Positions 1-64,000 of a stretch of DNA of 64,000 nt are shown here, in pieces (positions within the stretch are counted from its first letter, which is position 1; every line of letters begins with the position of its first letter). The stretch comes from Ectothiorhodospira sp. BSL-9. Lineage in GTDB: Bacteria; Pseudomonadota; Gammaproteobacteria; Ectothiorhodospirales; Ectothiorhodospiraceae. The position numbers were made by a program, and so were the translations under genes. Below the pieces are notes generated by a model. The model was not told the origin of the DNA and ran no database searches. It saw only the letters and a program-made list of their open reading frames with translations. The stretch lies in NCBI RefSeq assembly GCF_001632845.1, contig NZ_CP011994.1, positions 2,552,001-2,616,000 on the forward strand, in the 5' to 3' direction.

Positions 1-575
1 TCATCCATGATCCTTTCGGGATCCCGTTCCCGGCCCAGGGTGCTTACTGCCACGACCGGCACGCCCAGCTGTCGTTGCAGTCGATCCGCATGATCTGCCA
101 TGGCCTGGGTGGAGTCGCCTCGGCTGAAGGCCCAGTAGAAGAACACATCGGGTGAGACGCTCACCACCTTTTCCAGGTTGATGTCGGATCCAGGCTGACC
201 GCCCCCCAATTGGGGGATGTCATCCACATGGGCCACCGCCAGTGCCTCGATGGTCTTTTCCCGGGAAAACCGGGAGCCGAACATGTCGCCGGGAATGCCC
301 ACCAGCCGATCTGCGGCCTGCAGATGAACCACCATGCGATAGGCATCCACGTTCACCGTGGCGATCCGTTCCACCTGCTTGGGCACGCTGACCTGCCGGC
401 CCAGCATGTCCTGGATTTCCTGCATGGGTGGGGCTGTTCCGGTATCCACGGCCTGGGAGTTGCCGGAGGAGGGCGCATCGCAGGCCGCGAGCATCATGAG
501 TACGATGACCCCCGTCAGAATCACGACGAGGGCATCGAACCGGTTTGATCGGTGGGATGGGGAGGAGGCTGTCAT
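1..575 (-). CDS. ABC transporter substrate-binding lipoprotein (iron/cobalamin type), 3' end outside window
   Basis: Partial: the reading frame runs from an ATG at 575 to the window edge, about 191 codons. The N-terminus has basic residues, a hydrophobic stretch and a lipobox (LAAC) at about residue 33, so it should be an inner-membrane-anchored periplasmic lipoprotein. After it comes the typical start of an FepB/BtuF-like periplasmic binding domain (DMLGRQVSVPKQVERIATV, then a conserved VSPDVFFYW segment). It begins 49 bp after the TonB receptor gene at 625-2652 and lies behind the same cobalamin riboswitch, so the likely substrate is a corrinoid or related metal chelate delivered to an ABC permease beyond the edge. 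Family assignment is firm; the substrate is inferred. Confidence 0.85.
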   Translation of the reverse strand, partial: MTASSPSHRSNRFDALVVILTGVIVLMMLAACDAPSSGNSQAVDTGTAPPMQEIQDMLGRQVSVPKQVERIATVNVDAYRMVVHLQAADRLVGIPGDMFGSRFSREKTIEALAVAHVDDIPQLGGGQPGSDINLEKVVSVSPDVFFYWAFSRGDSTQAMADHADRLQRQLGVPVVAVSTLGRERDPERIMD

Positions 576-624
576 GGAATGATTCCAGAGTTGAGTGATG
601 AGCTGCCTGATGAGATGTGGCACG

Positions 625-2652
625 TCAGAATGTCCATGTGGCACTGAGCCGGATATCCCGGCCGGGCTCGTCCCGCACCAGTAGACGCCCATCCGCATCC
701 GTATCGGCCAGTGAGGTCTGCTCGGCATAACGGGTGTCCAGGAGGTTGCGCACGACCAGGGAGAGGCTCAGGCGATCGTCCATCCCGGGCTGCCACTGGG
801 CCTGAATGTCGTGCAGGCTGTAACCGTCCCGTTGGGGGGCATCGTCGGGTACCCGGGTGAGGTCATCCACCCAGGTGAACGTGTAGCCCAGGGTGAGGTT
901 GTCCAGAGCCGCCCAGCGCTGATCCCAGATGAACCGGTCACCTCCGGTACCGCCCCGTCGGCGAGAGACAGACTGAGGATTGCCATCCTCATCCACGGTT
1001 TCGGCGCTGAAGAAGGAGAGCCGGGTATCGTGTCGGCCGATACCCCAACTGGCGCGGATCTCATAGCCACGGGTGCGCAGGGTGTCCTGGCGGTTTCTGA
1101 TCGTGCCCACGAAAGGTGGCTCATGGCCGAACCGCCCACTGGCAAACGGGCTTCCCCAGGGATCATCCCGGTCGATGCTGTTGCGCAGGCGGGTGTCGAA
1201 CACCGTGAAGTCCAGGGTCAGCCGGTCGCTCTCCAGCAGGGCATCCCGCGCGTCATAGCTCACACCGGCCTCACGTCGTCGGGATTTCTCTGCCTTGAAG
1301 GGCTTGCCATCGTTGAGGTTGGTGTCCTCATTGAGGTAGGCCATCCAGCCGATGGGTATGATCCCGGCGCCACTCACGGCCTCGCCATAGCCAGCAAAGG
1401 CGGTCCAGCCGCCGAAGATATCCACCTGTGCGCTGACGTTAGGGGAAATGGCATTGCCCGATAGCGTCTGCTGGTGGAACTCGGTGGAGAAGTCGTCGAA
1501 GCGTGCCCCCAGGGAGAGCGACCACCGCCCCTGGTGCATGCGATTCTGGATGAAGGCACCCAGGTTACGGGACTCGCTGGTGATGCTCGGACCTTCCGTA
1601 CGACCTTCTTCCAGGTAGTAGTCCATGCCGAGGGTCAGACGGTGTTGGATGTCCGCGTGATCAAAACGGAAGGTGTTCCTTGCGTCGCCGCCGTATTCCC
1701 GCGTGCGGGTGCGGGTGCCGTCATCGAGTCTTTGCAGCTGATGATCGGTGTAATAGAGACGACCGATCCAGTCCAGCCACTGCTGGGGCGCATCATGGGT
1801 GTGTTGCAGGGTCCAGCGATGCTGTCGCAGACGTTGACCCACCGCGTCCTGGGCCTGGTCCTGACGAGGATCTCCGAAGTCGCTCCCCCGTGATCCATAG
1901 GGGTGGTCCCCGGTGAGCGTGTGACGCTGGGCGCCCAGTCGGATCTCGTGTCCCTGGGTGGGAAGGCGGCTGAGTCGGAACAGGTAGTCCCGATCCTGCC
2001 CACCGGAATGGGGCATGGTGTCTCCCCCGCCCACGCGGTAATCATCACGATTCACGGCCCGCAGATGAGCCAGGGCGCCCCATTGCTCGTTCAGCCGGGC
2101 CATGAGAGATGCAGAGCCGAGCAACGCATCATCCGCGCTGGCATGACCGCTTTTCACACGAACGCCCTGCTGTTGGCCAGGCAAGAGCAGATCCTGAGCG
2201 TCCTTGGTGGTGAATTCCACTCGCCCCCCCAGTGCCCCGGGACCCTGGTCGGCCGAGGGACGTGGGTCCACTTCCACCTGCTTGATGAGATCCGGGTCCA
2301 GACCGCTGAGGCTGCCGCGATGCTGATGGAGATTGCGGCCTTCCCGGGCGCCGTCGATGTTCACGTTGAGATTGCTGGCTTCCAGTCCACGCAGATACAG
2401 TCGCTGCGCGTTGCGACTGCCGCCGCCTACGTCCACTGAGGCCTCGGAGCGGAAAATGTCCGCCACATCCAGTGGCTGGTGCCTTTGGATGTCCTCGTCG
2501 GTGATTCGGCGATTGGAGTGATTTCGGGACTCGAGAACGATGGGGTCCAGTTCGACAACGGCCGATGCATGATGGCTGGTCTGGCCAGCAAAGGCTGGCG
2601 ACACCAGGGTGCCGGATATCATGGCCAGAACAAGAGGGGTCGGTTTGTGCAT
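625..2652 (-). CDS. TonB-dependent outer-membrane receptor, haem/haemoglobin-type sequence, riboswitch-controlled
   Basis: 675 residues. The start at 2652 was chosen because it is preceded by an AAAGGAA ribosome-binding site and opens a clean signal peptide ending in SPAFAG; an upstream in-frame extension lacks these. The plug domain (about 30-170) has the NVNIDGAREGRNLHQHRG segment and GPGALGG motif of the haemoglobin/transferrin/lactoferrin receptor branch; the rest is a 22-strand-type barrel ending in the terminal aromatic (ATWTF). The gene lies directly downstream of a cobalamin riboswitch and upstream of a binding-protein gene. Sequence type suggests haem, control suggests corrinoid; which is carried cannot be decided from sequence. 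A BtuB-like role is the most economical reading. Confidence 0.85.
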   Translation of the reverse strand: MHKPTPLVLAMISGTLVSPAFAGQTSHHASAVVELDPIVLESRNHSNRRITDEDIQRHQPLDVADIFRSEASVDVGGGSRNAQRLYLRGLEASNLNVNIDGAREGRNLHQHRGSLSGLDPDLIKQVEVDPRPSADQGPGALGGRVEFTTKDAQDLLLPGQQQGVRVKSGHASADDALLGSASLMARLNEQWGALAHLRAVNRDDYRVGGGDTMPHSGGQDRDYLFRLSRLPTQGHEIRLGAQRHTLTGDHPYGSRGSDFGDPRQDQAQDAVGQRLRQHRWTLQHTHDAPQQWLDWIGRLYYTDHQLQRLDDGTRTRTREYGGDARNTFRFDHADIQHRLTLGMDYYLEEGRTEGPSITSESRNLGAFIQNRMHQGRWSLSLGARFDDFSTEFHQQTLSGNAISPNVSAQVDIFGGWTAFAGYGEAVSGAGIIPIGWMAYLNEDTNLNDGKPFKAEKSRRREAGVSYDARDALLESDRLTLDFTVFDTRLRNSIDRDDPWGSPFASGRFGHEPPFVGTIRNRQDTLRTRGYEIRASWGIGRHDTRLSFFSAETVDEDGNPQSVSRRRGGTGGDRFIWDQRWAALDNLTLGYTFTWVDDLTRVPDDAPQRDGYSLHDIQAQWQPGMDDRLSLSLVVRNLLDTRYAEQTSLADTDADGRLLVRDEPGRDIRLSATWTF

Positions 2653-3226
2653 TGAGGTTCCTTTCGCGCACCACCCCGTGCGCGGTGATCGGGTGGACAG
2701 ACCACGGGGTGTCAACGCAGGAGGGCCGAACGAAAGGGACTCACCAACCGGAAGGGGAGCGGGTTATCCGTGACCGGCCCCGACCGCAGCGCCCCGCAGT
2801 GTTCGGGTCTGTTCAGGGCCGGTCTCCGGACTTGTGGCCTGGAGGGCGATGACGCCCTCCGGCAGATTGCCTTCCCACACGACCCGCCCGAGAAGGACGT
2901 GAGCCGCGCAGTGGCATGAGAGAATCTGCCGTTACCACCTACCGTTGCGGGGGCAGTGCCGGACTCGCCAGGCAGGGCTGGCTGAACCGGACTTCCCGTT
3001 TAACCTGCCAGACCGGGAGGGTCGGCAGGCACCCAGAACAACCGCGGAGACTATCAGGTTAATTCGGGCCGATTCAACTTGACGGTGGGTGCGAATTCTG
3101 CAGCCGGCTCCCGTGCAGCGTGTGTTTGTGCACAGGCGGGCCGGTGCCTAGTCGATTGCACGGTTTTCTGTCAAGGGGAAATCGCCCATGGGGAATGTTC
3201 TTAATAAGTCTATATAAATGAGCGAG
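2653..3226. other. Intergenic leader region without protein genes
   Basis: This stretch of about 570 bp holds the cobalamin riboswitch and, between it and the receptor start, the expression platform. The part beyond the riboswitch (about 3046-3226) should contain the operon promoter, but I see no convincing -35/-10 pair. No credible small gene was found on either strand. Confidence 0.6.
2815..3045 (-). promoter_or_regulatory. Cobalamin (adenosylcobalamin) riboswitch
   Basis: Read on the minus strand, the segment starts with GGTGCC (about 3033-3028), continues through a GGGAAGTCCGGT block and contains the nearly invariant B12-box core CTGCCCCCGCAACGGTA (about 2940-2957). It ends with CAAGTCCGGAGACCGGCC, matching the P1-proximal sequence of cobalamin riboswitches. 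It lies about 160 bp upstream of the TonB receptor start, the usual place for a B12-repressed leader. A covariance-model search would confirm the boundaries, which are approximate. Confidence 0.93.
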
Positions 3227-3370
3227 TTAGCCTGGGGTGGCGATTTTTTGATCAATCTGACGGTAATGCCCGTCAGGCCAGGCTTTTCGAGGTTTGCCGA
3301 CACGCTGTCCACAAAGATATCCACAGGATCTGTGGATGATGTCGTTGCGATCCGGGATGTACTGGGCCAT
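3227..3370 (-). pseudogene. Degenerate mazF/pemK-type toxin remnant
   Basis: A 47-codon frame starts at an ATG at 3370 that overlaps the antitoxin stop codon (TGATG), exactly where a MazF toxin gene should start. Its first residues, MAQYIPDRNDII, resemble the MazF/PemK N-terminus (YVPDxGDIxW), but the conserved core (phosphate-binding and catalytic residues) is absent and it stops at a TAA at 3227. A full toxin is about 110 residues. An internal deletion or frame loss is inferred; the join contains an 8-bp inverted repeat (ATCCACAG/CTGTGGAT). It could also be an unrelated short frame. Confidence 0.5.
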
Positions 3371-3630
3371 CAGTCCCCCATTTCGGTCGCCGAGGGGGAA
3401 GCCAGTTCATCCGCATGCGCGCCATGGGCATCCAGCCCTTTCAGAAGATCCGCCTCTGAAAAGGGAAGATTGACCTTGCGGGCAGGTTTTTCGGCAGCCT
3501 CTATCACGATCTTGCCGGCTTTAACGTGAATGGTGACCGGGCTGGAGACATCCAGCCTGGCCTGCGCCAGAATCTTGCTGGAAAGCCGCACAGCGGCGCT
3601 GTTTCCCCAGCGTTTGATCTCACTTTGCAT
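3370..3630 (-). CDS. MazE-like antitoxin (AbrB/SpoVT fold)
   Basis: 86 residues. The N-terminal half (IKRWGNSAAVRLSSKILAQ) is the typical MazE/PemI swapped-hairpin DNA-binding domain, with the WGNSxAVR signature; the C-terminal tail is the flexible toxin-binding part. The start is preceded by a GGAGA site. In known modules this protein neutralises an mRNA-cleaving MazF toxin and represses its own promoter. Here the coupled downstream frame is only a short toxin remnant, so the antitoxin appears orphaned. A perfect palindrome 21 bp upstream is the probable operator. Confidence 0.85.
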   Translation of the reverse strand: MQSEIKRWGNSAAVRLSSKILAQARLDVSSPVTIHVKAGKIVIEAAEKPARKVNLPFSEADLLKGLDAHGAHADELASPSATEMGD

Positions 3631-3650
3631 GGGAATCTCCAGGGCTGGGT

Positions 3651-3670
3651 GTATCTACTTAAGTAGATAC
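3651..3670. promoter_or_regulatory. Perfect 20-bp palindrome, probable antitoxin operator
   Basis: The sequence GTATCTACTTAAGTAGATAC is identical to its reverse complement over all 20 bases. It sits 21 bp upstream of the mazE-like start, overlapping the expected promoter. MazE-family antitoxins repress their own promoters by binding such palindromes, so an operator is the natural reading; binding is inferred. Confidence 0.7.
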
Positions 3671-3747
3671 TTAATTGCAGCTGGATGTAGTCGTCAACGC
3701 CGCTCAAGACGCTGGCAGAGCTGCTTGATCATGGGGTCGCGCCCATT

Positions 3748-4959
3748 CTAACCCTGAGTAGTCCGCGCCGCTTTCAAATCGCCGGGCGCATCAAGGATGT
3801 TGCGCTTGATGCGCCACATGACTTCAACGGTTTTCAGCTGTACGGCGATGAACGGGAGCATGACCAGAAGATGTGCCCAGCTGCCTGCCTGCAGTACACC
3901 GCTGTTGATGAGCCCCAGGTGAATGAAGAACATGCCGAAGACGAAGAACGCCACGCCAGGGCAGATCAGAGCGAAGGTGCCGGCATTGCCCTGGTTTCCT
4001 CGCGAATAGTCGCGGAAATAACCCAGGCGCTGCATCACGGCATAGCCGATCAGCCCGAAAAGGATCTGGGCGGAAAGAATGGCGGCGCTCAGGATCAGCA
4101 GTGAACTGTAGTTGACCGGCTGATCGAAGCCCTGTTGCAGGCCATAGGACAGCCGGATCCAGGTGATGCCCAGCAGGGTGAGGATGGGGATGATGATCCA
4201 CAGACTGGGGCTGGCTGCCACATTGATGCCCTTGACCATCATGGCCTGGAAGCCGTGCACCAGTTTGATCACCGCCAACAGGATGGCCGCGGTGAAAAAG
4301 AACATGGAAAGCAGGAGAGCGATAATGGCCGTGGCCTGGGTCTGACTCATCATGGCCGGTGCCGCTAGGCCCACGGCGATCATGGCCAGGGCGAAGATGG
4401 CGATCATCGGCGCCAGGCTGTTATTGGATGAAAAATCCACGTTGCCCTCGGTGAGGGTGCGGGCAAAGTAGGTGGTCAGGATCTTCAGGGCATACACGCC
4501 CACCGCCAGGAAGGCCAGCAGCGCCAGCGGGAACAGGTATTCCACCACCGACCAGAGATTGGGCACGAACAGGGCGCCCAGCACGAACATCATGTTGATG
4601 GACATGGCCAGGGTAAGGGGGATGGCCATCAGGGAGATCTCGTTGTTGCCGCTGCGCAGCTGGGCGAATGCCGGCGTGCGGCGGAATTGGCGGTATTCGC
4701 GGATGTTCCAGATCAGCAGCCTGAAGTGCAGGGCAGCGAAGAGCACCACGGCCACCAGAACCAGCGCCAGCCCGACCGATGCGGGCGTGACCGGGCCGGT
4801 GAGGATGGGCCACAAGTGATTGAAGGTGGCCATGGAGGGTTGGGGGCGTTCCACCAGAAACATGGGGTACATGAAGAACGAAACGGCCAGACCGCCTGCC
4901 CCCAGGGCTGCCAGGAAGAAGAGGGGATGGTACGACTCATTGAGGTCGCGTTTGAGCAT
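3748..4959 (-). CDS. Polytopic inner-membrane protein, about ten transmembrane helices
   Basis: 403 residues with the start at 4959, chosen for its AAGGAA ribosome-binding site; a longer in-frame extension crosses an AT-rich promoter-like region. About ten hydrophobic helices can be counted, beginning with a HPLFFLAALGAGGLAVSFFMYP segment and with a single notable Cys in the ninth (ICPGVAF). The overall look recalls TDT/TsoY-type membrane proteins found near sulfur or redox genes in sulfur bacteria, but I cannot establish the family or substrate by eye. It lies 100 bp after a c-type cytochrome gene and has its own AT-rich palindromic upstream region, so it may be separately regulated. Confidence 0.6.
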   Translation of the reverse strand: MLKRDLNESYHPLFFLAALGAGGLAVSFFMYPMFLVERPQPSMATFNHLWPILTGPVTPASVGLALVLVAVVLFAALHFRLLIWNIREYRQFRRTPAFAQLRSGNNEISLMAIPLTLAMSINMMFVLGALFVPNLWSVVEYLFPLALLAFLAVGVYALKILTTYFARTLTEGNVDFSSNNSLAPMIAIFALAMIAVGLAAPAMMSQTQATAIIALLLSMFFFTAAILLAVIKLVHGFQAMMVKGINVAASPSLWIIIPILTLLGITWIRLSYGLQQGFDQPVNYSSLLILSAAILSAQILFGLIGYAVMQRLGYFRDYSRGNQGNAGTFALICPGVAFFVFGMFFIHLGLINSGVLQAGSWAHLLVMLPFIAVQLKTVEVMWRIKRNILDAPGDLKAARTTQG

Positions 4960-4982
4960 GGAGGGTTCCTTGGGTGTATGGG

Positions 4983-5020
4983 GTAATATCCGTATATTAT
5001 AAATTGCTAATATATTACTG
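4983..5020 (-). promoter_or_regulatory. AT-rich inverted repeat upstream of membrane-protein gene
   Basis: In an otherwise GC-rich neighbourhood, 4983-5020 is strikingly AT-rich and contains ATATTA and TAATAT arms separated by about 10 bp, about 40 bp upstream of the start at 4959. It probably holds a promoter and operator for the ten-helix membrane protein. The regulator is unknown; NsrR- or Fnr-type sites are possible but the match is not good enough to name one. Confidence 0.45.
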
Positions 5021-5059
5021 GCAAACCCGGACTCTTGTCCGGGTACGGCTGTGGATGGC

Positions 5060-5602
5060 TTAGCGACACTCCATGGGTACGAGCTCAAACTGTCGATGGC
5101 AGGCGATGCACACGTTCTGCACGTTCACCAGGCGATGCATGATCTCCTGACTGGGGGCACCCTGCCGGGATTGCTCGGCAATGTCATCGAATCCCAGGCG
5201 CATGGCCCGGTACATCTCCACGAAATCCGGGGACAGATTGGCCGCCATGCGCTCGAACCGCCTCAGCTCCCGCTGGTTTGTCCGATGGGGGCGACCCTCT
5301 TCCTCATAGGCTTGCGCCAGCAACTTCATGCGTTCCAGCATGGCCGAGGTGGGGCGGAAATCCTCGGCCAGGGTGGCGATGCGTTCATGATCACCCTCCA
5401 GTGCAGAGGCAAGGATGCCGTTGGATATCTCCATGAACTGCCGCATGTGACCGAGAAGATGCTCGCGGTCGTCATCGCACAGATGCAGGGCGGTCCGCGA
5501 TGCTCCGGAATCCGCCTGCGCCGGGCTGGTCGCAAGTAAAGCCATGATCAACAGGAGAAAAAGGCCCGAAAACCGGGGTCGGGATGAGTGTGCTCTTGTC
5601 AT
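5060..5602 (-). CDS. Cytochrome c'-like (class II) c-type cytochrome
   Basis: 180 residues with a signal peptide (hydrophobic LFLLLIMALLATSPAQA) and a single haem-attachment motif CIACH near the C-terminus, the position typical of class II cytochromes (cytochrome c' and c-556), which are periplasmic four-helix bundles. The body is helical and rich in charged residues, with no second haem motif. It is 37 bp downstream of a TonB receptor gene in the same direction and so likely co-transcribed. Family roles include NO binding and electron transfer; which applies here is not visible. The residue that would be the distal ligand cannot be assigned without alignment. Confidence 0.8.
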   Translation of the reverse strand: MTRAHSSRPRFSGLFLLLIMALLATSPAQADSGASRTALHLCDDDREHLLGHMRQFMEISNGILASALEGDHERIATLAEDFRPTSAMLERMKLLAQAYEEEGRPHRTNQRELRRFERMAANLSPDFVEMYRAMRLGFDDIAEQSRQGAPSQEIMHRLVNVQNVCIACHRQFELVPMECR

Positions 5603-5639
5603 TGAATGGATCTGCCAGGGTGTTCAGGGAAGAGGGGTT

Positions 5640-7811
5640 TCATCGTAGGGAGTAGCGCAGTCCCACGCGGTAAAACCGGCCGGGGTCGGCCAGCAGGCTG
5701 CTGTTGTTGTTGGCGTCAAACAGGTTGTCGATACCGCCGTAAAGTTCCAGGTTGTCCCAGGTCCGGGGCTGGAAGCTGGCGGTCAGGTCAGCCACGGTGT
5801 AGCGGCTGTCCCGCTCGGTATTGTCGGCATCCAGATAGCGCTGACCCACATGACGGACGCGCAACTGCCAGAACTGCACATCATCAGGCGCCCAGGTGAG
5901 TCCGGCCACGGCCGTGACATCCGGACTGGTGGAAAGGGTGCGTCCGGTGTTGCGGTTCTCCGCGTCCACCCAGGTGCCGGTGAGATCGGCATGCACCGTG
6001 TGGGTCAGGGGCAGGGACAACAGGGCTTCCAGCCCCCGGATACGGGCCTCGCCCACATTGCGGAAGGTGATGTACTCGGTGTCCTGAGGCTGTTCACGAA
6101 CCCGCTCCACGCGGTCACGGATGTCGGTATGAAAAGCGGTAAGCTCGTAGCGGCCGCCGCCGACCCGTCCCAGCAGGCCCAGTTCCCAGGTGTCGCTCCG
6201 TTCCGGCTTCAGGTCATGGGGGGTCTTGCCCACGCTGGGGTCCGACACATGGGCGCCGAGCATGGGCATGCCGCTCGGGTTGATATGGTTGGAGTCGTAG
6301 TCGCGATTCTCGGGCACCTTGAAGCCCTGGGCGTAGTTGAAGCGCAAGCGGGTGGCTTCGGTCAGGGCATAGACGCCGCCAGCCTTCATGGTGGTGCTGT
6401 CCTCGCCCACACTGGCTTCGTCGTAGCGGGCGCCGTATACCAGATCCAGTCGTTCGCTGGCCTTCCACTCATGCTGGACGAAGGCGCCGCCGTGCCAGCG
6501 GTCATCACCATCCCGGTATTGTGCACCTGCTGCCAGAGTGTGTTCTGCCGACGGGCTCCAGGTGGCCAGCAGGTCATTGATGGTCTCGGTCAGGATGGTA
6601 TCCCTGCCACCTGCATCCGTCTGGCCGCGGTTGTCAAAGCCCAGGTCACGCCAGGGGATCGCGGTCACTGAGCGTTCCTTTTCATAGCGGCTCTGATAGA
6701 GGTTGTAACGCAGTCCGAAGCGTTCATCGGGCTGCCAGTCCAGGGTGCCGGAGACATCCGTGCGACGGTTATCGTCGGTCCAGCGGGTGGGGATGTTGAA
6801 GGCAGGAATGGTCTGGCCCTGATTGCTGGAGTAGTTCGTGTCGGTGCGACCCTCGTTCACATAGTCCCGGGAACGGCTCTCCTCCATCCAGCCCAGCTCC
6901 AGTTCACCCTGCAGGGTGTGGGTGATCTGGTGGCGCAGCGTCACTCCCAGGTTGTACACGTCTGCCTCGTCCAGCCGCTGTTCATCGAAGCGGTAAACAT
7001 CCTGGATGTTACGCACGGGAGAGTTGGGTCCACCGTGCCCGGAGGGCGGCGTTCGTTGCCCGGTGACGCCCACCTGGGCGGAAGTGCCCCTCTCGTAAGC
7101 ATTGCGGGTGCTGGCGTTGGCCAGCACGCTGACCTGGGTGCGCTCATTGCCCCCGAGCAGGTTGGCGCTGGCGGATAACCGCTCCGCGCCCCCGCCATCG
7201 CGCATCCCCGCCTGCACGTCCACATCCGCCTCGAACCCGCTTCGCGGTTGGCGGGTAATGATGTTGATCACGCCCCCCAGGGCGTCGGAGCCGTACAGCA
7301 CACTGCCTGGCCCCTTGAGGATCTCGATGCGCTCGATCTGCCCTGCGGTGAGTCGGTTGAGTTCATAGCGCCGACTCGGCTCGCCCGAGACGCGGCGCCC
7401 ATTGATCAGGAACACCGTGTCATCCCGGCTGGCACCCCGGATGGAGGCCAGGGTGCCATCGGCACTCACGTACAGCCCGGAGTGATTGCGCAGTATGTCC
7501 GAGAGCAGCACGGAGCCGCTGTTCTGGATGTCCGCGGCGGTGATCACTTCCACCGATGCAGGACTGCGCTCCAGGGCGCGTTCGGTGCGGGTGCCCGCCG
7601 TGACGGTGAGTGTCTCGAGTTGTGCCGCGGACGCCTCGGTTGTTGCCTGGTCGACCTGGGCGTGGGCCAGGGCTGGCAGCAACAGCAGGGCTATCTTGGG
7701 AATGGTACCGGCCACCACCGCGGCAGTCAGTGGGCTTTTCTGGCGGGCAATGGGAAGCGGGCAGGAGCGGTTGAGCGTGTTCAGGTGAGGCATGCGGTCC
7801 AGACTCTCCAT
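5640..7811 (-). CDS. TonB-dependent outer-membrane receptor (FepA/CirA/BtuB type)
   Basis: About 723 residues. The start at 7811 was chosen for an AGGGG site; 7826 and 7793 are alternatives. A signal sequence ends in LLLLPALAHAQ. The TonB box region is followed by LETLTVTAGTRTERALERSP, then a plug domain with ILKGPGSVLYGSDALGGVINIITR, very typical of siderophore and vitamin receptors, and a barrel ending in a terminal aromatic-containing strand (YRVGLRYSLR). It is followed after 37 bp by the cytochrome c'-like gene. The substrate is not evident; a ferric siderophore or haem-derived ligand is plausible given the cytochrome neighbour. I did not find a convincing Fur box upstream. Confidence 0.88.
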   Translation of the reverse strand: MESLDRMPHLNTLNRSCPLPIARQKSPLTAAVVAGTIPKIALLLLPALAHAQVDQATTEASAAQLETLTVTAGTRTERALERSPASVEVITAADIQNSGSVLLSDILRNHSGLYVSADGTLASIRGASRDDTVFLINGRRVSGEPSRRYELNRLTAGQIERIEILKGPGSVLYGSDALGGVINIITRQPRSGFEADVDVQAGMRDGGGAERLSASANLLGGNERTQVSVLANASTRNAYERGTSAQVGVTGQRTPPSGHGGPNSPVRNIQDVYRFDEQRLDEADVYNLGVTLRHQITHTLQGELELGWMEESRSRDYVNEGRTDTNYSSNQGQTIPAFNIPTRWTDDNRRTDVSGTLDWQPDERFGLRYNLYQSRYEKERSVTAIPWRDLGFDNRGQTDAGGRDTILTETINDLLATWSPSAEHTLAAGAQYRDGDDRWHGGAFVQHEWKASERLDLVYGARYDEASVGEDSTTMKAGGVYALTEATRLRFNYAQGFKVPENRDYDSNHINPSGMPMLGAHVSDPSVGKTPHDLKPERSDTWELGLLGRVGGGRYELTAFHTDIRDRVERVREQPQDTEYITFRNVGEARIRGLEALLSLPLTHTVHADLTGTWVDAENRNTGRTLSTSPDVTAVAGLTWAPDDVQFWQLRVRHVGQRYLDADNTERDSRYTVADLTASFQPRTWDNLELYGGIDNLFDANNNSSLLADPGRFYRVGLRYSLR

Positions 7812-7983
7812 TTCGCCCCTGCCCATGGGCGGAGAGCGATCGGTGAAAAAGGCCTGGCTGGCTCACCGGATATGGCCGGTTGGCGGGCTTGGCTGCTGCG
7901 CTTTGAGTTATTGAATAAGAATTATGTGCGTTATGTTAGTCCTTCGCGAGTCTGGTTGTCATTGATATTGCCCAAGTCGATGA

Positions 7984-8463
7984 CTACCACCCGACCGTGC
8001 CCGGCCCGCCCTTGAAGGGCCCCTGGATCTCGGCGGTGATCCAGCCGCCGTAAAAGCTTCCCTGCTGCGCCTGCACCTGCTCACCGTCCACGTAACAGGC
8101 CTCAACCCGACCTGCATAGAAGGAGATATATCCAGCAATATCAGAATGTGAGTCCGTGGGGTGTTCATAGGCCCAGCACACGTCACGGATCGTTCCGCCC
8201 GATGTGTGCAGGTTCCAGTATCGGGCCCGCCCCTTGAATTCGCAGTAGGTGCTTGTGTCGCTGGGTTCCAGCCGTGACCAGTCGACGCTGTCCGGGGGCA
8301 GGTAGTAGCAGGGCGGGTGGGATGTCTCCAGCACCCGAAAGGCCTGCCGGGTTTCGGCCAGCACCTGCCCGTCATGGACGACCTTCAAGTGGCGCTGCAC
8401 CGGCTCCACACGGGGTGGGCGCGGATAGTCCCACACGGATTCCTGGGGGTGGCTCGTGGTCAT
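7984..8463 (-). CDS. DUF427 domain protein
   Basis: 159 residues covering one DUF427 domain. Recognisable features are the ESVWDYPRPPRVEP opening, the VLETSHPPCYYLPPDSVDW segment, the STYCEFKGRARYW core and the FYAGRVEACYVDGE end, all standard for this small beta-rich family. The family occurs widely, often alone, and its biochemical function is not established. The gene is transcribed away from egtB, with a 179-bp divergent region between them, and lies 172 bp upstream of the TonB receptor gene. Confidence 0.85.
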   Translation of the reverse strand: MTTSHPQESVWDYPRPPRVEPVQRHLKVVHDGQVLAETRQAFRVLETSHPPCYYLPPDSVDWSRLEPSDTSTYCEFKGRARYWNLHTSGGTIRDVCWAYEHPTDSHSDIAGYISFYAGRVEACYVDGEQVQAQQGSFYGGWITAEIQGPFKGGPGTVGW

Positions 8464-8642
8464 GGTGGTCTCCTCACTTCATCGCCAGCGGGTGCAGATT
8501 TGGAGTGTCCGCCAGTCTCCTGGGTTCCTCCGTGTGGATTTCCAGGGTCGCGGTTCAATAAGAACTGGCGGGTGGTCGTTGACGTGGGTCAAGTCACAGT
8601 TTAACGTCTGTTGACAGAACCCATGGTTGTAAGGAGTCCGCT

Positions 8643-9929
8643 GTGAGTGCCCTTCCTGATATGACCCAGCACGACATGGCCCAGCCGGAGATCAGCCCTC
8701 AATCCCTGCGTCAGCGTTACCAGGCGGTACGGGATCACAGCGTCGCGCTGGCAGCACCGTTGTCCGCGGAGGACATGACGGTGCAGACCATGGCCGATGT
8801 GAGCCCCACCAAGTGGCATCTGGCCCATACCACCTGGTTTTTCGAGAATTTCATCCTGCATCCCCACGCGAAGGGTTATCACCGATTCAACGAACGTTAC
8901 GGCTACCTGTTCAACTCCTACTACTACACTGTGGGCCAGATGCACCCCCGCCCGCAGCGTGGGCAGATCACGCGCCCCGGCGTCGACCAGGTCATGGCTT
9001 ATCGCGCCCATGTGGATGAACATCTGCTGAACCTGCTGGATGAACGTGGCGACGATCCGGAGTTGGCCCAGCTGGTCACGCTGGGGCTGAACCATGAGCA
9101 GCAGCACCAGGAACTGATCCTCACGGATATCAAGCATGTGCTGGCTGCCAATCCACTGTGTCCTGCCTACCGGGATGGCCCGCTTTCCAAGGGGGTATCC
9201 TTAGCACCCCTGGAGTTTTTGCCGGGGTCCAGGGAACTGGTGGACATCGGTTCCGAGGGGACCCATTTCTGTTTCGATAACGAGCGCCCGCGGCACCGGC
9301 AATGGCTGGAACCTCACCAGTTGGGCGACCGGCTGATCACCAACGGTGAATTCCTGGAGTTCATTCGTGACGGTGGCTACCGCACCCCGGAACTCTGGCT
9401 GTCCGACGGCTGGGCCACCGTGCAGGCCCAGGGATGGGACCGCCCCCTCTACTGGAACCGGGAGTACAACTCGGAGTTCACCCTGCTGGGCGAACAGGCC
9501 CTGGATCCGTCCCGTCCCGTGTGCCATGTGAGCTACTACGAGGCTGACGCCTTTGCCCGCTGGGCCGGCGCCAGGCTGCCCACCGAGGCCGAATGGGAGA
9601 CCGCCGTTGAACAGGCCGGCATCGAACCGGCGGGGCAGGGTGGGCATTCTGCCTTTCATCCCGACACCGCACAGGGCCGTGGCCTGCGCCAGTGCTTTGG
9701 CGACGTATGGCAATGGACCTCCAGCCCCTATGTGCAATACCCCGGTTACCGGGCGCCCGCCGGCGCCATTGGGGAGTACAACGGCAAGTTCATGTGCAAC
9801 CAGATGGTGCTGCGCGGCAGCTCCTGCGTGACGCCGCCTGGGCATGCTCGAATCACCTATCGCAATTTCTTCTATCCCGGAGACCGCTGGCAGTTCATGG
9901 GGATCCGGCTGGCCAAGGATATCGACTGA
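8643..9929 (+). CDS. egtB: Ergothioneine biosynthesis sulfoxide synthase EgtB
   Basis: 428 residues, starting at a GTG with an AAGGAG site seven bases upstream. The N-terminal DinB-like domain carries KWHLAHTTWFFE and the iron-binding HEQQHQE (HxxxHxE) motif near residue 140-150; the C-terminal half is an FGE-sulfatase domain (WAGARLPTEAEWE, RITYRNFFYP). EgtB is a non-haem iron enzyme that uses O2 to form the C-S bond between hercynine and a thiol donor (gamma-glutamylcysteine or cysteine). Its stop codon overlaps the start of the hercynine-forming methyltransferase gene by one base. Since no egtA, egtC or egtE is adjacent, this is a compact two-gene arrangement. Confidence 0.95.
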   Translation: MSALPDMTQHDMAQPEISPQSLRQRYQAVRDHSVALAAPLSAEDMTVQTMADVSPTKWHLAHTTWFFENFILHPHAKGYHRFNERYGYLFNSYYYTVGQMHPRPQRGQITRPGVDQVMAYRAHVDEHLLNLLDERGDDPELAQLVTLGLNHEQQHQELILTDIKHVLAANPLCPAYRDGPLSKGVSLAPLEFLPGSRELVDIGSEGTHFCFDNERPRHRQWLEPHQLGDRLITNGEFLEFIRDGGYRTPELWLSDGWATVQAQGWDRPLYWNREYNSEFTLLGEQALDPSRPVCHVSYYEADAFARWAGARLPTEAEWETAVEQAGIEPAGQGGHSAFHPDTAQGRGLRQCFGDVWQWTSSPYVQYPGYRAPAGAIGEYNGKFMCNQMVLRGSSCVTPPGHARITYRNFFYPGDRWQFMGIRLAKDID

Positions 9930-10897
9930 TGCCGGCAAACGCACAACGCCTCAATTCCCCCGCCGACGAGCGGGAAGTGTTCCTGCAGGACATGCTCACG
10001 GCCTTGTCGGGTCGCCCGAAGCAGACCTCGCCCAAGTACTTCTACGATGAAGTGGGCTCGCGCCTGTTCGATCGGATCTGCGAGTTGCCCGAGTATTACC
10101 CCACGCGTACCGAACGGCGCATCCTTGAGCAGCACGGCGCCGAGATGGCCCGGACCCTGGGGCCGCGTGTGATGCTGGTGGAGCCGGGCAGTGGCAGCAG
10201 TACCAAGGTACCGCTGATCCTGAAACACCTGAGAGAACCCGCCGCTTATGTGCCCATGGAGATCTGTCTGGAGCATATGGTGGCCAATCTGGGGCCTCTG
10301 GAGGCCGCGTTCCCGCAATTGGAGATTCTGCCGGTGGCGGCAGACTTCACCCGGCCATTCTCGCTACCCACGCCGCGACTGCGGGCGCGGCGCCGGGTGG
10401 TGTTCTTTCCTGGCTCCACGCTGGGCAATTTCACCCCTGAAGAGGCACGGGAGTTGCTGCGTACCCTGCGCCGGGTGGTCGGTCATGGGGGCGCGTTGTT
10501 GCTGGGCGTGGATCTGCAAAAGCCATCCGAGGTGCTCATTCCTGCCTACGATGACGCTCAGGGCGTCACCGCCGCCTTCAACCTCAACCTGCTGGAGCGT
10601 GCCAACCGGGAGCTGGGCGCGGATTTCAATATCGGCAACTTCAAGCACCGGGCGGTGTGGAACGCAGACGCGGGACGCATCGAGATGCATCTGGTCAGCC
10701 GTTGTCCCCAGGCCGTGCACCTGGCTGGCGAGATGTTCCACTTTGCCACCGACGAGGCCATCATCACCGAATACAGCCACAAGTACACCCACCCGGCCCT
10801 GCAGTTGCTGGCGGCCGAGACAGGCTTTGCCGCGCATCGCACCTGGGAGGACGAGAAAGGGTGGTTCAGCCTTCAGTACTGGGTGGCGGTGGACTGA
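9929..10897 (+). CDS. egtD: L-histidine N-alpha-trimethyltransferase EgtD
   Basis: 322 residues. The start at 9929 overlaps the egtB stop (TGATG), giving translational coupling; a longer upstream frame is only a shadow of egtB. The SAM-dependent fold is recognisable from the KYFYDEVGSRLFDRICELPEYYPTR opening and the motif I VEPGSGSSTK, followed by FFPGSTLGNF and a C-terminal ITEYSHKY segment. It methylates histidine three times to hercynine, the substrate of EgtB. Together the two genes would make ergothioneine, a thiol-histidine antioxidant, suitable for a phototroph exposed to reactive oxygen species. Confidence 0.95.
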   Translation: MPANAQRLNSPADEREVFLQDMLTALSGRPKQTSPKYFYDEVGSRLFDRICELPEYYPTRTERRILEQHGAEMARTLGPRVMLVEPGSGSSTKVPLILKHLREPAAYVPMEICLEHMVANLGPLEAAFPQLEILPVAADFTRPFSLPTPRLRARRRVVFFPGSTLGNFTPEEARELLRTLRRVVGHGGALLLGVDLQKPSEVLIPAYDDAQGVTAAFNLNLLERANRELGADFNIGNFKHRAVWNADAGRIEMHLVSRCPQAVHLAGEMFHFATDEAIITEYSHKYTHPALQLLAAETGFAAHRTWEDEKGWFSLQYWVAVD

Positions 10898-10963
10898 ACG
10901 ACCCGCTGCATCCAGACCCTGAGCGCAGCGCGGTGGGAGCCTCATCCAGCTCCACCATGGCGA

Positions 10964-12002
10964 TCAGTTCCCGATGGCGGAGCCCTTGAGATGGGGTTCC
11001 TCGTTGGCGGAACGCACGCAGTTCTTGCCCGCTCTCTTGGCAAGATAGACGCTATCGTCTGCCCGCTTGATGAGTTCATCCGGGTGGGTCATGGCGGGCG
11101 TGCGCACCGCGACGCCAATGCTGGAACTGCCCTGCCATGCCCCAGCCCCCGTGGGGACTCTCATGGCGGCTACTGCATCCTTTATCTGCTCGGCAATGTA
11201 CAGGGCACCCCGCAGCGGAGTGGCCGGGCATAGCACCAGAAACTCGTCGCCACCCAGTCGACAGACGATATCGTCATTGCGCAGCGTGTGCCGCAGGGTT
11301 CTTGCCAGTTCGACCAGCACATGATCACCAGCTTCATGGCCGTAGGTGTCGTTCACTTCCTTGAAGTGATCCGCGTCGATCATCATGCAGGCCAGGGGTT
11401 TGCCCAATCGGCAGGACTCTTCCCAAAGCGCCTCAAGGTGTTGCATGGCATGACGTCGGTTCGGCAGGCCGGTGAGCGCATCCGTAAGCGATAGCACTTG
11501 CAACTGGCGGTTGGCCTCGGTGAGCTCTCGGGTTCGCGCCTCTACCCGTGCCTCCAGGGATTGGTTGAACTGAACCAGTTGCCGGTTGCGCTCGGAAACC
11601 TGAGTAAACAAGGCGCTCAAGGCGTTCACCAGTGGCTCGACATGCTCATGGCTGGTTTTCTCCGCGTCGGCATAGGCTGCCCCGGGGGAGGTGCCTATGC
11701 GGATGGCCTCGATCTGCCGCGCCATGTGCTGATCCTGGCCCAGGATGTGGAAGGCCAGCCAATGGATCAGATAGTCGAGAAGCTGTTTGCTGGCCCGGGG
11801 GGTGTCCTGAATCAGTGACCCATGCAGCCGCGTGACGTCCTCGAGAAAATCCCGATGCATCTGTACATGGGTATCCACATGGCGGGCGTCCAGGCCCATC
11901 GTCTTCATCAGCGCTTCCTCTTCCTTGAAATGAAAGCCTGCATAATCGACCAGTTGCCCGTACAGCGTTTCCAGGTCCTCCCGATGAACCTGGTTGGCAC
12001 CC
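10964..12002 (-). pseudogene. Hemerythrin-GGDEF diguanylate cyclase, 3' part of gene split by transposon
   Basis: This carries the second half of a bacteriohemerythrin domain (HFKEEEALM, HVDTHVQMH, HILGQD ligand motifs), a coiled-coil-like linker and a complete GGDEF domain (RLGGDEF) with an RNDD inhibitory site five residues before it, so the intact protein would make c-di-GMP, probably in response to O2 or redox through the di-iron centre. The first hemerythrin helix is missing here and found at 15435-15564. Joining the two with one GGGTG target copy restores an uninterrupted 387-residue frame. A TTG-started frame extending to 12070 includes transposon sequence, so some truncated product might be made. 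Confidence 0.9.
11998..12002. repeat. Target-site duplication, left copy
   Basis: The five bases CACCC (GGGTG on the minus strand) flank the transposon on this side and recur at 15435-15439 on the other. Removing the element with one copy restores the reading frame of the interrupted diguanylate cyclase. Confidence 0.85.
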
Positions 12003-12068
12003 AGTAGGTGAGTGTGATCACCCGAATTGATGTCCTCCTGATCACGTTCGTTAAGGGGCCTGATCAGC

Positions 12069-12109
12069 AAGACGCCGCCGGCGCCCGGGAGGGAGTTCGG
12101 CGGCGTCTT
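12069..12109 (-). terminator. Inverted repeat at the 3' end of the transposon genes
   Basis: AAGACGCCGCCG and CGGCGGCGTCTT form a perfect 12-bp stem with a 17-base loop, starting 22 bp after the stop codon of the last transposon gene. There is no strong T-run, so it may terminate weakly or act as a subterminal transposase site instead. Confidence 0.5.
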
Positions 12110-12131
12110 GGGCGTAGGTCTTGGGAGGACG

Positions 12132-12359
12132 TCAGAACGGAGGGTTGTCTGGGTCCTCGGTCGGGAGGGGGACGTCGGACAGTAAGCTGAGCTGGGTCAT
12201 ATTTTCCTGCGAGCGTTCGTCGTGGTAGCGGTGGATCTGCCCCAGGTAGTGGGATTCGAACAAGATCAGGAAGTCGTGGAGCAGGGCCTGCAACTCGACG
12301 ACAGCGTCGTCGCTGAGTTCGGGCCAGGGCAGGGATTGCGGATGGAGGGTTGCGGGCAT
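12132..12359 (-). CDS. Small acidic protein, last gene of the transposon
   Basis: 75 residues, starting at an ATG at 12359 with a GGAG site. It is rich in acidic and aromatic residues (LLHDFLILFESHYLGQIHRYHDER) and ends in a Pro/Asp-rich tail. I do not recognise a domain. It follows the ATPase gene by 16 bp in the same direction, and is therefore probably an accessory protein of the element, perhaps for regulation or target choice. Being the final conserved position of the cassette is the only functional clue. Confidence 0.65.
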   Translation of the reverse strand: MPATLHPQSLPWPELSDDAVVELQALLHDFLILFESHYLGQIHRYHDERSQENMTQLSLLSDVPLPTEDPDNPPF

Positions 12360-12375
12360 GAGGGTCTCCAGGGGT

Positions 12376-13221
12376 TCAACGGCTTGCGGCGGCACGGCGC
12401 GGAGTGGGTTTTTCTGCGGGGGCGAACACGTCGAGGTAGAGTTTCTCGTCGAGCTGCGGCAGATCGCGCTGGGCGGCCACGGCGAGCAGTTCGGCGGCCA
12501 GGGTGGTGAGCAGGCGGTAGTTGCCGATGGCGTGGTCACACAGGGTGTGCTGGAGCGTGGGCGTCATCAGGCTGGCGTTGCCGGCGGTGTTGAGCAGATG
12601 CTGCAGGCAAGCCAGGAGTTCCTCGCGGCTGGCCGCTTCGGTGACCAGACGGGTGCGGATGCGGGAGCCGAGCGGGATCAGTTCCTCGCGGCGCAGCTTC
12701 TCGGGCAGGCGGGCATCGCCGGCAAGGATCACGCACAAGAGCGTCTGTGAGTCGAAGCGGGCGCTGGCCATCAGGCGCAGTTCGGACAGGACCGCGGGAC
12801 TCATTTCCTGGGCTTCGTCGATCAGGAGCACTGCGCGCCGGCGGGTGGTGTCCAGATGCGCGAACCAGTTCTCGCGCAAGGCCTTGAAGCCGCCCCAGCG
12901 GTTGTGTGGGCGCAGGGGGACGCCGAAGAGATCGCCCATCTCGCGGTAGAAGTCGGCCAACTGGCTCTGCGGATGATGGATGGCGACGACGGTGAGATCG
13001 GGCAGCCGTGCCAGGCGTTCCGCGATCAGGCGCAGAACCACGCTCTTGCCGGTGCCGGGGTCGCCGTTGATCATGGCGAAGCCGCCTTCGCGGACCAGGC
13101 CCTGTTCGATGCGCCAGTAGAAGTCCTCGACGCGTGCGGGCACATAGAGCGCCTCGACCGGGATTTCGGTGGCGAATGGGTTCCACTTCAGCCCATAGAG
13201 GGCCAGTAATTTCGAGTTCAT
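12376..13221 (-). CDS. Transposon AAA+ ATPase (TniB/ExeA-like)
   Basis: 281 residues, starting at 13221 with an ATGA overlap on the transposase stop. It has a Walker A motif (GDPGTGKS), a Walker B motif (AVLLIDEAQEMS) and sensor and arginine-finger regions downstream (GSRIRTRL). The N-terminus LYGLKWNPFA is typical of the ExeA/TniB group. In related elements (Tn7 TnsC, Mu MuB, TniB) this ATPase selects the target and activates the transposase. The coupled position after the transposase gene supports that role. Confidence 0.88.
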   Translation of the reverse strand: MNSKLLALYGLKWNPFATEIPVEALYVPARVEDFYWRIEQGLVREGGFAMINGDPGTGKSVVLRLIAERLARLPDLTVVAIHHPQSQLADFYREMGDLFGVPLRPHNRWGGFKALRENWFAHLDTTRRRAVLLIDEAQEMSPAVLSELRLMASARFDSQTLLCVILAGDARLPEKLRREELIPLGSRIRTRLVTEAASREELLACLQHLLNTAGNASLMTPTLQHTLCDHAIGNYRLLTTLAAELLAVAAQRDLPQLDEKLYLDVFAPAEKPTPRRAAASR

Positions 13222-14663
13222 GCGGAGTCCTCTTCGGGGTCTGGGGTGGGCAGGTAGGCGGGCGGCAGGCCGGTGGCGGCATAGTCGGCCAGCAACTGGC
13301 GCAACAGCGGCGCCATCCCCGAGGGTGGCAGTGGCGTGAGCGCGCGTGCCGCAGGTGGCCGGACGCGTCGTTGTGCGTTGGCGTTGGCGGATTTGTCGAG
13401 CGGCAGCACCGGGCACAGGACGGTGCCGGTGCGGGGATCGACCAAGTCGACGCGGGTGCGATCCCACCGCGCGTAGCGCAGCGACACCCGGTCGAGGTGC
13501 TGGTAGCGGGCGGGGATCTCGAAGCGCTGCCCCTCCAGAGACACCGTGCCATCGGAGCGTCGCTGGCGGCGGGTGACCTCAACACGGAAAGCATCGGCCA
13601 GTGCCGCGACCGGCGGGCAGTCCCGGCTGACGTTCGGCCCGGCCAGATAGCGTTTCAGCGGGGTGGTGTCGAGTTCACTGTGGCGGGTGCGGTGATACTC
13701 CTGCTCGGCCCAAGCCTGCGTGGTCTGGTTGAGCACATCGAGGGTGAGTGGGGTTTGTCCCTCCAGCATCGGCATCAGGCGACCTTCGATACGCCCCCAA
13801 AGGGACTCTTGCTTCCCGTTCTGGTAGGGAGAATACGGTAGCGTCGTCTGGTGCAGCACACCCAGGCGCTGCAATCCGGCAACGGTTTCCTCGGCGATCA
13901 TCGCTGCACCGTTGTCCGTCATCAGGGCACGCGGCAACCCGCGCTTCATGAGTGCCTGGGACAGGCCGTGGACGAGGCTCTGCGCCGTCTCGTCCAGGTA
14001 CCACTGCAGGTGGCAGATCAAGCGCGAGCGGTCATCCAGGATGCCGAGCAGGTACGGTTTGACCCAGGCGCCCTCTCGGGTCAGTACCTTGCGCGAACCG
14101 TGGTGGAAGTCCAGGTGCCAGAGCGCACAGACATGGTCCAGCTCGTAGCTGCGCACCTCCAGCGCTGCGAATCGGTCGCGGGCGAGGATCGCGCCGTCGG
14201 TTGCACACTTCGGCCGCGCCTGGCGGAACATCCCGTGCGCCTTCAGATAGCGCCGCACCGTGGGATACGAGGGCATGCAGACCTCGCTGTCGGCCAGGTC
14301 CACGCACAGGTTGTCGAAGTGCAACTGCACCGTCCAGCCCGGATGTTCCCGGTATTGCTGCACCAGGGCGGCGATCACGGCCGGCGTCATGGCGGTGAAG
14401 TGGCCATGCGGGCGGCGCTGGTTGCGCAGTGCCGCCACCGGGTCGGGGGCCGACCGTGCCGCGTAATACCAGCGCTCCAGTGTGGACACCCCGAAGCGCA
14501 CCTCGGTGCCGGTGACGGGATGGCGCCAGACGCGCTCGGCCAACGCCGCCAGTGCCGCCCGCAATGCTCCCGGTTCCGGCGGTGCGGCGAACAAGGGACC
14601 AATGATCGAGAAGCGCAAGCGCGCCCATCGATCACGCAACAGAGGATCGTTCGGTGGATGCAC
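13218..14663 (-). CDS. DDE transposase/integrase (rve domain)
   Basis: 481 residues from a GTG at 14663 that has a GGGAGA ribosome-binding site five bases upstream; a longer frame has no such signal. The N-terminal part is a helix-turn-helix region, the middle is an RNase H-like integrase core with D (WHLDFHHGS), D (LMTDNGAAM) and E (NGKQESLWGRIEG) catalytic residues, and the C-terminus has a Mu-type beta-barrel-like segment (LEGQRFEIPARY). This enzyme would cut and join the element's ends. The stop overlaps the ATPase start by four bases. Confidence 0.92.
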   Translation of the reverse strand: MHPPNDPLLRDRWARLRFSIIGPLFAAPPEPGALRAALAALAERVWRHPVTGTEVRFGVSTLERWYYAARSAPDPVAALRNQRRPHGHFTAMTPAVIAALVQQYREHPGWTVQLHFDNLCVDLADSEVCMPSYPTVRRYLKAHGMFRQARPKCATDGAILARDRFAALEVRSYELDHVCALWHLDFHHGSRKVLTREGAWVKPYLLGILDDRSRLICHLQWYLDETAQSLVHGLSQALMKRGLPRALMTDNGAAMIAEETVAGLQRLGVLHQTTLPYSPYQNGKQESLWGRIEGRLMPMLEGQTPLTLDVLNQTTQAWAEQEYHRTRHSELDTTPLKRYLAGPNVSRDCPPVAALADAFRVEVTRRQRRSDGTVSLEGQRFEIPARYQHLDRVSLRYARWDRTRVDLVDPRTGTVLCPVLPLDKSANANAQRRVRPPAARALTPLPPSGMAPLLRQLLADYAATGLPPAYLPTPDPEEDSA

Positions 14664-14761
14664 GTTCGTCTCCCAATATGCGCGGTGCCGGCGGCACCAC
14701 GACCGGGAGAGAAGGCTACGCAGCGGGAATCGGTTCGACCATTGGCATCCTCTGCGGGAAC

Positions 14762-15319
14762 TCAGCGCCCCTCGGGCGCCGTGATCGTGAGTGGGGTGAG
14801 CAAGGCCAGCAGGCACCGCAGCGGTTCGTGTTCCTGGCCGGGCAACTGCTCCAGGAGACCGTTCGGCAACCGTGCCGCAGCCACCGGCAGCAGGAACCGC
14901 GCACCCAGCACCCGCCACAGCGAGGTCCGCACAAAGTCTTCGCGCCACCACCGCCGCCACCGTGCCAGGGTGCGCCAGGGAATCGATAACGCTTCACACA
15001 ACGCAGCCGCCGCCGTGCCGTGCCCGGCCGGCCGGGTTGACCCCAGCACCACCACCCAGCTCAGCCATACGCGCCGCCCCAGAAAACGCACCGACTGGCT
15101 GGTCGTCCGACGTCGGCACTGGCTGCAGCAGAAACTCAGCCGCGTCGCGTATTCAGCGCGGAACGCAGGCGGGCAGCCGCGCGGCTTGCGTGGATAGTTG
15201 GCGCGGTGTAGCACGCCGCCACACGGGCACCCGGCCGCCTGCGCCTCGGCCGCCAATGCCTCATCGATGTGGATTAGAAACCGGAAAAACTGGGGATCGG
15301 ACAACGGAACATGGCACAC
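14762..15319 (-). CDS. Zinc-ribbon protein of the transposon
   Basis: About 185 residues from a GTG at 15319; a more upstream GTG at 15409 is possible. The visible features are a GCPCGG pair followed by FCCSQCRRRT about 40 residues later, a four-cysteine zinc-ribbon pattern, then a basic, tryptophan-rich region resembling a helix-turn-helix (WRTLARWRRWWREDF). It is the first gene of the four-gene element and probably binds DNA, for instance at the ends or as a regulator. I recall similar genes next to transposase/ATPase pairs in other proteobacteria, but no function is established. Confidence 0.65.
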   Translation of the reverse strand: MCHVPLSDPQFFRFLIHIDEALAAEAQAAGCPCGGVLHRANYPRKPRGCPPAFRAEYATRLSFCCSQCRRRTTSQSVRFLGRRVWLSWVVVLGSTRPAGHGTAAAALCEALSIPWRTLARWRRWWREDFVRTSLWRVLGARFLLPVAAARLPNGLLEQLPGQEHEPLRCLLALLTPLTITAPEGR

Positions 15320-15434
15320 TGTGAGTGTCTCTTGGCTTGGTAACCAGAGACTCCCCCAAAGGGCGCGTTCGTTCAAGCTCCCCGAGGGGGATCCCCCCTC
15401 AAACCTCACCCTGCGTGATCATTCCACCCGCAAA

Positions 15435-15439
15435 CACCC
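15435..15439. repeat. Target-site duplication, right copy
   Basis: CACCC, identical to 11998-12002, directly adjoining the right end of the transposon and lying in the middle of the hemerythrin coding sequence. Confidence 0.85.
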
Positions 15440-15564
15440 TCAGTAAGGGTGATCGTACTCAGTAGGGCGCCCAAACGGTTGATCAGGTCCACCAGATGTT
15501 GGTGCTGCTCATCAACCGTCGACAGGCCGGTAACGAAATTGGCGTTCCACTGGAATGCAAGCAT
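15435..15564 (-). pseudogene. Hemerythrin-GGDEF diguanylate cyclase, 5' part of gene split by transposon
   Basis: From an ATG at 15564, 43 residues encode the first helix of a bacteriohemerythrin domain: FQWNANFVTGLSTVDEQHQH, with the first iron-binding His in DEQH, followed by LVDLINRLGALLS. The frame then enters transposon sequence and stops after nine foreign residues at 15406. The first 41 codons plus two bases join in frame to base 12002, reconstructing the complete protein. The 175 bp upstream should contain the promoter; nothing specific was recognised there. Confidence 0.88.
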
Positions 15565-15739
15565 GGGAAGGGGCTCCCCTTGATGGATCCGGATCGCTGC
15601 TGCAAGAACACGCGCTGGAGGAAAATCGGTCGGGTACGGCCTGCCCAGGGTATACCCACTGGCGTAGGATCTGTATCCATTTAAGAACTGGTCTGATTCT
15701 AAGCCCGATCTCCTGGCTTGCAAAGGATCAAGGTCTGAT

Positions 15740-16270
15740 TCAGTACCGACGCAACCCGCGGGGGTAGGGGTACCAGGGGTCGTACCAAGGGTCGTAATAG
15801 TACGGGGGGGGATGGCGATACGATCGGTCGGTGCGTGGTTCAGGCCACAGGTGGTGTCCGGCTGTGCGCACACGCACATAGTCGTAGTCGTGCTCGCCCA
15901 CCGGTCGCGTGGCGATCCCGTCGATTGTTCCGGTCACGGTGAAGGCGCGCCCGGGCGTATAGATGGCAGGATCGAGGAAGCCCTCCACCACGGCCAGAAA
16001 ACGGCCGTCGCTGCCGTCCCCTGAGTGTGGTCGCCCACGGTTATCCAGTTGGCGGGAGACCACCTCAACCAGAGTGCCGTGCTCCTGGTTTTCCACCCCG
16101 GCGATGGAGCCACCCCAACGCACGTGTTCTCCCTGGAAGCGCTCAGGGGCACCCCGTACCTCGGTGAGGTGCGGGCTGTCCGGGGGCGGTGCGGGTATGC
16201 CCTTGGGGGTTGCGGCGCAACCCACCAGTGCCGCCGAAGCCAGCAGAATGGGCAGCAGCAGTATGCGCAT
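15740..16270 (-). CDS. Slp-family outer-membrane lipoprotein
   Basis: 176 residues. The start at 16270 has an AGGTG site and opens a lipoprotein signal (LLASAALVGC), so Cys at about 18 is the lipidated residue; a GTG nine bases upstream is the alternative. The mature part has the Slp-type features FQGEHVRWGGSIAGVENQEHGTLVEVVSRQL and a beta-barrel OB-like core, ending in a Tyr/Pro-rich tail (PPPYYYDPWYDPWYPYP). Slp proteins are starvation- or stationary-phase outer-membrane lipoproteins of unknown biochemistry. It is divergent from the light-harvesting genes. Confidence 0.85.
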   Translation of the reverse strand: MRILLLPILLASAALVGCAATPKGIPAPPPDSPHLTEVRGAPERFQGEHVRWGGSIAGVENQEHGTLVEVVSRQLDNRGRPHSGDGSDGRFLAVVEGFLDPAIYTPGRAFTVTGTIDGIATRPVGEHDYDYVRVRTAGHHLWPEPRTDRSYRHPPPYYYDPWYDPWYPYPRGLRRY

Positions 16271-16518
16271 GGCAATCACCTGAGAAGCGGCCTGGGATGG
16301 CTGTATCCCGTTAAGACCACCGCGCCGGGTGCAGGTTCGCTTATCGTCCCATTCTCAGTGCGCGTACCTGAAGGCCCGAGGAAAATCGAGCGTCTGGGAT
16401 TTTCTTGTGCTGGATCACTATCGCGGAAGTTGTCCTCGTGTAGTGTCTGCTGCGACATGCCTGATCGCGTGGAGTCAGCGCGGTATTTGCCAGTAAGCCT
16501 CATTTGGAGGGAATTTAA

Positions 16519-16677
16519 ATGGTTGACGAAATGAAAGGTTCGCTCTCGGGACTGAACGAAGAAGAGGCCATGGAGTTCCACGGTGTCTTCATGACCAGCA
16601 TGATGGGTTTCCTGGCGGTTGCCGCTGTGGCCCACGTCCTGGCCTGGATGTGGCGTCCCTGGGGTGTGGCTTGGTAA
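16519..16677 (+). CDS. pufB: Light-harvesting LH1 beta polypeptide, copy 1
   Basis: 52 residues with a strong GGAGG site. One transmembrane helix (residues about 22-44) contains the His (VAHVLAW) that ligates bacteriochlorophyll a, preceded by the second conserved His (EFHGVF) and followed by WRPW, the hallmark of LH1-type beta subunits. It pairs with the alpha subunit encoded 90 bp downstream to form the ring antenna in the photosynthetic membrane. No reaction-centre genes (pufLM) follow in this window. Confidence 0.95.
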   Translation: MVDEMKGSLSGLNEEEAMEFHGVFMTSMMGFLAVAAVAHVLAWMWRPWGVAW

Positions 16678-16767
16678 GACCGTTCGCCTGAATGGCGAAA
16701 CGAGTTCCAGGTTGTACCTCCAGCAAAGCAGTAGAACCAGTTTTTTTCCGATATAGGAGACTTCAAT

Positions 16768-16962
16768 ATGTGGCGTACTTGGCTGCTGTTCGATCCGCGC
16801 AGAGCGCTGGTTGCCCTGTTTGCGTTCCTGGCCGTGCTGGCTCTTTTGATCCACTTCATCCTGTTGAGCACCGAGCGCTTCAACTGGATGCATAGCGCCT
16901 CTCTGGTTGACACGACCGAGCAGGTTGCCGTTCAGGAAACGGGCAAGTCAACCCTGGCCTGA
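16768..16962 (+). CDS. pufA: Light-harvesting LH1 alpha polypeptide, copy 1
   Basis: 64 residues with an AGGAGA site. The order [11 protein letters not shown], a single transmembrane helix, [15 protein letters not shown] is characteristic of LH1 alpha; the His ligates bacteriochlorophyll a and the following aromatic residues tune absorption. The C-terminal tail ([22 protein letters not shown]) is longer than in the shortest LH1 alphas. The protein encoded by the second copy is identical. Confidence 0.95.
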
Positions 16963-17145
16963 ACCGGCCTGAGACGGTCTGATGTCCACGCTCCCGGGCG
17001 TGGATGACCACGACGAGACTTTGGGGTTTACTTGTGCTGAGTCACGATGCCAAAACTTGTCCTGGTGTAGTGTCTACTGCGAAGTACGTGATCGCGTTGA
17101 ATCGGCGCGGTATTTGCCAATAAGGCTCATTTGGAGGGAATTTAA

Positions 17146-17304
17146 ATGGTTGATGAAACGAAAGGTTCGCTCTCGGGTTTGAACGAAGAAGAGGCCATGG
17201 AGTTCCACGGTGTCTTCATGACCAGCATGATGGGTTTCCTGGCGGTTGCCGCTGTGGCCCACGTCCTGGCCTGGATGTGGCGTCCCTGGGGTGTGGCTTG
17301 GTAA
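17146..17304 (+). CDS. pufB: Light-harvesting LH1 beta polypeptide, copy 2
   Basis: 52 residues, identical to copy 1 except residue 5 (Thr instead of Met). The same GGAGGGAATTTAA leader precedes it. The 183-bp gap from the previous alpha gene contains a leader resembling that of copy 1 (blocks CTTGTGCTG and GTGTAGTGTCT shared), so each copy may have its own promoter or processing site. Function as for copy 1. Confidence 0.95.
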   Translation: MVDETKGSLSGLNEEEAMEFHGVFMTSMMGFLAVAAVAHVLAWMWRPWGVAW

Positions 17305-17394
17305 GACCGTTCGCCTGAATGGCGTAACGAGTTCCAGGTTGTACCTCCAGCAAAGCAGTAGAACCAGTTTTTTTCCGATATAGGAGACTTCAAT

Positions 17395-17589
17395 ATGTGG
17401 CGTACTTGGCTGCTGTTCGATCCGCGCAGAGCGCTGGTTGCCCTGTTTGCATTCCTGGCCGTGCTGGCTCTTTTGATCCACTTCATCCTGTTGAGCACCG
17501 AGCGCTTCAACTGGATGCATAGCGCCTCTCTGGTTGACACGACCGAGCAGGTTGCCGTTCAGGAAACGGGCAAGTCAACCCTGGCCTGA
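17395..17589 (+). CDS. pufA: Light-harvesting LH1 alpha polypeptide, copy 2
   Basis: 64 residues, the same protein as copy 1. Followed after 29 bp by a strong hairpin, so the antenna transcript ends here and does not continue into pufLM or pufC. The window holds only these antenna genes of the photosynthesis system; reaction-centre and pigment genes must lie elsewhere. Confidence 0.95.
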
Positions 17590-17618
17590 ACTTGGCCTCA
17601 AGGCGTTTGATGCCCGAC

Positions 17619-17694
17619 TGCCGGGCGGGATTGTTCTGTCATGCGCATCCCGCCCGGCATCAGGGTGGCCTCCTGAAAAACCCCGCCTTTTTTT
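17619..17694 (+). terminator. Terminator after the pufBA genes
   Basis: TGCCGGGCGGGAT (17619-17631) and ATCCCGCCCGGCA (17647-17659) form a perfect 13-bp stem with a 15-base loop; an uninterrupted T-run follows at about 17688-17694, perhaps after a second weak structure. Such hairpins also stabilise puf mRNA. Confidence 0.75.
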
Positions 17695-17764
17695 AGTCCT
17701 CGCCGTTGAAGGACTGCCGCTTCCCGGCGGCCACTTGCCTGTCACCCCTGCCGCCTGGCTTGCC

Positions 17765-20700
17765 TTATCCCTTATTCCGTAAAAGGGATCTGTCCCCTTT
17801 TTTGGGGTTCAGTAGCGCGTCCAGTACGCTTAGAAAATGCTCCACGTCCAGGGGTTTGGTCAGGTATTCGTCAAAGCCCACGCTGATGCCGCGCTCCACG
17901 TCTCGTTCGGTGGCGAAGGCCGTCAGCGCCATGACCGGTATGGCAGCGGTGGCCGAGTTGGCGCGCAGCCGCTTGAGCACCTGATAGCCATCCAGTTCGG
18001 GCATGTTGATATCCAGCAGGATCAGGTCCGGCTCGTGGGCGGTGGCCAGCTCCAGGCCCAGACCTGGGTCGGGGGCGCTGAGCAGGCGCAGATGAGGGCG
18101 CCGGGTGAGAATCTGCGCCACCAGACGCAGGTTGGCCGGATTGTCGTCGATATGCAGCACGGTGTGGGTCTGGGTTGCGTCCCCCATGGATGCCGGCTGA
18201 CTGCTGGGTTCCATGCGGGTCACCTCGACGGACTCCTGAACCCCCTGGGGCAGGCGCAACCAGAAGGTGCTGCCCTCTCCGGGCCGGCTGTCCACGCCAA
18301 TCTCTCCCCCCATGACCTCTATCAGTCGACGGCTGATGGCCAGCCCGATCCCCGTGCCCTCAATGCCCTCCATGCACCCCTCCAGCCGGCTGAAGGGCAG
18401 AAAGAGCTGATCGAGCTTGTCCGGAGAAATGCCCTTGCCGGTGTCAGTGACGCTGATGCGCAGCCATCCCTGGAAATCCGGGCGGATATCCAGGCACACA
18501 TCACCGCCGTCCCGGTTGTACTTGATGGCGTTGGAAAGCAGGTTGATCAACACCTGCTTGAGGCGTATCCGGTCGGCCAGGACCACCCAATTCTCGTCGT
18601 GGCCCGGGTCGATGCGGATCTGTCGGGCGTCGGCCAGGGGAGTGAGCAGCATCAGGCACTCGCGCACGAGTTCCCGCAGGGGGATGCTTTCGATGGACAG
18701 TTCCACCCGGCCAGCCTCCACGCTGGCCAGATCCAGCACCTCGTTGATCAGGTCCAGTAGATGACGACCGCCCTTGAGGATCTCGCCCACGCTGTCGGCC
18801 TGGATCTCATCCAGCGTGGGATCAGTCTCCAGTAACTGGGCAAAACCGAGCACGGCATTCATGGGAGTGCGCAGCTCATGGCTCATATTGGAGAGAAACT
18901 CCGATTTGGCCCGGCTGGCCCGTTCGGCTTCCTCCTTCGCTCTGCGTAGATCTTCCTCTGTCTGCTTGCGGTCGCTGATGTCCTTATGGCTGATCACTAA
19001 CTGCCGACCGGATGCGGGTCCCCCGTCCAGAGGGGTGGCCAGTACCATGAAGGCTGTGCCATTAATTCGGTATTCGTCCTCGAAATGGGGCACCTGACCG
19101 CGCAGAACCTCCCGGATGCCCGCCGCGACCCGGCGCGCCTCGTCCGCTGACTCACCCTGAACCGCAGTGCACAGGGAGAAATAGTTGATGCCCCGTCCCA
19201 CCGGGTCCTGGGCACCTTGGTGATGGCGGCTAAAGTCATCCCATGCACGGTTCACGGCGATGATCGTGCCCTCGTGATCCAGCACGCAGATGCTGGAGCG
19301 CAGCGAGTCGATAATGGCCTGAGTGAAGGCCAGCGTCTTGGCTTCGCGCTCCTGGGCGGCGGTTTCGATGGATCGGCGCTTGCGCTCCCGGTCCATCTGG
19401 TGCAGGGCGTGGGAGGTGTCCTCGACGATGCCCCGCAGCAATTGCAGAACATCCTCGGTGAACAGGCCCTTGTCGCGCCCCATGAAGCTGCCCAGGCCCA
19501 ATAGCTCATCACCACGGAACAGGATGAAGTGGACGCAGGTACGTATGCCGTTGGCGCCCGCCCATTCCCGCCAGGCCTCGGGCGTATCGGGGGACTCGCA
19601 ATCCTTGCACAGCAAGGGGCGGTCGTTCAGGCATTCCCAGGGATTGCCACGCAGTATTTCCCAGGTCTCTTGCAGAGGCAGTCCCCGGGCCTGTTCCTCG
19701 GTCAATCCATGGACCACAGGTTTTTTCAGTTGGGCATCGCCTCGGTGGCGCAGGCTGATGGCGCAGGCATCCAGGCCACCCTGTTCCACGAGGATGCCGG
19801 CCGTGCGATGCAATAAGGTCCCTTCGTCATCAATGCGGTTGATGCATTGATTCACCTGGGTGCGGGTGGCATACAGCCGAAAGATCTGTTCCAGACGCGA
19901 TTGGGCCAGCTTGCGGTCGGTGATGTCGCGATTGACACCGCGCCGCCCCAGATAGGTGCCGTCGTCGTCCACCACCGGCTGGCAGTGGTGTTCGATCCAG
20001 CGGATCTCGCCATCCGGGCGATGCACGGCAAACTCCAGAGCCATGTGGGACAGATCGCCCTCTTGATGGCTCACCTCCGTCAGGTGCTGGCGCCAGCGCT
20101 GGGCATCCTCCGGGGTGAAGAGTGTGTACATCAGGTCCGGATCCTTCAGGAAGGCCTCCGGGGGATAGCCACTGATGTCCTCACACCCGGGAGAGACATA
20201 GACATAGCGGCCATCGGCACCGTACCAGTAATCCCAGTCCGGTGAGTGTTGTGCGGCAATGCGATAGCCACGTTCGCTCTCGCGCAGTTGCTCGTGGGTG
20301 GTGCGCAATTCCTCCTCTTGGCGCATCCGCTCGGTGAGATCCACCAGGGCGCAGGCAAATTCCAGGTCCCGCCCGTCGCGGCCGGGCAGGCGTGCCACGT
20401 GCAATTCTCCCGGGAAGTGATCCTGCTGCGCGGGGCTGGCACTAAAATGGACGTCTGCCAGTCGGGCCTGGCCGTCTCGCGCGGCCTGGCGCAGGGCCGC
20501 CTGGACGATGGCCTCGTGCTCACGATCCACCAGGCTGCACAGCCTTTTCCGGCGCAGATGGCTCACGTCGAGCCTGAAAGCCTTCGCCGCCTCCTGATTG
20601 GCCTCCAGGATCATGCCGCTTTGATCCACCACCAGGGATGCCATGGGCAGGCCGCCGAAGAAGGCAGCGTAGTTATCCAGTAACCGCTGGGTGACAAACT

Positions 20701-20887
20701 GGGATTCGCGCAGCTCGGCGTTCTGGATCTCCAGTTCCGACTCATACACGCTGAGGGTCTGTACCAGCTCGGCCAGGCTCACTTCACCCTGCTTGAGGAG
20801 GTTCTCGGCCTGTTCGAAATCGCCCTGCTCGACGGCATGCTGGGCACGTTTCAGGGCATGGCTGGACTGGGTCTCTTCTTGGGTCAT
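17765..20887 (-). CDS. Multi-PAS hybrid sensor histidine kinase with receiver domain
   Basis: 1,040 residues from an ATG at 20887. Order: N-terminal coiled-coil region (about 1-70), PAS domains (about 70-190, 205-330), GAF-like domain with several Cys (about 345-510; LLCKDCESPD), another PAS (about 530-640), HisKA with phospho-His (SNMSHELRTPMNAVLGF), HATPase (NAIKYN, DTGKGIS, GTGIGLAISRR), and a receiver with phospho-Asp in LILLDINMPELDG. No transmembrane segments are apparent, so it is probably cytoplasmic. The last 15 or so residues (KKGDRSLLRNKG) are encoded by a repeat-like palindrome and look like a recent extension. No cognate regulator is adjacent. Confidence 0.92.
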   Translation of the reverse strand: MTQEETQSSHALKRAQHAVEQGDFEQAENLLKQGEVSLAELVQTLSVYESELEIQNAELRESQFVTQRLLDNYAAFFGGLPMASLVVDQSGMILEANQEAAKAFRLDVSHLRRKRLCSLVDREHEAIVQAALRQAARDGQARLADVHFSASPAQQDHFPGELHVARLPGRDGRDLEFACALVDLTERMRQEEELRTTHEQLRESERGYRIAAQHSPDWDYWYGADGRYVYVSPGCEDISGYPPEAFLKDPDLMYTLFTPEDAQRWRQHLTEVSHQEGDLSHMALEFAVHRPDGEIRWIEHHCQPVVDDDGTYLGRRGVNRDITDRKLAQSRLEQIFRLYATRTQVNQCINRIDDEGTLLHRTAGILVEQGGLDACAISLRHRGDAQLKKPVVHGLTEEQARGLPLQETWEILRGNPWECLNDRPLLCKDCESPDTPEAWREWAGANGIRTCVHFILFRGDELLGLGSFMGRDKGLFTEDVLQLLRGIVEDTSHALHQMDRERKRRSIETAAQEREAKTLAFTQAIIDSLRSSICVLDHEGTIIAVNRAWDDFSRHHQGAQDPVGRGINYFSLCTAVQGESADEARRVAAGIREVLRGQVPHFEDEYRINGTAFMVLATPLDGGPASGRQLVISHKDISDRKQTEEDLRRAKEEAERASRAKSEFLSNMSHELRTPMNAVLGFAQLLETDPTLDEIQADSVGEILKGGRHLLDLINEVLDLASVEAGRVELSIESIPLRELVRECLMLLTPLADARQIRIDPGHDENWVVLADRIRLKQVLINLLSNAIKYNRDGGDVCLDIRPDFQGWLRISVTDTGKGISPDKLDQLFLPFSRLEGCMEGIEGTGIGLAISRRLIEVMGGEIGVDSRPGEGSTFWLRLPQGVQESVEVTRMEPSSQPASMGDATQTHTVLHIDDNPANLRLVAQILTRRPHLRLLSAPDPGLGLELATAHEPDLILLDINMPELDGYQVLKRLRANSATAAIPVMALTAFATERDVERGISVGFDEYLTKPLDVEHFLSVLDALLNPKKGDRSLLRNKG
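17781..17803. repeat. REP-like palindrome overlapping the kinase 3' end
   Basis: AAAAGGGATCTGTCCCCTTTTTT forms an imperfect palindrome. The GGGGACAGATCCC core resembles the dispersed repeats found near REP-associated tyrosine transposases in proteobacteria. It is translated here as the tail of the kinase. Confidence 0.5.
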
Positions 20888-21113
20888 TGCCGGCAATCTT
20901 GAGGCCGTGCGGGCACGGCATGAGCAGAGACCATGGTTCCGGCATGGCCTGCGGATAGCCCAGGGTCCTTTTCATGGCGGTGCCTGGAGTTTACCGAGCG
21001 AGGGTAGGGGATACAATTCGGTATGGGAAGGCTTGAAAGGGGGGGCATGCCATGGTCCAGATCGATGGCGACGGACTCCAGTCCCAACTGGATGCCTTCA
21101 TGTGACCAGACAA
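20888..21113. other. Gene-free stretch between kinase and tRNA-Val terminator
   Basis: About 225 bp upstream of the kinase start. It should hold the kinase promoter; I see no recognisable regulator site or small gene. Confidence 0.5.
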
Positions 21114-21146
21114 GAAAAAAGCCGCTAAGGTTTCCCTTAAGCGGCT
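21114..21146 (-). terminator. Rho-independent terminator of tRNA-Val
   Basis: On the minus strand AGCCGCTTAAGG-GAAA-CCTTAGCGGCT forms a stem with one bulged base and a GAAA tetraloop, followed by six Ts. It lies 18 bp after the tRNA. Confidence 0.9.
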
Positions 21147-21163
21147 GATTTCGTTACTGCTTT

Positions 21164-21238
21164 TGGTGGGCGGTACTAGGATCGAACTAGTGACCCCTGC
21201 CGTGTGAAGGCAGTGCTCTACCGCTGAGCTAACCGCCC
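21164..21238 (-). tRNA. tRNA-Val (anticodon CAC)
   Basis: 75 nt including an encoded CCA. A 7-bp acceptor (GGGCGGT/ACCGCCC), a D arm (TAGCTCAGCGGTAGAGCA), a five-base-pair anticodon stem (CTGCC/GGCAG) with loop TTCACAC giving CAC, and a T arm with TTCGATC. CAC reads GUG valine codons, which are abundant in this GC-rich genome. It is a single tRNA gene with its own terminator. Confidence 0.93.
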
Positions 21239-21295
21239 GATACGAAAGAAGCGCAGATTATAGGGAGGGCGGTGGGGGTCGTCAATACCTGATTT

Positions 21296-22246
21296 TCAGG
21301 TCGGTATATTCGGGTCTTGAGAGGCATCCTGGTCGGTCGCCATAGGCGGCACCCTGAGCACGTGTTGCGCTTCCTGCAGGGTGAAATCCAGGAAGGCTTG
21401 TCCCACTTGCGAGAAGCGTTTGCCACGTGGGTAAACCACGTACCAGTGCCGCCGAATGGGGAAGCCTTCCACATCCAGCACCACCAGCCGGTTCAACAGC
21501 AGTTCCATCTCCAGGGTATGCAGGGATAATACGCCCAGGCCCATGCCTGCCCCCACGGCCTGCTTGATGGCCTCACTGCTGTGCATCTGCTGTGCCGCGC
21601 GCAAGGCCACGCCGTGCTCCGCAAAGAAGCGTTCGGCGGCGCCCCGGGTTCCCGAGCCTGTCTCGCGCATGACAAAGCACTCGCCCGAGAGGCGGCTCAG
21701 TGGGATGTCCTTCTCGTTGGCCAGGGGATGCTCCGGTGGGGCAATGATCACCAGGGGGTTTTCCATGAAGGGGTGGGCCATGGGCTCGGAGGTGGGGGGT
21801 TGCCCCATGATGGCCAGATCCATGGCGTTGATGGCCAGCCGGTTCAGCAGTTCCTCCCGGTTGCTCACCTCCAGGGTGACCGAGACGCCCTGATGACGAT
21901 TGCAGAAGGCAGCGATGAGCCGGGGTACGAAGTAGTTGGCGGTGCTGGCCGCCGCGATGGTGAGATGGCCGCGACGCAGACCCTTCATCTCGTCCAGCAC
22001 CATCTCCACCTCTGCCAGTTGCGCGGCGATGGCGCAACTGTAGTGGTAAAGCTCACGACCGGCGTCGGTGAGATGGATGCGTTTGCCGATCTGTTCGAAC
22101 AGCGGCAGGCCCACGTGCTCTTCGAGTTGCTTGATCTGCATGGAAACGGCGGGCTGGGTGAGATGGAGTTCCTCCGACGCCCGCGTATAGCTCAGATGTC
22201 GGGCCACGGCCTCAAAGGCCTTGAGTTGGCGGAAGGTGAAGTTCAT
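21296..22246 (-). CDS. cbbR: LysR-family regulator, CbbR-like
   Basis: 316 residues from the ATG at 22246; a TTG nine bases earlier is in frame. The N-terminal winged helix-turn-helix (AFEAVARHLSYTRASEELHLTQPAVSMQIKQLEEHVGLPLFEQ) is very close to CbbR/RbcR, which activates Calvin-cycle operons. The effector domain has VSNREELLNRL and the SGxRGAxERFF pattern (here TGSGTRGAAERFF) common to this group. No cbb genes are adjacent, so it could instead control another operon; the CbbR call rests on the DNA-binding domain and the phototrophic setting. Confidence 0.75.
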   Translation of the reverse strand: MNFTFRQLKAFEAVARHLSYTRASEELHLTQPAVSMQIKQLEEHVGLPLFEQIGKRIHLTDAGRELYHYSCAIAAQLAEVEMVLDEMKGLRRGHLTIAAASTANYFVPRLIAAFCNRHQGVSVTLEVSNREELLNRLAINAMDLAIMGQPPTSEPMAHPFMENPLVIIAPPEHPLANEKDIPLSRLSGECFVMRETGSGTRGAAERFFAEHGVALRAAQQMHSSEAIKQAVGAGMGLGVLSLHTLEMELLLNRLVVLDVEGFPIRRHWYVVYPRGKRFSQVGQAFLDFTLQEAQHVLRVPPMATDQDASQDPNIPT

Positions 22247-22328
22247 CTTGGTCAATGTTGCCCCGCGCCATGATCATCCAAAGGGAACGATGCCTATCAA
22301 CAAAACTCTTCTCGACCCGGTCGTGTCG

Positions 22329-23183
22329 TCAGAAGGGGATCGTTTCGCCACCGTCGTATTCCACTGCCGTGGTCTCGTACATGGCATCTTCTGCTTCCTT
22401 GTTCATCACGATGATGCTGATGCGCCTGTTGATGGGGTCCTCGGGGTCCTCCCTGTTGAACAGCACGGTGGAACCCAGGCCCATGACGCGTCCCACCTTG
22501 TCGCCTTCCATGCCGCCCGCCACGAGTGCACGCCGTGCCGCATTGGCCCGGTCGGTGGACAACTCCCAGTTAGTGTAGTCGGCACTGGGGAAGGGGCGGG
22601 CGTCGGTATGCCCGGTGATGGTGACGCGATTGGGCACTGCGTTGATGATGGCACCCAATTCGCCAAGGATTGCCTGGGAGTAATTGAGAAGCCGATCGCT
22701 GCCAAGATCAAACATGGGGCGGTTTTCGCGATCCACGATCTGTATCCGCAGACCTTCGGGTGTGATGTCCAGTAATAGCTGGTCCTTGAAGGGCTCCAGG
22801 GCCTGGCTTTTGTCCAGTGCTTCTTCCAGTACTTCCATCAACGATTCCAGACGCTCTTCGTCCTGTTCGCGTGCCATCTCTTCGGCACGCTCCATGTCGA
22901 TGGCCCCTTCAAAGTCGATGATGGATGGAGAAGCGCCGTCACCCTCGGTGGGATGGGGTGGCGTGGGGCTGATGCCCATGGCAGCCGAAGGGTTCTGGAA
23001 ATATTCCGAAATGGCGGCCTTTTGCCGTTCATCCGTCATTCCCAGGATCCAGAGCAACAGGAAAAACGCCATCATGGCGACGGCAAAGTCGGCAAAGGCA
23101 ATCTTCCAGGCGCCACCATGGTGGCCTGCCTTCTTGACCACCCGCTTGATGACGATGGGTTGCTTCTTGTCTTCGGCCGCCAT
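22329..23183 (-). CDS. motB: Flagellar motor stator protein MotB
   Basis: 284 residues. The N-terminus is basic and cytoplasmic, then one transmembrane helix (FADFAVAMMAFFLLLWILG) with the essential proton-accepting Asp near position 33, a plug region, and an OmpA-like peptidoglycan-binding domain (ITGHTDARPF, NWELSTDRANAARRAL, GLGSTVLFN). It anchors the stator to the cell wall. It lies six bases after motA, so the two stator genes form an operon. Confidence 0.95.
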   Translation of the reverse strand: MAAEDKKQPIVIKRVVKKAGHHGGAWKIAFADFAVAMMAFFLLLWILGMTDERQKAAISEYFQNPSAAMGISPTPPHPTEGDGASPSIIDFEGAIDMERAEEMAREQDEERLESLMEVLEEALDKSQALEPFKDQLLLDITPEGLRIQIVDRENRPMFDLGSDRLLNYSQAILGELGAIINAVPNRVTITGHTDARPFPSADYTNWELSTDRANAARRALVAGGMEGDKVGRVMGLGSTVLFNREDPEDPINRRISIIVMNKEAEDAMYETTAVEYDGGETIPF

Positions 23184-23189
23184 GGGCCC

Positions 23190-24047
23190 TTACTCCTTGG
23201 CGCCGCGCAGGTGGGATTCCAGTTCCGCGAAGCTTGGGCGCAGGTCGGATGCCATGGCCTTGCGGCCGAATTCCACCGCCACCTGAGGGCTGTAACCCTG
23301 GACATTGGCGAGGATGCAGGCCTTGAGGCAGGCGAAGAACTTGGCTTCCTCCTCGGCCCGGCGCTCAAGGGCAGAGCTCATGGGGCCGACAAAACCATAG
23401 GCAAGCAGGATACCGGTGAAGGTCCCCACCAGGGCGGCCGCGACGAGTCCGCCAATCTTGTCAATGGGTCCGTCCAGGGCGCTCATGGTGTTCACGATGC
23501 CGAGCACCGCCGCCACGATACCAAAGGCCGGCAGGCCATCGGCAACCCGGGCCACCGCATGGGAGGGCTCCGCCGCTTCCTCATGGTGGGTTTCCAGGTC
23601 GATGTCCATGAGGTTGTCCAGTTCGAACGGGTTCATGGCGCCGCTCACCACCAGACGCATGTAATCGCAGATGAATTCCACCGCGTGATGGTTCTTCGCA
23701 ATTCGGGGATACTTTTCGAACAGCGGGCTGCTCTCGGGTTCCTCAATGTCTGCCTCGATGGACATCAAGCCTTCCTTGCGGGCCTTGGAAAACATCTCGT
23801 ACATCAGGCCGAGCAGTTGCAGATAGTCGTCCTTCTTGTAGGTGGAACCGCCCATGAGTCTGGGTATGGCCTTGAACACCTGGATGATGGTCTTCATCGG
23901 GTTGGCAATGATGAAGGCGCCCAGCGCCGCCCCACAGATGATGACAAACTCGTATGGCTGCCAGATGAGGATCAGCTGCCCGCCGTGCGCCGCCCAGCCA
24001 CCTAATACGGCAACAGTAACGATGATTGAACCAAGGATCAGATTCAC
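23190..24047 (-). CDS. motA: Flagellar motor stator protein MotA
   Basis: 285 residues from a GTG with a GGAGG site. Four hydrophobic segments and the typical opening (LILGSIIVTVAVLGGW) and core (LPAFGIVAAVLGIVNTM, GTFTGILLAYGFVGP) identify the stator subunit that, with MotB, conducts protons and contacts FliG through charged residues in its cytoplasmic loop. Length matches the family. motA and motB stand alone here, away from other flagellar genes. Confidence 0.95.
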   Translation of the reverse strand: MNLILGSIIVTVAVLGGWAAHGGQLILIWQPYEFVIICGAALGAFIIANPMKTIIQVFKAIPRLMGGSTYKKDDYLQLLGLMYEMFSKARKEGLMSIEADIEEPESSPLFEKYPRIAKNHHAVEFICDYMRLVVSGAMNPFELDNLMDIDLETHHEEAAEPSHAVARVADGLPAFGIVAAVLGIVNTMSALDGPIDKIGGLVAAALVGTFTGILLAYGFVGPMSSALERRAEEEAKFFACLKACILANVQGYSPQVAVEFGRKAMASDLRPSFAELESHLRGAKE

Positions 24048-24169
24048 GAGCCGCTAACCTCCGGGATTGGCGCGATGACTGCGGGGGGGGTGGCTTGCCG
24101 ATTTAAAACCACGCGATAATAGCGCAATCAAGACGCCCGTCACACTCACTGGACTCAGGAGCCACATTG

Positions 24170-25609
24170 ATGGACAAAAAATCGCTGGCGGACTGGGTGC
24201 ATCACCTGGGGGATCGGGATCTGCCGCTGCTCGAGGGAACCGCTGCCATCTTGTCCATTGTGGAGGCTAACCCCCAGATGAGCATGCGGGCGGTCGGGCG
24301 CCTGGTGCAGCGGGATCCGGGGCTGGCCCTCAAGCTCATTCGGGTGGCCAATGGCGTACCCCATCGTCACTTTCGCACCGAGGTGGTGGCCCTGGACGAG
24401 GCCGTGATGATGATTGGCACCGACGGGTTGAAGCGGACCATCCGTGAACTGGAAAAGGTGCCGGATGTGCTCTCCACGAATGCCCAGTCCTATTACCGTT
24501 ATCTGGCGGGCCGGGTGGCCTATGCGGCGGCTCTGGCGGAGGCCTGGGCCGAGAACCGTCACGACATGATCCCCTCCGAGGTGGGCCTGGCAGCGTTGCT
24601 GTACGACCTTGGGGAACTGGTCTGGACCATCCATGACGAGCGGCGCATGGCGCGCTACATGGAGCTGGTCCGTGACGGACAGGTGCTGCCCCATGAAGCC
24701 GAGTACGTGGCCCTGGATGTCAGCCTGGAAACGGTGGGTCACGCCCTGGCGGAGCGCTGGCAACTGCCGGCCATGGTGCGCGAGTGCATGTGTCCTGCCA
24801 ATGCCCGTCATGCCCGGGCCATGGGGGTGATGCTGGCCTCCAACCTGGCCCGGGATGCGATGGCGGCCTGGGACCACCCGGGCGTGGGGGGCAACCTGGA
24901 CCAGGCGGCTCGGTATCTGGACTGTAGCTCCGAGGAACTGGCGGACTACATCAACGGTGCCACTGAGCATTTCAATACCCATGTGGATCTCTACGGTCTG
25001 GATCCTGTTCCCTTGCTGGACGAAGAGAAGGTCAAGGCCTATCGGGAAGCGGGGGCCAAGCCGCCTGAGCCGGTCTTCTGCCTCATGCCCCGGTCTGATC
25101 GGTATGAGCAGGCCCGCCGCCAACTGGCCTCCCACTCACTGGAGAACCGGGACCAGGTTCTGGATGTGTTGCTGGAGGGGTTGCACGAGGGCCTGGGGCT
25201 GAACCGGGTGGTATTCGCGCGACTCAGCGACATTGGTGACACCCTGTCGGCCGAGCGCATGGAGGGCACCGATCACGAGCCGGCCTTCAATCGTTTTGAG
25301 CTCAACCTGGCCGGGGGGCACCTGATCGCGGTGATGATGAAGCGGCCCTCGGCCTTCTGGTTGAACCCCTCCAATTGTGACGAGGTATGGCCGCGGGTGC
25401 CCCACTCCATGCGCACCCTGATTGGTGTGCGAGAGTTCTTCGCCCATTCGGTATTTGTGGGGGACCAGCCTTACGGCCTGGTCTATGCGGACCGCCGCTC
25501 CGGATCCTGCGCGCTGGATAGGCGGGCGCTGAAGGGGTTCAAGGCGCTGGTTGAACTGGCCACCGCCCATCTGGAATCGTTGCGACAGGCAGGCCAGGGG
25601 CGCCTCTGA
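24170..25609 (+). CDS. HDOD-domain protein
   Basis: 479 residues from an ATG at 24170 with a CAGGAG site nine bases upstream. The HDOD domain (about 15-220) shows the LPLLEGTAAILSIV start and the LGELVW motif; HDOD proteins resemble HD phosphohydrolases but lack some metal-binding residues and act in signalling. The C-terminal part (about 310-460) is GAF-like in pattern, ending in YGLVYADRRSG and a helical tail. It is divergent from motA with a 122-bp gap, hinting at a chemotaxis/motility or c-di-GMP link, which is not proven. Confidence 0.82.
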   Translation: MDKKSLADWVHHLGDRDLPLLEGTAAILSIVEANPQMSMRAVGRLVQRDPGLALKLIRVANGVPHRHFRTEVVALDEAVMMIGTDGLKRTIRELEKVPDVLSTNAQSYYRYLAGRVAYAAALAEAWAENRHDMIPSEVGLAALLYDLGELVWTIHDERRMARYMELVRDGQVLPHEAEYVALDVSLETVGHALAERWQLPAMVRECMCPANARHARAMGVMLASNLARDAMAAWDHPGVGGNLDQAARYLDCSSEELADYINGATEHFNTHVDLYGLDPVPLLDEEKVKAYREAGAKPPEPVFCLMPRSDRYEQARRQLASHSLENRDQVLDVLLEGLHEGLGLNRVVFARLSDIGDTLSAERMEGTDHEPAFNRFELNLAGGHLIAVMMKRPSAFWLNPSNCDEVWPRVPHSMRTLIGVREFFAHSVFVGDQPYGLVYADRRSGSCALDRRALKGFKALVELATAHLESLRQAGQGRL

Positions 25610-25634
25610 GGGCGCCCCGGCCACCTCGAGGGTT

Positions 25635-26864
25635 TTATTGCCCGTAACGGCGTTCGATGTACTGCTCCACCAGCACCTGAAACTCCTCGGCGATGCGCTC
25701 GCCCTTGAGGGTGACGGTCTTTTCGCCGTCCTCGTAGACCGGTGCGATGGGCGTTTCGCCGGTTCCCGGAAGGCTGATGCCGATGTTGGCGTGCTTGCTC
25801 TCCCCGGGGCCGTTCACCACGCAGCCCATTACCGCCACGGTCATCTCCTCCACACCGGGATACTGCCGGCTCCATTCGGGCATCTTGTGGCGGATATAGT
25901 TCTGGATGTCCTGGGCCAGATGCTGGAAGTAATCGCTGGAGGTACGGCCGCAACCGGGGCAGGCCACCACCGCCGGCAGGAATCGGCGCAGCTCCAGGCT
26001 TTGCAGGATCTCCTGGGCGACGATGACCTCCTTGGTGCGTTCCGCGCCCGGCTCCGGAGTGAGCGAGACGCGGATGGTATCGCCAATGCCCTCTTGCAGC
26101 AGGACCGCCAGACCGGCGGTGGAGGCGACGATGCCCTTCACACCCATGCCGGCCTCGGTGAGGCCCAGGTGCAGGGGGTAGTCGCAGCGCGAGGCCAGGT
26201 CCTTGTAGACGCGGATCAGGGGCTGCACGCCGCTGACCTTGCAGGAGAGGATGATCCGGTCCCGGGGGAGGCCAATCTCCTCGGCCCGCGCGGCGCTGCC
26301 CAGCGCTGACTGGATCAAGGCCTCGCGATTGACGTCATGCATGCCCAGGGGCTGGGGTTGGCGGGCGTTTTCGTCCATCATGCGGGCCAGCAGGTCCTGG
26401 TCCAGGCTGCCCCAGTTCACGCCGATGCGTACTGGTTTGTCATACTGGCAGGCCATCTCGATCATTTGCGCGAACTGGGTGTCGCGCTTGGCGCCGCGAC
26501 CCACATTGCCCGGGTTGATGCGCAGCTTGGCCAGTGCCTCGGCGCAGGCGGGGTACTTGCTCAGGAGCTTGTGACCGTTGAAATGGAAATCCCCCACCAG
26601 GGGGGTGTTCACCCCCAGGGCATCCAGGCGTTCGCGAATCCTGGGGACCGCCGCAGCGGCCTCGTCCGTATTCACGGTGATGCGTACAAGCTCAGAGCCG
26701 GCGCGGGCCAGATCGGCCACTTGCCTGGCGGTGGCGTCGATGTTGGCGGTGTCGGTGTTGGTCATGGATTGAATGACCACCGGGGCGTCGCCACCCACGG
26801 TGACATGGCCCACGCGAACCGGAACGGTGGTGTGCCGGCGGTACTCAGGATTGTTCGTCATCAT
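25635..26864 (-). CDS. ispG: 4-hydroxy-3-methylbut-2-enyl diphosphate synthase IspG
   Basis: 409 residues, start at 26864 ([10 protein letters not shown]). The TIM-barrel half opens with [20 protein letters not shown], and the C-terminal half binds a 4Fe-4S cluster through CPGCGRT and CVVNGPGE. It converts methylerythritol cyclodiphosphate to HMBPP in the MEP isoprenoid pathway, which supplies carotenoids and the bacteriochlorophyll tail in this organism. Convergent with the HDOD gene, 25 bp apart. Confidence 0.97.
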
Positions 26865-26974
26865 GGTGTGCGGTACTGGCAGATTGAGGTGGAACAATGG
26901 TAGCAGGTTGCCCGCCACCCTTGTACGGGCGGGGGATGATCCTGCCACGGTAAAAAGGACATCGGGACGATTCA

Positions 26975-28243
26975 ATGAACTTCACTTTCCTGCATGCGGC
27001 GGATCTGCACGTGGACAGCCCCCTCAAGGGGCTGGACCGTTATGAAGGGGCGCCGGTGGAGCGTTTGCGCAACGCCACGCGCCAGGCCCTGGAGGCCCTG
27101 GTGGATACCGCCCTGAATGCCCGGGTGGACTTCCTGCTGCTGGCCGGAGACATCTACGATCGGGACTGGCAGGACTTTCATACCGGCCTGTTCTTCCGTG
27201 AGCAGATGGTTCGCCTGGAGCGAGGCGGGGTGCGGGTGTTCATGGTGCAGGGCAACCATGATGCCCAGGGGGTGATCAGTCGCCAGTTGCATTTGCCCGA
27301 AAACGTGACCGTCTTTTCCAGTCGAACGGCACAGACAGCGCAACTGGAGCCGCTCTCCGTGGCCATTCATGGGCGCAGCTTTCCCAATCGCGCGGTGGAT
27401 GAGGACTGGGTGCCCGAATACCCGGCACCGGTGACCGGGTGCTTCAATATCGGGTTGTTGCATACCAGCCTGAGCGGGCGGCCGGGCCACGACCGTTATG
27501 CCCCGACCGATGTGGCCGCGCTCACCGCCAAGGGTTACGACTACTGGGCGCTGGGGCATGTGCATCATCGCGAGGTGGTGTGTGAAAGCCCGCGCATCGT
27601 CTTTCCCGGCAATCTGCAAGGCCGTCATGCCAACGAAACCGGCCCCAAGGGTTGTGATCTGGTGCGGGTTACGCCCGCGGGCATCCAGTCCGAATTCATG
27701 CCCCTGGATGTGGTGCGCTGGCATCGGATCGAGCTGGATGTCACCGATCTCGAGGATATCGCCGCCTTTGTGCGCCGGGTCTCCAGGGCCCTGGAGCAGG
27801 CGCTGGACGGGGATCTGGAGCGACTGCATGCGGTGCGTGTACATCTCACCGGCATGAGTGCCCTGCAGGATCTTGAGGCCCGTCAGCCCGGCACGCTGGA
27901 AGCCCAGGTGCGGGCTGCCGCACAGGACCTGGATGGGCCCCAGGTGTGGGTGGAACAGGTGCGGGTGCGCCTGAGTCGTCCGCTGGAGCGGGGTCAGGTG
28001 GCGGCCCGGGATGACGCCGTGGGCGAGTTGCTGCGTCTGGTGGATGAAATGATGGAGGATCCCGACCGGGCCGCCGAATTTCTGCAACAGCCGCTTGCGG
28101 GTCTTCTGGACAAGATCCCCGGGGAGGTGGATCTCCCTGACTGGGTCGAGCTGAAGGATGAACAGCAGGTGCGGGATCTGCTGCTGGATGCCGAATCCAC
28201 CGTGCTGGCACGGCTGGGCGAGGCGGGGCAGGGCGAATCATGA
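26975..28243 (+). CDS. SbcD/YhaO-like metallophosphoesterase
   Basis: 422 residues. Calcineurin-like motifs are clear: [29 protein letters not shown] and ALGHVHHRE, coordinating two metals; the rest is the capping domain. It overlaps the next gene by four bases (ATGA). Mre11-type nucleases pair with a Rad50-type ATPase; this pair matches the YhaO/YhaN arrangement, a simplified SbcCD relative of unclear role in DNA processing. Confidence 0.9.
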
Positions 28244-31200
28244 AACTCATTCGGCTGGATCTTCAGGCCTTTGGGCCGTTCACCGACACGCAGATTGTCT
28301 TTGGCCAGGCCGATGATGGGCGGGACGCTGACGGTCTGCACCTGATCTACGGCCCCAATGAGGCCGGTAAATCCTCGGCGCTGCGGGCCATGACGGATCT
28401 GCGTTTTGGCATTCCTGCACGCAGTCGCGATAACTTCGTTCACGATTTCAAGCGCTTGCGCCTTGCAGGTGTGTTTGTGGATGCCCGAGGGGAGCCCGTC
28501 TATCTGGCGCGTCGCAAGGGGCGGGGCGTCACCCTGCACAGGCCAGACAGCAAGGACGACACCCTGACCGATGCGCCCGCGGCCACCCCGGAGCAGGAGC
28601 AGCAACTCACTGGCGGGCTGACGCGAGAGGCATTCGAGGCCATGTTCGGCCTGGATCACCTGCGCTTGCGCGAGGGTGGGGATCGCTTGCTCAAGGGGGA
28701 GGGGGAACTGGGGTCTGCCCTGTTCGAGGCCAGCGCCGGCACCCGGGGCATCGCCGGCATACTCGAGGCCCTGGATACGGATGCCAAAGGCCTTTTCAGT
28801 TCACATGGACGGGCCACCCAGGCGGTGATCAATGAAGCCCGGGCGACCCTGGAGGCGCAGCGCAAGGTCCACAGGGATGCACTCACGCGACCCGCAGAGT
28901 GGCAGGCCCTGGAGCGCAGTCATCAGCAGGCCCTGGAAGAACTCACCAGTCTGGAGAAAGCCCTGGAGGAAGCCCAGCGGCATGAGAAGGATCTGGCGGG
29001 CCTGCGAACCGTGGCGCCGCTTCTGGAGGACCTGGACCGTTTGCGCAAGGAGCTTGCGTCGCTTGAAACCGTGCCCGACCTGGTGGCCGAGGCCCGCGAG
29101 CAACGCCTGTCGGCCCAGCAGGCCCGCGGCCGTGCCCGCCAGGACCTTCGCGATGCCGAGACCCAGTGGCAGGAATGCGAGCGTCGATTGCAGGCCCTGG
29201 TGATTGAAACCCCGCTGCTGGAGCATGCGGCCACCATCGAGCGGTTGGCCGGGCGCCTGGAGACGGTGACCGAAGCCCGGGTGGAGCTTTACCGTCAGCA
29301 GGCCCGCGTGGAGCGGCTGGATGCCCGCCTGACCGAACAGGCTCAACGCCTGGACGACAAGGCTGATGTGGGGAGGTTATTGAAACATCTGCCTTCGGCG
29401 GCCGATCGGGCTGCCCTGGAGGAGGATCTCAATCAGCTGGCAGTGATCGGGCCGCGTCTGGAGGATCGCCGGTCGCGCCTGGAGACGTTGGAAACGGCCG
29501 AGCGGGAGGCGGAGCACGAGGCCGCAGCCCCTGAGGCGACGGCCAGCGAATCCCTCGCCCAGGCGCTGCATCAGGCCCGGGCCCTCGGGGAGGTGACCGC
29601 AGATACCCAGGCCGTGAAGCGGGATCTGGAGGATATGCACAGCCAGTTGCAGCAGCATCTGGCAGATATGGGGCAGGTGGAGCTTCAGGTCGTGCGGGAA
29701 TCCCGGCCCTTGATGCAGGCTCAGCTGGATGAGGCCCGGGATGCCCAGGGCGCGGTGGAGGACACCCTGCGGGCGCTCAACGAGGAGGAGGCGCGCCTGC
29801 AACGGGATCGGCAGGAACAGGCCAGACAACTGGAGCAGCTGACGGCCGGTGGTCGGGTGGTGACCCTCGATACCCTGCTTGAAGCCCGGGCATGGCGCGA
29901 TGCCCTGTGGTCGCGTCTGAGGCAGACCTATGTGGAAGGCCAGAGCGCTCCAGAAGCGGCGATGAAGGATCTCGACCTGACGCGCCCCTTGCCAGAGAGC
30001 TTTGAGGTCGCTCAGATGCAGGCCGATCATCAGGCAGATCAGCTCAGGGAGAATGCCGGGCAAGCCGCGCGCATCCAGGAATGCCAGGGCAGGATCAAGG
30101 CCATGGATGAACGCCATGGGGAGATCCAGGCCCGGCTTGCGCAAGGGCAGCGGGAGCGTGAGGCATTGATTGAACAGTGGCAGACGCGTCTGCAGGCTCA
30201 GGGGCTGCCGGATCTTTCCCCCGATGCCCTGGGGCAATGGCAGGGGCGCCGCGAGGCCCTGCTGGAACTGGCGAGGCGACTGGAGCGGCTGGAGCGCAGC
30301 CAGTCAGAGCGTGATGAGCAGCGTCGGCAGGCCATGGAAACACTGAGCCAGGCCTTGTGTGCCGTTGGCGAGCGCCCGGCTGGAACGGACCTGGCGGTGC
30401 TGATCGAGCAGGCGGGTGCCTGGGAACGCCAGGCCACCGCCGCCCAGGGGCGTCGTCAGGAGCGCGAGCGCCATGCACGGATCCGGCAAAGGGATCGGGA
30501 TGCATTGCTTCGGGACATCGACGCCATGGAACGGGAGTGGCAGGCCCGCACCCGCGCCGTTTCGGCCTGGCATGAACGCCTGGGTCTGCCCGCGACGGCA
30601 GGGCCGGCCGAGGTGCGCGCCCGTCTGGAGGAACTGGATACCCTGGAGGCCCTGAGTGTCGAGCGGGGGGATCTACTCGCCGCGCAAGCACGCCAGCAGG
30701 CGCTGGTGCGGGACTTTCAGGATCAGGTGGCCGGCCTGGCCCATCTTCTGGGTGAACCCACGCCCAGCTCGCCGGATGACTATGCGGGTCAGTTGCAGAC
30801 GAGGCTGCGGGTTGCCCGGGAGCGAGAGCATCAGCGGGCCATGGGCCTTCAGGAGCAGGGCGCGGCAGCGGCCGCTCGGGAGCGGGCCCGGCAAGAGCTC
30901 GATACCCAGGCCAGGGCGCTTGAGGCCTTGTGCCAGGCGGCCGATGGGGTCGGGGAGGACGATCTGCCCGGGATCGAGGCCAGAGCCGACCGCAAACGTC
31001 AGGTGCGTATGGGCCTGGAGGAGCGGCAGCAGCAGCTTGCCCTGGCCTCCATTCGATCGGAGGCGGACTTGCGCCAGCGTCTGGAGGGGTTGGACGTGAT
31101 CGCCATCGAGGCGGACCAGGCCCGCTGTCAGGTAGAGATCGAACGCCTGGGGCAGGCGGTGGCCGAGGCCCGCAAGGTTGAAGAACGCACCCGCAGGGAT

Positions 31201-31785
31201 CTTGAAGAGGTGGACACCTCTGACGAGGCGGCCCGTGCCCGGGAAGCGATGGAATCGGCTGCCGCCCGTATCCAGGGGGCCATCCGGCCCTGGATGCGCC
31301 TGCGCCTGGCCCATGCATTGCTGCAGGAGGCGCTTCATCGATTCCGTCAGCGTTCCCAGGCGCCCATGGTGGCGGCAGCCTCGAACTATCTGGCGTTGAT
31401 GACTCAGGGGCGCTATGCGCGCCTAGAGGCCGATGAATCCCAGGACGTACCGGTACTCAAGGCCATGCGGGATGACGGCACCCTGATCGGCGTGGATGCC
31501 ATGAGTGAGGGCACCCGCGATCAGCTCTACCTGGCACTGCGCCTGGCGGCCCTGGAGTTGCGACGGGAGTCCCATCCCGGCATGCCGGTCATCCTGGACG
31601 ATGTACTGATGACCTCGGACGATGCCCGGGCCGGTTTGATCCTGCAGGCGCTGGCACGGTTTGCCGGGGCGGGGCAGGTGATGCTGTTCACTCATCACCG
31701 GCATCTTCTGGAAGTGGCCCGGGAGGCGGTGCAGGCCAACGCCCTGCACATCCATGAATTGGGGCGTGAGCGCGGCGCGGCTTGA
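28240..31785 (+). CDS. YhaN-like AAA/SMC-type ATPase
   Basis: 1,181 residues with a Walker A (YGPNEAGKSS) at the N-terminus, long coiled-coil arms rich in Arg, Glu, Gln and Ala (about 180-1,020), then a C-terminal ABC signature (LSEGTRDQLYLALRL) and Walker B (PVILDDVLMTSDD), with a final HHRHL switch. This is the Rad50/SbcC layout without a visible zinc hook CxxC in the middle. The hook region appears to be missing, as in YhaN. It works with the adjacent nuclease. Confidence 0.88.
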   Translation: MKLIRLDLQAFGPFTDTQIVFGQADDGRDADGLHLIYGPNEAGKSSALRAMTDLRFGIPARSRDNFVHDFKRLRLAGVFVDARGEPVYLARRKGRGVTLHRPDSKDDTLTDAPAATPEQEQQLTGGLTREAFEAMFGLDHLRLREGGDRLLKGEGELGSALFEASAGTRGIAGILEALDTDAKGLFSSHGRATQAVINEARATLEAQRKVHRDALTRPAEWQALERSHQQALEELTSLEKALEEAQRHEKDLAGLRTVAPLLEDLDRLRKELASLETVPDLVAEAREQRLSAQQARGRARQDLRDAETQWQECERRLQALVIETPLLEHAATIERLAGRLETVTEARVELYRQQARVERLDARLTEQAQRLDDKADVGRLLKHLPSAADRAALEEDLNQLAVIGPRLEDRRSRLETLETAEREAEHEAAAPEATASESLAQALHQARALGEVTADTQAVKRDLEDMHSQLQQHLADMGQVELQVVRESRPLMQAQLDEARDAQGAVEDTLRALNEEEARLQRDRQEQARQLEQLTAGGRVVTLDTLLEARAWRDALWSRLRQTYVEGQSAPEAAMKDLDLTRPLPESFEVAQMQADHQADQLRENAGQAARIQECQGRIKAMDERHGEIQARLAQGQREREALIEQWQTRLQAQGLPDLSPDALGQWQGRREALLELARRLERLERSQSERDEQRRQAMETLSQALCAVGERPAGTDLAVLIEQAGAWERQATAAQGRRQERERHARIRQRDRDALLRDIDAMEREWQARTRAVSAWHERLGLPATAGPAEVRARLEELDTLEALSVERGDLLAAQARQQALVRDFQDQVAGLAHLLGEPTPSSPDDYAGQLQTRLRVAREREHQRAMGLQEQGAAAAARERARQELDTQARALEALCQAADGVGEDDLPGIEARADRKRQVRMGLEERQQQLALASIRSEADLRQRLEGLDVIAIEADQARCQVEIERLGQAVAEARKVEERTRRDLEEVDTSDEAARAREAMESAAARIQGAIRPWMRLRLAHALLQEALHRFRQRSQAPMVAAASNYLALMTQGRYARLEADESQDVPVLKAMRDDGTLIGVDAMSEGTRDQLYLALRLAALELRRESHPGMPVILDDVLMTSDDARAGLILQALARFAGAGQVMLFTHHRHLLEVAREAVQANALHIHELGRERGAA

Positions 31786-31854
31786 CGCTCCTGCAGCAAA
31801 GCCCGCATAATTCAACGCCTTTCCGGCGCCCGTGCGCCGTAGATACCGAGCAAT

Positions 31855-31966
<112 letters not shown>

Positions 31967-32021
31967 ACCCTTTCGAGGCCATGCCGGGCTTGGCACTCTT
32001 CAGCGACCCGCAACGAGATCC

Positions 32022-33677
32022 ATGAGCTATCAGGTCCTGGCCCGCAAGTGGCGTCCCCGCACCTTCGAACAACTGGTGGGCCAACCCCACGTGGTGCGCG
32101 CCCTCTCCAATGCCCTGCGTGAAGATCGCCTCCACCATGCCTATCTATTCACCGGCACCCGTGGCGTGGGCAAGACGACCATCGCCCGCGTTCTGGCCAA
32201 GTGCCTCAACTGCGAAACGGGCATCACCGCCCAGCCCTGCGGCCAATGCAGCGCCTGCCGTGAGATCGACGAGGGCCGCTTTGTTGATCTGATCGAGGTG
32301 GACGCCGCCTCCCGCACCCGTGTGGAAGACACCCGGGATCTGCTGGAAAACGTGCCCTATGCCCCCACCCGGGGCCGCTTCAAGGTCTACCTGGTGGACG
32401 AGGTGCACATGCTCTCCACCCACAGCTTCAATGCCCTGCTCAAGACGCTTGAAGAACCCCCGCCCCACGTCAAGTTTCTGCTCGCCACCACGGATCCGCA
32501 AAAGCTTCCGGTCACCGTGCTCTCCCGCTGCCTGCAGTTCAATCTCAAGGCCATGCCGCCGGAGATGATTCATGGCCATTTGCTCCAGTTGCTGGAGCGG
32601 GAAGGTATCCAGGCCGAGTCGGCGGCGGTGATGCAGGTGGCCCGGGCCGCCTCGGGCAGCATGCGCGACGCCCTGAGCCTGCTGGATCAGGCCATCGGTT
32701 TCGGGGGCGGCGTGCTGCGCGAGGCCGAGGTGCTGGACATGCTCGGTGCCATCTCCCGAGACCATCTGAAACGTCTTCTGGAGGCCCTGGCCGAGGGCGA
32801 TGCCCGTGAACTGCTGGCAGCGGTGGACGTGCTCTCGGAGCAAGCGCCGGACTATGGCGCGGTGCTGGGGGAGGTCATCACCCTGCTGCATCACCTGGCC
32901 CTGGTTCAGCAAGTGCCCGAGGTGGCGGACAGCTTGCCTGATGATCCGTCCATGCTCAGGGATCTGGCATCACGACTGTCACCTGAGGATGTCCAGCTGT
33001 TCTACCAGATCGCCCTGATCGGGCGCCGCGACCTACCCCTGGCGCCGGAGCCCCGGGCCGGTGTGGAGATGGTCTTGTTGCGCATGCTGGCGTTCCGGCC
33101 GGCGGAGGCCTCGCAACCGACAGCCGCTGCCACCCAGGCGCCTTCGTCTGCGCCTGCCGGCAAACGCCCAGCTGCGTCGTCACCCGGGCCGGAGCCATTC
33201 CCCGCGCCTGCACCGACACCCTCTGCGCCCCCAGCGCCCCCAGCGCCCCCAGCGCCCCCAGCGGCCCCTTCGGTGCCGGCGTCCGGGAGCGGCGAACTGG
33301 ACTGGCCGCAACTGGCCGCCAGCCTGGGGCTTGGGGGTATCCCCGGTCAGCTGGCCAGCCATTGCGCATTGTTGCGCTACGATGGTGGTGAGTTGGTCCT
33401 GGGCCTGGCACGTCAGCACGATAACTTCAGGACCACCAAGGCTCAGGACAAGCTCCAGGAAGCGCTGCGCCACCACCTGGGTGAAGAGGTGAAGCTCACC
33501 ATCCAGGTAGGGAATGCCCAGGGAGAGACCCCGGCAGCCATGGCCGCACGTCGCGATGCGGAGCGTCAGCGGGCGGCCGAGCAGTCCATCGACGAGGATC
33601 GCTGGGCGCAGGGACTGAAAGAGCAGTTTGATGCGGAACTGGTCCCGGGCTCCGTGCGTCCGCGCGATCGGGAGTAA
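32022..33677 (+). CDS. dnaX: DNA polymerase III subunit tau (DnaX)
   Basis: 551 residues. AAA+ clamp-loader core: GTRGVGKTTIARVLAK (Walker A), zinc-binding Cys (CLNCETGITAQPCGQCSAC), VDEVHMLS (Walker B) and SRCLQF sensor. The C-terminus is tau-specific. A Pro/Ala tract coded by a 9-bp repeat separates the core from domain V. I see no A-AAA-AAG slippery heptamer, so the programmed frameshift that makes gamma in E. coli is probably absent. It is followed by ybaB and recR. Confidence 0.96.
   Translation: MSYQVLARKWRPRTFEQLVGQPHVVRALSNALREDRLHHAYLFTGTRGVGKTTIARVLAKCLNCETGITAQPCGQCSACREIDEGRFVDLIEVDAASRTRVEDTRDLLENVPYAPTRGRFKVYLVDEVHMLSTHSFNALLKTLEEPPPHVKFLLATTDPQKLPVTVLSRCLQFNLKAMPPEMIHGHLLQLLEREGIQAESAAVMQVARAASGSMRDALSLLDQAIGFGGGVLREAEVLDMLGAISRDHLKRLLEALAEGDARELLAAVDVLSEQAPDYGAVLGEVITLLHHLALVQQVPEVADSLPDDPSMLRDLASRLSPEDVQLFYQIALIGRRDLPLAPEPRAGVEMVLLRMLAFRPAEASQPTAAATQAPSSAPAGKRPAASSPGPEPFPAPAPTPSAPPAPPAPPAPPAAPSVPASGSGELDWPQLAASLGLGGIPGQLASHCALLRYDGGELVLGLARQHDNFRTTKAQDKLQEALRHHLGEEVKLTIQVGNAQGETPAAMAARRDAERQRAAEQSIDEDRWAQGLKEQFDAELVPGSVRPRDRE
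33224..33268 (+). repeat. 9-bp tandem repeat in dnaX coding Pro-Pro-Ala
   Basis: About four to five copies of AGCGCCCCC are strung together, encoding a PPA tract in the linker of tau. Such repeats change copy number by slippage without shifting the frame. Confidence 0.85.
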
Positions 33678-33784
33678 CGCCCGGCCCGGTCCAGGTCATG
33701 GATTCGGGCTGGCGATGATGTTTCATTGACCCCGAGGCTTTACACTAGGCCTCTTGATTCCACTGACGTACGTAAGGTGAAGAT

Positions 33785-34111
33785 ATGCTGAAAGGCGGAC
33801 TTGGCAATTTGATGAAGCAGGCCCAGAAGATGCAGGAGGACATGGCCAAGGCGCAGGCTGAGCTGGCCGAGATGGAAGTGACCGGTGAGTCCGGCGGTGG
33901 CCTGGTGACCGTGGTCATGACCGGCAAGCATGCCGTGCGCAAGGTGGGCATCGACCCCAGTCTGCTGGAGGATGACCGCGATATGCTGGAAGACCTGCTG
34001 ACTGCCGCCATGAATGACGCCGTGCAAAAGGTTGAAGACATGACCCGGGAACACATGGGCAACCTGACCCAGGGCATGGGTCTGCCCCCGGGCTTCAAGA
34101 TGCCTTTCTGA
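33785..34111 (+). CDS. ybaB: YbaB/EbfC nucleoid-associated protein
   Basis: 108 residues, typical length. [19 protein letters not shown] (N-terminal helix) and a [20 protein letters not shown] core are characteristic; the protein is a dimeric DNA-binding tweezer that lies between dnaX and recR in many proteobacteria. The gene is 107 bp after dnaX and seven bases before recR. Confidence 0.95.
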
Positions 34112-34118
34112 GCCCTTC

Positions 34119-34715
34119 GTGGCCGAAACCTCTTTGCTGGAGCGCCTGGTGGAGGGCCTGAGATGCCTCCCCGGCGTAGGCCCGAAATCCGCCCAGCGCA
34201 TGGCATTGCATGTGCTGGAGCGGGATCGCGAGGGGGCTTTGCGCCTGGCGGCCGTGCTGCGCGAGGCCGTGGAACGCATCGGCCACTGTCGGGTGTGCCG
34301 CACCCTCACCGAGCATGAGGTCTGTCATCTGTGTGCCGATTCGGGGCGCGACCGGCAGGTGATGTGTGTGGTGGAGGCGCCTGCGGATGTGCTCGCCATC
34401 GAGCAGGCCACCGGCTTTCGCGGCCAGTATCATGTCCTGCTGGGGCAGTTGTCTCCCCTGGATGGCGTGGGCCCCGAGGAACTGGGGCTGGATCAGCTGG
34501 AGGCGCGACTGGGAGCAGGGGAGGTTACCGAACTGATCCTGGCCATGGGCACCACCGTGGAGGGCGAGGTGACAGCCCACTATATCAGTGAGATGGCCCG
34601 GTCCCGGGGTATCCGTACCACCCGTATCGCCCATGGGATTCCCCTGGGGGGCGAGCTGGAATATGTGGACCGTGGCACCTTGTCTCATGCCTTCGACGGG
34701 CGCCGGGAATACTGA
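34119..34715 (+). CDS. recR: Recombination mediator RecR
   Basis: 198 residues from a GTG. It has the HhH region ([20 protein letters not shown]), a zinc finger ([16 protein letters not shown]) and a Toprim domain ([12 protein letters not shown]). It loads RecA with RecO (whose gene is at 50068-50772) at gaps. Seven bases separate it from ybaB. Confidence 0.96.
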
Positions 34716-34756
34716 ATGCGAACACGCTATCCGCCTGAAACCGTGATGGGGAATGC

Positions 34757-35101
34757 ATGACCGATTGTATTTTTTGCAAGATTGCCGAAGGCACCATCCC
34801 TGCCGACAAGGTGTATGAGGACGACCTGGTTGTGGCCTTTCGTGACCTCAACCCAAAGGCCCCGGTGCATGTGCTGGTGATACCGCGCAAGCATATTGCC
34901 ACCCTCAACGACCTGACCGAGGAAGATCATGCCGTCCTGGCCCGGTTGCAGTGGGTGGCCACTCGCGTGGCACAGCAGGAGGGGATCGCCGAGGATGGCT
35001 ACCGAACCGTGATGAACTGCAATGCAGACGGTGGACAGTCCGTCTACCATATTCATCTGCACGTGCTGGGTGGGCGCCAGATGGAGTGGCCTCCGGGCTG
35101 A
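34757..35101 (+). CDS. HIT-family purine nucleotide hydrolase (HinT type)
   Basis: 114 residues with the opening CIFCKIAEGTIPADKVYED and the histidine triad HIHLHVL near the C-terminus, followed by GGRQM. HinT proteins hydrolyse nucleoside phosphoramidates; the physiological role is mild. Length and motifs fit the family well. Confidence 0.93.
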   Translation: MTDCIFCKIAEGTIPADKVYEDDLVVAFRDLNPKAPVHVLVIPRKHIATLNDLTEEDHAVLARLQWVATRVAQQEGIAEDGYRTVMNCNADGGQSVYHIHLHVLGGRQMEWPPG

Positions 35102-35123
35102 CCATTCACTGAGGATCGCTGGA

Positions 35124-35966
35124 ATGAACAAGTCTCTCTCAACTCTATGCCTGGGCGCGGTGCTGTCGTGCGCAGCAGGCGTGAGTGCGGACGAGGCACT
35201 GCATCCGGCGCTCTCTCCTGGTGTCAGCCTGTCTCAGTGGGATGTCTCCAGTGTCTGGGGGGGCGAGTCTGAGGTAGGGCCGCGCTTCACCGTGGGGCCG
35301 TATTGGGAGAATTTCCTCACCCAGGGTAACGGACACCTGAGGGCCCTGGACGGGCGTCTGTTCCGCGAGAGCCTGGATTATGACTTGCGGCGGCAGGCCG
35401 ATCGTGTCCCGGCACCCAGGGGGCGCATGACGGGGACTGGTATCGAGGCCGTGGGCGGGTACCAGTTGGGCTATGTGGCCGACCGGGTGCGCTACGATCT
35501 GGTGCTGGGCGTGGGCTATGACCGGGTTCGCCAGGCCTGGGACCGGGGGGTGCGGAATGCCGGCCGGGTCGGTGGCTTTGAGGATGAACTGCACCCCGTT
35601 TTCTACACCCGCATCGGGGCAGGCCCGGTCTTCGAAACGGAACAATGGCGTGGGCGTCTGCATATGGGCCTGAAATACCCCCTGGACCTGGATGACGAAC
35701 TGGATCTGACGTCCCTGATGTTTGGTCAGGATCCGGCACACGTGTCCCAGTACCACTCCGGGAGTTTTGTGAACTTCAGCAACCTCTTCCTGCTGGGGGG
35801 CAACGAGTTCCGCCTGGACTTCTATTACGACCGGTATCGGCTGTCGTCCCCGGGTCTGGGGGGAGGCGGCCTTGACGCATCGGGGCTGGATTGCCTTGAT
35901 TGTGGCACTGGCTCCACCCAGAGCAATGTGGAGATCTTCGGTATCGAGATGGGTGTGAATTTCTAG
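35124..35966 (+). CDS. Predicted outer-membrane beta-barrel protein, unknown function
   Basis: 280 residues from an ATG at 35124. The signal peptide (LSTLCLGAVLSCAAGVSADE) is followed by a mature protein rich in alternating aromatic and glycine residues (GGYQLGYVADRVRYDLVLGVGYDRV, FVNFSNLFLLGGNEFRLDFYYDRYRL) and a C-terminal strand ending in Phe (EIFGIEMGVNF), the signature of an outer-membrane barrel. Two Cys in a CLDCG motif lie near the end. I do not recognise the family. It follows the HIT gene by 22 bp. Confidence 0.6.
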   Translation: MNKSLSTLCLGAVLSCAAGVSADEALHPALSPGVSLSQWDVSSVWGGESEVGPRFTVGPYWENFLTQGNGHLRALDGRLFRESLDYDLRRQADRVPAPRGRMTGTGIEAVGGYQLGYVADRVRYDLVLGVGYDRVRQAWDRGVRNAGRVGGFEDELHPVFYTRIGAGPVFETEQWRGRLHMGLKYPLDLDDELDLTSLMFGQDPAHVSQYHSGSFVNFSNLFLLGGNEFRLDFYYDRYRLSSPGLGGGGLDASGLDCLDCGTGSTQSNVEIFGIEMGVNF

Positions 35967-35987
35967 GCATCGGGCCCACCGGCTGTT

Positions 35988-36866
35988 TTACCCCGGTAGC
36001 AGGTTCCGGTAGCTTTCATATCGCCGCGGGCTGATGTGCCCGGCCTTCACCGCCTCCAGCACCGCACAACCCGGCTCCACCGTGTGGCTGCAATCCTGAA
36101 AGCGGCATTCCCCCGCCCGTTCGCGAAGCTCTACGAAGCCCTGCACCAGTGCCTCCCGGGAGGCAGGCCCGGGCGTGAAGTCACGGACACCAGGGGAGTC
36201 GATCAGGGCGCCGCCACATTCCAGGGGATACAGCGTGGCATTGGTCGTGGTGTGCCGCCCACCTTCGCCCCCCATCTCGGAGAGGGCGCCGATGCGGATC
36301 TCCAGGTCCGGCAGCAGGGCCTTGACCAGCGACGACTTGCCCACCCCCGACTGACCCACCAGCACACTCACTCCCGAAGACAGTGCAGCCCGGAGTGTGT
36401 CCATGCCCTGATTGTGGGGGACGCTGGCGTGTATGACTTCGTAACCCAGGTCCCGATACTCGGTCAGGGGTGAGGGCAACGGAGCCCCCGCGGGCAACAG
36501 GTCCACCTTGTTGAAGAGGATCACGCCCCGGGCGGGCATGCGCTCAATGGCCGCCAGATAACGATCCACCAGCGACCAGTTGGGTTCTGGGGCCGGGGCA
36601 ATGACCACCACCACCTGACTCAGGTTGGCCGCCACGCTCTTGGGGTTGCCGCGAGGGTCCACCCGCTCCAGCAGGTTGGTGCGTGGCAGGATGTCGGTGA
36701 CCACGGCGTGCCCCTGGGCATCCCGATGCCACTGCACCCGATCATTGCACACGCCGTGCTCCAGGCGTCGGCGGGTGGTGCAGCGGTGGACCACTCCCTG
36801 GTCGTCTTCCACTAATACCTGTGATCCGAAGCGGGTGACCACCCGGCCGGCCATGGATTGGGTCAT
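35988..36866 (-). CDS. rsgA: Ribosome small-subunit GTPase RsgA
   Basis: 292 residues from an ATG at 36866. OB-fold N-terminus, circularly permuted GTPase motifs (G4 FNKVDLL, G1 GQSGVGKSSL, G3 DSPGVRDF) and a C-terminal zinc knuckle (CRFQDCSHTVEPGC). It checks late 30S assembly. It follows the PCD gene by 19 bp. Confidence 0.96.
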   Translation of the reverse strand: MTQSMAGRVVTRFGSQVLVEDDQGVVHRCTTRRRLEHGVCNDRVQWHRDAQGHAVVTDILPRTNLLERVDPRGNPKSVAANLSQVVVVIAPAPEPNWSLVDRYLAAIERMPARGVILFNKVDLLPAGAPLPSPLTEYRDLGYEVIHASVPHNQGMDTLRAALSSGVSVLVGQSGVGKSSLVKALLPDLEIRIGALSEMGGEGGRHTTTNATLYPLECGGALIDSPGVRDFTPGPASREALVQGFVELRERAGECRFQDCSHTVEPGCAVLEAVKAGHISPRRYESYRNLLPG

Positions 36867-36885
36867 TGCGTGTTCCGTGGGTTGT

Positions 36886-37227
36886 CTATGTGTGCAGCAA
36901 CTGATCCACCTTGGCGGCACAGATGAAGTCGTTCTCCGACAGGCCGCCAATGGCATGGGTGGAGAAATCCACCTGGCATTGATTGTAACTCACGGCCATG
37001 TCCGGATGATGATCCTGCTGATGGGCGATCCAGGCCACGGCATTCACAAACGCCATGGTTTCATGGTAATTGCGAAAGCGCACCGTGCGGCTCAATTTCC
37101 CGGCGTCGTCGGACAGCTGCCAATCGCTGGCGAGCTTCTCCATCATGCCCTTGGCCGCTTTCTCGTCAAGAGGGGCGACCCCACCTTCGCAGGGTACGCA
37201 CTGTTTCTGGCTCAGTGACTCGTTCAT
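36886..37227 (-). CDS. phhB: Pterin-4a-carbinolamine dehydratase
   Basis: 113 residues from an ATG with a GGGAGG site. The [19 protein letters not shown] segment is the family motif, with the catalytic His pair. The enzyme recycles the tetrahydrobiopterin-type cofactor of aromatic hydroxylases; in bacteria without such hydroxylases the family acts in pterin-dependent steps of molybdopterin or folate metabolism. No hydroxylase gene is adjacent. It is divergent from orn. Confidence 0.92.
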
Positions 37228-37323
37228 GCAACCTCCCAGGGCGGCGGGGGCCGCCTCGAAAATGCGCGTGTCTACGGTGTAGACTGTGCCACAGACGTCA
37301 CGTTCGAACAAAAAAGGAACCCC

Positions 37324-37869
37324 ATGAGCCCTCACCCGGATAACCTGGTCTGGATTGACCTTGAGATGACCGGTCTGGACCCCCAGTCTGACTACATCAT
37401 CGAGATTGCCACCATCGTCACGGACAAGAATCTCAACATCCTGGCCGAAGGACCGGTCATCGCCATCCACCAGAACGAGGAAATCCTCGGCGGTCTGGAC
37501 GACTGGAATCACAGCACGCACAGCCGCTCCGGACTCCTTCAGCGGGTGCGGAGCAGCATGTACAACGAGGTGGATGCCGAGCAGGCCACCCTGCGTTTCC
37601 TGAAGGATTACGTGCCGGCACGCACATCACCCATGTGCGGCAACACCATCTGCCAGGACCGGCGCTTTCTATACCGCTGCATGCCCGACCTGGAAGCATT
37701 CTTCCATTACCGCAACCTGGATGTGAGTACGCTCAAGGAACTGGCGCGGCGCTGGGCACCCGAGGTGCTCAATTCCCTCTCCAAGGATGCCACGCACCAG
37801 GCCCTGCAGGATATTCGCGACTCCATCACCGAGCTGCGCCATTACCGGGAGCACCTGCTCAAGGTGTAA
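37324..37869 (+). CDS. orn: Oligoribonuclease
   Basis: 181 residues. DEDDh exonuclease motifs: [28 protein letters not shown] and DIRDSI, at normal spacing and length. It degrades di-nucleotides including pGpG, the last step of c-di-GMP turnover. Divergent from phhB. Confidence 0.97.
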
Positions 37870-37875
37870 CCCGGC

Positions 37876-38709
37876 TCAGGGTTCGATGGGGGTATCCGGG
37901 CAGTTGCCCCAGTCGGACCAGCTTCCGGGGTAGCCACGAACCTTCTCGAAGCCCAGGTGCTTGAGCACCAGCCAGGTGTAGGCGGAGCGGTGATGGGTGT
38001 GGCAGTAGGTGACGATTTCCTTGTCGCGGGTGATGCCCTGGGTGCCCAACTCCTGTAGCAGCGTCCTCTCCGGACGTAGTCGAAGATCCTGTTTCGCATC
38101 CATGGCCTGAGTCCATTCGTACAAAATGGCCCCGGGGATGTGCCCACCACGTTGGGCGCGGACATCACTGCCATCAAATTCCTCAGGGCTGCGGGCATCC
38201 AGAAATGCCACCCGGGGGTCTTGCAGGTGCGCCAGGATCCAGTCCCGGTCTGCCACCTGTGACTCGTTAAACGCCCCTATCGGGTAATCGCCCTGATCAA
38301 TGCTGGGTTCCTGGGTGGTCACCGGCATGTTCTCCCGGCGCCAGCCCTCCAGCCCCCCGTCCAGCAATGACAACCGCTCGTGCCCCACCACCGCCAGGGT
38401 CCACAGCAGGCGTGAGGCCTTGCCACCTCCCTCGTCATCATAGGCCACCACGTGGCTGCCGGGATGAATGCCCAGTTCCCGGAAGAGTTGCGTCAGATCA
38501 TCGGGTTCGGGGATCATGCCCATGGCCGGCGGTTCGTCCCGCAGCAGGCGAGGGTAATCCAGGTGCACTGCGGCAGGAAGGTGCCCCTGGGCATAATGGT
38601 CTGCCTCGCTCACATCAATGATCCTGAGGGTGGTGTCCTGAAGTCGGGCCTCCAGAGCGCGCGCGTCGATAAGCAAGGGTGTCTCGATCAAGGGGGTCTC
38701 CGTGGGCAT
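37876..38709 (-). CDS. Two-domain rhodanese (thiosulfate/3-mercaptopyruvate sulfurtransferase)
   Basis: 277 residues. The ATG at 38709 has a GAGGAA site seven bases upstream. Two rhodanese domains; only the second has the catalytic Cys loop (VTYCHTHHRSAYTW), whose CHTHHRS differs from the thiosulfate-type CRxGxR and leaves the substrate uncertain. It would move sulfane sulfur, suited to a sulfur-oxidising organism. It starts 19 bp after nadB. Confidence 0.9.
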   Translation of the reverse strand: MPTETPLIETPLLIDARALEARLQDTTLRIIDVSEADHYAQGHLPAAVHLDYPRLLRDEPPAMGMIPEPDDLTQLFRELGIHPGSHVVAYDDEGGGKASRLLWTLAVVGHERLSLLDGGLEGWRRENMPVTTQEPSIDQGDYPIGAFNESQVADRDWILAHLQDPRVAFLDARSPEEFDGSDVRAQRGGHIPGAILYEWTQAMDAKQDLRLRPERTLLQELGTQGITRDKEIVTYCHTHHRSAYTWLVLKHLGFEKVRGYPGSWSDWGNCPDTPIEP

Positions 38710-38728
38710 GATGGATTCCTCAAGAAGA

Positions 38729-40378
38729 TCACGCATGGGGCGACGTCCTGCCCGGGGTGGTTCCCGGAGCCAGCAGGGTGGGGATGCCATCCAGTGCCGG
38801 GTCGGTGTCGGGATAATCGATGGTGTAGTGCAGGCCCCGGCTCTCCTGCCGGGAGAGCGCACTGCGGATGATGATCTCTGCCACCACGGCCAGGTTACGC
38901 AATTCGATCAGGTCGTTGCTCACCCGGAAATTGCTGTAATACTCGTGGATTTCCCCCTGGAGTAACTCGATGCGGCGCAGGGCCCGTTGCAGGCGCTTGC
39001 TGGAACGCACGATGCCCACGTAGTCCCACATGAAACGGCGCAATTCATCCCAGTTGTGGGAAACCACCACCTCCTCGTCGGAATCGGTGACCCGGCTCTC
39101 GTCCCAAGGGGGGATCTGGGCGTCACGGGTGACGTGATCGGTGTGCTCGAGAATGTGTTGTGCGGCTGAGCGGGCGAATACCAGGCATTCCAGCAGCGAG
39201 TTGCTGGCCATGCGGTTGGCCCCGTGAAGGCCGGTATAGGCCACTTCGCCGATGGCATACAGCCCATCCAGGTCTGTACGGGCGCTGAGGTCGGTGACCA
39301 CTCCGCCGCAGGTGTAATGGGCAGCGGGCACCACGGGCAGCGGGTCGCGGGTCATGTCGAAGCCGTACTCCAGGCAACGCTTGTAGATGGTGGGGAAATG
39401 CGCCTTGATGAAGTCGGCCGGCTTGTGGGAGATGTCCAGGAACAGGCAATCGGCCCCCAGGCGCTTCATTTCATGGTCGATGGCCCGGGCGACGATGTCT
39501 CTCGGGGCCAGCTCGCCGCGGGGGTCGAAATCATGCATGAAAGGCTCGCCACTGGGCAGCAGCAGGCGCCCGCCTTCGCCGCGTACCGCCTCCGAGATGA
39601 GGAAGGACTTGGCCTTGGGATGGAAAAGGCAGGTGGGATGGAACTGCATGAACTCCATGTTGGCCACCCGGCAGCCGGCCCGCCACGCCATGGCGATGCC
39701 ATCGCCCGTGGACCCGTCCGGGTTACTGCTGTAGAGATACACCTTGCTGGCACCGCCCGTGGCCAGTACCACGGCCGAGGCGTCGAAGATCTCGACCTGC
39801 TGGCGATCCAGGTCCAGTACGTAAGCCCCAAGGCAGCGCTCGCCGGGCAGGCCGAGCTTGGCGCTGTTGATCAGGTCGACGGCGATGTGATGTTCGAACA
39901 GCTGGATATTGTCGTGACGTCGGACCTGTTCCACCAGGGTGGATTCGATGGCCTGACCCGTGGCATCGGCGGCGTGGACCACACGGCGATGGCTGTGCCC
40001 TCCCTCACGGGTCAGATGCAACTGCACCCGGCCATCCTCGGTGGGTTCGCGCGTGAAGGGTACGCCCAGATCCAGCAGCCACTGGATGCTTTGGGGCCCG
40101 TTCTCCACCGTGTGGCGCACCGCCTCCTCATCACACAGGCCAGCGCCTGCGCCCAGAGTGTCGCGCACGTGGGCGTCGATGGAATCCTTGCGATCGAGCA
40201 CCGCCGATACGCCACCCTGGGCGTAGAGGGTACTGCCCTCGGTGATCGGACCCTTGCTCAGTACCGCCACCCGGCGCTCCGAGGCCAGGTGCAACGCCAG
40301 GCTCAGGCCGGCGGCGCCACTGCCAATGATCAGGACATCCGCTGACTGGCGCTCAGGCGCCTGGGTATCTTCCTGCAT
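38729..40378 (-). CDS. nadB: L-aspartate oxidase NadB
   Basis: 549 residues. FAD-binding N-terminus ([15 protein letters not shown]), substrate loop motifs ([32 protein letters not shown]), and the [13 protein letters not shown] region identify NadB, which makes iminoaspartate for NAD synthesis. Normal length. It is divergent from rpoE across a 354-bp region. Confidence 0.97.
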
Positions 40379-40459
40379 GGGTTTACAGCCTCGCGTAAGA
40401 TGTCAGCCTCGATCGATCCGTCTGGGGTGCCATGGGGCACTTCCGGTTGTCCTGGGAGC

Positions 40460-40483
40460 GCCCGGGTCCGTCAGGACCCGGGC
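40460..40483. repeat. Perfect 10-bp inverted repeat between nadB and rpoE
   Basis: GCCCGGGTCC-GTCA-GGACCCGGGC forms a very stable hairpin but has no T-run on either side and lies upstream of both divergent genes, so it is not a normal terminator. Confidence 0.8.
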
Positions 40484-40661
40484 CTTGGTCTCGGGGCACC
40501 TCCCAGGACGGGCCTTGCTTGAGGCTATGTTGTTATATGGGTTATTTTGTCACAGTTTTTCGCGCTGTCACACGTGCCGGGGGGCGGGCTCAAAAATTGA
40601 CCTATGCCAAGCATTTGCGGGAAAAGACCTGCAGATGGGGAAGTGTTTATCCCATTTGCCA

Positions 40662-40689
40662 GAACTTAAAGAGGGTTTTCATGTCCATC
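40662..40689 (+). promoter_or_regulatory. Sigma-E-type promoter of rpoE
   Basis: GAACTT is followed after 16 bp by TCCATC, close to the sigma-E -35/-10 consensus (GAACTT, TCTGA), and ends 43 bp before the rpoE start. This fits known autoregulation of rpoE operons. The -35 is excellent, the -10 only fair. Confidence 0.6.
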
Positions 40690-40732
40690 GCAGTTAGGGT
40701 ACAGGAGGTGCCCTCAGAGGGGGAGTGCCCGC

Positions 40733-41308
40733 ATGGGCAATAAAGTTACCGATGAGGAATTGGTCAGGCGTGTTCAGGCCGGGGACAAGAAGGCTTTCGA
40801 CGTGCTGGTGCTCAAGTACCAGCACAAGATCGTCAATCTGGTCTCGCGCTACGTGCATGACCCCTCCACGGCGCTGGACGTGGCCCAGGAAGCCTTTATC
40901 AAGGCCTATCGGGGCCTGGCCAATTTCCGTGGAGAAAGCGCTTTTTACACGTGGTTGTACCGGATCGCGATCAACACCGCGAAGAATTATCTGGTGTCAC
41001 AAAGCCGCAGAACACCGGACTACGAGGTGGATGCCCAGGATGCCGAGCAGATGGGCGGCGAATCGGCTCTCAAGGAATATGCAACCCCGGAAGGGGAAAT
41101 GATGTCCGATGAGATACGCATGGCCGTTCAGGAAGCCATCGGCGGTCTTCCGGAAGACCTGAGAATCGCCATCACGCTTCGTGAACTGGAAGGCATGAGT
41201 TACGAAGAGATCGCTCAGACCATGGGTTGCCCCATCGGCACGGTGCGATCCCGAATTTTCAGGGCCCGGGAGGCGATTGACCGAACCTTGCGGCCTTTGC
41301 TGGATTAA
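40733..41308 (+). CDS. rpoE: RNA polymerase sigma factor RpoE (AlgU)
   Basis: 191 residues. Region 2 (FDVLVLKYQHKIVNLVSRYV, DVAQEAFIKAYRGL, TWLYRIAINTAKN) and region 4 (ALREL equivalent TLRELEGMSYEEIAQTMGCPIGTVRSRIFRAREAI) identify an ECF02 sigma-E. First gene of rpoE-rseA-rseB-rseC-mucD, the envelope stress response. Its release by RseA proteolysis should turn on its own promoter. Confidence 0.97.
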   Translation: MGNKVTDEELVRRVQAGDKKAFDVLVLKYQHKIVNLVSRYVHDPSTALDVAQEAFIKAYRGLANFRGESAFYTWLYRIAINTAKNYLVSQSRRTPDYEVDAQDAEQMGGESALKEYATPEGEMMSDEIRMAVQEAIGGLPEDLRIAITLRELEGMSYEEIAQTMGCPIGTVRSRIFRAREAIDRTLRPLLD

Positions 41309-41332
41309 AGCTCTACATAAGCGAGAAGTCAC

Positions 41333-41959
41333 ATGACAGCCACTAAAGAGGAAAGACTCTCTGCACTGGTCGATGACGAGGCCGATGCATTCGAGCTCCG
41401 CCGGCTGGTGGACGAGATGGAGAAAAACCCTGAGGACCTGTCCCAATGGGGACGGTATCACCTCATCGGGGACGTCATGCGTGGAAATACCCTGTGCGCC
41501 CCTGCGGGCTTCAGCGACCGGATAATGCAGGCCATCGAGGAAGAGCCCGCGCCCACCGTTTCCCCCTGGGCGAGGCACGGTCGGATGCTGAAACCCGTGG
41601 CTGGCATGGGCATGGCAGCCGCCGTGGCCGTGGCAGTGCTGGTGGGCGTACAGAACTTCACCGGCGATGCCAGTGATCCAGGGTCCGCTGAACCGGCGAT
41701 GGCGGGCAGCGAGTCCGACCTGCGTTCGGTGCAGTTCGGGCAGGGTCAGCAGCCGCGCTATCAGTCCGTATTCCCCTCGGATACCCGCAGTACCCAGGTT
41801 CAGCACTCCCCAGTGGAGATCGGTGGTCATCGGGCGCTACGCATCGATATGGGTGACGCCCGTTTCAACAGCTACCTGATTAATCATACGGAGTCGACGG
41901 TGGGGGCCGGGGTGTTTCCCCAGACGCGAAACGCGGGTCACGGCGCCTCGGGTGAATGA
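41333..41959 (+). CDS. rseA: Anti-sigma-E factor RseA (MucA-type)
   Basis: 208 residues. The N-terminal domain (KEERLSALVDDEADAFELRRLV, SQWGRYHLIGDVMRG) is the sigma-binding part; one transmembrane helix (GMGMAAAVAVAVLVGV, about 85-105) leads to a periplasmic region. Regulated cleavage by site-1 and site-2 proteases releases RpoE. Starts 24 bp after rpoE. Confidence 0.95.
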   Translation: MTATKEERLSALVDDEADAFELRRLVDEMEKNPEDLSQWGRYHLIGDVMRGNTLCAPAGFSDRIMQAIEEEPAPTVSPWARHGRMLKPVAGMGMAAAVAVAVLVGVQNFTGDASDPGSAEPAMAGSESDLRSVQFGQGQQPRYQSVFPSDTRSTQVQHSPVEIGGHRALRIDMGDARFNSYLINHTESTVGAGVFPQTRNAGHGASGE

Positions 41960-41963
41960 TCCG

Positions 41964-42953
41964 ATGACGCGTCGGCTCCCAGCCTGTCTGGCGATGGCCG
42001 CATTGCTCGCCTCGGCGGTGGCCGCTGCCTCGGACACGAGAGCCGATGACCTGGTCGCAAAGATGGTCCGTGCTGTGGATCAGTTGAATTATGAGGGGAT
42101 TTTCGTCTTCTCTCAGGAAAACCGCATGGAGACCATGCATATCCTGCATGGTCGGGACGAGCATGGCTCCCGCGAACGTCTGATGGCCCTCAGCGGTGAA
42201 CCCCGCGAGGTCATCAAGGATGATCACTCCATTACCTGCATTCGGGCGGACAGCGCCTCGGTGTGCATGGAGCCGCGCAAAACGCTGATGGGCATGCCTG
42301 GAATGAGCCCTCTGCGAGGTGGTACGGAGGGCCTGCGGGACAACTATCGCGTGGATGTGGGCGCGTCATACAGGATTGCGGGGCTCTCCTGTCGCGAGGT
42401 GGCCATCCTGCCCAGGGATGAGTTGCGCTACGGCCATCGCCTGTGCATCCATGAAGACTCGGGCATGCTCCTCAAGGCCCAACTCCAGGGCCATGATGGG
42501 ACGGTGCTTGAGCAGTTCATGTTCACCCATATCGAATTCCCCGAGTCGGTCGACGAGGAACGCTTCGAACCGGCCATGGAGGGGGAGGACTTCACCGTAC
42601 AGCGCTTGGAAAAAAGGGATCGCCCCGAGCGGGAAGTCATGGAGCCCGATCCCCACTGGCACCTGCGCGATCTGCCCCGAGGCTTTGGTGTCACCGCGGT
42701 GCGCAAGCGAGCCATGGACGCCAATCCCCACCCAGTGCAGCACATGGTGCTCTCTGATGGCATGGCCACGGTGTCGGTATTCATTGCCCGTGCAGAGCGC
42801 CCCGAGGATCTGTTGGTCGGTGTAACCCGTTCTGGTGCCCTGCATGCGGCCGCGCGGCCGGTGGGGGACTATCAGATCACCGTGCTGGGGGAGGTGCCGG
42901 CAGCGACTGTGCGCCTGATTGCCGAATCCGTCGTCCACGAGGAAAGCCCGTGA
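41964..42953 (+). CDS. rseB: RseB (MucB-type) sigma-E regulator
   Basis: 329 residues. The ATG at 41964 opens a signal peptide (LPACLAMAALLASAVAAAS); a GTG 12 bases upstream overlaps rseA. The lipoprotein-localisation-like fold (LNYEGIFVFSQENRMETMHILHG) is typical. RseB binds RseA in the periplasm and protects it from the first protease unless lipopolysaccharide intermediates are present. Confidence 0.95.
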   Translation: MTRRLPACLAMAALLASAVAAASDTRADDLVAKMVRAVDQLNYEGIFVFSQENRMETMHILHGRDEHGSRERLMALSGEPREVIKDDHSITCIRADSASVCMEPRKTLMGMPGMSPLRGGTEGLRDNYRVDVGASYRIAGLSCREVAILPRDELRYGHRLCIHEDSGMLLKAQLQGHDGTVLEQFMFTHIEFPESVDEERFEPAMEGEDFTVQRLEKRDRPEREVMEPDPHWHLRDLPRGFGVTAVRKRAMDANPHPVQHMVLSDGMATVSVFIARAERPEDLLVGVTRSGALHAAARPVGDYQITVLGEVPAATVRLIAESVVHEESP

Positions 42954-43426
42954 TAGAAGAAAACGCCCGCGTGATTGCCGTGGATGAGCCGGGGTTTGCC
43001 TGGGTGGACACCCAGCGCAAGACCGCTTGCGGCTCCTGTGCCGTGTCCAGCGGTTGTGGCACCAGCGTGATCGCCAAGCTTTTCAGTGCCAAGCGCACCC
43101 AGGTGCGTGTCATCGACCCGCTGGGTGTCAAGCTGGGCGAGGAGGTGATGGTGGGCATCGAGGAGTCCGCCCTGGTGCGGGGGTCCCTGGCGGTCTACAT
43201 CCTGCCCCTGATCACGATGCTGCTGGCCGCGCTGGCGGCTCAGGGGCTATGGTCCGGTGCCGGTGAACTTCCAGTGGTGTTCGCCGGTCTCTTGGGACTG
43301 GGTGGTGGCCTGGGCCTGGTGGCCTTGTACACGCGACGGATTCGTCGCGACCCCCGTTTCCAGCCAGTGGTGGTCCGCCGCCTGGGTCCACCGGTGACGC
43401 CCGTGGAGGGTGTGCTGGCCCCCTGA
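42950..43426 (+). CDS. rseC: SoxR-reducing/sigma-E regulator RseC
   Basis: 158 residues from a GTG overlapping the rseB stop (GTGA). Two clusters of Cys (TACGSCAVSSGCG) precede two transmembrane helices (AVYILPLITMLLAALAAQ, VVFAGLLGLGGGLGLVALY). RseC is a modest positive regulator and part of a SoxR-reducing system in some species. Confidence 0.93.
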   Translation: MIEENARVIAVDEPGFAWVDTQRKTACGSCAVSSGCGTSVIAKLFSAKRTQVRVIDPLGVKLGEEVMVGIEESALVRGSLAVYILPLITMLLAALAAQGLWSGAGELPVVFAGLLGLGGGLGLVALYTRRIRRDPRFQPVVVRRLGPPVTPVEGVLAP

Positions 43427-43475
43427 CGTGACAAGCCCCATCCGACATTCAATCCACGGACCGACCTGCGAGCGC

Positions 43476-44936
43476 ATGTTCATGATACCGAGCACTCGTT
43501 ACAAACTGTTTTTCTCCTTGCTTCTGGCCCTGGCACTGATGTTTCCGGTGGCCGGGGCTGCACAATCCAGAAGCCTCCCGGACTTCGTGCCCCTGGCAGA
43601 AGCCAACAGCCCTGCCGTTGTGAACATCAGTACCTCGCGCACCGTAGAGAGCCGAATGGGTCGGGGGCACCCCCCGATCGAGTTGCCCGATGGAATGCCC
43701 CAGGACGGGCCCTTTGGCGATCTGCTGCGTCGCTTCTTCGGCGAAGAGGGGCAGGGCGCGCCCCGGCGCGAATTCGACTCCCGGTCCCTGGGGTCGGGGT
43801 TCATCATCTCGGACGACGGCTATGTGGTGACCAACCATCATGTGGTGAAGGAGGCCGACCAGATTGAGGTCCGTCTGAGTGACCGGCGTACCTTCGAGGC
43901 CGAATTGGTGGGCTCCGACCCCCGTACCGATGTCGCGCTGCTGCGCATTGACGCCACCGACCTGCCCACCCTCAAGCTTGGTGACTCCAAGGATCTCAAG
44001 GTGGGTGAGTGGGTGCTGGCCATCGGCTCTCCTTTCGGATTCGATCACTCGGTGACGGCCGGCATCATCAGTGCCAAGGGCCGCAGCCTGCCCACGGAGA
44101 ACTACGTGCCGTTCCTCCAGACCGACGTGGCCATCAACCCGGGTAACTCCGGCGGACCGCTGTTCAATCTGGATGGAGAGGTGGTAGGCATCAACTCCCA
44201 GATCTACAGCCGCACGGGGGGCTTCATGGGCCTCTCGTTCGCCATTCCCATTGAAGTGGCCATGGATGTGGTGGATCAGCTTCGCGAAACCGGACGCGTC
44301 AGCCGGGGCTGGCTGGGCGTGATGATCCAGGAAGTCACCCGCGATCTGGCCGACTCCTTCGATATGGATCGCCCCATGGGCGCCCTGGTGGCCCGGGTAT
44401 TGCCCGACAGCCCCGCCGAGGCGGCCGGTCTCAAGAGCGGGGACGTGATCGTGGGCTTTGATGGTGAGGAAGTTCCCCGTTCCTCCGCGTTGCCCCCCAT
44501 GGTGGGACGTTTCTCCATCGGCGAGACCGCCGAAGTGGACATACTGCGTGATGGCGAGCCCAAGAGCCTGTCGGTGAAGATCGCCAAGCTCCCGGAAGAT
44601 GATGATCGGGCTCGGGCACACACGCAGGCCCCCGCAGAGCCCCCGTCTGCCGCCATGGAAATGTTCGGGATGGATGTGGGGCCTGTGCCCGATGACATCC
44701 GCGAGCGTCTGGACCTGCCGGAAGGCGGCGTGCTGGTGAAAGACGTGGCTCAGGGAGCCGCACAGCGGGCGGGTATCCGCTCCGGGGACGTGTTGCTGAT
44801 GATCAACAGCCACGCCCTGGAGTCCCCGGAGCAGATGTCCAAGGTGCTTGAGGATCTGCCCGCGGGGCGTTCTGCCCGGGTTCTGGTGCAGCGCAGTCAG
44901 GGCCCGATCTGGATGCCGCTGGACGTGCCCGAGTGA
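43476..44936 (+). CDS. mucD: Periplasmic serine protease DegP/MucD
   Basis: About 486 residues from an ATG at 43476 (43482 also possible), with a signal peptide (YKLFFSLLLALALMFPVAGAAQ). The catalytic triad is His in VTNHHVV, Asp in DPRTDVALLRI and Ser in NPGNSGGPLF; two PDZ domains follow. It degrades misfolded periplasmic proteins and completes the sigma-E operon. It overlaps the rseC end in reading only, starting 49 bp after it. Confidence 0.95.
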   Translation: MFMIPSTRYKLFFSLLLALALMFPVAGAAQSRSLPDFVPLAEANSPAVVNISTSRTVESRMGRGHPPIELPDGMPQDGPFGDLLRRFFGEEGQGAPRREFDSRSLGSGFIISDDGYVVTNHHVVKEADQIEVRLSDRRTFEAELVGSDPRTDVALLRIDATDLPTLKLGDSKDLKVGEWVLAIGSPFGFDHSVTAGIISAKGRSLPTENYVPFLQTDVAINPGNSGGPLFNLDGEVVGINSQIYSRTGGFMGLSFAIPIEVAMDVVDQLRETGRVSRGWLGVMIQEVTRDLADSFDMDRPMGALVARVLPDSPAEAAGLKSGDVIVGFDGEEVPRSSALPPMVGRFSIGETAEVDILRDGEPKSLSVKIAKLPEDDDRARAHTQAPAEPPSAAMEMFGMDVGPVPDDIRERLDLPEGGVLVKDVAQGAAQRAGIRSGDVLLMINSHALESPEQMSKVLEDLPAGRSARVLVQRSQGPIWMPLDVPE

Positions 44937-44940
44937 GGCA

Positions 44941-45183
44941 ATGACAGCTCGGGTGACCGTTTATCATCGCGAGGGGTGTCATCTCTGCGATCGCATGTTT
45001 GATGAGCTCCGTTCGTTGCAACACCGGCTGGATTTTCACGTCCAGCCGGTGGATATCGACGAGGATCCCGACTTGAAGGAGCGCTTCAACGTCAAGGTGC
45101 CGGTGCTGGCAGTGGAGGATGAAATCCTCTGCTGCCATTTCCTGGATGTGCCGGGGCTGGAGCGGGCCCTGGAGCCCGACTGA
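44941..45183 (+). CDS. Small glutaredoxin-like thiol protein
   Basis: 80 residues. Thioredoxin fold with a CHLC active site (YHREGCHLCDRMFDEL), then PVDIDEDPDLKERFNVKVPVLAVED with the cis-Pro. It is a short monothiol/dithiol redox protein of the DUF836 type common next to lepA or mucD. It starts four bases after mucD stops and thus probably belongs to the operon. Confidence 0.88.
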   Translation: MTARVTVYHREGCHLCDRMFDELRSLQHRLDFHVQPVDIDEDPDLKERFNVKVPVLAVEDEILCCHFLDVPGLERALEPD

Positions 45184-45317
45184 GGCGTTCCCGGTCGCCC
45201 CCTCGCTGTTCCTGCCTGGGCCGAGTCTGTACAATGCGCGCAACCCATCTGGCTGCACCCGCCACGGGCCCAGGATTCTGGGGCGCGGACGGGTGCGCAT
45301 CATTTTGAGCATCGCCC

Positions 45318-47144
45318 ATGAGCAGTAGTCCCCCGATCGACGACAAACAACAGCGCATACGGAATTTCTCCATCATTGCCCACATCGACCACGGCAAATC
45401 CACCCTGGCCGATCGTTTCATTCAGGAATGTGGCGGGCTGACCCAGCGGGAAATGGCGGAACAGGTTCTGGACTCCATGGATCTGGAGCGGGAACGGGGC
45501 ATCACCATCAAGGCGCAGAGTGTCTCGCTGTTCTACACAGCCCGGGATGGCCTGGAATATCAACTCAACTTCATCGACACCCCCGGGCACGTGGACTTCT
45601 CCTACGAGGTTTCCCGATCCCTGTATGCCTGCGAGGGGGCCCTGCTGGTGGTGGATGCATCCCAGGGCGTTGAGGCGCAGAGCGTGGCCAACTGCTACAC
45701 CGCGATTGATCAGGAACTGGAAGTGGTTCCGGTGCTCAACAAGATCGATCTGCCCGCCGCCGAGCCCGAACGCGTGGCCCACGAGATCGAGGAGATCATC
45801 GGCATCGAGGCACAGAATGCCGTGCGGGTGAGTGCCAAGACGGGCGAGGGTGTGTCCGACCTGCTGGAAGCCCTGGTGGCCCGGATTCCACCACCCCAGG
45901 GAAGTCCTGACGGGCCCCTGAAGGCCCTGATCATCGATTCCTGGTTTGACAACTACATGGGCGTGGTGGCCCTGGTGCGTGTCAAGCAGGGGAGTATCCG
46001 GCCCAAACAGAAGATCATGGCCATGTCCACAGGGCGCAATCACCTGGTGGACAAGGTGGGCGTATTCAATCCCAAGCCCACGCCTTGCGATGTGCTGGGC
46101 GTGGGGCAGGTGGGTTTTGTCATCGCCACCATCAAGGACATCACCGGTGCCAAGGTGGGGGATACCCTGACCAGCGCCGATCATCCCGCCGACTCCCCGT
46201 TGCCGGGTTTCAAGGAGGTTCAGCCCCGGGTCTTTGCGGGCATCTTCCCGGTCAGCGCCGATGATTTCAATGATCTGCGCGATGCCCTGGACAAGCTTCG
46301 CCTCAATGACGCCTCGCTGCACTATGAACCCGAGACCTCCCAGGCCCTGGGCTTTGGTTTTCGCTGTGGTTTCCTGGGCATGCTCCATATGGAAATCGTC
46401 CAGGAACGCCTGGAGCGGGAGTACGATCTGGATCTGATCACCACCGCGCCCACCGTGATCTATGAGGTGGAAACCACCAGCGGCGAGGTGAAGACCATCC
46501 ACAATCCCTCGCAGTTGCCGCCGAGCAATGAGCTGGCCGAGATCCGCGAACCCATCATCAGCGCCAACATCCTGCTGCCACAGGACTATGTGGGCGCAGT
46601 GATCACCCTGTGCGTGGAAAAGCGGGGTGTGCAGACCCGCATGCAGTATCTGGGCAAGCAGGTGTCTCTGGGCTACGACATGCCCATGTCGGAGGTGGTG
46701 CTGGACTTCTTCGACCGGCTCAAGTCGGTCAGCCGCGGCTATGCCTCCTTTGACTACGAGCTGAAGAACTTCGAGGCGGCCCCCCTGGTGAAGGTGGATG
46801 TGCTCATCAACGGCGAGCGCGTGGATGCCCTTTCCATCATTACCCACAGGGATCAGGCCCAGACCCGGGGCCGGGATCTCACCGAGCGCATGGCCAAGTT
46901 GATCCCCCGGCAGATGTTCGAGGTGGCCATCCAGGCCGCCATCGGCTCCAAGATCATCGCCCGCTCCTCCGTGAAGGCCCTGCGCAAGAACGTGACCGCC
47001 AAATGCTACGGCGGCGACGCCAGCCGCAAGCGCAAGCTGCTGGAAAAGCAGAAGGCCGGGAAAAAGCGCATGAAGAACATCGGCCGCGTCGAGGTACCCC
47101 AGGAGGCCTTCCTGGCAGTGCTTCAAGTGGACAACAAGGACTGA
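45318..47144 (+). CDS. lepA: Elongation factor 4 (LepA)
   Basis: 608 residues. GTPase motifs [25 protein letters not shown] and NKIDLP, then domain IV and the LepA-specific C-terminus. It back-translocates or remodels ribosomes. Length matches the family. It opens the lepA-lepB-rnc-era cluster. Confidence 0.97.
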
Positions 47145-47159
47145 TGGGAGACAGGGACC

Positions 47160-47984
47160 ATGACATTTGACCTGGAATTGATTCTGGTACTGGGCACTCT
47201 GGTTACCGGTCTGGTGTGGCTGGCCGATGTGATCTGGTGGCGCAAGTCACGCATGGCTGCGGTGCAGGAGGCGAATCCCGGGCAGGGCAAACGGGTGGCA
47301 AAGGCCGCGGCCAAGGCTCAGGAGCCCTGGTATGTGGACTATGCCAAGGCGTTCTTGCCGGTACTGCTCATTGTGCTGGTGCTGCGCGCCTTTGTGGCGG
47401 AACCCTTCCGCATTCCCTCCGGCTCCATGATGCCCACCCTGCTCGTGGGTGATTTCATCCTGGTGAGCAAATCCAGCTACGGCATCCGGCTACCGGTGGT
47501 GCGAACCCGGATCATCGATACCGGCCAGCCCCAGCGTGGCGACGTGGCGGTTTTCCGATACCCGGCGAACCCCCGGGAGGACTACATCAAACGCATTGTG
47601 GGTGTGCCGGGGGATCGCGTGGGTTTCTACGACAAGCGTCTGTACATCAATGGGGAACCCGTGCCTCAGGAAGTGCTGGGCAGTTACGAGGGGCAGGGCT
47701 CGGGGGCGGTCATGACCGGTGCCCAGTTGATGGAAGAACGTATCAACGAGGTCTCCCATCAGGTGCTGGCATGGCCGGATCGGCAATCCGCTGAAGGTGA
47801 GGTGGTGGTGCCCGAAGGTCATTATTTTGCCCTGGGCGACAATCGGGACAACAGTAACGACAGCCGCTTCTGGGGGTTTGTGCCTGAGGAGAACCTGGTG
47901 GGCCGGGCCCTGTTCATCTGGATGCACTGGGACCACGGCGCCCGGGAGATGGATTTCAGCCGACTGGGCACGCGTATCCAGTAG
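47160..47984 (+). CDS. lepB: Signal peptidase I LepB
   Basis: 274 residues. Two N-terminal membrane segments, catalytic Ser in IPSGSMMPTLLVGDF and Lys in DYIKRIVGVPGD, and the box E GDNRDNSNDSRFWGFVP. Removes signal peptides. Starts 15 bp after lepA. Confidence 0.97.
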   Translation: MTFDLELILVLGTLVTGLVWLADVIWWRKSRMAAVQEANPGQGKRVAKAAAKAQEPWYVDYAKAFLPVLLIVLVLRAFVAEPFRIPSGSMMPTLLVGDFILVSKSSYGIRLPVVRTRIIDTGQPQRGDVAVFRYPANPREDYIKRIVGVPGDRVGFYDKRLYINGEPVPQEVLGSYEGQGSGAVMTGAQLMEERINEVSHQVLAWPDRQSAEGEVVVPEGHYFALGDNRDNSNDSRFWGFVPEENLVGRALFIWMHWDHGAREMDFSRLGTRIQ

Positions 47985-48075
47985 GGCGACCGCTGGCGCT
48001 GCCTGTGGCGCCGGTGATTCGCGTCAGGGGTTATACTGAGCCCCTGACTATTCGTCTCTATTGGGGGCTCAGAAC

Positions 48076-48447
48076 ATGAAGACCTTGCATTCGCAATCCG
48101 GCGCCGGGTTCATCCCGCTGCTTCTGATCATCGGTATCCTCGTGATGCTGGGAACCGTGGGACTGCGGCTGTTCCCGGTTTACATGGAGTACTGGAACGC
48201 AACATCCATCGTCAAGGATGTGGCCAGCGAACCAGGTGCCGCCAACAAGAACGCCCGTCAGTTGTGGACCGATGTGAACCGCCGCTTTCAGATCAACTCA
48301 GTGGATAACGTGCAGCGCGACCATGTCACTGTGGAACAGCAGGGGGGCGGGCAGGTCCTGCGGGTCCAGTACGAGGTGCGCACCCCCATGATTGCCAATG
48401 TGGACGCGGTGGTGAGTTTCGACCGGTCGTACCCACTGGCAGATTGA
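48076..48447 (+). CDS. DUF4845 protein
   Basis: 123 residues from an ATG at 48076. A type IV pilin-like N-terminal helix (GAGFIPLLLIIGILVMLGTVGLRLFPVYMEY) suggests a membrane-anchored protein; the C-terminal half is a small beta-rich domain. This family sits between lepB and rnc in many gammaproteobacteria with no known function. Confidence 0.85.
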   Translation: MKTLHSQSGAGFIPLLLIIGILVMLGTVGLRLFPVYMEYWNATSIVKDVASEPGAANKNARQLWTDVNRRFQINSVDNVQRDHVTVEQQGGGQVLRVQYEVRTPMIANVDAVVSFDRSYPLAD

Positions 48448-48449
48448 GC

Positions 48450-49133
48450 ATGGTACGTACTGGTCTTATGGCGCTTTTGCCCGAATCCGTCCCGGATTCG
48501 GAAGCCCTGCGTCAGGCGCTCACCCATCGTAGCGCCGGGCAGCGCCACAACGAGCGCCTGGAATATCTGGGTGACAGTGTGCTCAATTTCATCATCGCCG
48601 ACCGCCTGTACCAGGTGCGGCCCGAGGCCCCGGAGGGGGAACTCAGCCGCCTGCGGGCCGCCCTGGTGAACAAGGACAGCCTGGCGGTCATTGCTCGGGA
48701 TCAGGGCATGGGGGAGTTGCTCAGTCTCGGTGAGGGCGAGCGCAAGAGTGGCGGTCATCGCCGGGATTCCATCCTCGCCGATGCCCTGGAAGCGGTGATC
48801 GGTGCGGTGTACGTGCTCACGGATTTTGAAACCACGCGGGACTTCGTGCTCAAGCTCTATGCGTCCCGCTTTGCCAGCCTGCCCAGTGCCGAATCCCTCA
48901 AGGACCCCAAAACCCGCCTGCAGGAATGGCTGCAGCGCAGAAACCTGGACATCCCCGACTACGAGATCCTGGAAGTGTCGGGCAAACCTCATGATCAGCA
49001 TTTCAAGGCAGCCTGCCATATCCCGGCTCGGGAGTTATCGGTGAAGGGCGAGGGCAGCAGTCGTCGCCGCGCCGAGCAGGCCGCCGCCGTCAAGGCCATG
49101 GAAGCACTCCAGGCCGTGGAGAAGAACACTTGA
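48450..49133 (+). CDS. rnc: Ribonuclease III
   Basis: 227 residues. The catalytic HNERLEYLGDSVLNFIIADRLY motif, DALEAVIGAVY, and a C-terminal dsRNA-binding domain (KTRLQEWLQRRNLDIPDYEIL). Cuts double-stranded rRNA precursors. A TTG six bases earlier overlaps the previous stop. Confidence 0.97.
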   Translation: MVRTGLMALLPESVPDSEALRQALTHRSAGQRHNERLEYLGDSVLNFIIADRLYQVRPEAPEGELSRLRAALVNKDSLAVIARDQGMGELLSLGEGERKSGGHRRDSILADALEAVIGAVYVLTDFETTRDFVLKLYASRFASLPSAESLKDPKTRLQEWLQRRNLDIPDYEILEVSGKPHDQHFKAACHIPARELSVKGEGSSRRRAEQAAAVKAMEALQAVEKNT

Positions 49134-50071
49134 TTGAACATTCCGATCCTGGCTCCCTGGGCCAGGGTGATGACCTGTCGTCCACTCGTTGTGGTTATGT
49201 TGCCATTATCGGGCGTCCGAACGTGGGCAAGTCCACCTTGCTCAACCACCTGGTGGGGGAGAAGATCGCCGCCGCCAGCCGCAAGGCCCAGACCACGCGG
49301 CACCGGATTCGCGGACTGATCACCCACGGCCCGGACCAGTTGGTGCTGGTGGATACCCCGGGGGTGGATCCCTCCACACCCAAGTTGTTGGGCAAGGTAC
49401 TCAATCGCACCGCTCAGGCGGCAGTGGATGATGTGGATGCCGTGGTCCTGGTGGTGGAGGCGGGCCGCTGGGAACCCGCTGACGAGGCCCTGGCCCAGCG
49501 CCTGGAGAACAGCAACCGCCCTGTGGTGCTGGTCATCAATAAGGTGGATCGGCTCAAGGACAAGTCGGCCCTTTTGCCCTATATCGACCAGGTGCGGGGA
49601 CGGCTGCCCTTTCACGAGGTGGTGCCCCTCTCGGCCCTCAAGGGCAAGAACGTCGAGCCACTGGTGGACACGCTGATGCAACTCCTGCCGCCAGGCCCCC
49701 ATCTGTTCCCGGATGACGAAATCACCGACCGCAGTCAGCGTTTTCGCGTGACGGAGGTGATCCGCGAGCAACTCCTGGAGCGCCTGGGCCAGGAAGTGCC
49801 CTACGCCACCTCGGTGGAGGTGGAACAATGGGAAGACTCCGGCACCGCACTGCATATCGGCGCGGTGATCTGGGTGGAACGCGAGGGTCAGAAGGCCATT
49901 GTCGTGGGCAAGGGAGGCCGCATGATCAAGGGCGTGGGCAGCGGCGCCCGGGTGGAACTGGAACAGATGCTCGAACGCAAGGTGATGCTCAAGCTCTGGG
50001 TGAAGTTGCGGGACGGCTGGCAGGATGATCTGGACGGTATCCGCCGCATGGGGATCGACGTGGAGTCGTGA
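49130..50071 (+). CDS. era: GTPase Era
   Basis: 313 residues from a TTG that overlaps the rnc stop (TTGA). GRPNVGKSTLLNHL, DTPGVDPST, NKVDRLKDK and a C-terminal KH domain (EGQKAIVVGKGGRMIKGVG) identify Era, which matures the 16S rRNA 3' end. Confidence 0.97.
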   Translation: MIEHSDPGSLGQGDDLSSTRCGYVAIIGRPNVGKSTLLNHLVGEKIAAASRKAQTTRHRIRGLITHGPDQLVLVDTPGVDPSTPKLLGKVLNRTAQAAVDDVDAVVLVVEAGRWEPADEALAQRLENSNRPVVLVINKVDRLKDKSALLPYIDQVRGRLPFHEVVPLSALKGKNVEPLVDTLMQLLPPGPHLFPDDEITDRSQRFRVTEVIREQLLERLGQEVPYATSVEVEQWEDSGTALHIGAVIWVEREGQKAIVVGKGGRMIKGVGSGARVELEQMLERKVMLKLWVKLRDGWQDDLDGIRRMGIDVES

Positions 50072-50772
50072 GCACCGTCGCGCGCAGCATCGGCTATGTG
50101 CTGCATGCCCGCCCTTACCGTGAAACCAGCCAGCTGCTGGAACTGTTCACCGTATCCGAGGGGCGCATGGCCGCCGTGCTGCGCGGTGCCCGCAACCGGG
50201 GGCGTCACGCCGCCCAGCCCTTTCGCCGGATGGAACTGGCCTGGTCCGGACGTGGTCAGGTACAGACCCTCACCCAGTGCGATGAGACCGGGGCCATGCG
50301 GCTCAAGGGAGATCGGGCCATTTGTGGCCTGTATGTGAACGAACTGGCCATGAAGTTGTTGCCCCGACAGATCCAGGCTCCCGAACTGTTCGAGGCGTAT
50401 GAGCGGGTACTGGGCCAACTGGCAGATGCTGGCATTCCCGTGGAGTTACCGTTGCGCCAGTATGAGCTGGCGCTGTTGCAATGGCTGGGGGAAGGCCTGG
50501 AGTTCCTGTCCAGCGACACACTGGACCCCAGCGCTCATTATCTGGTGGAACCTCAGCAGACGCCGCGTCCCGCCGGTGCAGGCGAGATGGATTCACCCCA
50601 CTGTATCACCGGGCGGGCATTGACCGCCCTGTTATGCGGTCAACTGGAAGACCGCGAAGACCGGCGTCAGGCAAGGCGGGTGCTGCGTCTGCTGCTGGAT
50701 CACCATCTGGAGGGTAAGCCCCTCGTTTCACGTCAACTCATCGCCCGCGGGCGATCGGATGCCACATCATGA
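50068..50772 (+). CDS. recO: DNA repair protein RecO
   Basis: 234 residues from a GTG overlapping the era stop. The N-terminal OB fold (IGYVLHARPYRETSQLLELFT) and a helical region with YELALLQWLGEGLEF identify RecO. Works with RecR (encoded at 34119-34715) to load RecA. Confidence 0.95.
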   Translation: MSTVARSIGYVLHARPYRETSQLLELFTVSEGRMAAVLRGARNRGRHAAQPFRRMELAWSGRGQVQTLTQCDETGAMRLKGDRAICGLYVNELAMKLLPRQIQAPELFEAYERVLGQLADAGIPVELPLRQYELALLQWLGEGLEFLSSDTLDPSAHYLVEPQQTPRPAGAGEMDSPHCITGRALTALLCGQLEDREDRRQARRVLRLLLDHHLEGKPLVSRQLIARGRSDATS

Positions 50773-51509
50773 GCTTTGTCTTTCCCCGTTTACGCCTGGG
50801 TGTGAACATCGATCATCTGGCTACCATCCGCCAGGTACGTCACACCACCTATCCCGATCTTGAAGATGCCGTACGCCGTATTGAGGCCGCCGGCGCCGAC
50901 ATCATCACCCTGCATCTGCGGGAGGACAGGCGCCATATTCAGGACGCAGATGTGTACGGCCTGCGCCATACCATCCAAAGTGGCATGAATCTGGAGATGG
51001 CCCCCACCGCCGAGATGCATGCCATTGCCCTGGAGGTGAAGCCCGAGGCCTGTTGCCTGGTGCCTGAGCGCCGTGAGGAACTCACCACCGAGGGTGGGCT
51101 GGACGTTCTGGGGCATGAGGATCGCCTGGCCGACTACTGTGCCGGGCTGGTGGAGGCCGGCATCAAGGTCTCCCTGTTCGTGGAGCCGGATCCCGAGCAC
51201 CTGGATGCCGCCCGGCGCATCGGCGCGCCCGTGGTGGAACTGCACACGGGTGCCTATGCCAACGCCGGGAGCCCTGAGGAGCGTCAGGCGTTGCTGGAAC
51301 AGATCGGCCGGGCGGCGCGCCACGGTCACGAACTGGGGCTGGTGGTCAGTGCCGGTCACGGCCTGGACTACGACAACGTGGGACCCATTGCCGCGATTCC
51401 TGAATTCTATGAGTTGAACATCGGCCACTCCATCGTGGCGCGGGCCCTGTTCTGTGGCATTCAGGAAGCGGTGGTGGAGATGCGTGCCGCCATGGATGCT
51501 GCCCGCTGA
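50769..51509 (+). CDS. pdxJ: Pyridoxine 5'-phosphate synthase PdxJ
   Basis: 246 residues with LGVNIDHLATIRQVR, HLREDRRHIQD and VSAGHGLDYDNVGPIA, all characteristic. Makes vitamin B6 from aminoacetone phosphate and deoxyxylulose phosphate. ATGA overlap with recO and TGATG overlap with acpS. Confidence 0.97.
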   Translation: MSFVFPRLRLGVNIDHLATIRQVRHTTYPDLEDAVRRIEAAGADIITLHLREDRRHIQDADVYGLRHTIQSGMNLEMAPTAEMHAIALEVKPEACCLVPERREELTTEGGLDVLGHEDRLADYCAGLVEAGIKVSLFVEPDPEHLDAARRIGAPVVELHTGAYANAGSPEERQALLEQIGRAARHGHELGLVVSAGHGLDYDNVGPIAAIPEFYELNIGHSIVARALFCGIQEAVVEMRAAMDAAR

Positions 51510-51889
51510 TGCGCGTGATCGGGATCGGTACGGATATCGTCGCTGTGCACCGTATCGAGGCCTCGTTGACCCGCCATGGCGAGGGTTTCGCCCGACGTAT
51601 CCTGCATCCTGACGAATGGGACGGATTTCGCGACAGTCCCGCACCGGCGGCATTCCTGGCGAAACGCTTCGCGGCCAAGGAGGCGGCCGCCAAGGCCCTG
51701 GGCGTGGGCATCGGGGCCCGGATGTCCCTCCAGGATGCCTGCGTCGACCACGACCCCCACGGACGCCCCTTGCTGCGCCTTGAGGGCAGGGGGCAGGAAA
51801 CGGCGCAAGCCCTGGGGGTCAAGGAGACGCAGATCAGTCTCTCCGATGAGCGCGATTACGCCCTGGCCTTCGTGGTCATGTCAGGTTGA
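51509..51889 (+). CDS. acpS: Holo-[acyl-carrier-protein] synthase AcpS
   Basis: 126 residues. GIGTDIVAVHRIE, FLAKRFAAKEAAAKALG and SLSDERDYALAFVV. Transfers phosphopantetheine to acyl carrier protein. The last 14 bp overlap the convergent hybrid-kinase gene on the other strand. Confidence 0.97.
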   Translation: MRVIGIGTDIVAVHRIEASLTRHGEGFARRILHPDEWDGFRDSPAPAAFLAKRFAAKEAAAKALGVGIGARMSLQDACVDHDPHGRPLLRLEGRGQETAQALGVKETQISLSDERDYALAFVVMSG

Positions 51890-54620
51890 TCACGTTGTCC
51901 CAAAGCGATAGCAGGGCCTCCACCTCGTCCAGCAGGGTTTGACGCATTCCGGGTATGGACACCTCGTCATTCTCGCGCAAGGCTTTTTCCAGAGCGGTAC
52001 TGGCCGCCTCCAGGCGGGGTGTGGCGCAATAGCGCGAGGCCCCCTTGAGCTGGTGCGCCAGCTTCAGCAGCGCCGGGCGCTTCATCCCGGTATCGCACAA
52101 CTCCTGTCGGGCCCTTGTCAGATCCCGGATCAAGAGTTGTCGCAGTTCCCTCGCCAGGTCAGGGGAGTCGCCAGCCATACGCAGGGCACGCTCCGGATCG
52201 TGAAGGGGGCCACCCGTCGGCAGTTGAAACGAGCTTGCAGGGGGGGCGGCGCTGGTCGGGACCTGATCGTTGGCGGCCTTTTTCACGCAATCCAGTAGAT
52301 CGTTCTGGGAAACGGGCTTGGTCAGGATGCGGTCAAATCCCAGCTCCAGCAACTCCCGATGGAACTCAGGGCGGGCGTCAGCGGTAACGGCGATGATCCT
52401 GGCGCCTGGGTCCTCCCGGCGGATGAGCCGCAGCGCTCCGGGGCCGTCCAGCACCGGCATGTGTACATCCATGAATACGATATCGCAGCGCCGGGCCCGG
52501 TAGGACTCCGCAGCCTGGCGGCCGTTGGCGGCTTCATCCACCAGCCCGCCCATGCCGCTGACGAACTCGGTGAGCAGACGGCGATTGATGGCATTGTCAT
52601 CGGCGATGAGAACGCGCTTGCCACTGATGGACCGGGGCCCTGGATGTGCCAGTCGGGGTCTCTCGGTAGCGGGGTACTGCCCGGATTCAGTACCCTGCCT
52701 GAGCAGATACTCTCTCAGCATGCTTTCCGACAGTTGCGGCGCGACCAGCAGCGCACCGCGCCGACGCCATTCTGCAGTGAGATCGTCCGGGAGGGCAGAG
52801 AAGGCGACCAGGATCACCTGCTCCGCCTGCCGGGGAGGCTGTCTGAGGACGCGCAGGCTCTCAGCACCCGGACGGCGCAGCCATAGCAAGCCCCGATGCC
52901 TGTGCGATGCACGCAGCGCATCCAGAAAGCCCTGCATGCTATCCACTGGCCACGCCTGCAGCCCCTGCTGGCGTGCGCAGCCCAGCGCCAGGTCACGGGC
53001 CTCGGCGTCATCCGCGTGGATCACCAGGGCATCGAGCACCGGTGCGGCGGGTTCAGCGGCCGCGTCGACGGTTTCCATGGGCACCTGCAGGCGGAAGGTG
53101 GCGCCTTCGCCCGGGCGACTGTCGACCGAGATCTGCCCCCCGAGCACCTTGACCAGGCCTCGCGTAATGCCAAGCCCCAGGCCTGAGCCCACCCTCTGAA
53201 TCTCGTCGGGCTGAACCTGGTAAAAGGGCTCGAAAATTCGCTCCAGGTGGACTTCGTCGATCCCGGGCCCGAAGTCCTGAACCTCCATCTCCAGAGTAGT
53301 GCCCTGGGCAGTCTCCCGGGCCCGCACCCGCAGGATGACATGGCCGTTCAGCGTGAACTTGACCGCATTACTGAGCACGTTGGTCAGTAACTGCTTCACC
53401 CGTAGCGGATCGCTGATCAGATGCTCCGGGGTGCCCGGCTCCATCAGCAGGGCAATATTGACGGTCCGCTCCGGCACGGCCTTGTCGCAAACGCTGATCA
53501 CTTCGCCCAGCAGTTGCCGCAGATTGAAGGCTGTGCGGTTGATGTAGACATTGCCGGACTCGATGCGAGAAATATCCAGCAGGTCGCTGACCAGTTTAAG
53601 GGTGTCCTGGCTGGATTCATCGATGATATTGACCCAGGATCGTTCCTGGTCATCCAGGGTGCCACGCTGGATCAACAACTCCGCGTAGCCCTGAACTGCG
53701 GTGAGGGGGGTGCGCAGTTCGTGGCTGATGCTGGCCAGAAACTCGGATTTGCGCCGATTGGCCTGATCGGCCTCACCGCGAGCCCGGGTCAGGGCCTGGT
53801 TCTTCTCGTCGATCTCGCGGAGTTTTTCCTGCAGGCGTTGTGTGGCCTCCTGAACACGCTCAGTCATGGACTGCTGGGAACGCTCGATGCTCTCCGCCAT
53901 GCTGTTGATGCCCACCTGCAGCACGCCGATTTCACCATCCACCCGGGCGCGACTGCGGGCCGTGAGGTCTCCCTGGTCGATGTATTTCACCGTGGCGGCA
54001 ATCTTCTCCAGCGGCATGGACAGGCGCATGCTCCAGCGGCTCACCAGCACCCAGGTGATTGCCAGCAAGAGCATGACGATCATCAGGCTCTGCAGCATGG
54101 ACTGGGTCTGATGCACCGAGGTGGGGACGTTGGTCAGGCTGAGCGAGACCGTGCCGATGAGGCGGGGATCGCCATTGCCCGGAGCCGTGGAGGCATCGGG
54201 CAAGGGCAGGTCGAACTCGTCCAGGGCCGTGAGACGGATCTCCTCCTGAAAACGTTTGACCTCCTCGCCAAACAGGTGCGAGGCCATCCAGGCCACGGCC
54301 GCGTTGGTATCACTGCCACCAGGCTGCTGTTCGTGATGGTAAACCTGATGCCCCTGGTGATCCTTGATGGTGACCTCCAGCACATCGGGCTGCATGCGTG
54401 CCTTGGCGGTCACCGCCTCCAGATAGTTCCTGTTGCCGGAGATCACCCCATACTCAGCCGCTGGCCCCAGGAATGCCGCCAGCATCTCACCGCGCATCAA
54501 TAACTGCTCATCCAGTTCCCGGACCTTGATGTCCGTCCAGTAGAGCGTCAGCGCCAGCGCCACCGCGAGGCTGGGTAGCAGTGACAGGGTGAGGATGCGA
54601 TGGCGTATGCGACCTTGCAT
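51876..54620 (-). CDS. BarA-like hybrid histidine kinase
   Basis: 914 residues. Two membrane helices (about 10-30 and 180-200) frame a periplasmic domain of about 150 residues, then a HAMP linker, HisKA with phospho-His (ASISHELRTPLTAVQGY), HATPase (NAVKF, GLGLGITRGL), a degenerate receiver without a phospho-Asp, an intact receiver (phospho-Asp in DIVFMDVHMPVLDG) and an Hpt (AHQLKGASRY). Its start is coupled to the binding-protein gene by a one-base overlap (TGATG), so it is the last gene of the five-gene operon. The periplasmic domain is the obvious place for the binding proteins to act. The output regulator is not in the window. Confidence 0.92.
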   Translation of the reverse strand: MQGRIRHRILTLSLLPSLAVALALTLYWTDIKVRELDEQLLMRGEMLAAFLGPAAEYGVISGNRNYLEAVTAKARMQPDVLEVTIKDHQGHQVYHHEQQPGGSDTNAAVAWMASHLFGEEVKRFQEEIRLTALDEFDLPLPDASTAPGNGDPRLIGTVSLSLTNVPTSVHQTQSMLQSLMIVMLLLAITWVLVSRWSMRLSMPLEKIAATVKYIDQGDLTARSRARVDGEIGVLQVGINSMAESIERSQQSMTERVQEATQRLQEKLREIDEKNQALTRARGEADQANRRKSEFLASISHELRTPLTAVQGYAELLIQRGTLDDQERSWVNIIDESSQDTLKLVSDLLDISRIESGNVYINRTAFNLRQLLGEVISVCDKAVPERTVNIALLMEPGTPEHLISDPLRVKQLLTNVLSNAVKFTLNGHVILRVRARETAQGTTLEMEVQDFGPGIDEVHLERIFEPFYQVQPDEIQRVGSGLGLGITRGLVKVLGGQISVDSRPGEGATFRLQVPMETVDAAAEPAAPVLDALVIHADDAEARDLALGCARQQGLQAWPVDSMQGFLDALRASHRHRGLLWLRRPGAESLRVLRQPPRQAEQVILVAFSALPDDLTAEWRRRGALLVAPQLSESMLREYLLRQGTESGQYPATERPRLAHPGPRSISGKRVLIADDNAINRRLLTEFVSGMGGLVDEAANGRQAAESYRARRCDIVFMDVHMPVLDGPGALRLIRREDPGARIIAVTADARPEFHRELLELGFDRILTKPVSQNDLLDCVKKAANDQVPTSAAPPASSFQLPTGGPLHDPERALRMAGDSPDLARELRQLLIRDLTRARQELCDTGMKRPALLKLAHQLKGASRYCATPRLEAASTALEKALRENDEVSIPGMRQTLLDEVEALLSLWDNVINLT

Positions 54621-55624
54621 CAGGGCTCTTCCACCGTGATGCGCAGGGAACGGGCCACCTGGCGATTGATGGAGACCTGGTGGACTTCGGTATGGCGGCG
54701 CACCGCCACCCAGTCGTCGGGGCCACTCAGGGACTGAATGTACTGGCCGGCCTCGCGGCCCAGGGCCTGTGGCGGACTGTGGATGGACATCAGGGCTCCC
54801 GCCCGGTGAAGGGCCTCGGAATGACCAATCAACGGCGTCCCCTGCCGGTACGTGGTCATCATGATACTGACGATGGTACGAGGGTTGTAGATGCGCCGGT
54901 CGGGGACGGTGAGGATGGCATCCGCTTCCCTTGATGCCTGGATGAAGGTGGGGATCAGGTCGTCCTCCTTCGCGGCGAACCGCAGCAGGGACAGGGGGTC
55001 GTCCTTTTCACGGAGGCTGGTGTTGTCCGGGGTGGTTCCAAACCCCGGGCTCTGAACGATGGCGAAGCGGTTCAGGGCAGGCACGTGCTGGCGTACGATC
55101 TCCACCCGGCGTTCCAGTGGGATGTCCATGAAGATGGCCGCAAAACGCGGATCACCCCCGCGACTATCCATGACGCGCTCGTAGCTGATGGCAGGTACGG
55201 TGATGCTGAGCACCCGTGCCTTTCGCGTTTGCCCTTGCGCGGATTCAGCTGCCCGTGTTCCGGATGTAATGATCAGGCAGTTGTGGCAATCGGCACTCTG
55301 GAGCCACAGGGCAGCATCCGGTGAGTCCATTGCGGTGAAAACCGGTTCCCTGTCTCTTGGCAGGGTGCGAGCGAGCCCCTGGAAAACCTCCTGGTGCAAG
55401 GGAGTCTCTGCACTTGCCAGGAAGATGATGCGCTGGAAGTGCGTGACCGTCGGGGCTTCTGCCCCGCCGTCCTGAGCGAGAACCGTCTGGCCCATCCCGA
55501 TCCATATCGCCATGATCAGGCAGAACCGGGTCAGTGAGGCATTCAGCCATTGGCGTCGGCTCGCCCAGGAGCATCTGCCGACGCCCCTGAGGGTATGGGT
55601 GGAGAAAGGGGAGGACCATTCCAT
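54620..55624 (-). CDS. Periplasmic substrate-binding protein (ABC_sub_bind family), copy B
   Basis: 334 residues with a leader of about 50 residues containing a hydrophobic stretch (LTRFCLIMAIWIGMGQTVLAQ). The mature part resembles TrpX/YcjN-type ABC_sub_bind proteins (PF04392-like; conserved SVLSITVPAISYERV equivalent, ADAILTVPDRRIYNPRTIVSIMMTTYRQGTPLIGHSE). It shares a DCHNC motif with copy A. No permease or ATPase is adjacent. It starts eight bases after the TonB-receptor gene and its stop overlaps the kinase start. Inferred role: ligand-loaded sensor for the kinase. Confidence 0.8.
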   Translation of the reverse strand: MEWSSPFSTHTLRGVGRCSWASRRQWLNASLTRFCLIMAIWIGMGQTVLAQDGGAEAPTVTHFQRIIFLASAETPLHQEVFQGLARTLPRDREPVFTAMDSPDAALWLQSADCHNCLIITSGTRAAESAQGQTRKARVLSITVPAISYERVMDSRGGDPRFAAIFMDIPLERRVEIVRQHVPALNRFAIVQSPGFGTTPDNTSLREKDDPLSLLRFAAKEDDLIPTFIQASREADAILTVPDRRIYNPRTIVSIMMTTYRQGTPLIGHSEALHRAGALMSIHSPPQALGREAGQYIQSLSGPDDWVAVRRHTEVHQVSINRQVARSLRITVEEP

Positions 55625-55632
55625 GGGCAGTC

Positions 55633-57660
55633 TCAGAACTCGGCACTCAGGGTAAACCAGGCCCCCGTCTTGCGAGGGTTGGCACGCCAGTTCGAGTCCG
55701 GCGAGCGGGTGTCGTAGCCACTGGCCAGCAGGTCGGTGATGGAAAGTGAGGCTTCCACCCTGGGGGACAGGTCGTAGGTCAGGTGAAGATCCAGGAAACC
55801 GTCCCCCGCGTCCGCGGGGCGACTGCCGGGATCATCAATCCACTGTACATCGCTGTAGTGGTAGTAGCTGGTCATGATGCGCCAGTCATCACTGGGGCGC
55901 AGGATCATGCCCAGGTTCAGCACATGGGAAGGTACGGAATCAGCCTGTGTCTGGCCGTGATCATCACTACGGGCCTGCATCAGGCTCAGCCCGCCCATCA
56001 GGCGCAGGCGCCGGTGGGGGCGGTAGCCGAATTCGGCCTCCACACCGCTGATGCGCAGGCTGCCTTCGTTGCGGAATACCCCGGGGGGCTGTGCATTGAT
56101 GATGGCCTCGTAGGGCATCTGGATGATCCGTTCGATGGTGTTGTGAAACCCCTTGAGGTCGACAGTGACGCGACCTTGGTCGAATTGCCCATGGTAACCC
56201 AGTTCGTAGGAGCGGATGACCTCCGCCTGGAGGTTGTCTTCGGTGGTGAGTAAAGCATTTTCGCTGTAAGGAGGGCGGGCCGCAGCGAAGGCCTCCACAA
56301 GGCTGGGTGTTCGTATGGCGCGCGAGGTGACCAGGCGGATACTGTGTTGCTCACTGGCAATAAAGGTAATACCAGCCCGGGGCATGAATTCACCACCCAC
56401 AAGGTCATTGTGTTCGTACATCCCGCCCAGATGCACCAACCATTGGGGAGTCGGCTTCCATTCCAAGTGGCCAAATAGCCGGTAGAGTTCATTGCTGATC
56501 CAGTCACCATCATCGAAATAATAGTTTGAGCGTGAGCGATCCACCCGGATTCCTCCGCCCAGTACCAGTTGTGTATCGCTGGCGGGCTTGGAGTGCCGTT
56601 CCAACTCTAAATCGTGGCGGCGGGATGTGGCCTTGCCGCGGCGATCAGGTGTGATTGCAAACTCATCCCAAGTGGTGTTTTGCTCGAAATAATATTGAAA
56701 TACATGGTGGGTCTCCATGTCCCGCTGATCCTCAAGTCGCAAATGCACATATCCACCGTCCACTTGGTCGTTGCGAAATATGGGTTGTTCGCCTTCACCG
56801 GTGGTCTTTCGGGACTCAGCAAGGCCGGTACCAGCCATGAGGACCAAACCAGGCGCAAAATGCCAATCGGCGCGCGCATTTACCTTCGTCAACGTGAATT
56901 CATCGTGTTGCTCGCTAAGACCATCACTGGACTTTTGCCCGGCGGTTATCCGATAGGAAAGGGCAGCGTCTGGGGTGCTTGCTCCGAGACGATACTGAAC
57001 GTCGCGAATACCTGCCGTACCCAGGCTTGTCGATAGTAGCTGTCCCTGAGTGTCTCCAGAATGGCGTGTCAGTATGTTAACAATGGCGGAAAAGGAATTA
57101 GAGCCGTATGCAGCGGCATTGGGTCCCCGAATGACTTCGATGCGTTCGATTTCCTCCAGAGACAGCCCCAGTTCGGCCCACTGAGCACCACCGTTGGTGG
57201 GGCTATAAATCGATCGGCCATCAATCAGCACCTGCATCTGGCGAGCAAACTGCTGTCCTAGACCTTGGTAAACGACCATGGGCTGTCTGCCATTGTGTTG
57301 CCCGATGATGAATCCTGGCACCAGTCGAAGCAGGTCCGTCAGGTCGCGAGCCTGGCTGGCCTGCAGCCACTCCCGGTCGATGACCGTAATGGATGCCGGC
57401 GCCTCGGAGAGAGGCTGCTCCAGACGGGTGGCCGTCAGGGCCACCGGCAGATCCATGAAAAAATCCTGCTCCGTGGGGGACCATTCGCCAGCCCAGGCGG
57501 GCAGGCCAAGTGGCAGGAGCAGGGTCGTGCCCATGAGCCATGGAAGGGTTCTGCCAGCAGTGCAGCGGCATGCCTTTGACGGATGACGGTGACGAGCCAT
57601 GGTCTTTGGTGTTTGCCCGGAACCCGGATGGGCGGGAATTGAGGTGAGTTTCAGCTTCAT
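55633..57660 (-). CDS. TonB-dependent receptor, copy B of the sensor operon
   Basis: 675 residues from an ATG at 57660 that overlaps the previous gene's stop (ATGA). The plug shows FMDLPVALTATRLEQPLSEAPASITVIDREW and VIRGPNAAAYGSNSFSAIVNILTRHSG; the barrel ends in a terminal Phe (WFTLSAEF). It is clearly paralogous to the receptor at 58618-60645, sharing most of the plug. A stretch of the barrel at about 56500-57100 is lower in GC than its surroundings. Confidence 0.9.
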   Translation of the reverse strand: MKLKLTSIPAHPGSGQTPKTMARHRHPSKACRCTAGRTLPWLMGTTLLLPLGLPAWAGEWSPTEQDFFMDLPVALTATRLEQPLSEAPASITVIDREWLQASQARDLTDLLRLVPGFIIGQHNGRQPMVVYQGLGQQFARQMQVLIDGRSIYSPTNGGAQWAELGLSLEEIERIEVIRGPNAAAYGSNSFSAIVNILTRHSGDTQGQLLSTSLGTAGIRDVQYRLGASTPDAALSYRITAGQKSSDGLSEQHDEFTLTKVNARADWHFAPGLVLMAGTGLAESRKTTGEGEQPIFRNDQVDGGYVHLRLEDQRDMETHHVFQYYFEQNTTWDEFAITPDRRGKATSRRHDLELERHSKPASDTQLVLGGGIRVDRSRSNYYFDDGDWISNELYRLFGHLEWKPTPQWLVHLGGMYEHNDLVGGEFMPRAGITFIASEQHSIRLVTSRAIRTPSLVEAFAAARPPYSENALLTTEDNLQAEVIRSYELGYHGQFDQGRVTVDLKGFHNTIERIIQMPYEAIINAQPPGVFRNEGSLRISGVEAEFGYRPHRRLRLMGGLSLMQARSDDHGQTQADSVPSHVLNLGMILRPSDDWRIMTSYYHYSDVQWIDDPGSRPADAGDGFLDLHLTYDLSPRVEASLSITDLLASGYDTRSPDSNWRANPRKTGAWFTLSAEF

Positions 57661-58574
57661 GGGGCCACCTGGATACGTAATGACCGGGCTACATACGGGT
57701 TGATCGCCACTTCGTGTCGTTCCGTGTGATGTCGCTGGGCGCTCCACTGGGGCTGTCCGCTCTCCAGCGACTGGAGCAGCATGGCGGCTTCCTTTCCGAG
57801 TTGTTCTGGAGTGGCATGAATGGAGATCAGCGCCCCCGCCCTTAGCAGGCTCTCTGAATGCGCAATCAGGGGTGTTCTATGGCGGTAGGTGGTCATCACG
57901 ATGCTGACGATGGTGCGCGGGTTGTAAACGCGCCGATCCGGGACGGTCAGGATGGCGTCGGCCCGCTCCGAAGCGCGCGCGAAGGTACGGATCAGATCGT
58001 TTTCCTGATAGCTGACAAAACGCTCGACTCCCGTGGCCCCGTTGCTTTCATGGCTCGCCAATCCTTCCACGGGGGATGCGCGGGAGGGGCCCTCAATCAA
58101 CGCCAGACGATTGATGCCGGGAAGCACTTCCCGAGCGATCGCCATGCGTTGCTCCAGGGGGATGTCCATGAAGATGGCCGCCAGGCGGTCCGTGTCGCCA
58201 TGGGTCTGGACGGCCAGTTCGAAGGACTGGCGCGGGATGGTGATGCTCAGGATGTGGGCTTCACTGAGGCCTGGCAGGGCCCGGTTAAGGGAGCGGGTGC
58301 CGGAAGTGATGACCAGGCAGCGATGGCAGTCCCAGATGGACAACCATGCTTCGGTGTCGGGGTGTCCCAAGGCGGCATACACCATCCGCCCATTGGGCAC
58401 GTCATGGATTTGGCCGAAGATGCTTTGATGCGGGCCACTGTCCTCACTGGCCAGAAAGAGAATACGCTCCCACTGGGGGCTGCCCGCCGAGGCGTCGGGC
58501 ACCGGCAACAACAGGCTGCCGGCCAGTAAGGCCAGCGCCAGGATAAGCCGGTGGGGATGAGCGATCCTTGTCAT
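57657..58574 (-). CDS. Periplasmic substrate-binding protein (ABC_sub_bind family), copy A
   Basis: 305 residues. Signal peptide (LILALALLAGSLLLPVPDASA), mature domain paralogous to copy B: both have FLASExxPHQ-type openings, CxxC (DCHRC), TSGTRS, AAIFMDIPLEQR and TVPDRRVYNPRTIVSIVMTTYR. Begins 43 bp after the first TonB-receptor gene. Similar proteins elsewhere sense or carry small molecules; ligand unknown. Confidence 0.82.
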   Translation of the reverse strand: MTRIAHPHRLILALALLAGSLLLPVPDASAGSPQWERILFLASEDSGPHQSIFGQIHDVPNGRMVYAALGHPDTEAWLSIWDCHRCLVITSGTRSLNRALPGLSEAHILSITIPRQSFELAVQTHGDTDRLAAIFMDIPLEQRMAIAREVLPGINRLALIEGPSRASPVEGLASHESNGATGVERFVSYQENDLIRTFARASERADAILTVPDRRVYNPRTIVSIVMTTYRHRTPLIAHSESLLRAGALISIHATPEQLGKEAAMLLQSLESGQPQWSAQRHHTERHEVAINPYVARSLRIQVAP

Positions 58575-58617
58575 GAAGTGGGCGTTCCTTCTGTGCGGGC
58601 TGTTCCGCTCGCGGTGC

Positions 58618-60645
58618 CTAGAACTCCAGGGAGAGGCTTAGGTAGGCTTCGGTGGATCGGCGGTTGCCGCGCCGGTTGGGGCCATCCACGCGGCTGTCAA
58701 AGCCACTGGCCAGCACATCTCTCACTGAAAGTGCAGCGGAGGCATGGGGCCCCAGGGTGCGACTCACGTGCAGGTCCAGGAAACCGTCTCCTGCATCCAG
58801 GGGCGGACTGTCCATAACCGGGTCATCAAGCCAGTCGATGGAGCCGTAGTGGTAATACTCCGCGGTGAGTGTCCAGGGGTTGTCGGGTGTGAACATCAAC
58901 CCCAGATTGGCCGTATGCCCCGGTATGGAATCGGCCTGTGGTTGGGCGTCTTCGTCCACCTGGGATGTGCTCAGCAGGGCGAATCCCCCCAGCAGACGCA
59001 GACGGGGTGTGGGCCGGTAATCCCATTGGGTTTCAAGGCCCTGCAGGGTCAAGCCTCCGATATTGCGGAACTCGCCCCCCTCTTCGGCTTGATTGAAGGC
59101 GGCATAAGGAACCTGGATCAGGTCTTGCAATTGGTTACGAAACAGTTTTACGTCAGTCGTCAGCCGACCATCGGCAAACTGGCCGTGGTAGCCCAACTCA
59201 AGAGAATGAATGACCTCTGGCTCGAGTCCGCCCTGCGATCTAGTGAGGGTTCGTTCCTGGTCGGGTCTCGAGCGGTCGACGATGTTGATTTCCTCTTCCG
59301 CCAGGCTCGGGGTTCGCGTGGCTCGAGACGCCACGAGGCGAAGACTGTGCTCTGGATGGGGCATATAGACAACGGCCGCCCTGGGCATGAGGTTATCCTT
59401 GGTGATGTCGTTGTATTCGTACATGCCTCCCAGGTTGACCAGCCATTGAGGCGTCGGAGACCACTCCCAGTGGCCGAATACCCGATAGAACTCGTTCTCA
59501 ATCCATCCCCGGTCATCAAAATAATAGGACGACGCGGAACGATCGAGTCTTGCACTGCCGCCGTAAACGACCCTGGAGTCGGGAGAGAGGCGGCGTGATG
59601 ACTCCAGTTCCAGATCATGACGTTGTGCCCGGGATTCAAGGGTGGTGGTGTAGCGATCACCTTCCGCATTCAGAGCTTCGAAATCATCCTCCAGGTCATG
59701 GAACTGGAAGTAATACTGCAACCTGTGGGTCGTATCCGCGTCGCGGCTATCCTGGAGTTGCAGGTGAAGGTGGCCGAAGTCGCGAGTGAATTCCCGGTTT
59801 GGTAGTGCGCCCAGTGCGCCTTGTACGCCGTCGATGCCTTTACGGGATTGGCCCAGCCCAAGCTGGGTGGTGATGCCAATCCCGGGCAGGGGGTTCCAGT
59901 CGGACCGGGCGCTGAAGGTGTCGATGCGACGCTGGTCGTGTTTGTCCGGAAAGCCGTCGTCCTCCTTGCGCTGGATGGCCACCCGATAGTGGCCTTGCTC
60001 GGTATCACCGCCGTAACGCCAGCGCAGGTCGCGAACCCCATTGGACCCCAGGCGGGTGGACACCCGGTTACCCTGCGTCTCGGCGGAATGCCGGGTGAGG
60101 ATATTGATGATCGCGAAGAAGGAATTGGAGCCATAGGCGGCGGCGTTGGGCCCGCGGATGACTTCTATCCGCTCGATGTCATCCGGCGTGAGATCCAGGA
60201 TGCCCCATTGAGTGCCCCCGTTGATGGAGGTGTAAATGGAGCGGCCATCCACCAGCACCTGGAGTTGTCGCACAAACTGTTCGGAAAACCCGTGGTAGGT
60301 CACGATAGGGCGCCCACCGTTGGCGGAGCCCACCACCACCCCCGGCACCATGCGCAGCAGTTCATGGATGTCCCGGGCCTGACTGTGGCTGATCCAGTGC
60401 CGGTCGATCACCGTGACCGAGGCGGGCGCCTCGATCAGGGGCTGTTGCAGGCGGGTGGCGGTGAGGGCCACGGGCAGGTCCATGAAATAATCCTGCTCGG
60501 TGGGCCATGCCTCCTCGCCGAACGCGGGGAGCGCCAGGCTTGCCCCCATCAGGCCCAGACCGGTGAGCCCCATCCAGCGACATCGGCGCGAAAACGGGCG
60601 TGTCCAGCCGTGCTTCGGCGGCATTTCGAAAGGGGTGTCCGGCAT
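58618..60645 (-). CDS. TonB-dependent receptor, copy A of the sensor operon
   Basis: 675 residues from an ATG at 60645 with no clear ribosome-binding site; a start 21 bases inside (MPPKHGW) is possible. Signal region, then FMDLPVALTATRLQQPLIEAPASVTVIDRHW and VIRGPNAAAYGSNSFFAIINILTRHS; barrel ends in LSLSLEF. First gene of the five-gene operon. Only 39 bp separate it from the divergent cysM start, so the promoters overlap. Confidence 0.9.
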   Translation of the reverse strand: MPDTPFEMPPKHGWTRPFSRRCRWMGLTGLGLMGASLALPAFGEEAWPTEQDYFMDLPVALTATRLQQPLIEAPASVTVIDRHWISHSQARDIHELLRMVPGVVVGSANGGRPIVTYHGFSEQFVRQLQVLVDGRSIYTSINGGTQWGILDLTPDDIERIEVIRGPNAAAYGSNSFFAIINILTRHSAETQGNRVSTRLGSNGVRDLRWRYGGDTEQGHYRVAIQRKEDDGFPDKHDQRRIDTFSARSDWNPLPGIGITTQLGLGQSRKGIDGVQGALGALPNREFTRDFGHLHLQLQDSRDADTTHRLQYYFQFHDLEDDFEALNAEGDRYTTTLESRAQRHDLELESSRRLSPDSRVVYGGSARLDRSASSYYFDDRGWIENEFYRVFGHWEWSPTPQWLVNLGGMYEYNDITKDNLMPRAAVVYMPHPEHSLRLVASRATRTPSLAEEEINIVDRSRPDQERTLTRSQGGLEPEVIHSLELGYHGQFADGRLTTDVKLFRNQLQDLIQVPYAAFNQAEEGGEFRNIGGLTLQGLETQWDYRPTPRLRLLGGFALLSTSQVDEDAQPQADSIPGHTANLGLMFTPDNPWTLTAEYYHYGSIDWLDDPVMDSPPLDAGDGFLDLHVSRTLGPHASAALSVRDVLASGFDSRVDGPNRRGNRRSTEAYLSLSLEF

Positions 60646-60648
60646 GGT

Positions 60649-60654
60649 TATAAT
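60649..60654 (+). promoter_or_regulatory. Probable -10 element of cysM in the 39-bp divergent region
   Basis: A perfect TATAAT lies 31 bp before the cysM start. The -35 region is poor. The same hexamer is inside the start region of the divergent TonB receptor operon. Confidence 0.45.
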
Positions 60655-60684
60655 GGGCCCTGAGTCTCGAGGCGACCTTTAACG

Positions 60685-61575
60685 ATGAATTATCCGACGA
60701 TGGAATCCTGCGTGGGCAACACGCCCCTGGTACGGCTGCAACGCCTGCCGGGTGACACCTCCAATGTGCTGCTGGGCAAACTGGAGGGTGATAACCCCGC
60801 CGGTTCGGTGAAGGATCGCCCGGCCATGAGCATGATCCGCCATGCGGAGGAACGCGGCGACATCCGCCCCGGCGACATCCTCATTGAGGCCACCAGCGGC
60901 AACACCGGCATCGCCCTGGCCATGGCCGCCGCCATCCGTGGATACCGGCTGGTGCTTATTATGCCGGAAAACATGAGTTCTGAAAGGCGCGCGACCATGA
61001 AGGCCTTTGGCGCCGAGATTATCCTGGTCACCAAAGGCGAGGGCATGGAGGGTGCGCGGGACCTGGCCCAGCAGATGCAGGCCGAGGGCAAGGGCCGCGT
61101 GCTGGATCAGTTTGCCAACGCGGACAACCCCCGCGCCCACTATGAAACCACCGGGCCGGAGTTGTGGCGAGACACCCAGGGGCAGATCACCCATTTTGTC
61201 AGTTCCATGGGGACCACCGGCACCATCATGGGGGTGTCGCGTTACCTGAAGGAGCAGAATCCCAACATCCAGATCATTGGTGTGCAGCCCACTGAAGGGT
61301 CCAGCATCCCGGGCATCCGCCGCTGGCCTGAGGCCTATCTGCCGCGCATCTTTGATCCTGCCGCCGTGGACAGGGTGATTGACGTCTCCCAGGATGAGGC
61401 CGAAAAGACCATGCGGCGACTGGCCGCAGAGGAGGGCATTTTTTCGGGTGTCTCCTCCGGAGGCGCCATGGCCGCGGCCCTGAGGCTGTCGGCGGAACTG
61501 GAAAATGCCGTGATCGCATCCATTGTCTGTGACCGTGGTGACCGCTATATCTCCACTGGCGTGTTTCCCGCATGA
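60685..61575 (+). CDS. cysM: Cysteine synthase B (O-acetylserine sulfhydrylase)
   Basis: 296 residues. The PLP-lysine is in NPAGSVKDRPAM, the substrate loop in EATSGNTGIALAMAA and the phosphate-binding GTTGTIMG. The shorter length and RxxxP pattern fit CysM more than CysK. CysM can use thiosulfate, relevant in a sulfur bacterium. It overlaps the next gene by four bases. Confidence 0.93.
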   Translation: MNYPTMESCVGNTPLVRLQRLPGDTSNVLLGKLEGDNPAGSVKDRPAMSMIRHAEERGDIRPGDILIEATSGNTGIALAMAAAIRGYRLVLIMPENMSSERRATMKAFGAEIILVTKGEGMEGARDLAQQMQAEGKGRVLDQFANADNPRAHYETTGPELWRDTQGQITHFVSSMGTTGTIMGVSRYLKEQNPNIQIIGVQPTEGSSIPGIRRWPEAYLPRIFDPAAVDRVIDVSQDEAEKTMRRLAAEEGIFSGVSSGGAMAAALRLSAELENAVIASIVCDRGDRYISTGVFPA

Positions 61576-62372
61576 CGGCCGCGTTCGCAGAACCGGTGAT
61601 GGTCTTTGATATCGAGACCATCCCCGACGTAAAGGGCGGCCGCAGGATTCATGGCCTGGAAGATCTGGACGACGCCAAGGCCGCCAAGGCCCTGTCGCAA
61701 CTCAGGTTGCAGAAGACCGGTAGCGAGTTTCTGGCCCTCCATCTGCATCGGGTGGTGGCCATCTCCGTGGTGCTGGCCACACGGGATCAGTTGCGGGTGT
61801 GGTCCCTGGGCAGCCCGGACTCGGATGAGGCCGAGCTGGTGCGACGCTTCTTCGAGGGGATCGAGCGCTATGCCCCCACCCTGGTGACCTGGAACGGTGG
61901 CGGATTCGATCTGCCGGTGTTGCATTATCGCTCGCTGCTTCACAAGGTCTCGGCGCCCCGGTACTGGGATACCGGCGATGACGATCGCAGCTTTCGTTAC
62001 AACAATTACCTCTCCCGCTTTCACTGGCGCCACGTGGACCTGATGGATGTGCTGGCCGGCTTTCAGATGCGCGCCAATGCGCCCCTGGACGAGATCGCCA
62101 CCTTGCTGGGTTTTCCCGGCAAGATGGGAATGAACGGCGCCCACGTGTGGGATGCCTGGCTGGCCGGGGATATCCAGGGTATTCGCGACTACTGCGAGAC
62201 GGATGTGCTCAACACCTACCTGGTCTTTCTGCGCTTTGAACACCTCAGAGGCCGCCTCAGCGATGAAGGCCTGGCCCGGGAAGAGGGGCGCGTGGCCGAA
62301 TTGTTGCGGGCTTCAGAAGCCACCCACCTGCAGGCCTTCCACCAGGCCTGGCTCGGACACCCCCCGGAATGA
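61572..62372 (+). CDS. 3'-5' exonuclease (DEDDy, PolB-associated type)
   Basis: 266 residues. The exonuclease motifs are VFDIETIPD (motif I), VTWNGGGFDLPV (motif II) and YCETDVLNTY (motif III). It is a stand-alone nuclease of the family found next to rlmD in several gammaproteobacteria. Overlaps cysM and rlmD by four bases each (ATGA), so the three genes are co-translated. Confidence 0.9.
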   Translation: MTAAFAEPVMVFDIETIPDVKGGRRIHGLEDLDDAKAAKALSQLRLQKTGSEFLALHLHRVVAISVVLATRDQLRVWSLGSPDSDEAELVRRFFEGIERYAPTLVTWNGGGFDLPVLHYRSLLHKVSAPRYWDTGDDDRSFRYNNYLSRFHWRHVDLMDVLAGFQMRANAPLDEIATLLGFPGKMGMNGAHVWDAWLAGDIQGIRDYCETDVLNTYLVFLRFEHLRGRLSDEGLAREEGRVAELLRASEATHLQAFHQAWLGHPPE

Positions 62373-63700
62373 GTGCCAGAAAACGCAATAAATTGCCTGA
62401 CGAGCCCGTTCAGGCCCATATCGATTCCATGACCCACGAAGGACGCGGTGTTGCCCGCCTGGACGGCAAGGCCGTCTTCGTGGACGGCGTATTGCCGGGC
62501 GAGACGGTGACTTTCCGTTACACGCGCCGCAGTCGCCGTTACGACGAAGGGCGCGTCGACCAGGTGCTGGAGGCCTCCAGTGATCGGGTGGAACCCCGCT
62601 GTCCCCATTTTGGGGTCTGTGGCGGCTGTGTGCTCCAGCACATGGATCCCTCAGCCCAGGTGCGGGCCAAGGAGCAGGCCATGCTGGAGAATCTCAAGCA
62701 TCTTGGCAGCGTGAGCCCGGACCGGGTGCTTCCTGCCATCACCGGTCCCCGATGGGGTTATCGACGCAAGGCGCGCCTGGGCGTCAAGCATGTGCCCAAG
62801 AAAGGCGGTGTGCTGGTGGGCTTTCGGGAGCGGGGCAGCCCCTATCTGGCCGAACTGGAGATTTGCCATGTGCTTCATCCGGCGGTGGGTGAGCGCATCA
62901 TGGCCCTGCGGGCATTGCTCACCGCCATGCAGGCGCGGGAGCGGATACCACAGATCGAGGTTGGGGTGGGGGATGATGATGCGGTGGCCCTGGTGTTTCG
63001 CCACCTGGATCCGCTCACCGAGGGGGACCGGGAGCGTTTGAAGGCCTTCGGGCAGGACCATGAACTGCAGATCTGGCTGCAGCCCGGTGGCCCGGACAGC
63101 ATCAACCCCCTGTGGCCGGAGTCACCCGCGGATTTGTGTTTCACTCATCCGGAGGAGGGGCTGCGTATCCCGTTTTCCCCTGTGGATTTCATCCAGGTGA
63201 ATCGGGATGTGAACCATCGCATGGTGCCTCAGGCCATGGAGCTATTGCAGGTGGCACCGGAGCATGGGGTGCTGGACCTGTTCTGCGGGCTGGGTAACTT
63301 CACTCTGCCACTGGCCCGGCGGGCTGCCCGGGTGACCGGGGTGGAGGGGGATGCCGCCATGGTGGAACGGGCTCGGGAGAATGCAGTCAAAAATGGTGTT
63401 CATAACACCCGTTACTTTGCCGCGGATCTGAGTGCGGACCTTGCCGGGGCGACTTGGTTATCCGAGCCGGTGGACCGAGTCCTGCTGGACCCGCCCCGGC
63501 CCGGTGCCTGGGAGGTGCTGGGGCCGGTGGCAGCCCTGGCGCCGGAACGGATCGTCTATGTCTCGTGTAACCCGGCCACGCTGGCGCGAGACGCAGGTGA
63601 ACTGGTCCGCGAGCATGGTTATCGACTGGAAGCGGCGGGTGTCATGGACATGTTTCCGCATACGGCTCACGTGGAGTCCATGGCGGTATTCAGCCGCTGA
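62369..63700 (+). CDS. rlmD: 23S rRNA (uracil1939-C5)-methyltransferase RlmD
   Basis: 443 residues. TRAM domain (IDSMTHEGRGVARLDGKAVFVDGVLPGE), 4Fe-4S Cys (CPHFGVCGGCVLQHM), SAM site (VLDLFCGLGNFTLPLA) and catalytic Cys (YVSCNPATLARD) identify it. Modifies 23S rRNA. Confidence 0.96.
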   Translation: MSARKRNKLPDEPVQAHIDSMTHEGRGVARLDGKAVFVDGVLPGETVTFRYTRRSRRYDEGRVDQVLEASSDRVEPRCPHFGVCGGCVLQHMDPSAQVRAKEQAMLENLKHLGSVSPDRVLPAITGPRWGYRRKARLGVKHVPKKGGVLVGFRERGSPYLAELEICHVLHPAVGERIMALRALLTAMQARERIPQIEVGVGDDDAVALVFRHLDPLTEGDRERLKAFGQDHELQIWLQPGGPDSINPLWPESPADLCFTHPEEGLRIPFSPVDFIQVNRDVNHRMVPQAMELLQVAPEHGVLDLFCGLGNFTLPLARRAARVTGVEGDAAMVERARENAVKNGVHNTRYFAADLSADLAGATWLSEPVDRVLLDPPRPGAWEVLGPVAALAPERIVYVSCNPATLARDAGELVREHGYRLEAAGVMDMFPHTAHVESMAVFSR

Positions 63701-63714
63701 TAGCGAGGCAGATC

Positions 63715-63843
63715 ATGATTGATACCACCACCCTGGTCCTGGCCAAGGGCCTGTTGACGGCCGCCATCCTGCTGGGAGGCTGCGCCTGGCAGCTCTGGTC
63801 GGTGAAGCGGGCGTTGAGGGAGCGGAGGGAGAAGAGGGGCTAG
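63715..63843 (+). CDS. Small membrane protein of 42 residues
   Basis: A frame from an ATG at 63715 with an AGG-containing site. One hydrophobic helix (LVLAKGLLTAAILLGGCAWQLW) is followed by a very basic tail (KRALRERREKRG). It follows rlmD by 14 bp and ends just before a hairpin. Composition and position support a real gene, but no family was recognised. Confidence 0.55.
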   Translation: MIDTTTLVLAKGLLTAAILLGGCAWQLWSVKRALRERREKRG

Positions 63844-63844
63844 C

Positions 63845-63871
63845 GCCCTTCTCCCCTCCGGGGAGAAGGGC
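63845..63871. repeat. REP-like palindrome between small ORF and dapD
   Basis: GCCCTTCTCCCC-TCC-GGGGAGAAGGGC is a perfect 12-bp inverted repeat, followed by GGGGATGAGGGG. Such sequences are dispersed in many proteobacterial genomes. It lies between convergent genes and can terminate both. Confidence 0.75.
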
Positions 63872-63902
63872 TGGGGATGAGGGGACGGGAAAGACCCCGA
63901 AC

Positions 63903-64000
63903 TCAGATGTCCCTCAACAGTTCATTGATGCCCACCTTCGAGCGGGTCTTCTCGTCCACCTTCTTGACGATCACCGCGCAGTACAGGCTGTACTTGCCAT
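63903..64000 (-). CDS. dapD: DapD (tetrahydrodipicolinate N-succinyltransferase), C-terminal end
   Basis: The last 32 codons are visible on the minus strand: [19 protein letters not shown], then [12 protein letters not shown] and a stop. This is the characteristic C-terminus of DapD, the lysine/diaminopimelate pathway enzyme. The rest of the gene is beyond the window edge. Confidence 0.93.

Follow-up and report, generated by a model that had tools for sequence, protein, structure and literature searches.

The window analysed here is a stretch of 64,000 nucleotides from the purple sulfur bacterium Ectothiorhodospira sp. BSL-9 (G000:C1:2552001-2616000, in genome G000, one contig of 3,550,080 bases). 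At 16519-17589, on the + strand, it carries two tandem LH1-type pufBA pairs that stand apart from reaction-centre genes and are called orphans below. All four genes are intact by reading of their open frames. The features of the two cassettes are as follows.

16387..16518, + strand: leader of copy 1, homologous to the main puf operon leader and aligned with main and orphan leaders
16467..16481, + strand: damaged palindrome of copy 1, GCGTGGAGTCAGCGC, 5 of 7 arm pairs against the main-operon form
16499..16964, + strand: putatively homogenised tract of copy 1
16519..16677, + strand: pufB copy 1, LH1 beta, 52 aa, residue 5 Met (open reading frame and NCBIfam)
16768..16962, + strand: pufA copy 1, LH1 alpha, 64 aa, residue 4 Thr (open reading frame and NCBIfam)
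16984..17005, + strand: short hairpin 3' of pufA1, weak by folding energy (25 of 200 shuffles equally good)
17014..17145, + strand: leader of copy 2
17094..17108, + strand: corresponding damaged element of copy 2, GCGTTGAATCGGCGC, also with 5 of 7 arm pairs
17126..17591, + strand: putatively homogenised tract of copy 2
17146..17304, + strand: pufB copy 2, LH1 beta, 52 aa, residue 5 Thr (open reading frame and alignment)
17395..17589, + strand: pufA copy 2, same protein sequence as copy 1 (open reading frame and alignment)
17619..17659, + strand: strong hairpin 3' of pufA2 with 13-bp arms, resembling the pufA-pufL hairpin of the main operon

Alignment, judged by eye, gives all cassettes the same plan of leader, ribosome-binding sequence, pufB, pufA and 3' inverted repeat. 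The 3' repeats of the two window copies were folded, and the stretch 17590-17700 reached -48.2 kcal/mol, a value that none of 200 shuffles equalled. An Rfam scan of 16200-17800 gave no match, and a sigma-70 promoter scan of 16250-17850 recognised no promoter. Further upstream, a DDE transposase and an AAA ATPase (12376-14960) precede an slp-like gene; the transposase scores above the cut-off for Pfam rve and below it for an IS481 model, and the unit is absent from the corresponding place in a second genome of the genus (G001, introduced below). A short open frame at 15406-15879, whose last ~32 residues resemble the start of a bacteriohemerythrin (below cut-off), is apparently a fragment.

In an NCBIfam scan run on copy 1, the genes matched pufB_517 with 79.7 bits (cut-off 61) and pufA_517 with 73.2 bits (cut-off 35). 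Because the pufA_517 cut-off also passes LH2-type alphas of the same genome (48-59 bits), the assignment to LH1 depends chiefly on near-identity with the main pufBA. An LH2 identity was rejected, as the window pair aligns with the main pufBA over 600 bases at 87%, but with an LH2-type pair over only 99 bases at 73%. Gene order differs too: beta precedes alpha in the window pairs, and alpha comes first in the LH2-type pairs of this genome.

Genome-wide, 22 LHC matches were read as 11 pairs. One pair appears twice, at 14.6 kb and at 3542 kb, because the contig ends overlap, which leaves six LH2-type pairs and ten pairs in all. The ends in question (G000:C1:8298-22000 and 3536000-3549702; L027, L028) are 99.99% identical over at least 13,703 bases, an untrimmed circular overlap whose genes, including one pucAB pair, appear twice in the count. 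The six LH2-type pairs, alpha before beta, are dispersed at 1124, 1842, 2730, 3062, 3451 and 3542 kb; that at 3451 kb is the most divergent, with 99-116 differences versus 43-65 among the others (doubled pair aside). In another genus of the family, five LH2-like alpha genes of two alternating types stand side by side within 2 kb (L097; G046:C4, ~1389.2-1391.1 kb). The four LH1-type pairs of G000 comprise the two in the window, a third orphan at 2110 kb and the main puf operon at 3329 kb, ~760 kb from the window pairs, where pufL and pufM follow pufBA. By reading of its open frames, the main operon has a PufC-like cytochrome downstream and bchXYZ-like genes upstream, and no second pufBA pair was seen after pufC. 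An earlier note on this DNA had called the window pairs orphans and advised looking for the main operon elsewhere in the genome. Both points were sound: pufLM is absent directly downstream of either window pair, and the only two Photo_RC genes of the genome lie outside the window, at 3327-3329 kb.

To place the orphans in the genus, we searched ten Ectothiorhodospira genomes (G000-G009), all of which matched, yielding 19 LH1 cassettes. We take G001 as E. haloalkaliphila ATCC 51935, G002 as E. lacustris A-7Y, G003 as E. magna B7-7, G004 as E. marina DSM 241, G005 as E. mobilis DSM 237, G008 as E. shaposhnikovii DSM 243 and G009 as E. shaposhnikovii beta1. Ten cassettes, one per genome, are main copies with pufL and pufM homologues downstream. 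The other nine are orphans found in five of the ten genomes: three in G000, two each in G001 and G004, and one each in G002 and G009. Their leaders and 3' regions are homologous to those of the main operon, their frames are open in all nine, and synonymous base differences outnumber nonsynonymous ones in all seven within-genome orphan/main pairs counted (of nine orphans).

Orphan sites vary between species. In G001 the window site holds a single cassette, which combines leader 1 on the left with the right-hand flank of copy 2; G004 has one in this neighbourhood too, in inverted orientation. At the threshold used, the orphans of G002 and G009 and the second G004 orphan share no common neighbourhood with one another or with the 2110 kb orphan. 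Flank searches across the genus gave no clean empty sites, and no mobility gene was noticed, by eye, among the neighbouring open frames displayed for part of the orphans. A distant search for plasmid carriers returned three records, from other genera, covering 17-33% of the query. The E. lacustris orphan adjoins an open frame (L087 7298-8053) that we take to be spheroidene-monooxygenase-like (CrtA).

The earlier note had described near-identical antenna pairs under less similar leaders, with beta residue 5 (M/T) as the sole protein difference. Compared ungapped at an offset of 627, the bodies (16499-16964 versus 17126-17591) show 6 differences in 466 bases and the leaders (16387-16498 versus 17014-17125) 24 in 112, and the translations bear out the single residue. 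The likeness stops just past the pufA stop codon, where the 3' ends diverge at once, so that the near-identical tract is bounded by divergence on both sides, as expected of a gene-conversion tract. At polymorphic sites defined over 12 aligned cassettes (66 pairs), the tandem copies disagree at 24 of 68 sites in the leader and at 6 of 111 in the body (Fisher, 4.5e-7); this contrast was tested since the earlier note had named it. Leader and body differences were in rough proportion in seven other cassette pairs inspected. A longest-run permutation test on the tandem pair (191/5000) was not significant after correction for 66 pairs.

Of the two origins that the earlier note had offered, gene conversion gains from the bounded tract and the leader/body contrast, and we infer that the tandem bodies were made alike in this way. 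Plain recent tandem duplication of one cassette, with no conversion, is very improbable. The single G001 cassette, which joins leader 1 to the flank of copy 2, speaks for it, but duplication leaves unexplained why the leaders differ so much more than the bodies and why the 3' ends part at once; divergent leaders with near-identical bodies fit conversion better. A comparison of G000 with G001 gives 3 differences in 467 bases for the main bodies and 8 in 467 for the 2110 kb bodies. For copy 1 and its G001 counterpart at the window site the figure is 37 in 463, near the divergence of the flanks (88-93% identity), which would fit a body replaced in either G000 or G001. We do not extend homogenisation to main and orphan copies across the genus: of 28 fixed-pattern sites (four groups), one is AABB, by genome clade, three are ABAB, by class, one is AABC, and 23 mark the divergent main copies of G002, G009, G003 and G008.

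It is extremely improbable that one cassette was counted twice by the assembly. The contig ends do carry untrimmed overlap, and the tandem arrangement is seen in G000 only among the ten genomes, but the units differ in leader, body and 3' end, which a false doubling would not yield. Misassembly, which the earlier note had raised as an objection, is also unlikely for orphans in general, because four further Ectothiorhodospira genomes also have orphan pufBA, in one case at this very site.

Comparing all antenna copies, as the earlier note had proposed, revealed two class differences among the LH1 copies of the ten genomes. Over the 19 aligned rows, the only ungapped sites fixed differently between classes are base 16778, in pufA codon 4, and intergenic base 16750. 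Codon 4 is ACT (Thr) in all nine orphans and GTT or ATT (Val/Ile) in all ten main copies; apart from Thr4, the mature orphan proteins are nearly the same as the main pair. Residue 4 directly precedes a conserved Trp in the N-terminal segment, which is cytoplasmic. In a wider LH1-alpha survey covering the best 80 of 576 confirmed matches among genome contigs, Thr4 occurred in 6 of the 8 loci whose stretch lacks pufLM versus 2 of the 72 that include it. All six of these Thr4 loci among the best 80 are Ectothiorhodospira orphans. The other two loci lacking pufLM are L121, whose sequence stops 289 bases downstream, and L171, from an Ectothiorhodospiraceae MAG. L171 encodes an LH1-type alpha with Ile4, with pufLM absent in the 6.1 kb downstream, and is possibly another orphan pufBA, outside the genus. 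Since Thr4 is present in 2 of 72 reaction-centre-linked alphas, the residue alone is no mark of special function.

The leaders also separate the classes. A palindromic 15-mer, GCGTTGAGTCAACGC, lies at -52 of pufB and is exact in 9 of 10 main leaders (the exception being G007) and in none of the nine orphan leaders, which retain 5 or 6 of its 7 arm pairs. With any central base allowed, 9 of 10 genomes contain it at a single site each, and that site is invariably the one in the main pufB leader. The palindrome has no known function and may be an operator or a hairpin. Pair counts for an RNA hairpin at the element were no better than in shuffles, with 93.1% of cells pairing across 18 of 19 leaders (the element is not recognisable in G007, which was left out). 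Over the last 75 leader bases, mean identity is 0.77 among orphans versus 0.85 among main copies. Taken as a pair, Thr4 and the damaged leader element hint that the antenna subunit exists in a second version under separate control.

Phylogeny hints at movement of these cassettes. The main copies of G000, G001 and G004 form a group that takes in all nine orphans, with support of 83/94 when codon 4 is included and 96/96 when it is removed. G002 and G009 fall in a different clade in the pufLM tree (99/100). This conflict between the haloalkaliphila/marina-type grouping of the orphans and the pufLM tree suggests transfer between species. Forcing the G002 and G009 orphans to join their own main type cost 14.25 log units, and their independent origin from their own main copies was marginally rejected (AU p 0.040; the grouping was chosen once the distances were known). 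By eye, the leader upstream of about -75 is common to orphans and the haloalkaliphila/marina main type and is not found in other main operons. The plain reading is that orphans originated in a haloalkaliphila/marina-type operon and that transfer carried them into the lacustris and shaposhnikovii lineage. Alternatively, the main copy of the first group (G000, G001, G004) may have been replaced by an orphan-like one. As a single clade the orphans have support of 64/73, and without codon 4 the tree needs two class changes; class-wide inheritance of Thr4 is thus not firmly shown.

The interpretation to which we lean, by a modest degree, is that the window pairs are two of four LH1 cassettes in this genome, members of an orphan class that sits at several chromosomal sites, with homogenised bodies and a supply of LH1 uncoupled from the main operon. 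The orphans would be transcribed from their own leaders, and the 3' hairpin would protect the short pufBA message. Their products, some of them alpha-Thr4, would join the LH1 ring. With orphan control uncoupled from the main operon, the outcome would be more LH1 per reaction centre and rings of mixed alpha subunits. The suggestion of the earlier note that extra copies could raise antenna supply or respond to different light is plausible.

Pure gene dosage is a less probable explanation that we nevertheless take seriously. The orphans would work as the main pair does, and Thr4 and the damaged palindrome would be neutral legacies of one founding copy. The near-sameness of the mature proteins, the tolerance of Thr4 in reaction-centre-linked alphas (the 2 of 72 within the best 80 of 576 matches) and the lower identity among orphan leaders, as relaxed constraint predicts, all sit well with it. 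It accounts less readily for the retention of Thr4 in every orphan though other codons and the leaders changed, and the single founding orphan that it calls for is poorly supported as a clade without codon 4. Loss of the palindrome from orphan leaders could also signal that the orphans are silent relics of old duplications; this is very improbable, given nine of nine open frames, mostly synonymous differences and a ribosome-binding sequence in the aligned leaders. A bolder proposal, which we consider unlikely, treats the orphan cassette as a self-contained antenna module moving between chromosomal sites and between Ectothiorhodospira species. A dedicated alpha-Thr4 would then occupy set positions in the LH1 ring, or form rings of other size or lacking a reaction centre, and the puf-specific palindrome would have been shed so that output is independent of reaction-centre synthesis.

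The favoured reading, of LH1 supply uncoupled from the main operon, bears on two unsettled matters: what determines how many LH1 subunits purple bacteria make per reaction centre, and why several LH1 alpha forms persist in some of them. The main and orphan classes offer a clean natural contrast, with consistent differences at one alpha residue and at one 15-base leader element that is present once per genome. The genus is in culture, and both the regulatory and the structural question could be tested by single changes.

The literature searched, with subscription journals mostly outside its scope, yielded no paper on orphan pufBA in Ectothiorhodospira. The genome announcement of Ectothiorhodospira sp. 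BSL-9 mentions pucAB only (PMC5064118), and the accessible portion of an Ectothiorhodospiraceae comparison leaves extra pufBA unmentioned (PMC8877833). According to the available part of a published account, Thiorhodovibrio has additional pufBA away from pufLMC, with LH1 gene pairs in regions outside the canonical puf operon (PMC10609205), and the orphan pufBA described here is a further case of that kind. In Thiorhodovibrio 970, the same excerpt reports, the puf cluster itself is duplicated, with second pairs after pufC (PMC10609205). Ectothiorhodospira, by contrast, has one main operon and short stand-alone cassettes marked by a class residue and a damaged leader palindrome. Antenna genes also form a multigene family in Rhodopseudomonas palustris, where the pucBA pairs encode LH2 rather than the LH1 type found here (PMC9618040, as excerpted). 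Several distinct pufBA pairs in one genome, as in heterogeneous-LH1 systems, are present here as four LH1-type pairs. Mixed alpha/beta rings from several pufBA pairs are described, in the portions of the reports available, for Alc. vinosum (PMC10861460) and Thiorhodovibrio 970 (PMC10609205). For Allochromatium vinosum and Alc. tepidum, those portions give three pufBA pairs and one LH1 ring holding three alpha and two beta forms (PMC10861460, PMC11764377). There the alpha forms differ in a calcium-binding motif (PMC10861460, PMC11764377), whereas in Ectothiorhodospira residue 4 is the only consistent difference between the classes.
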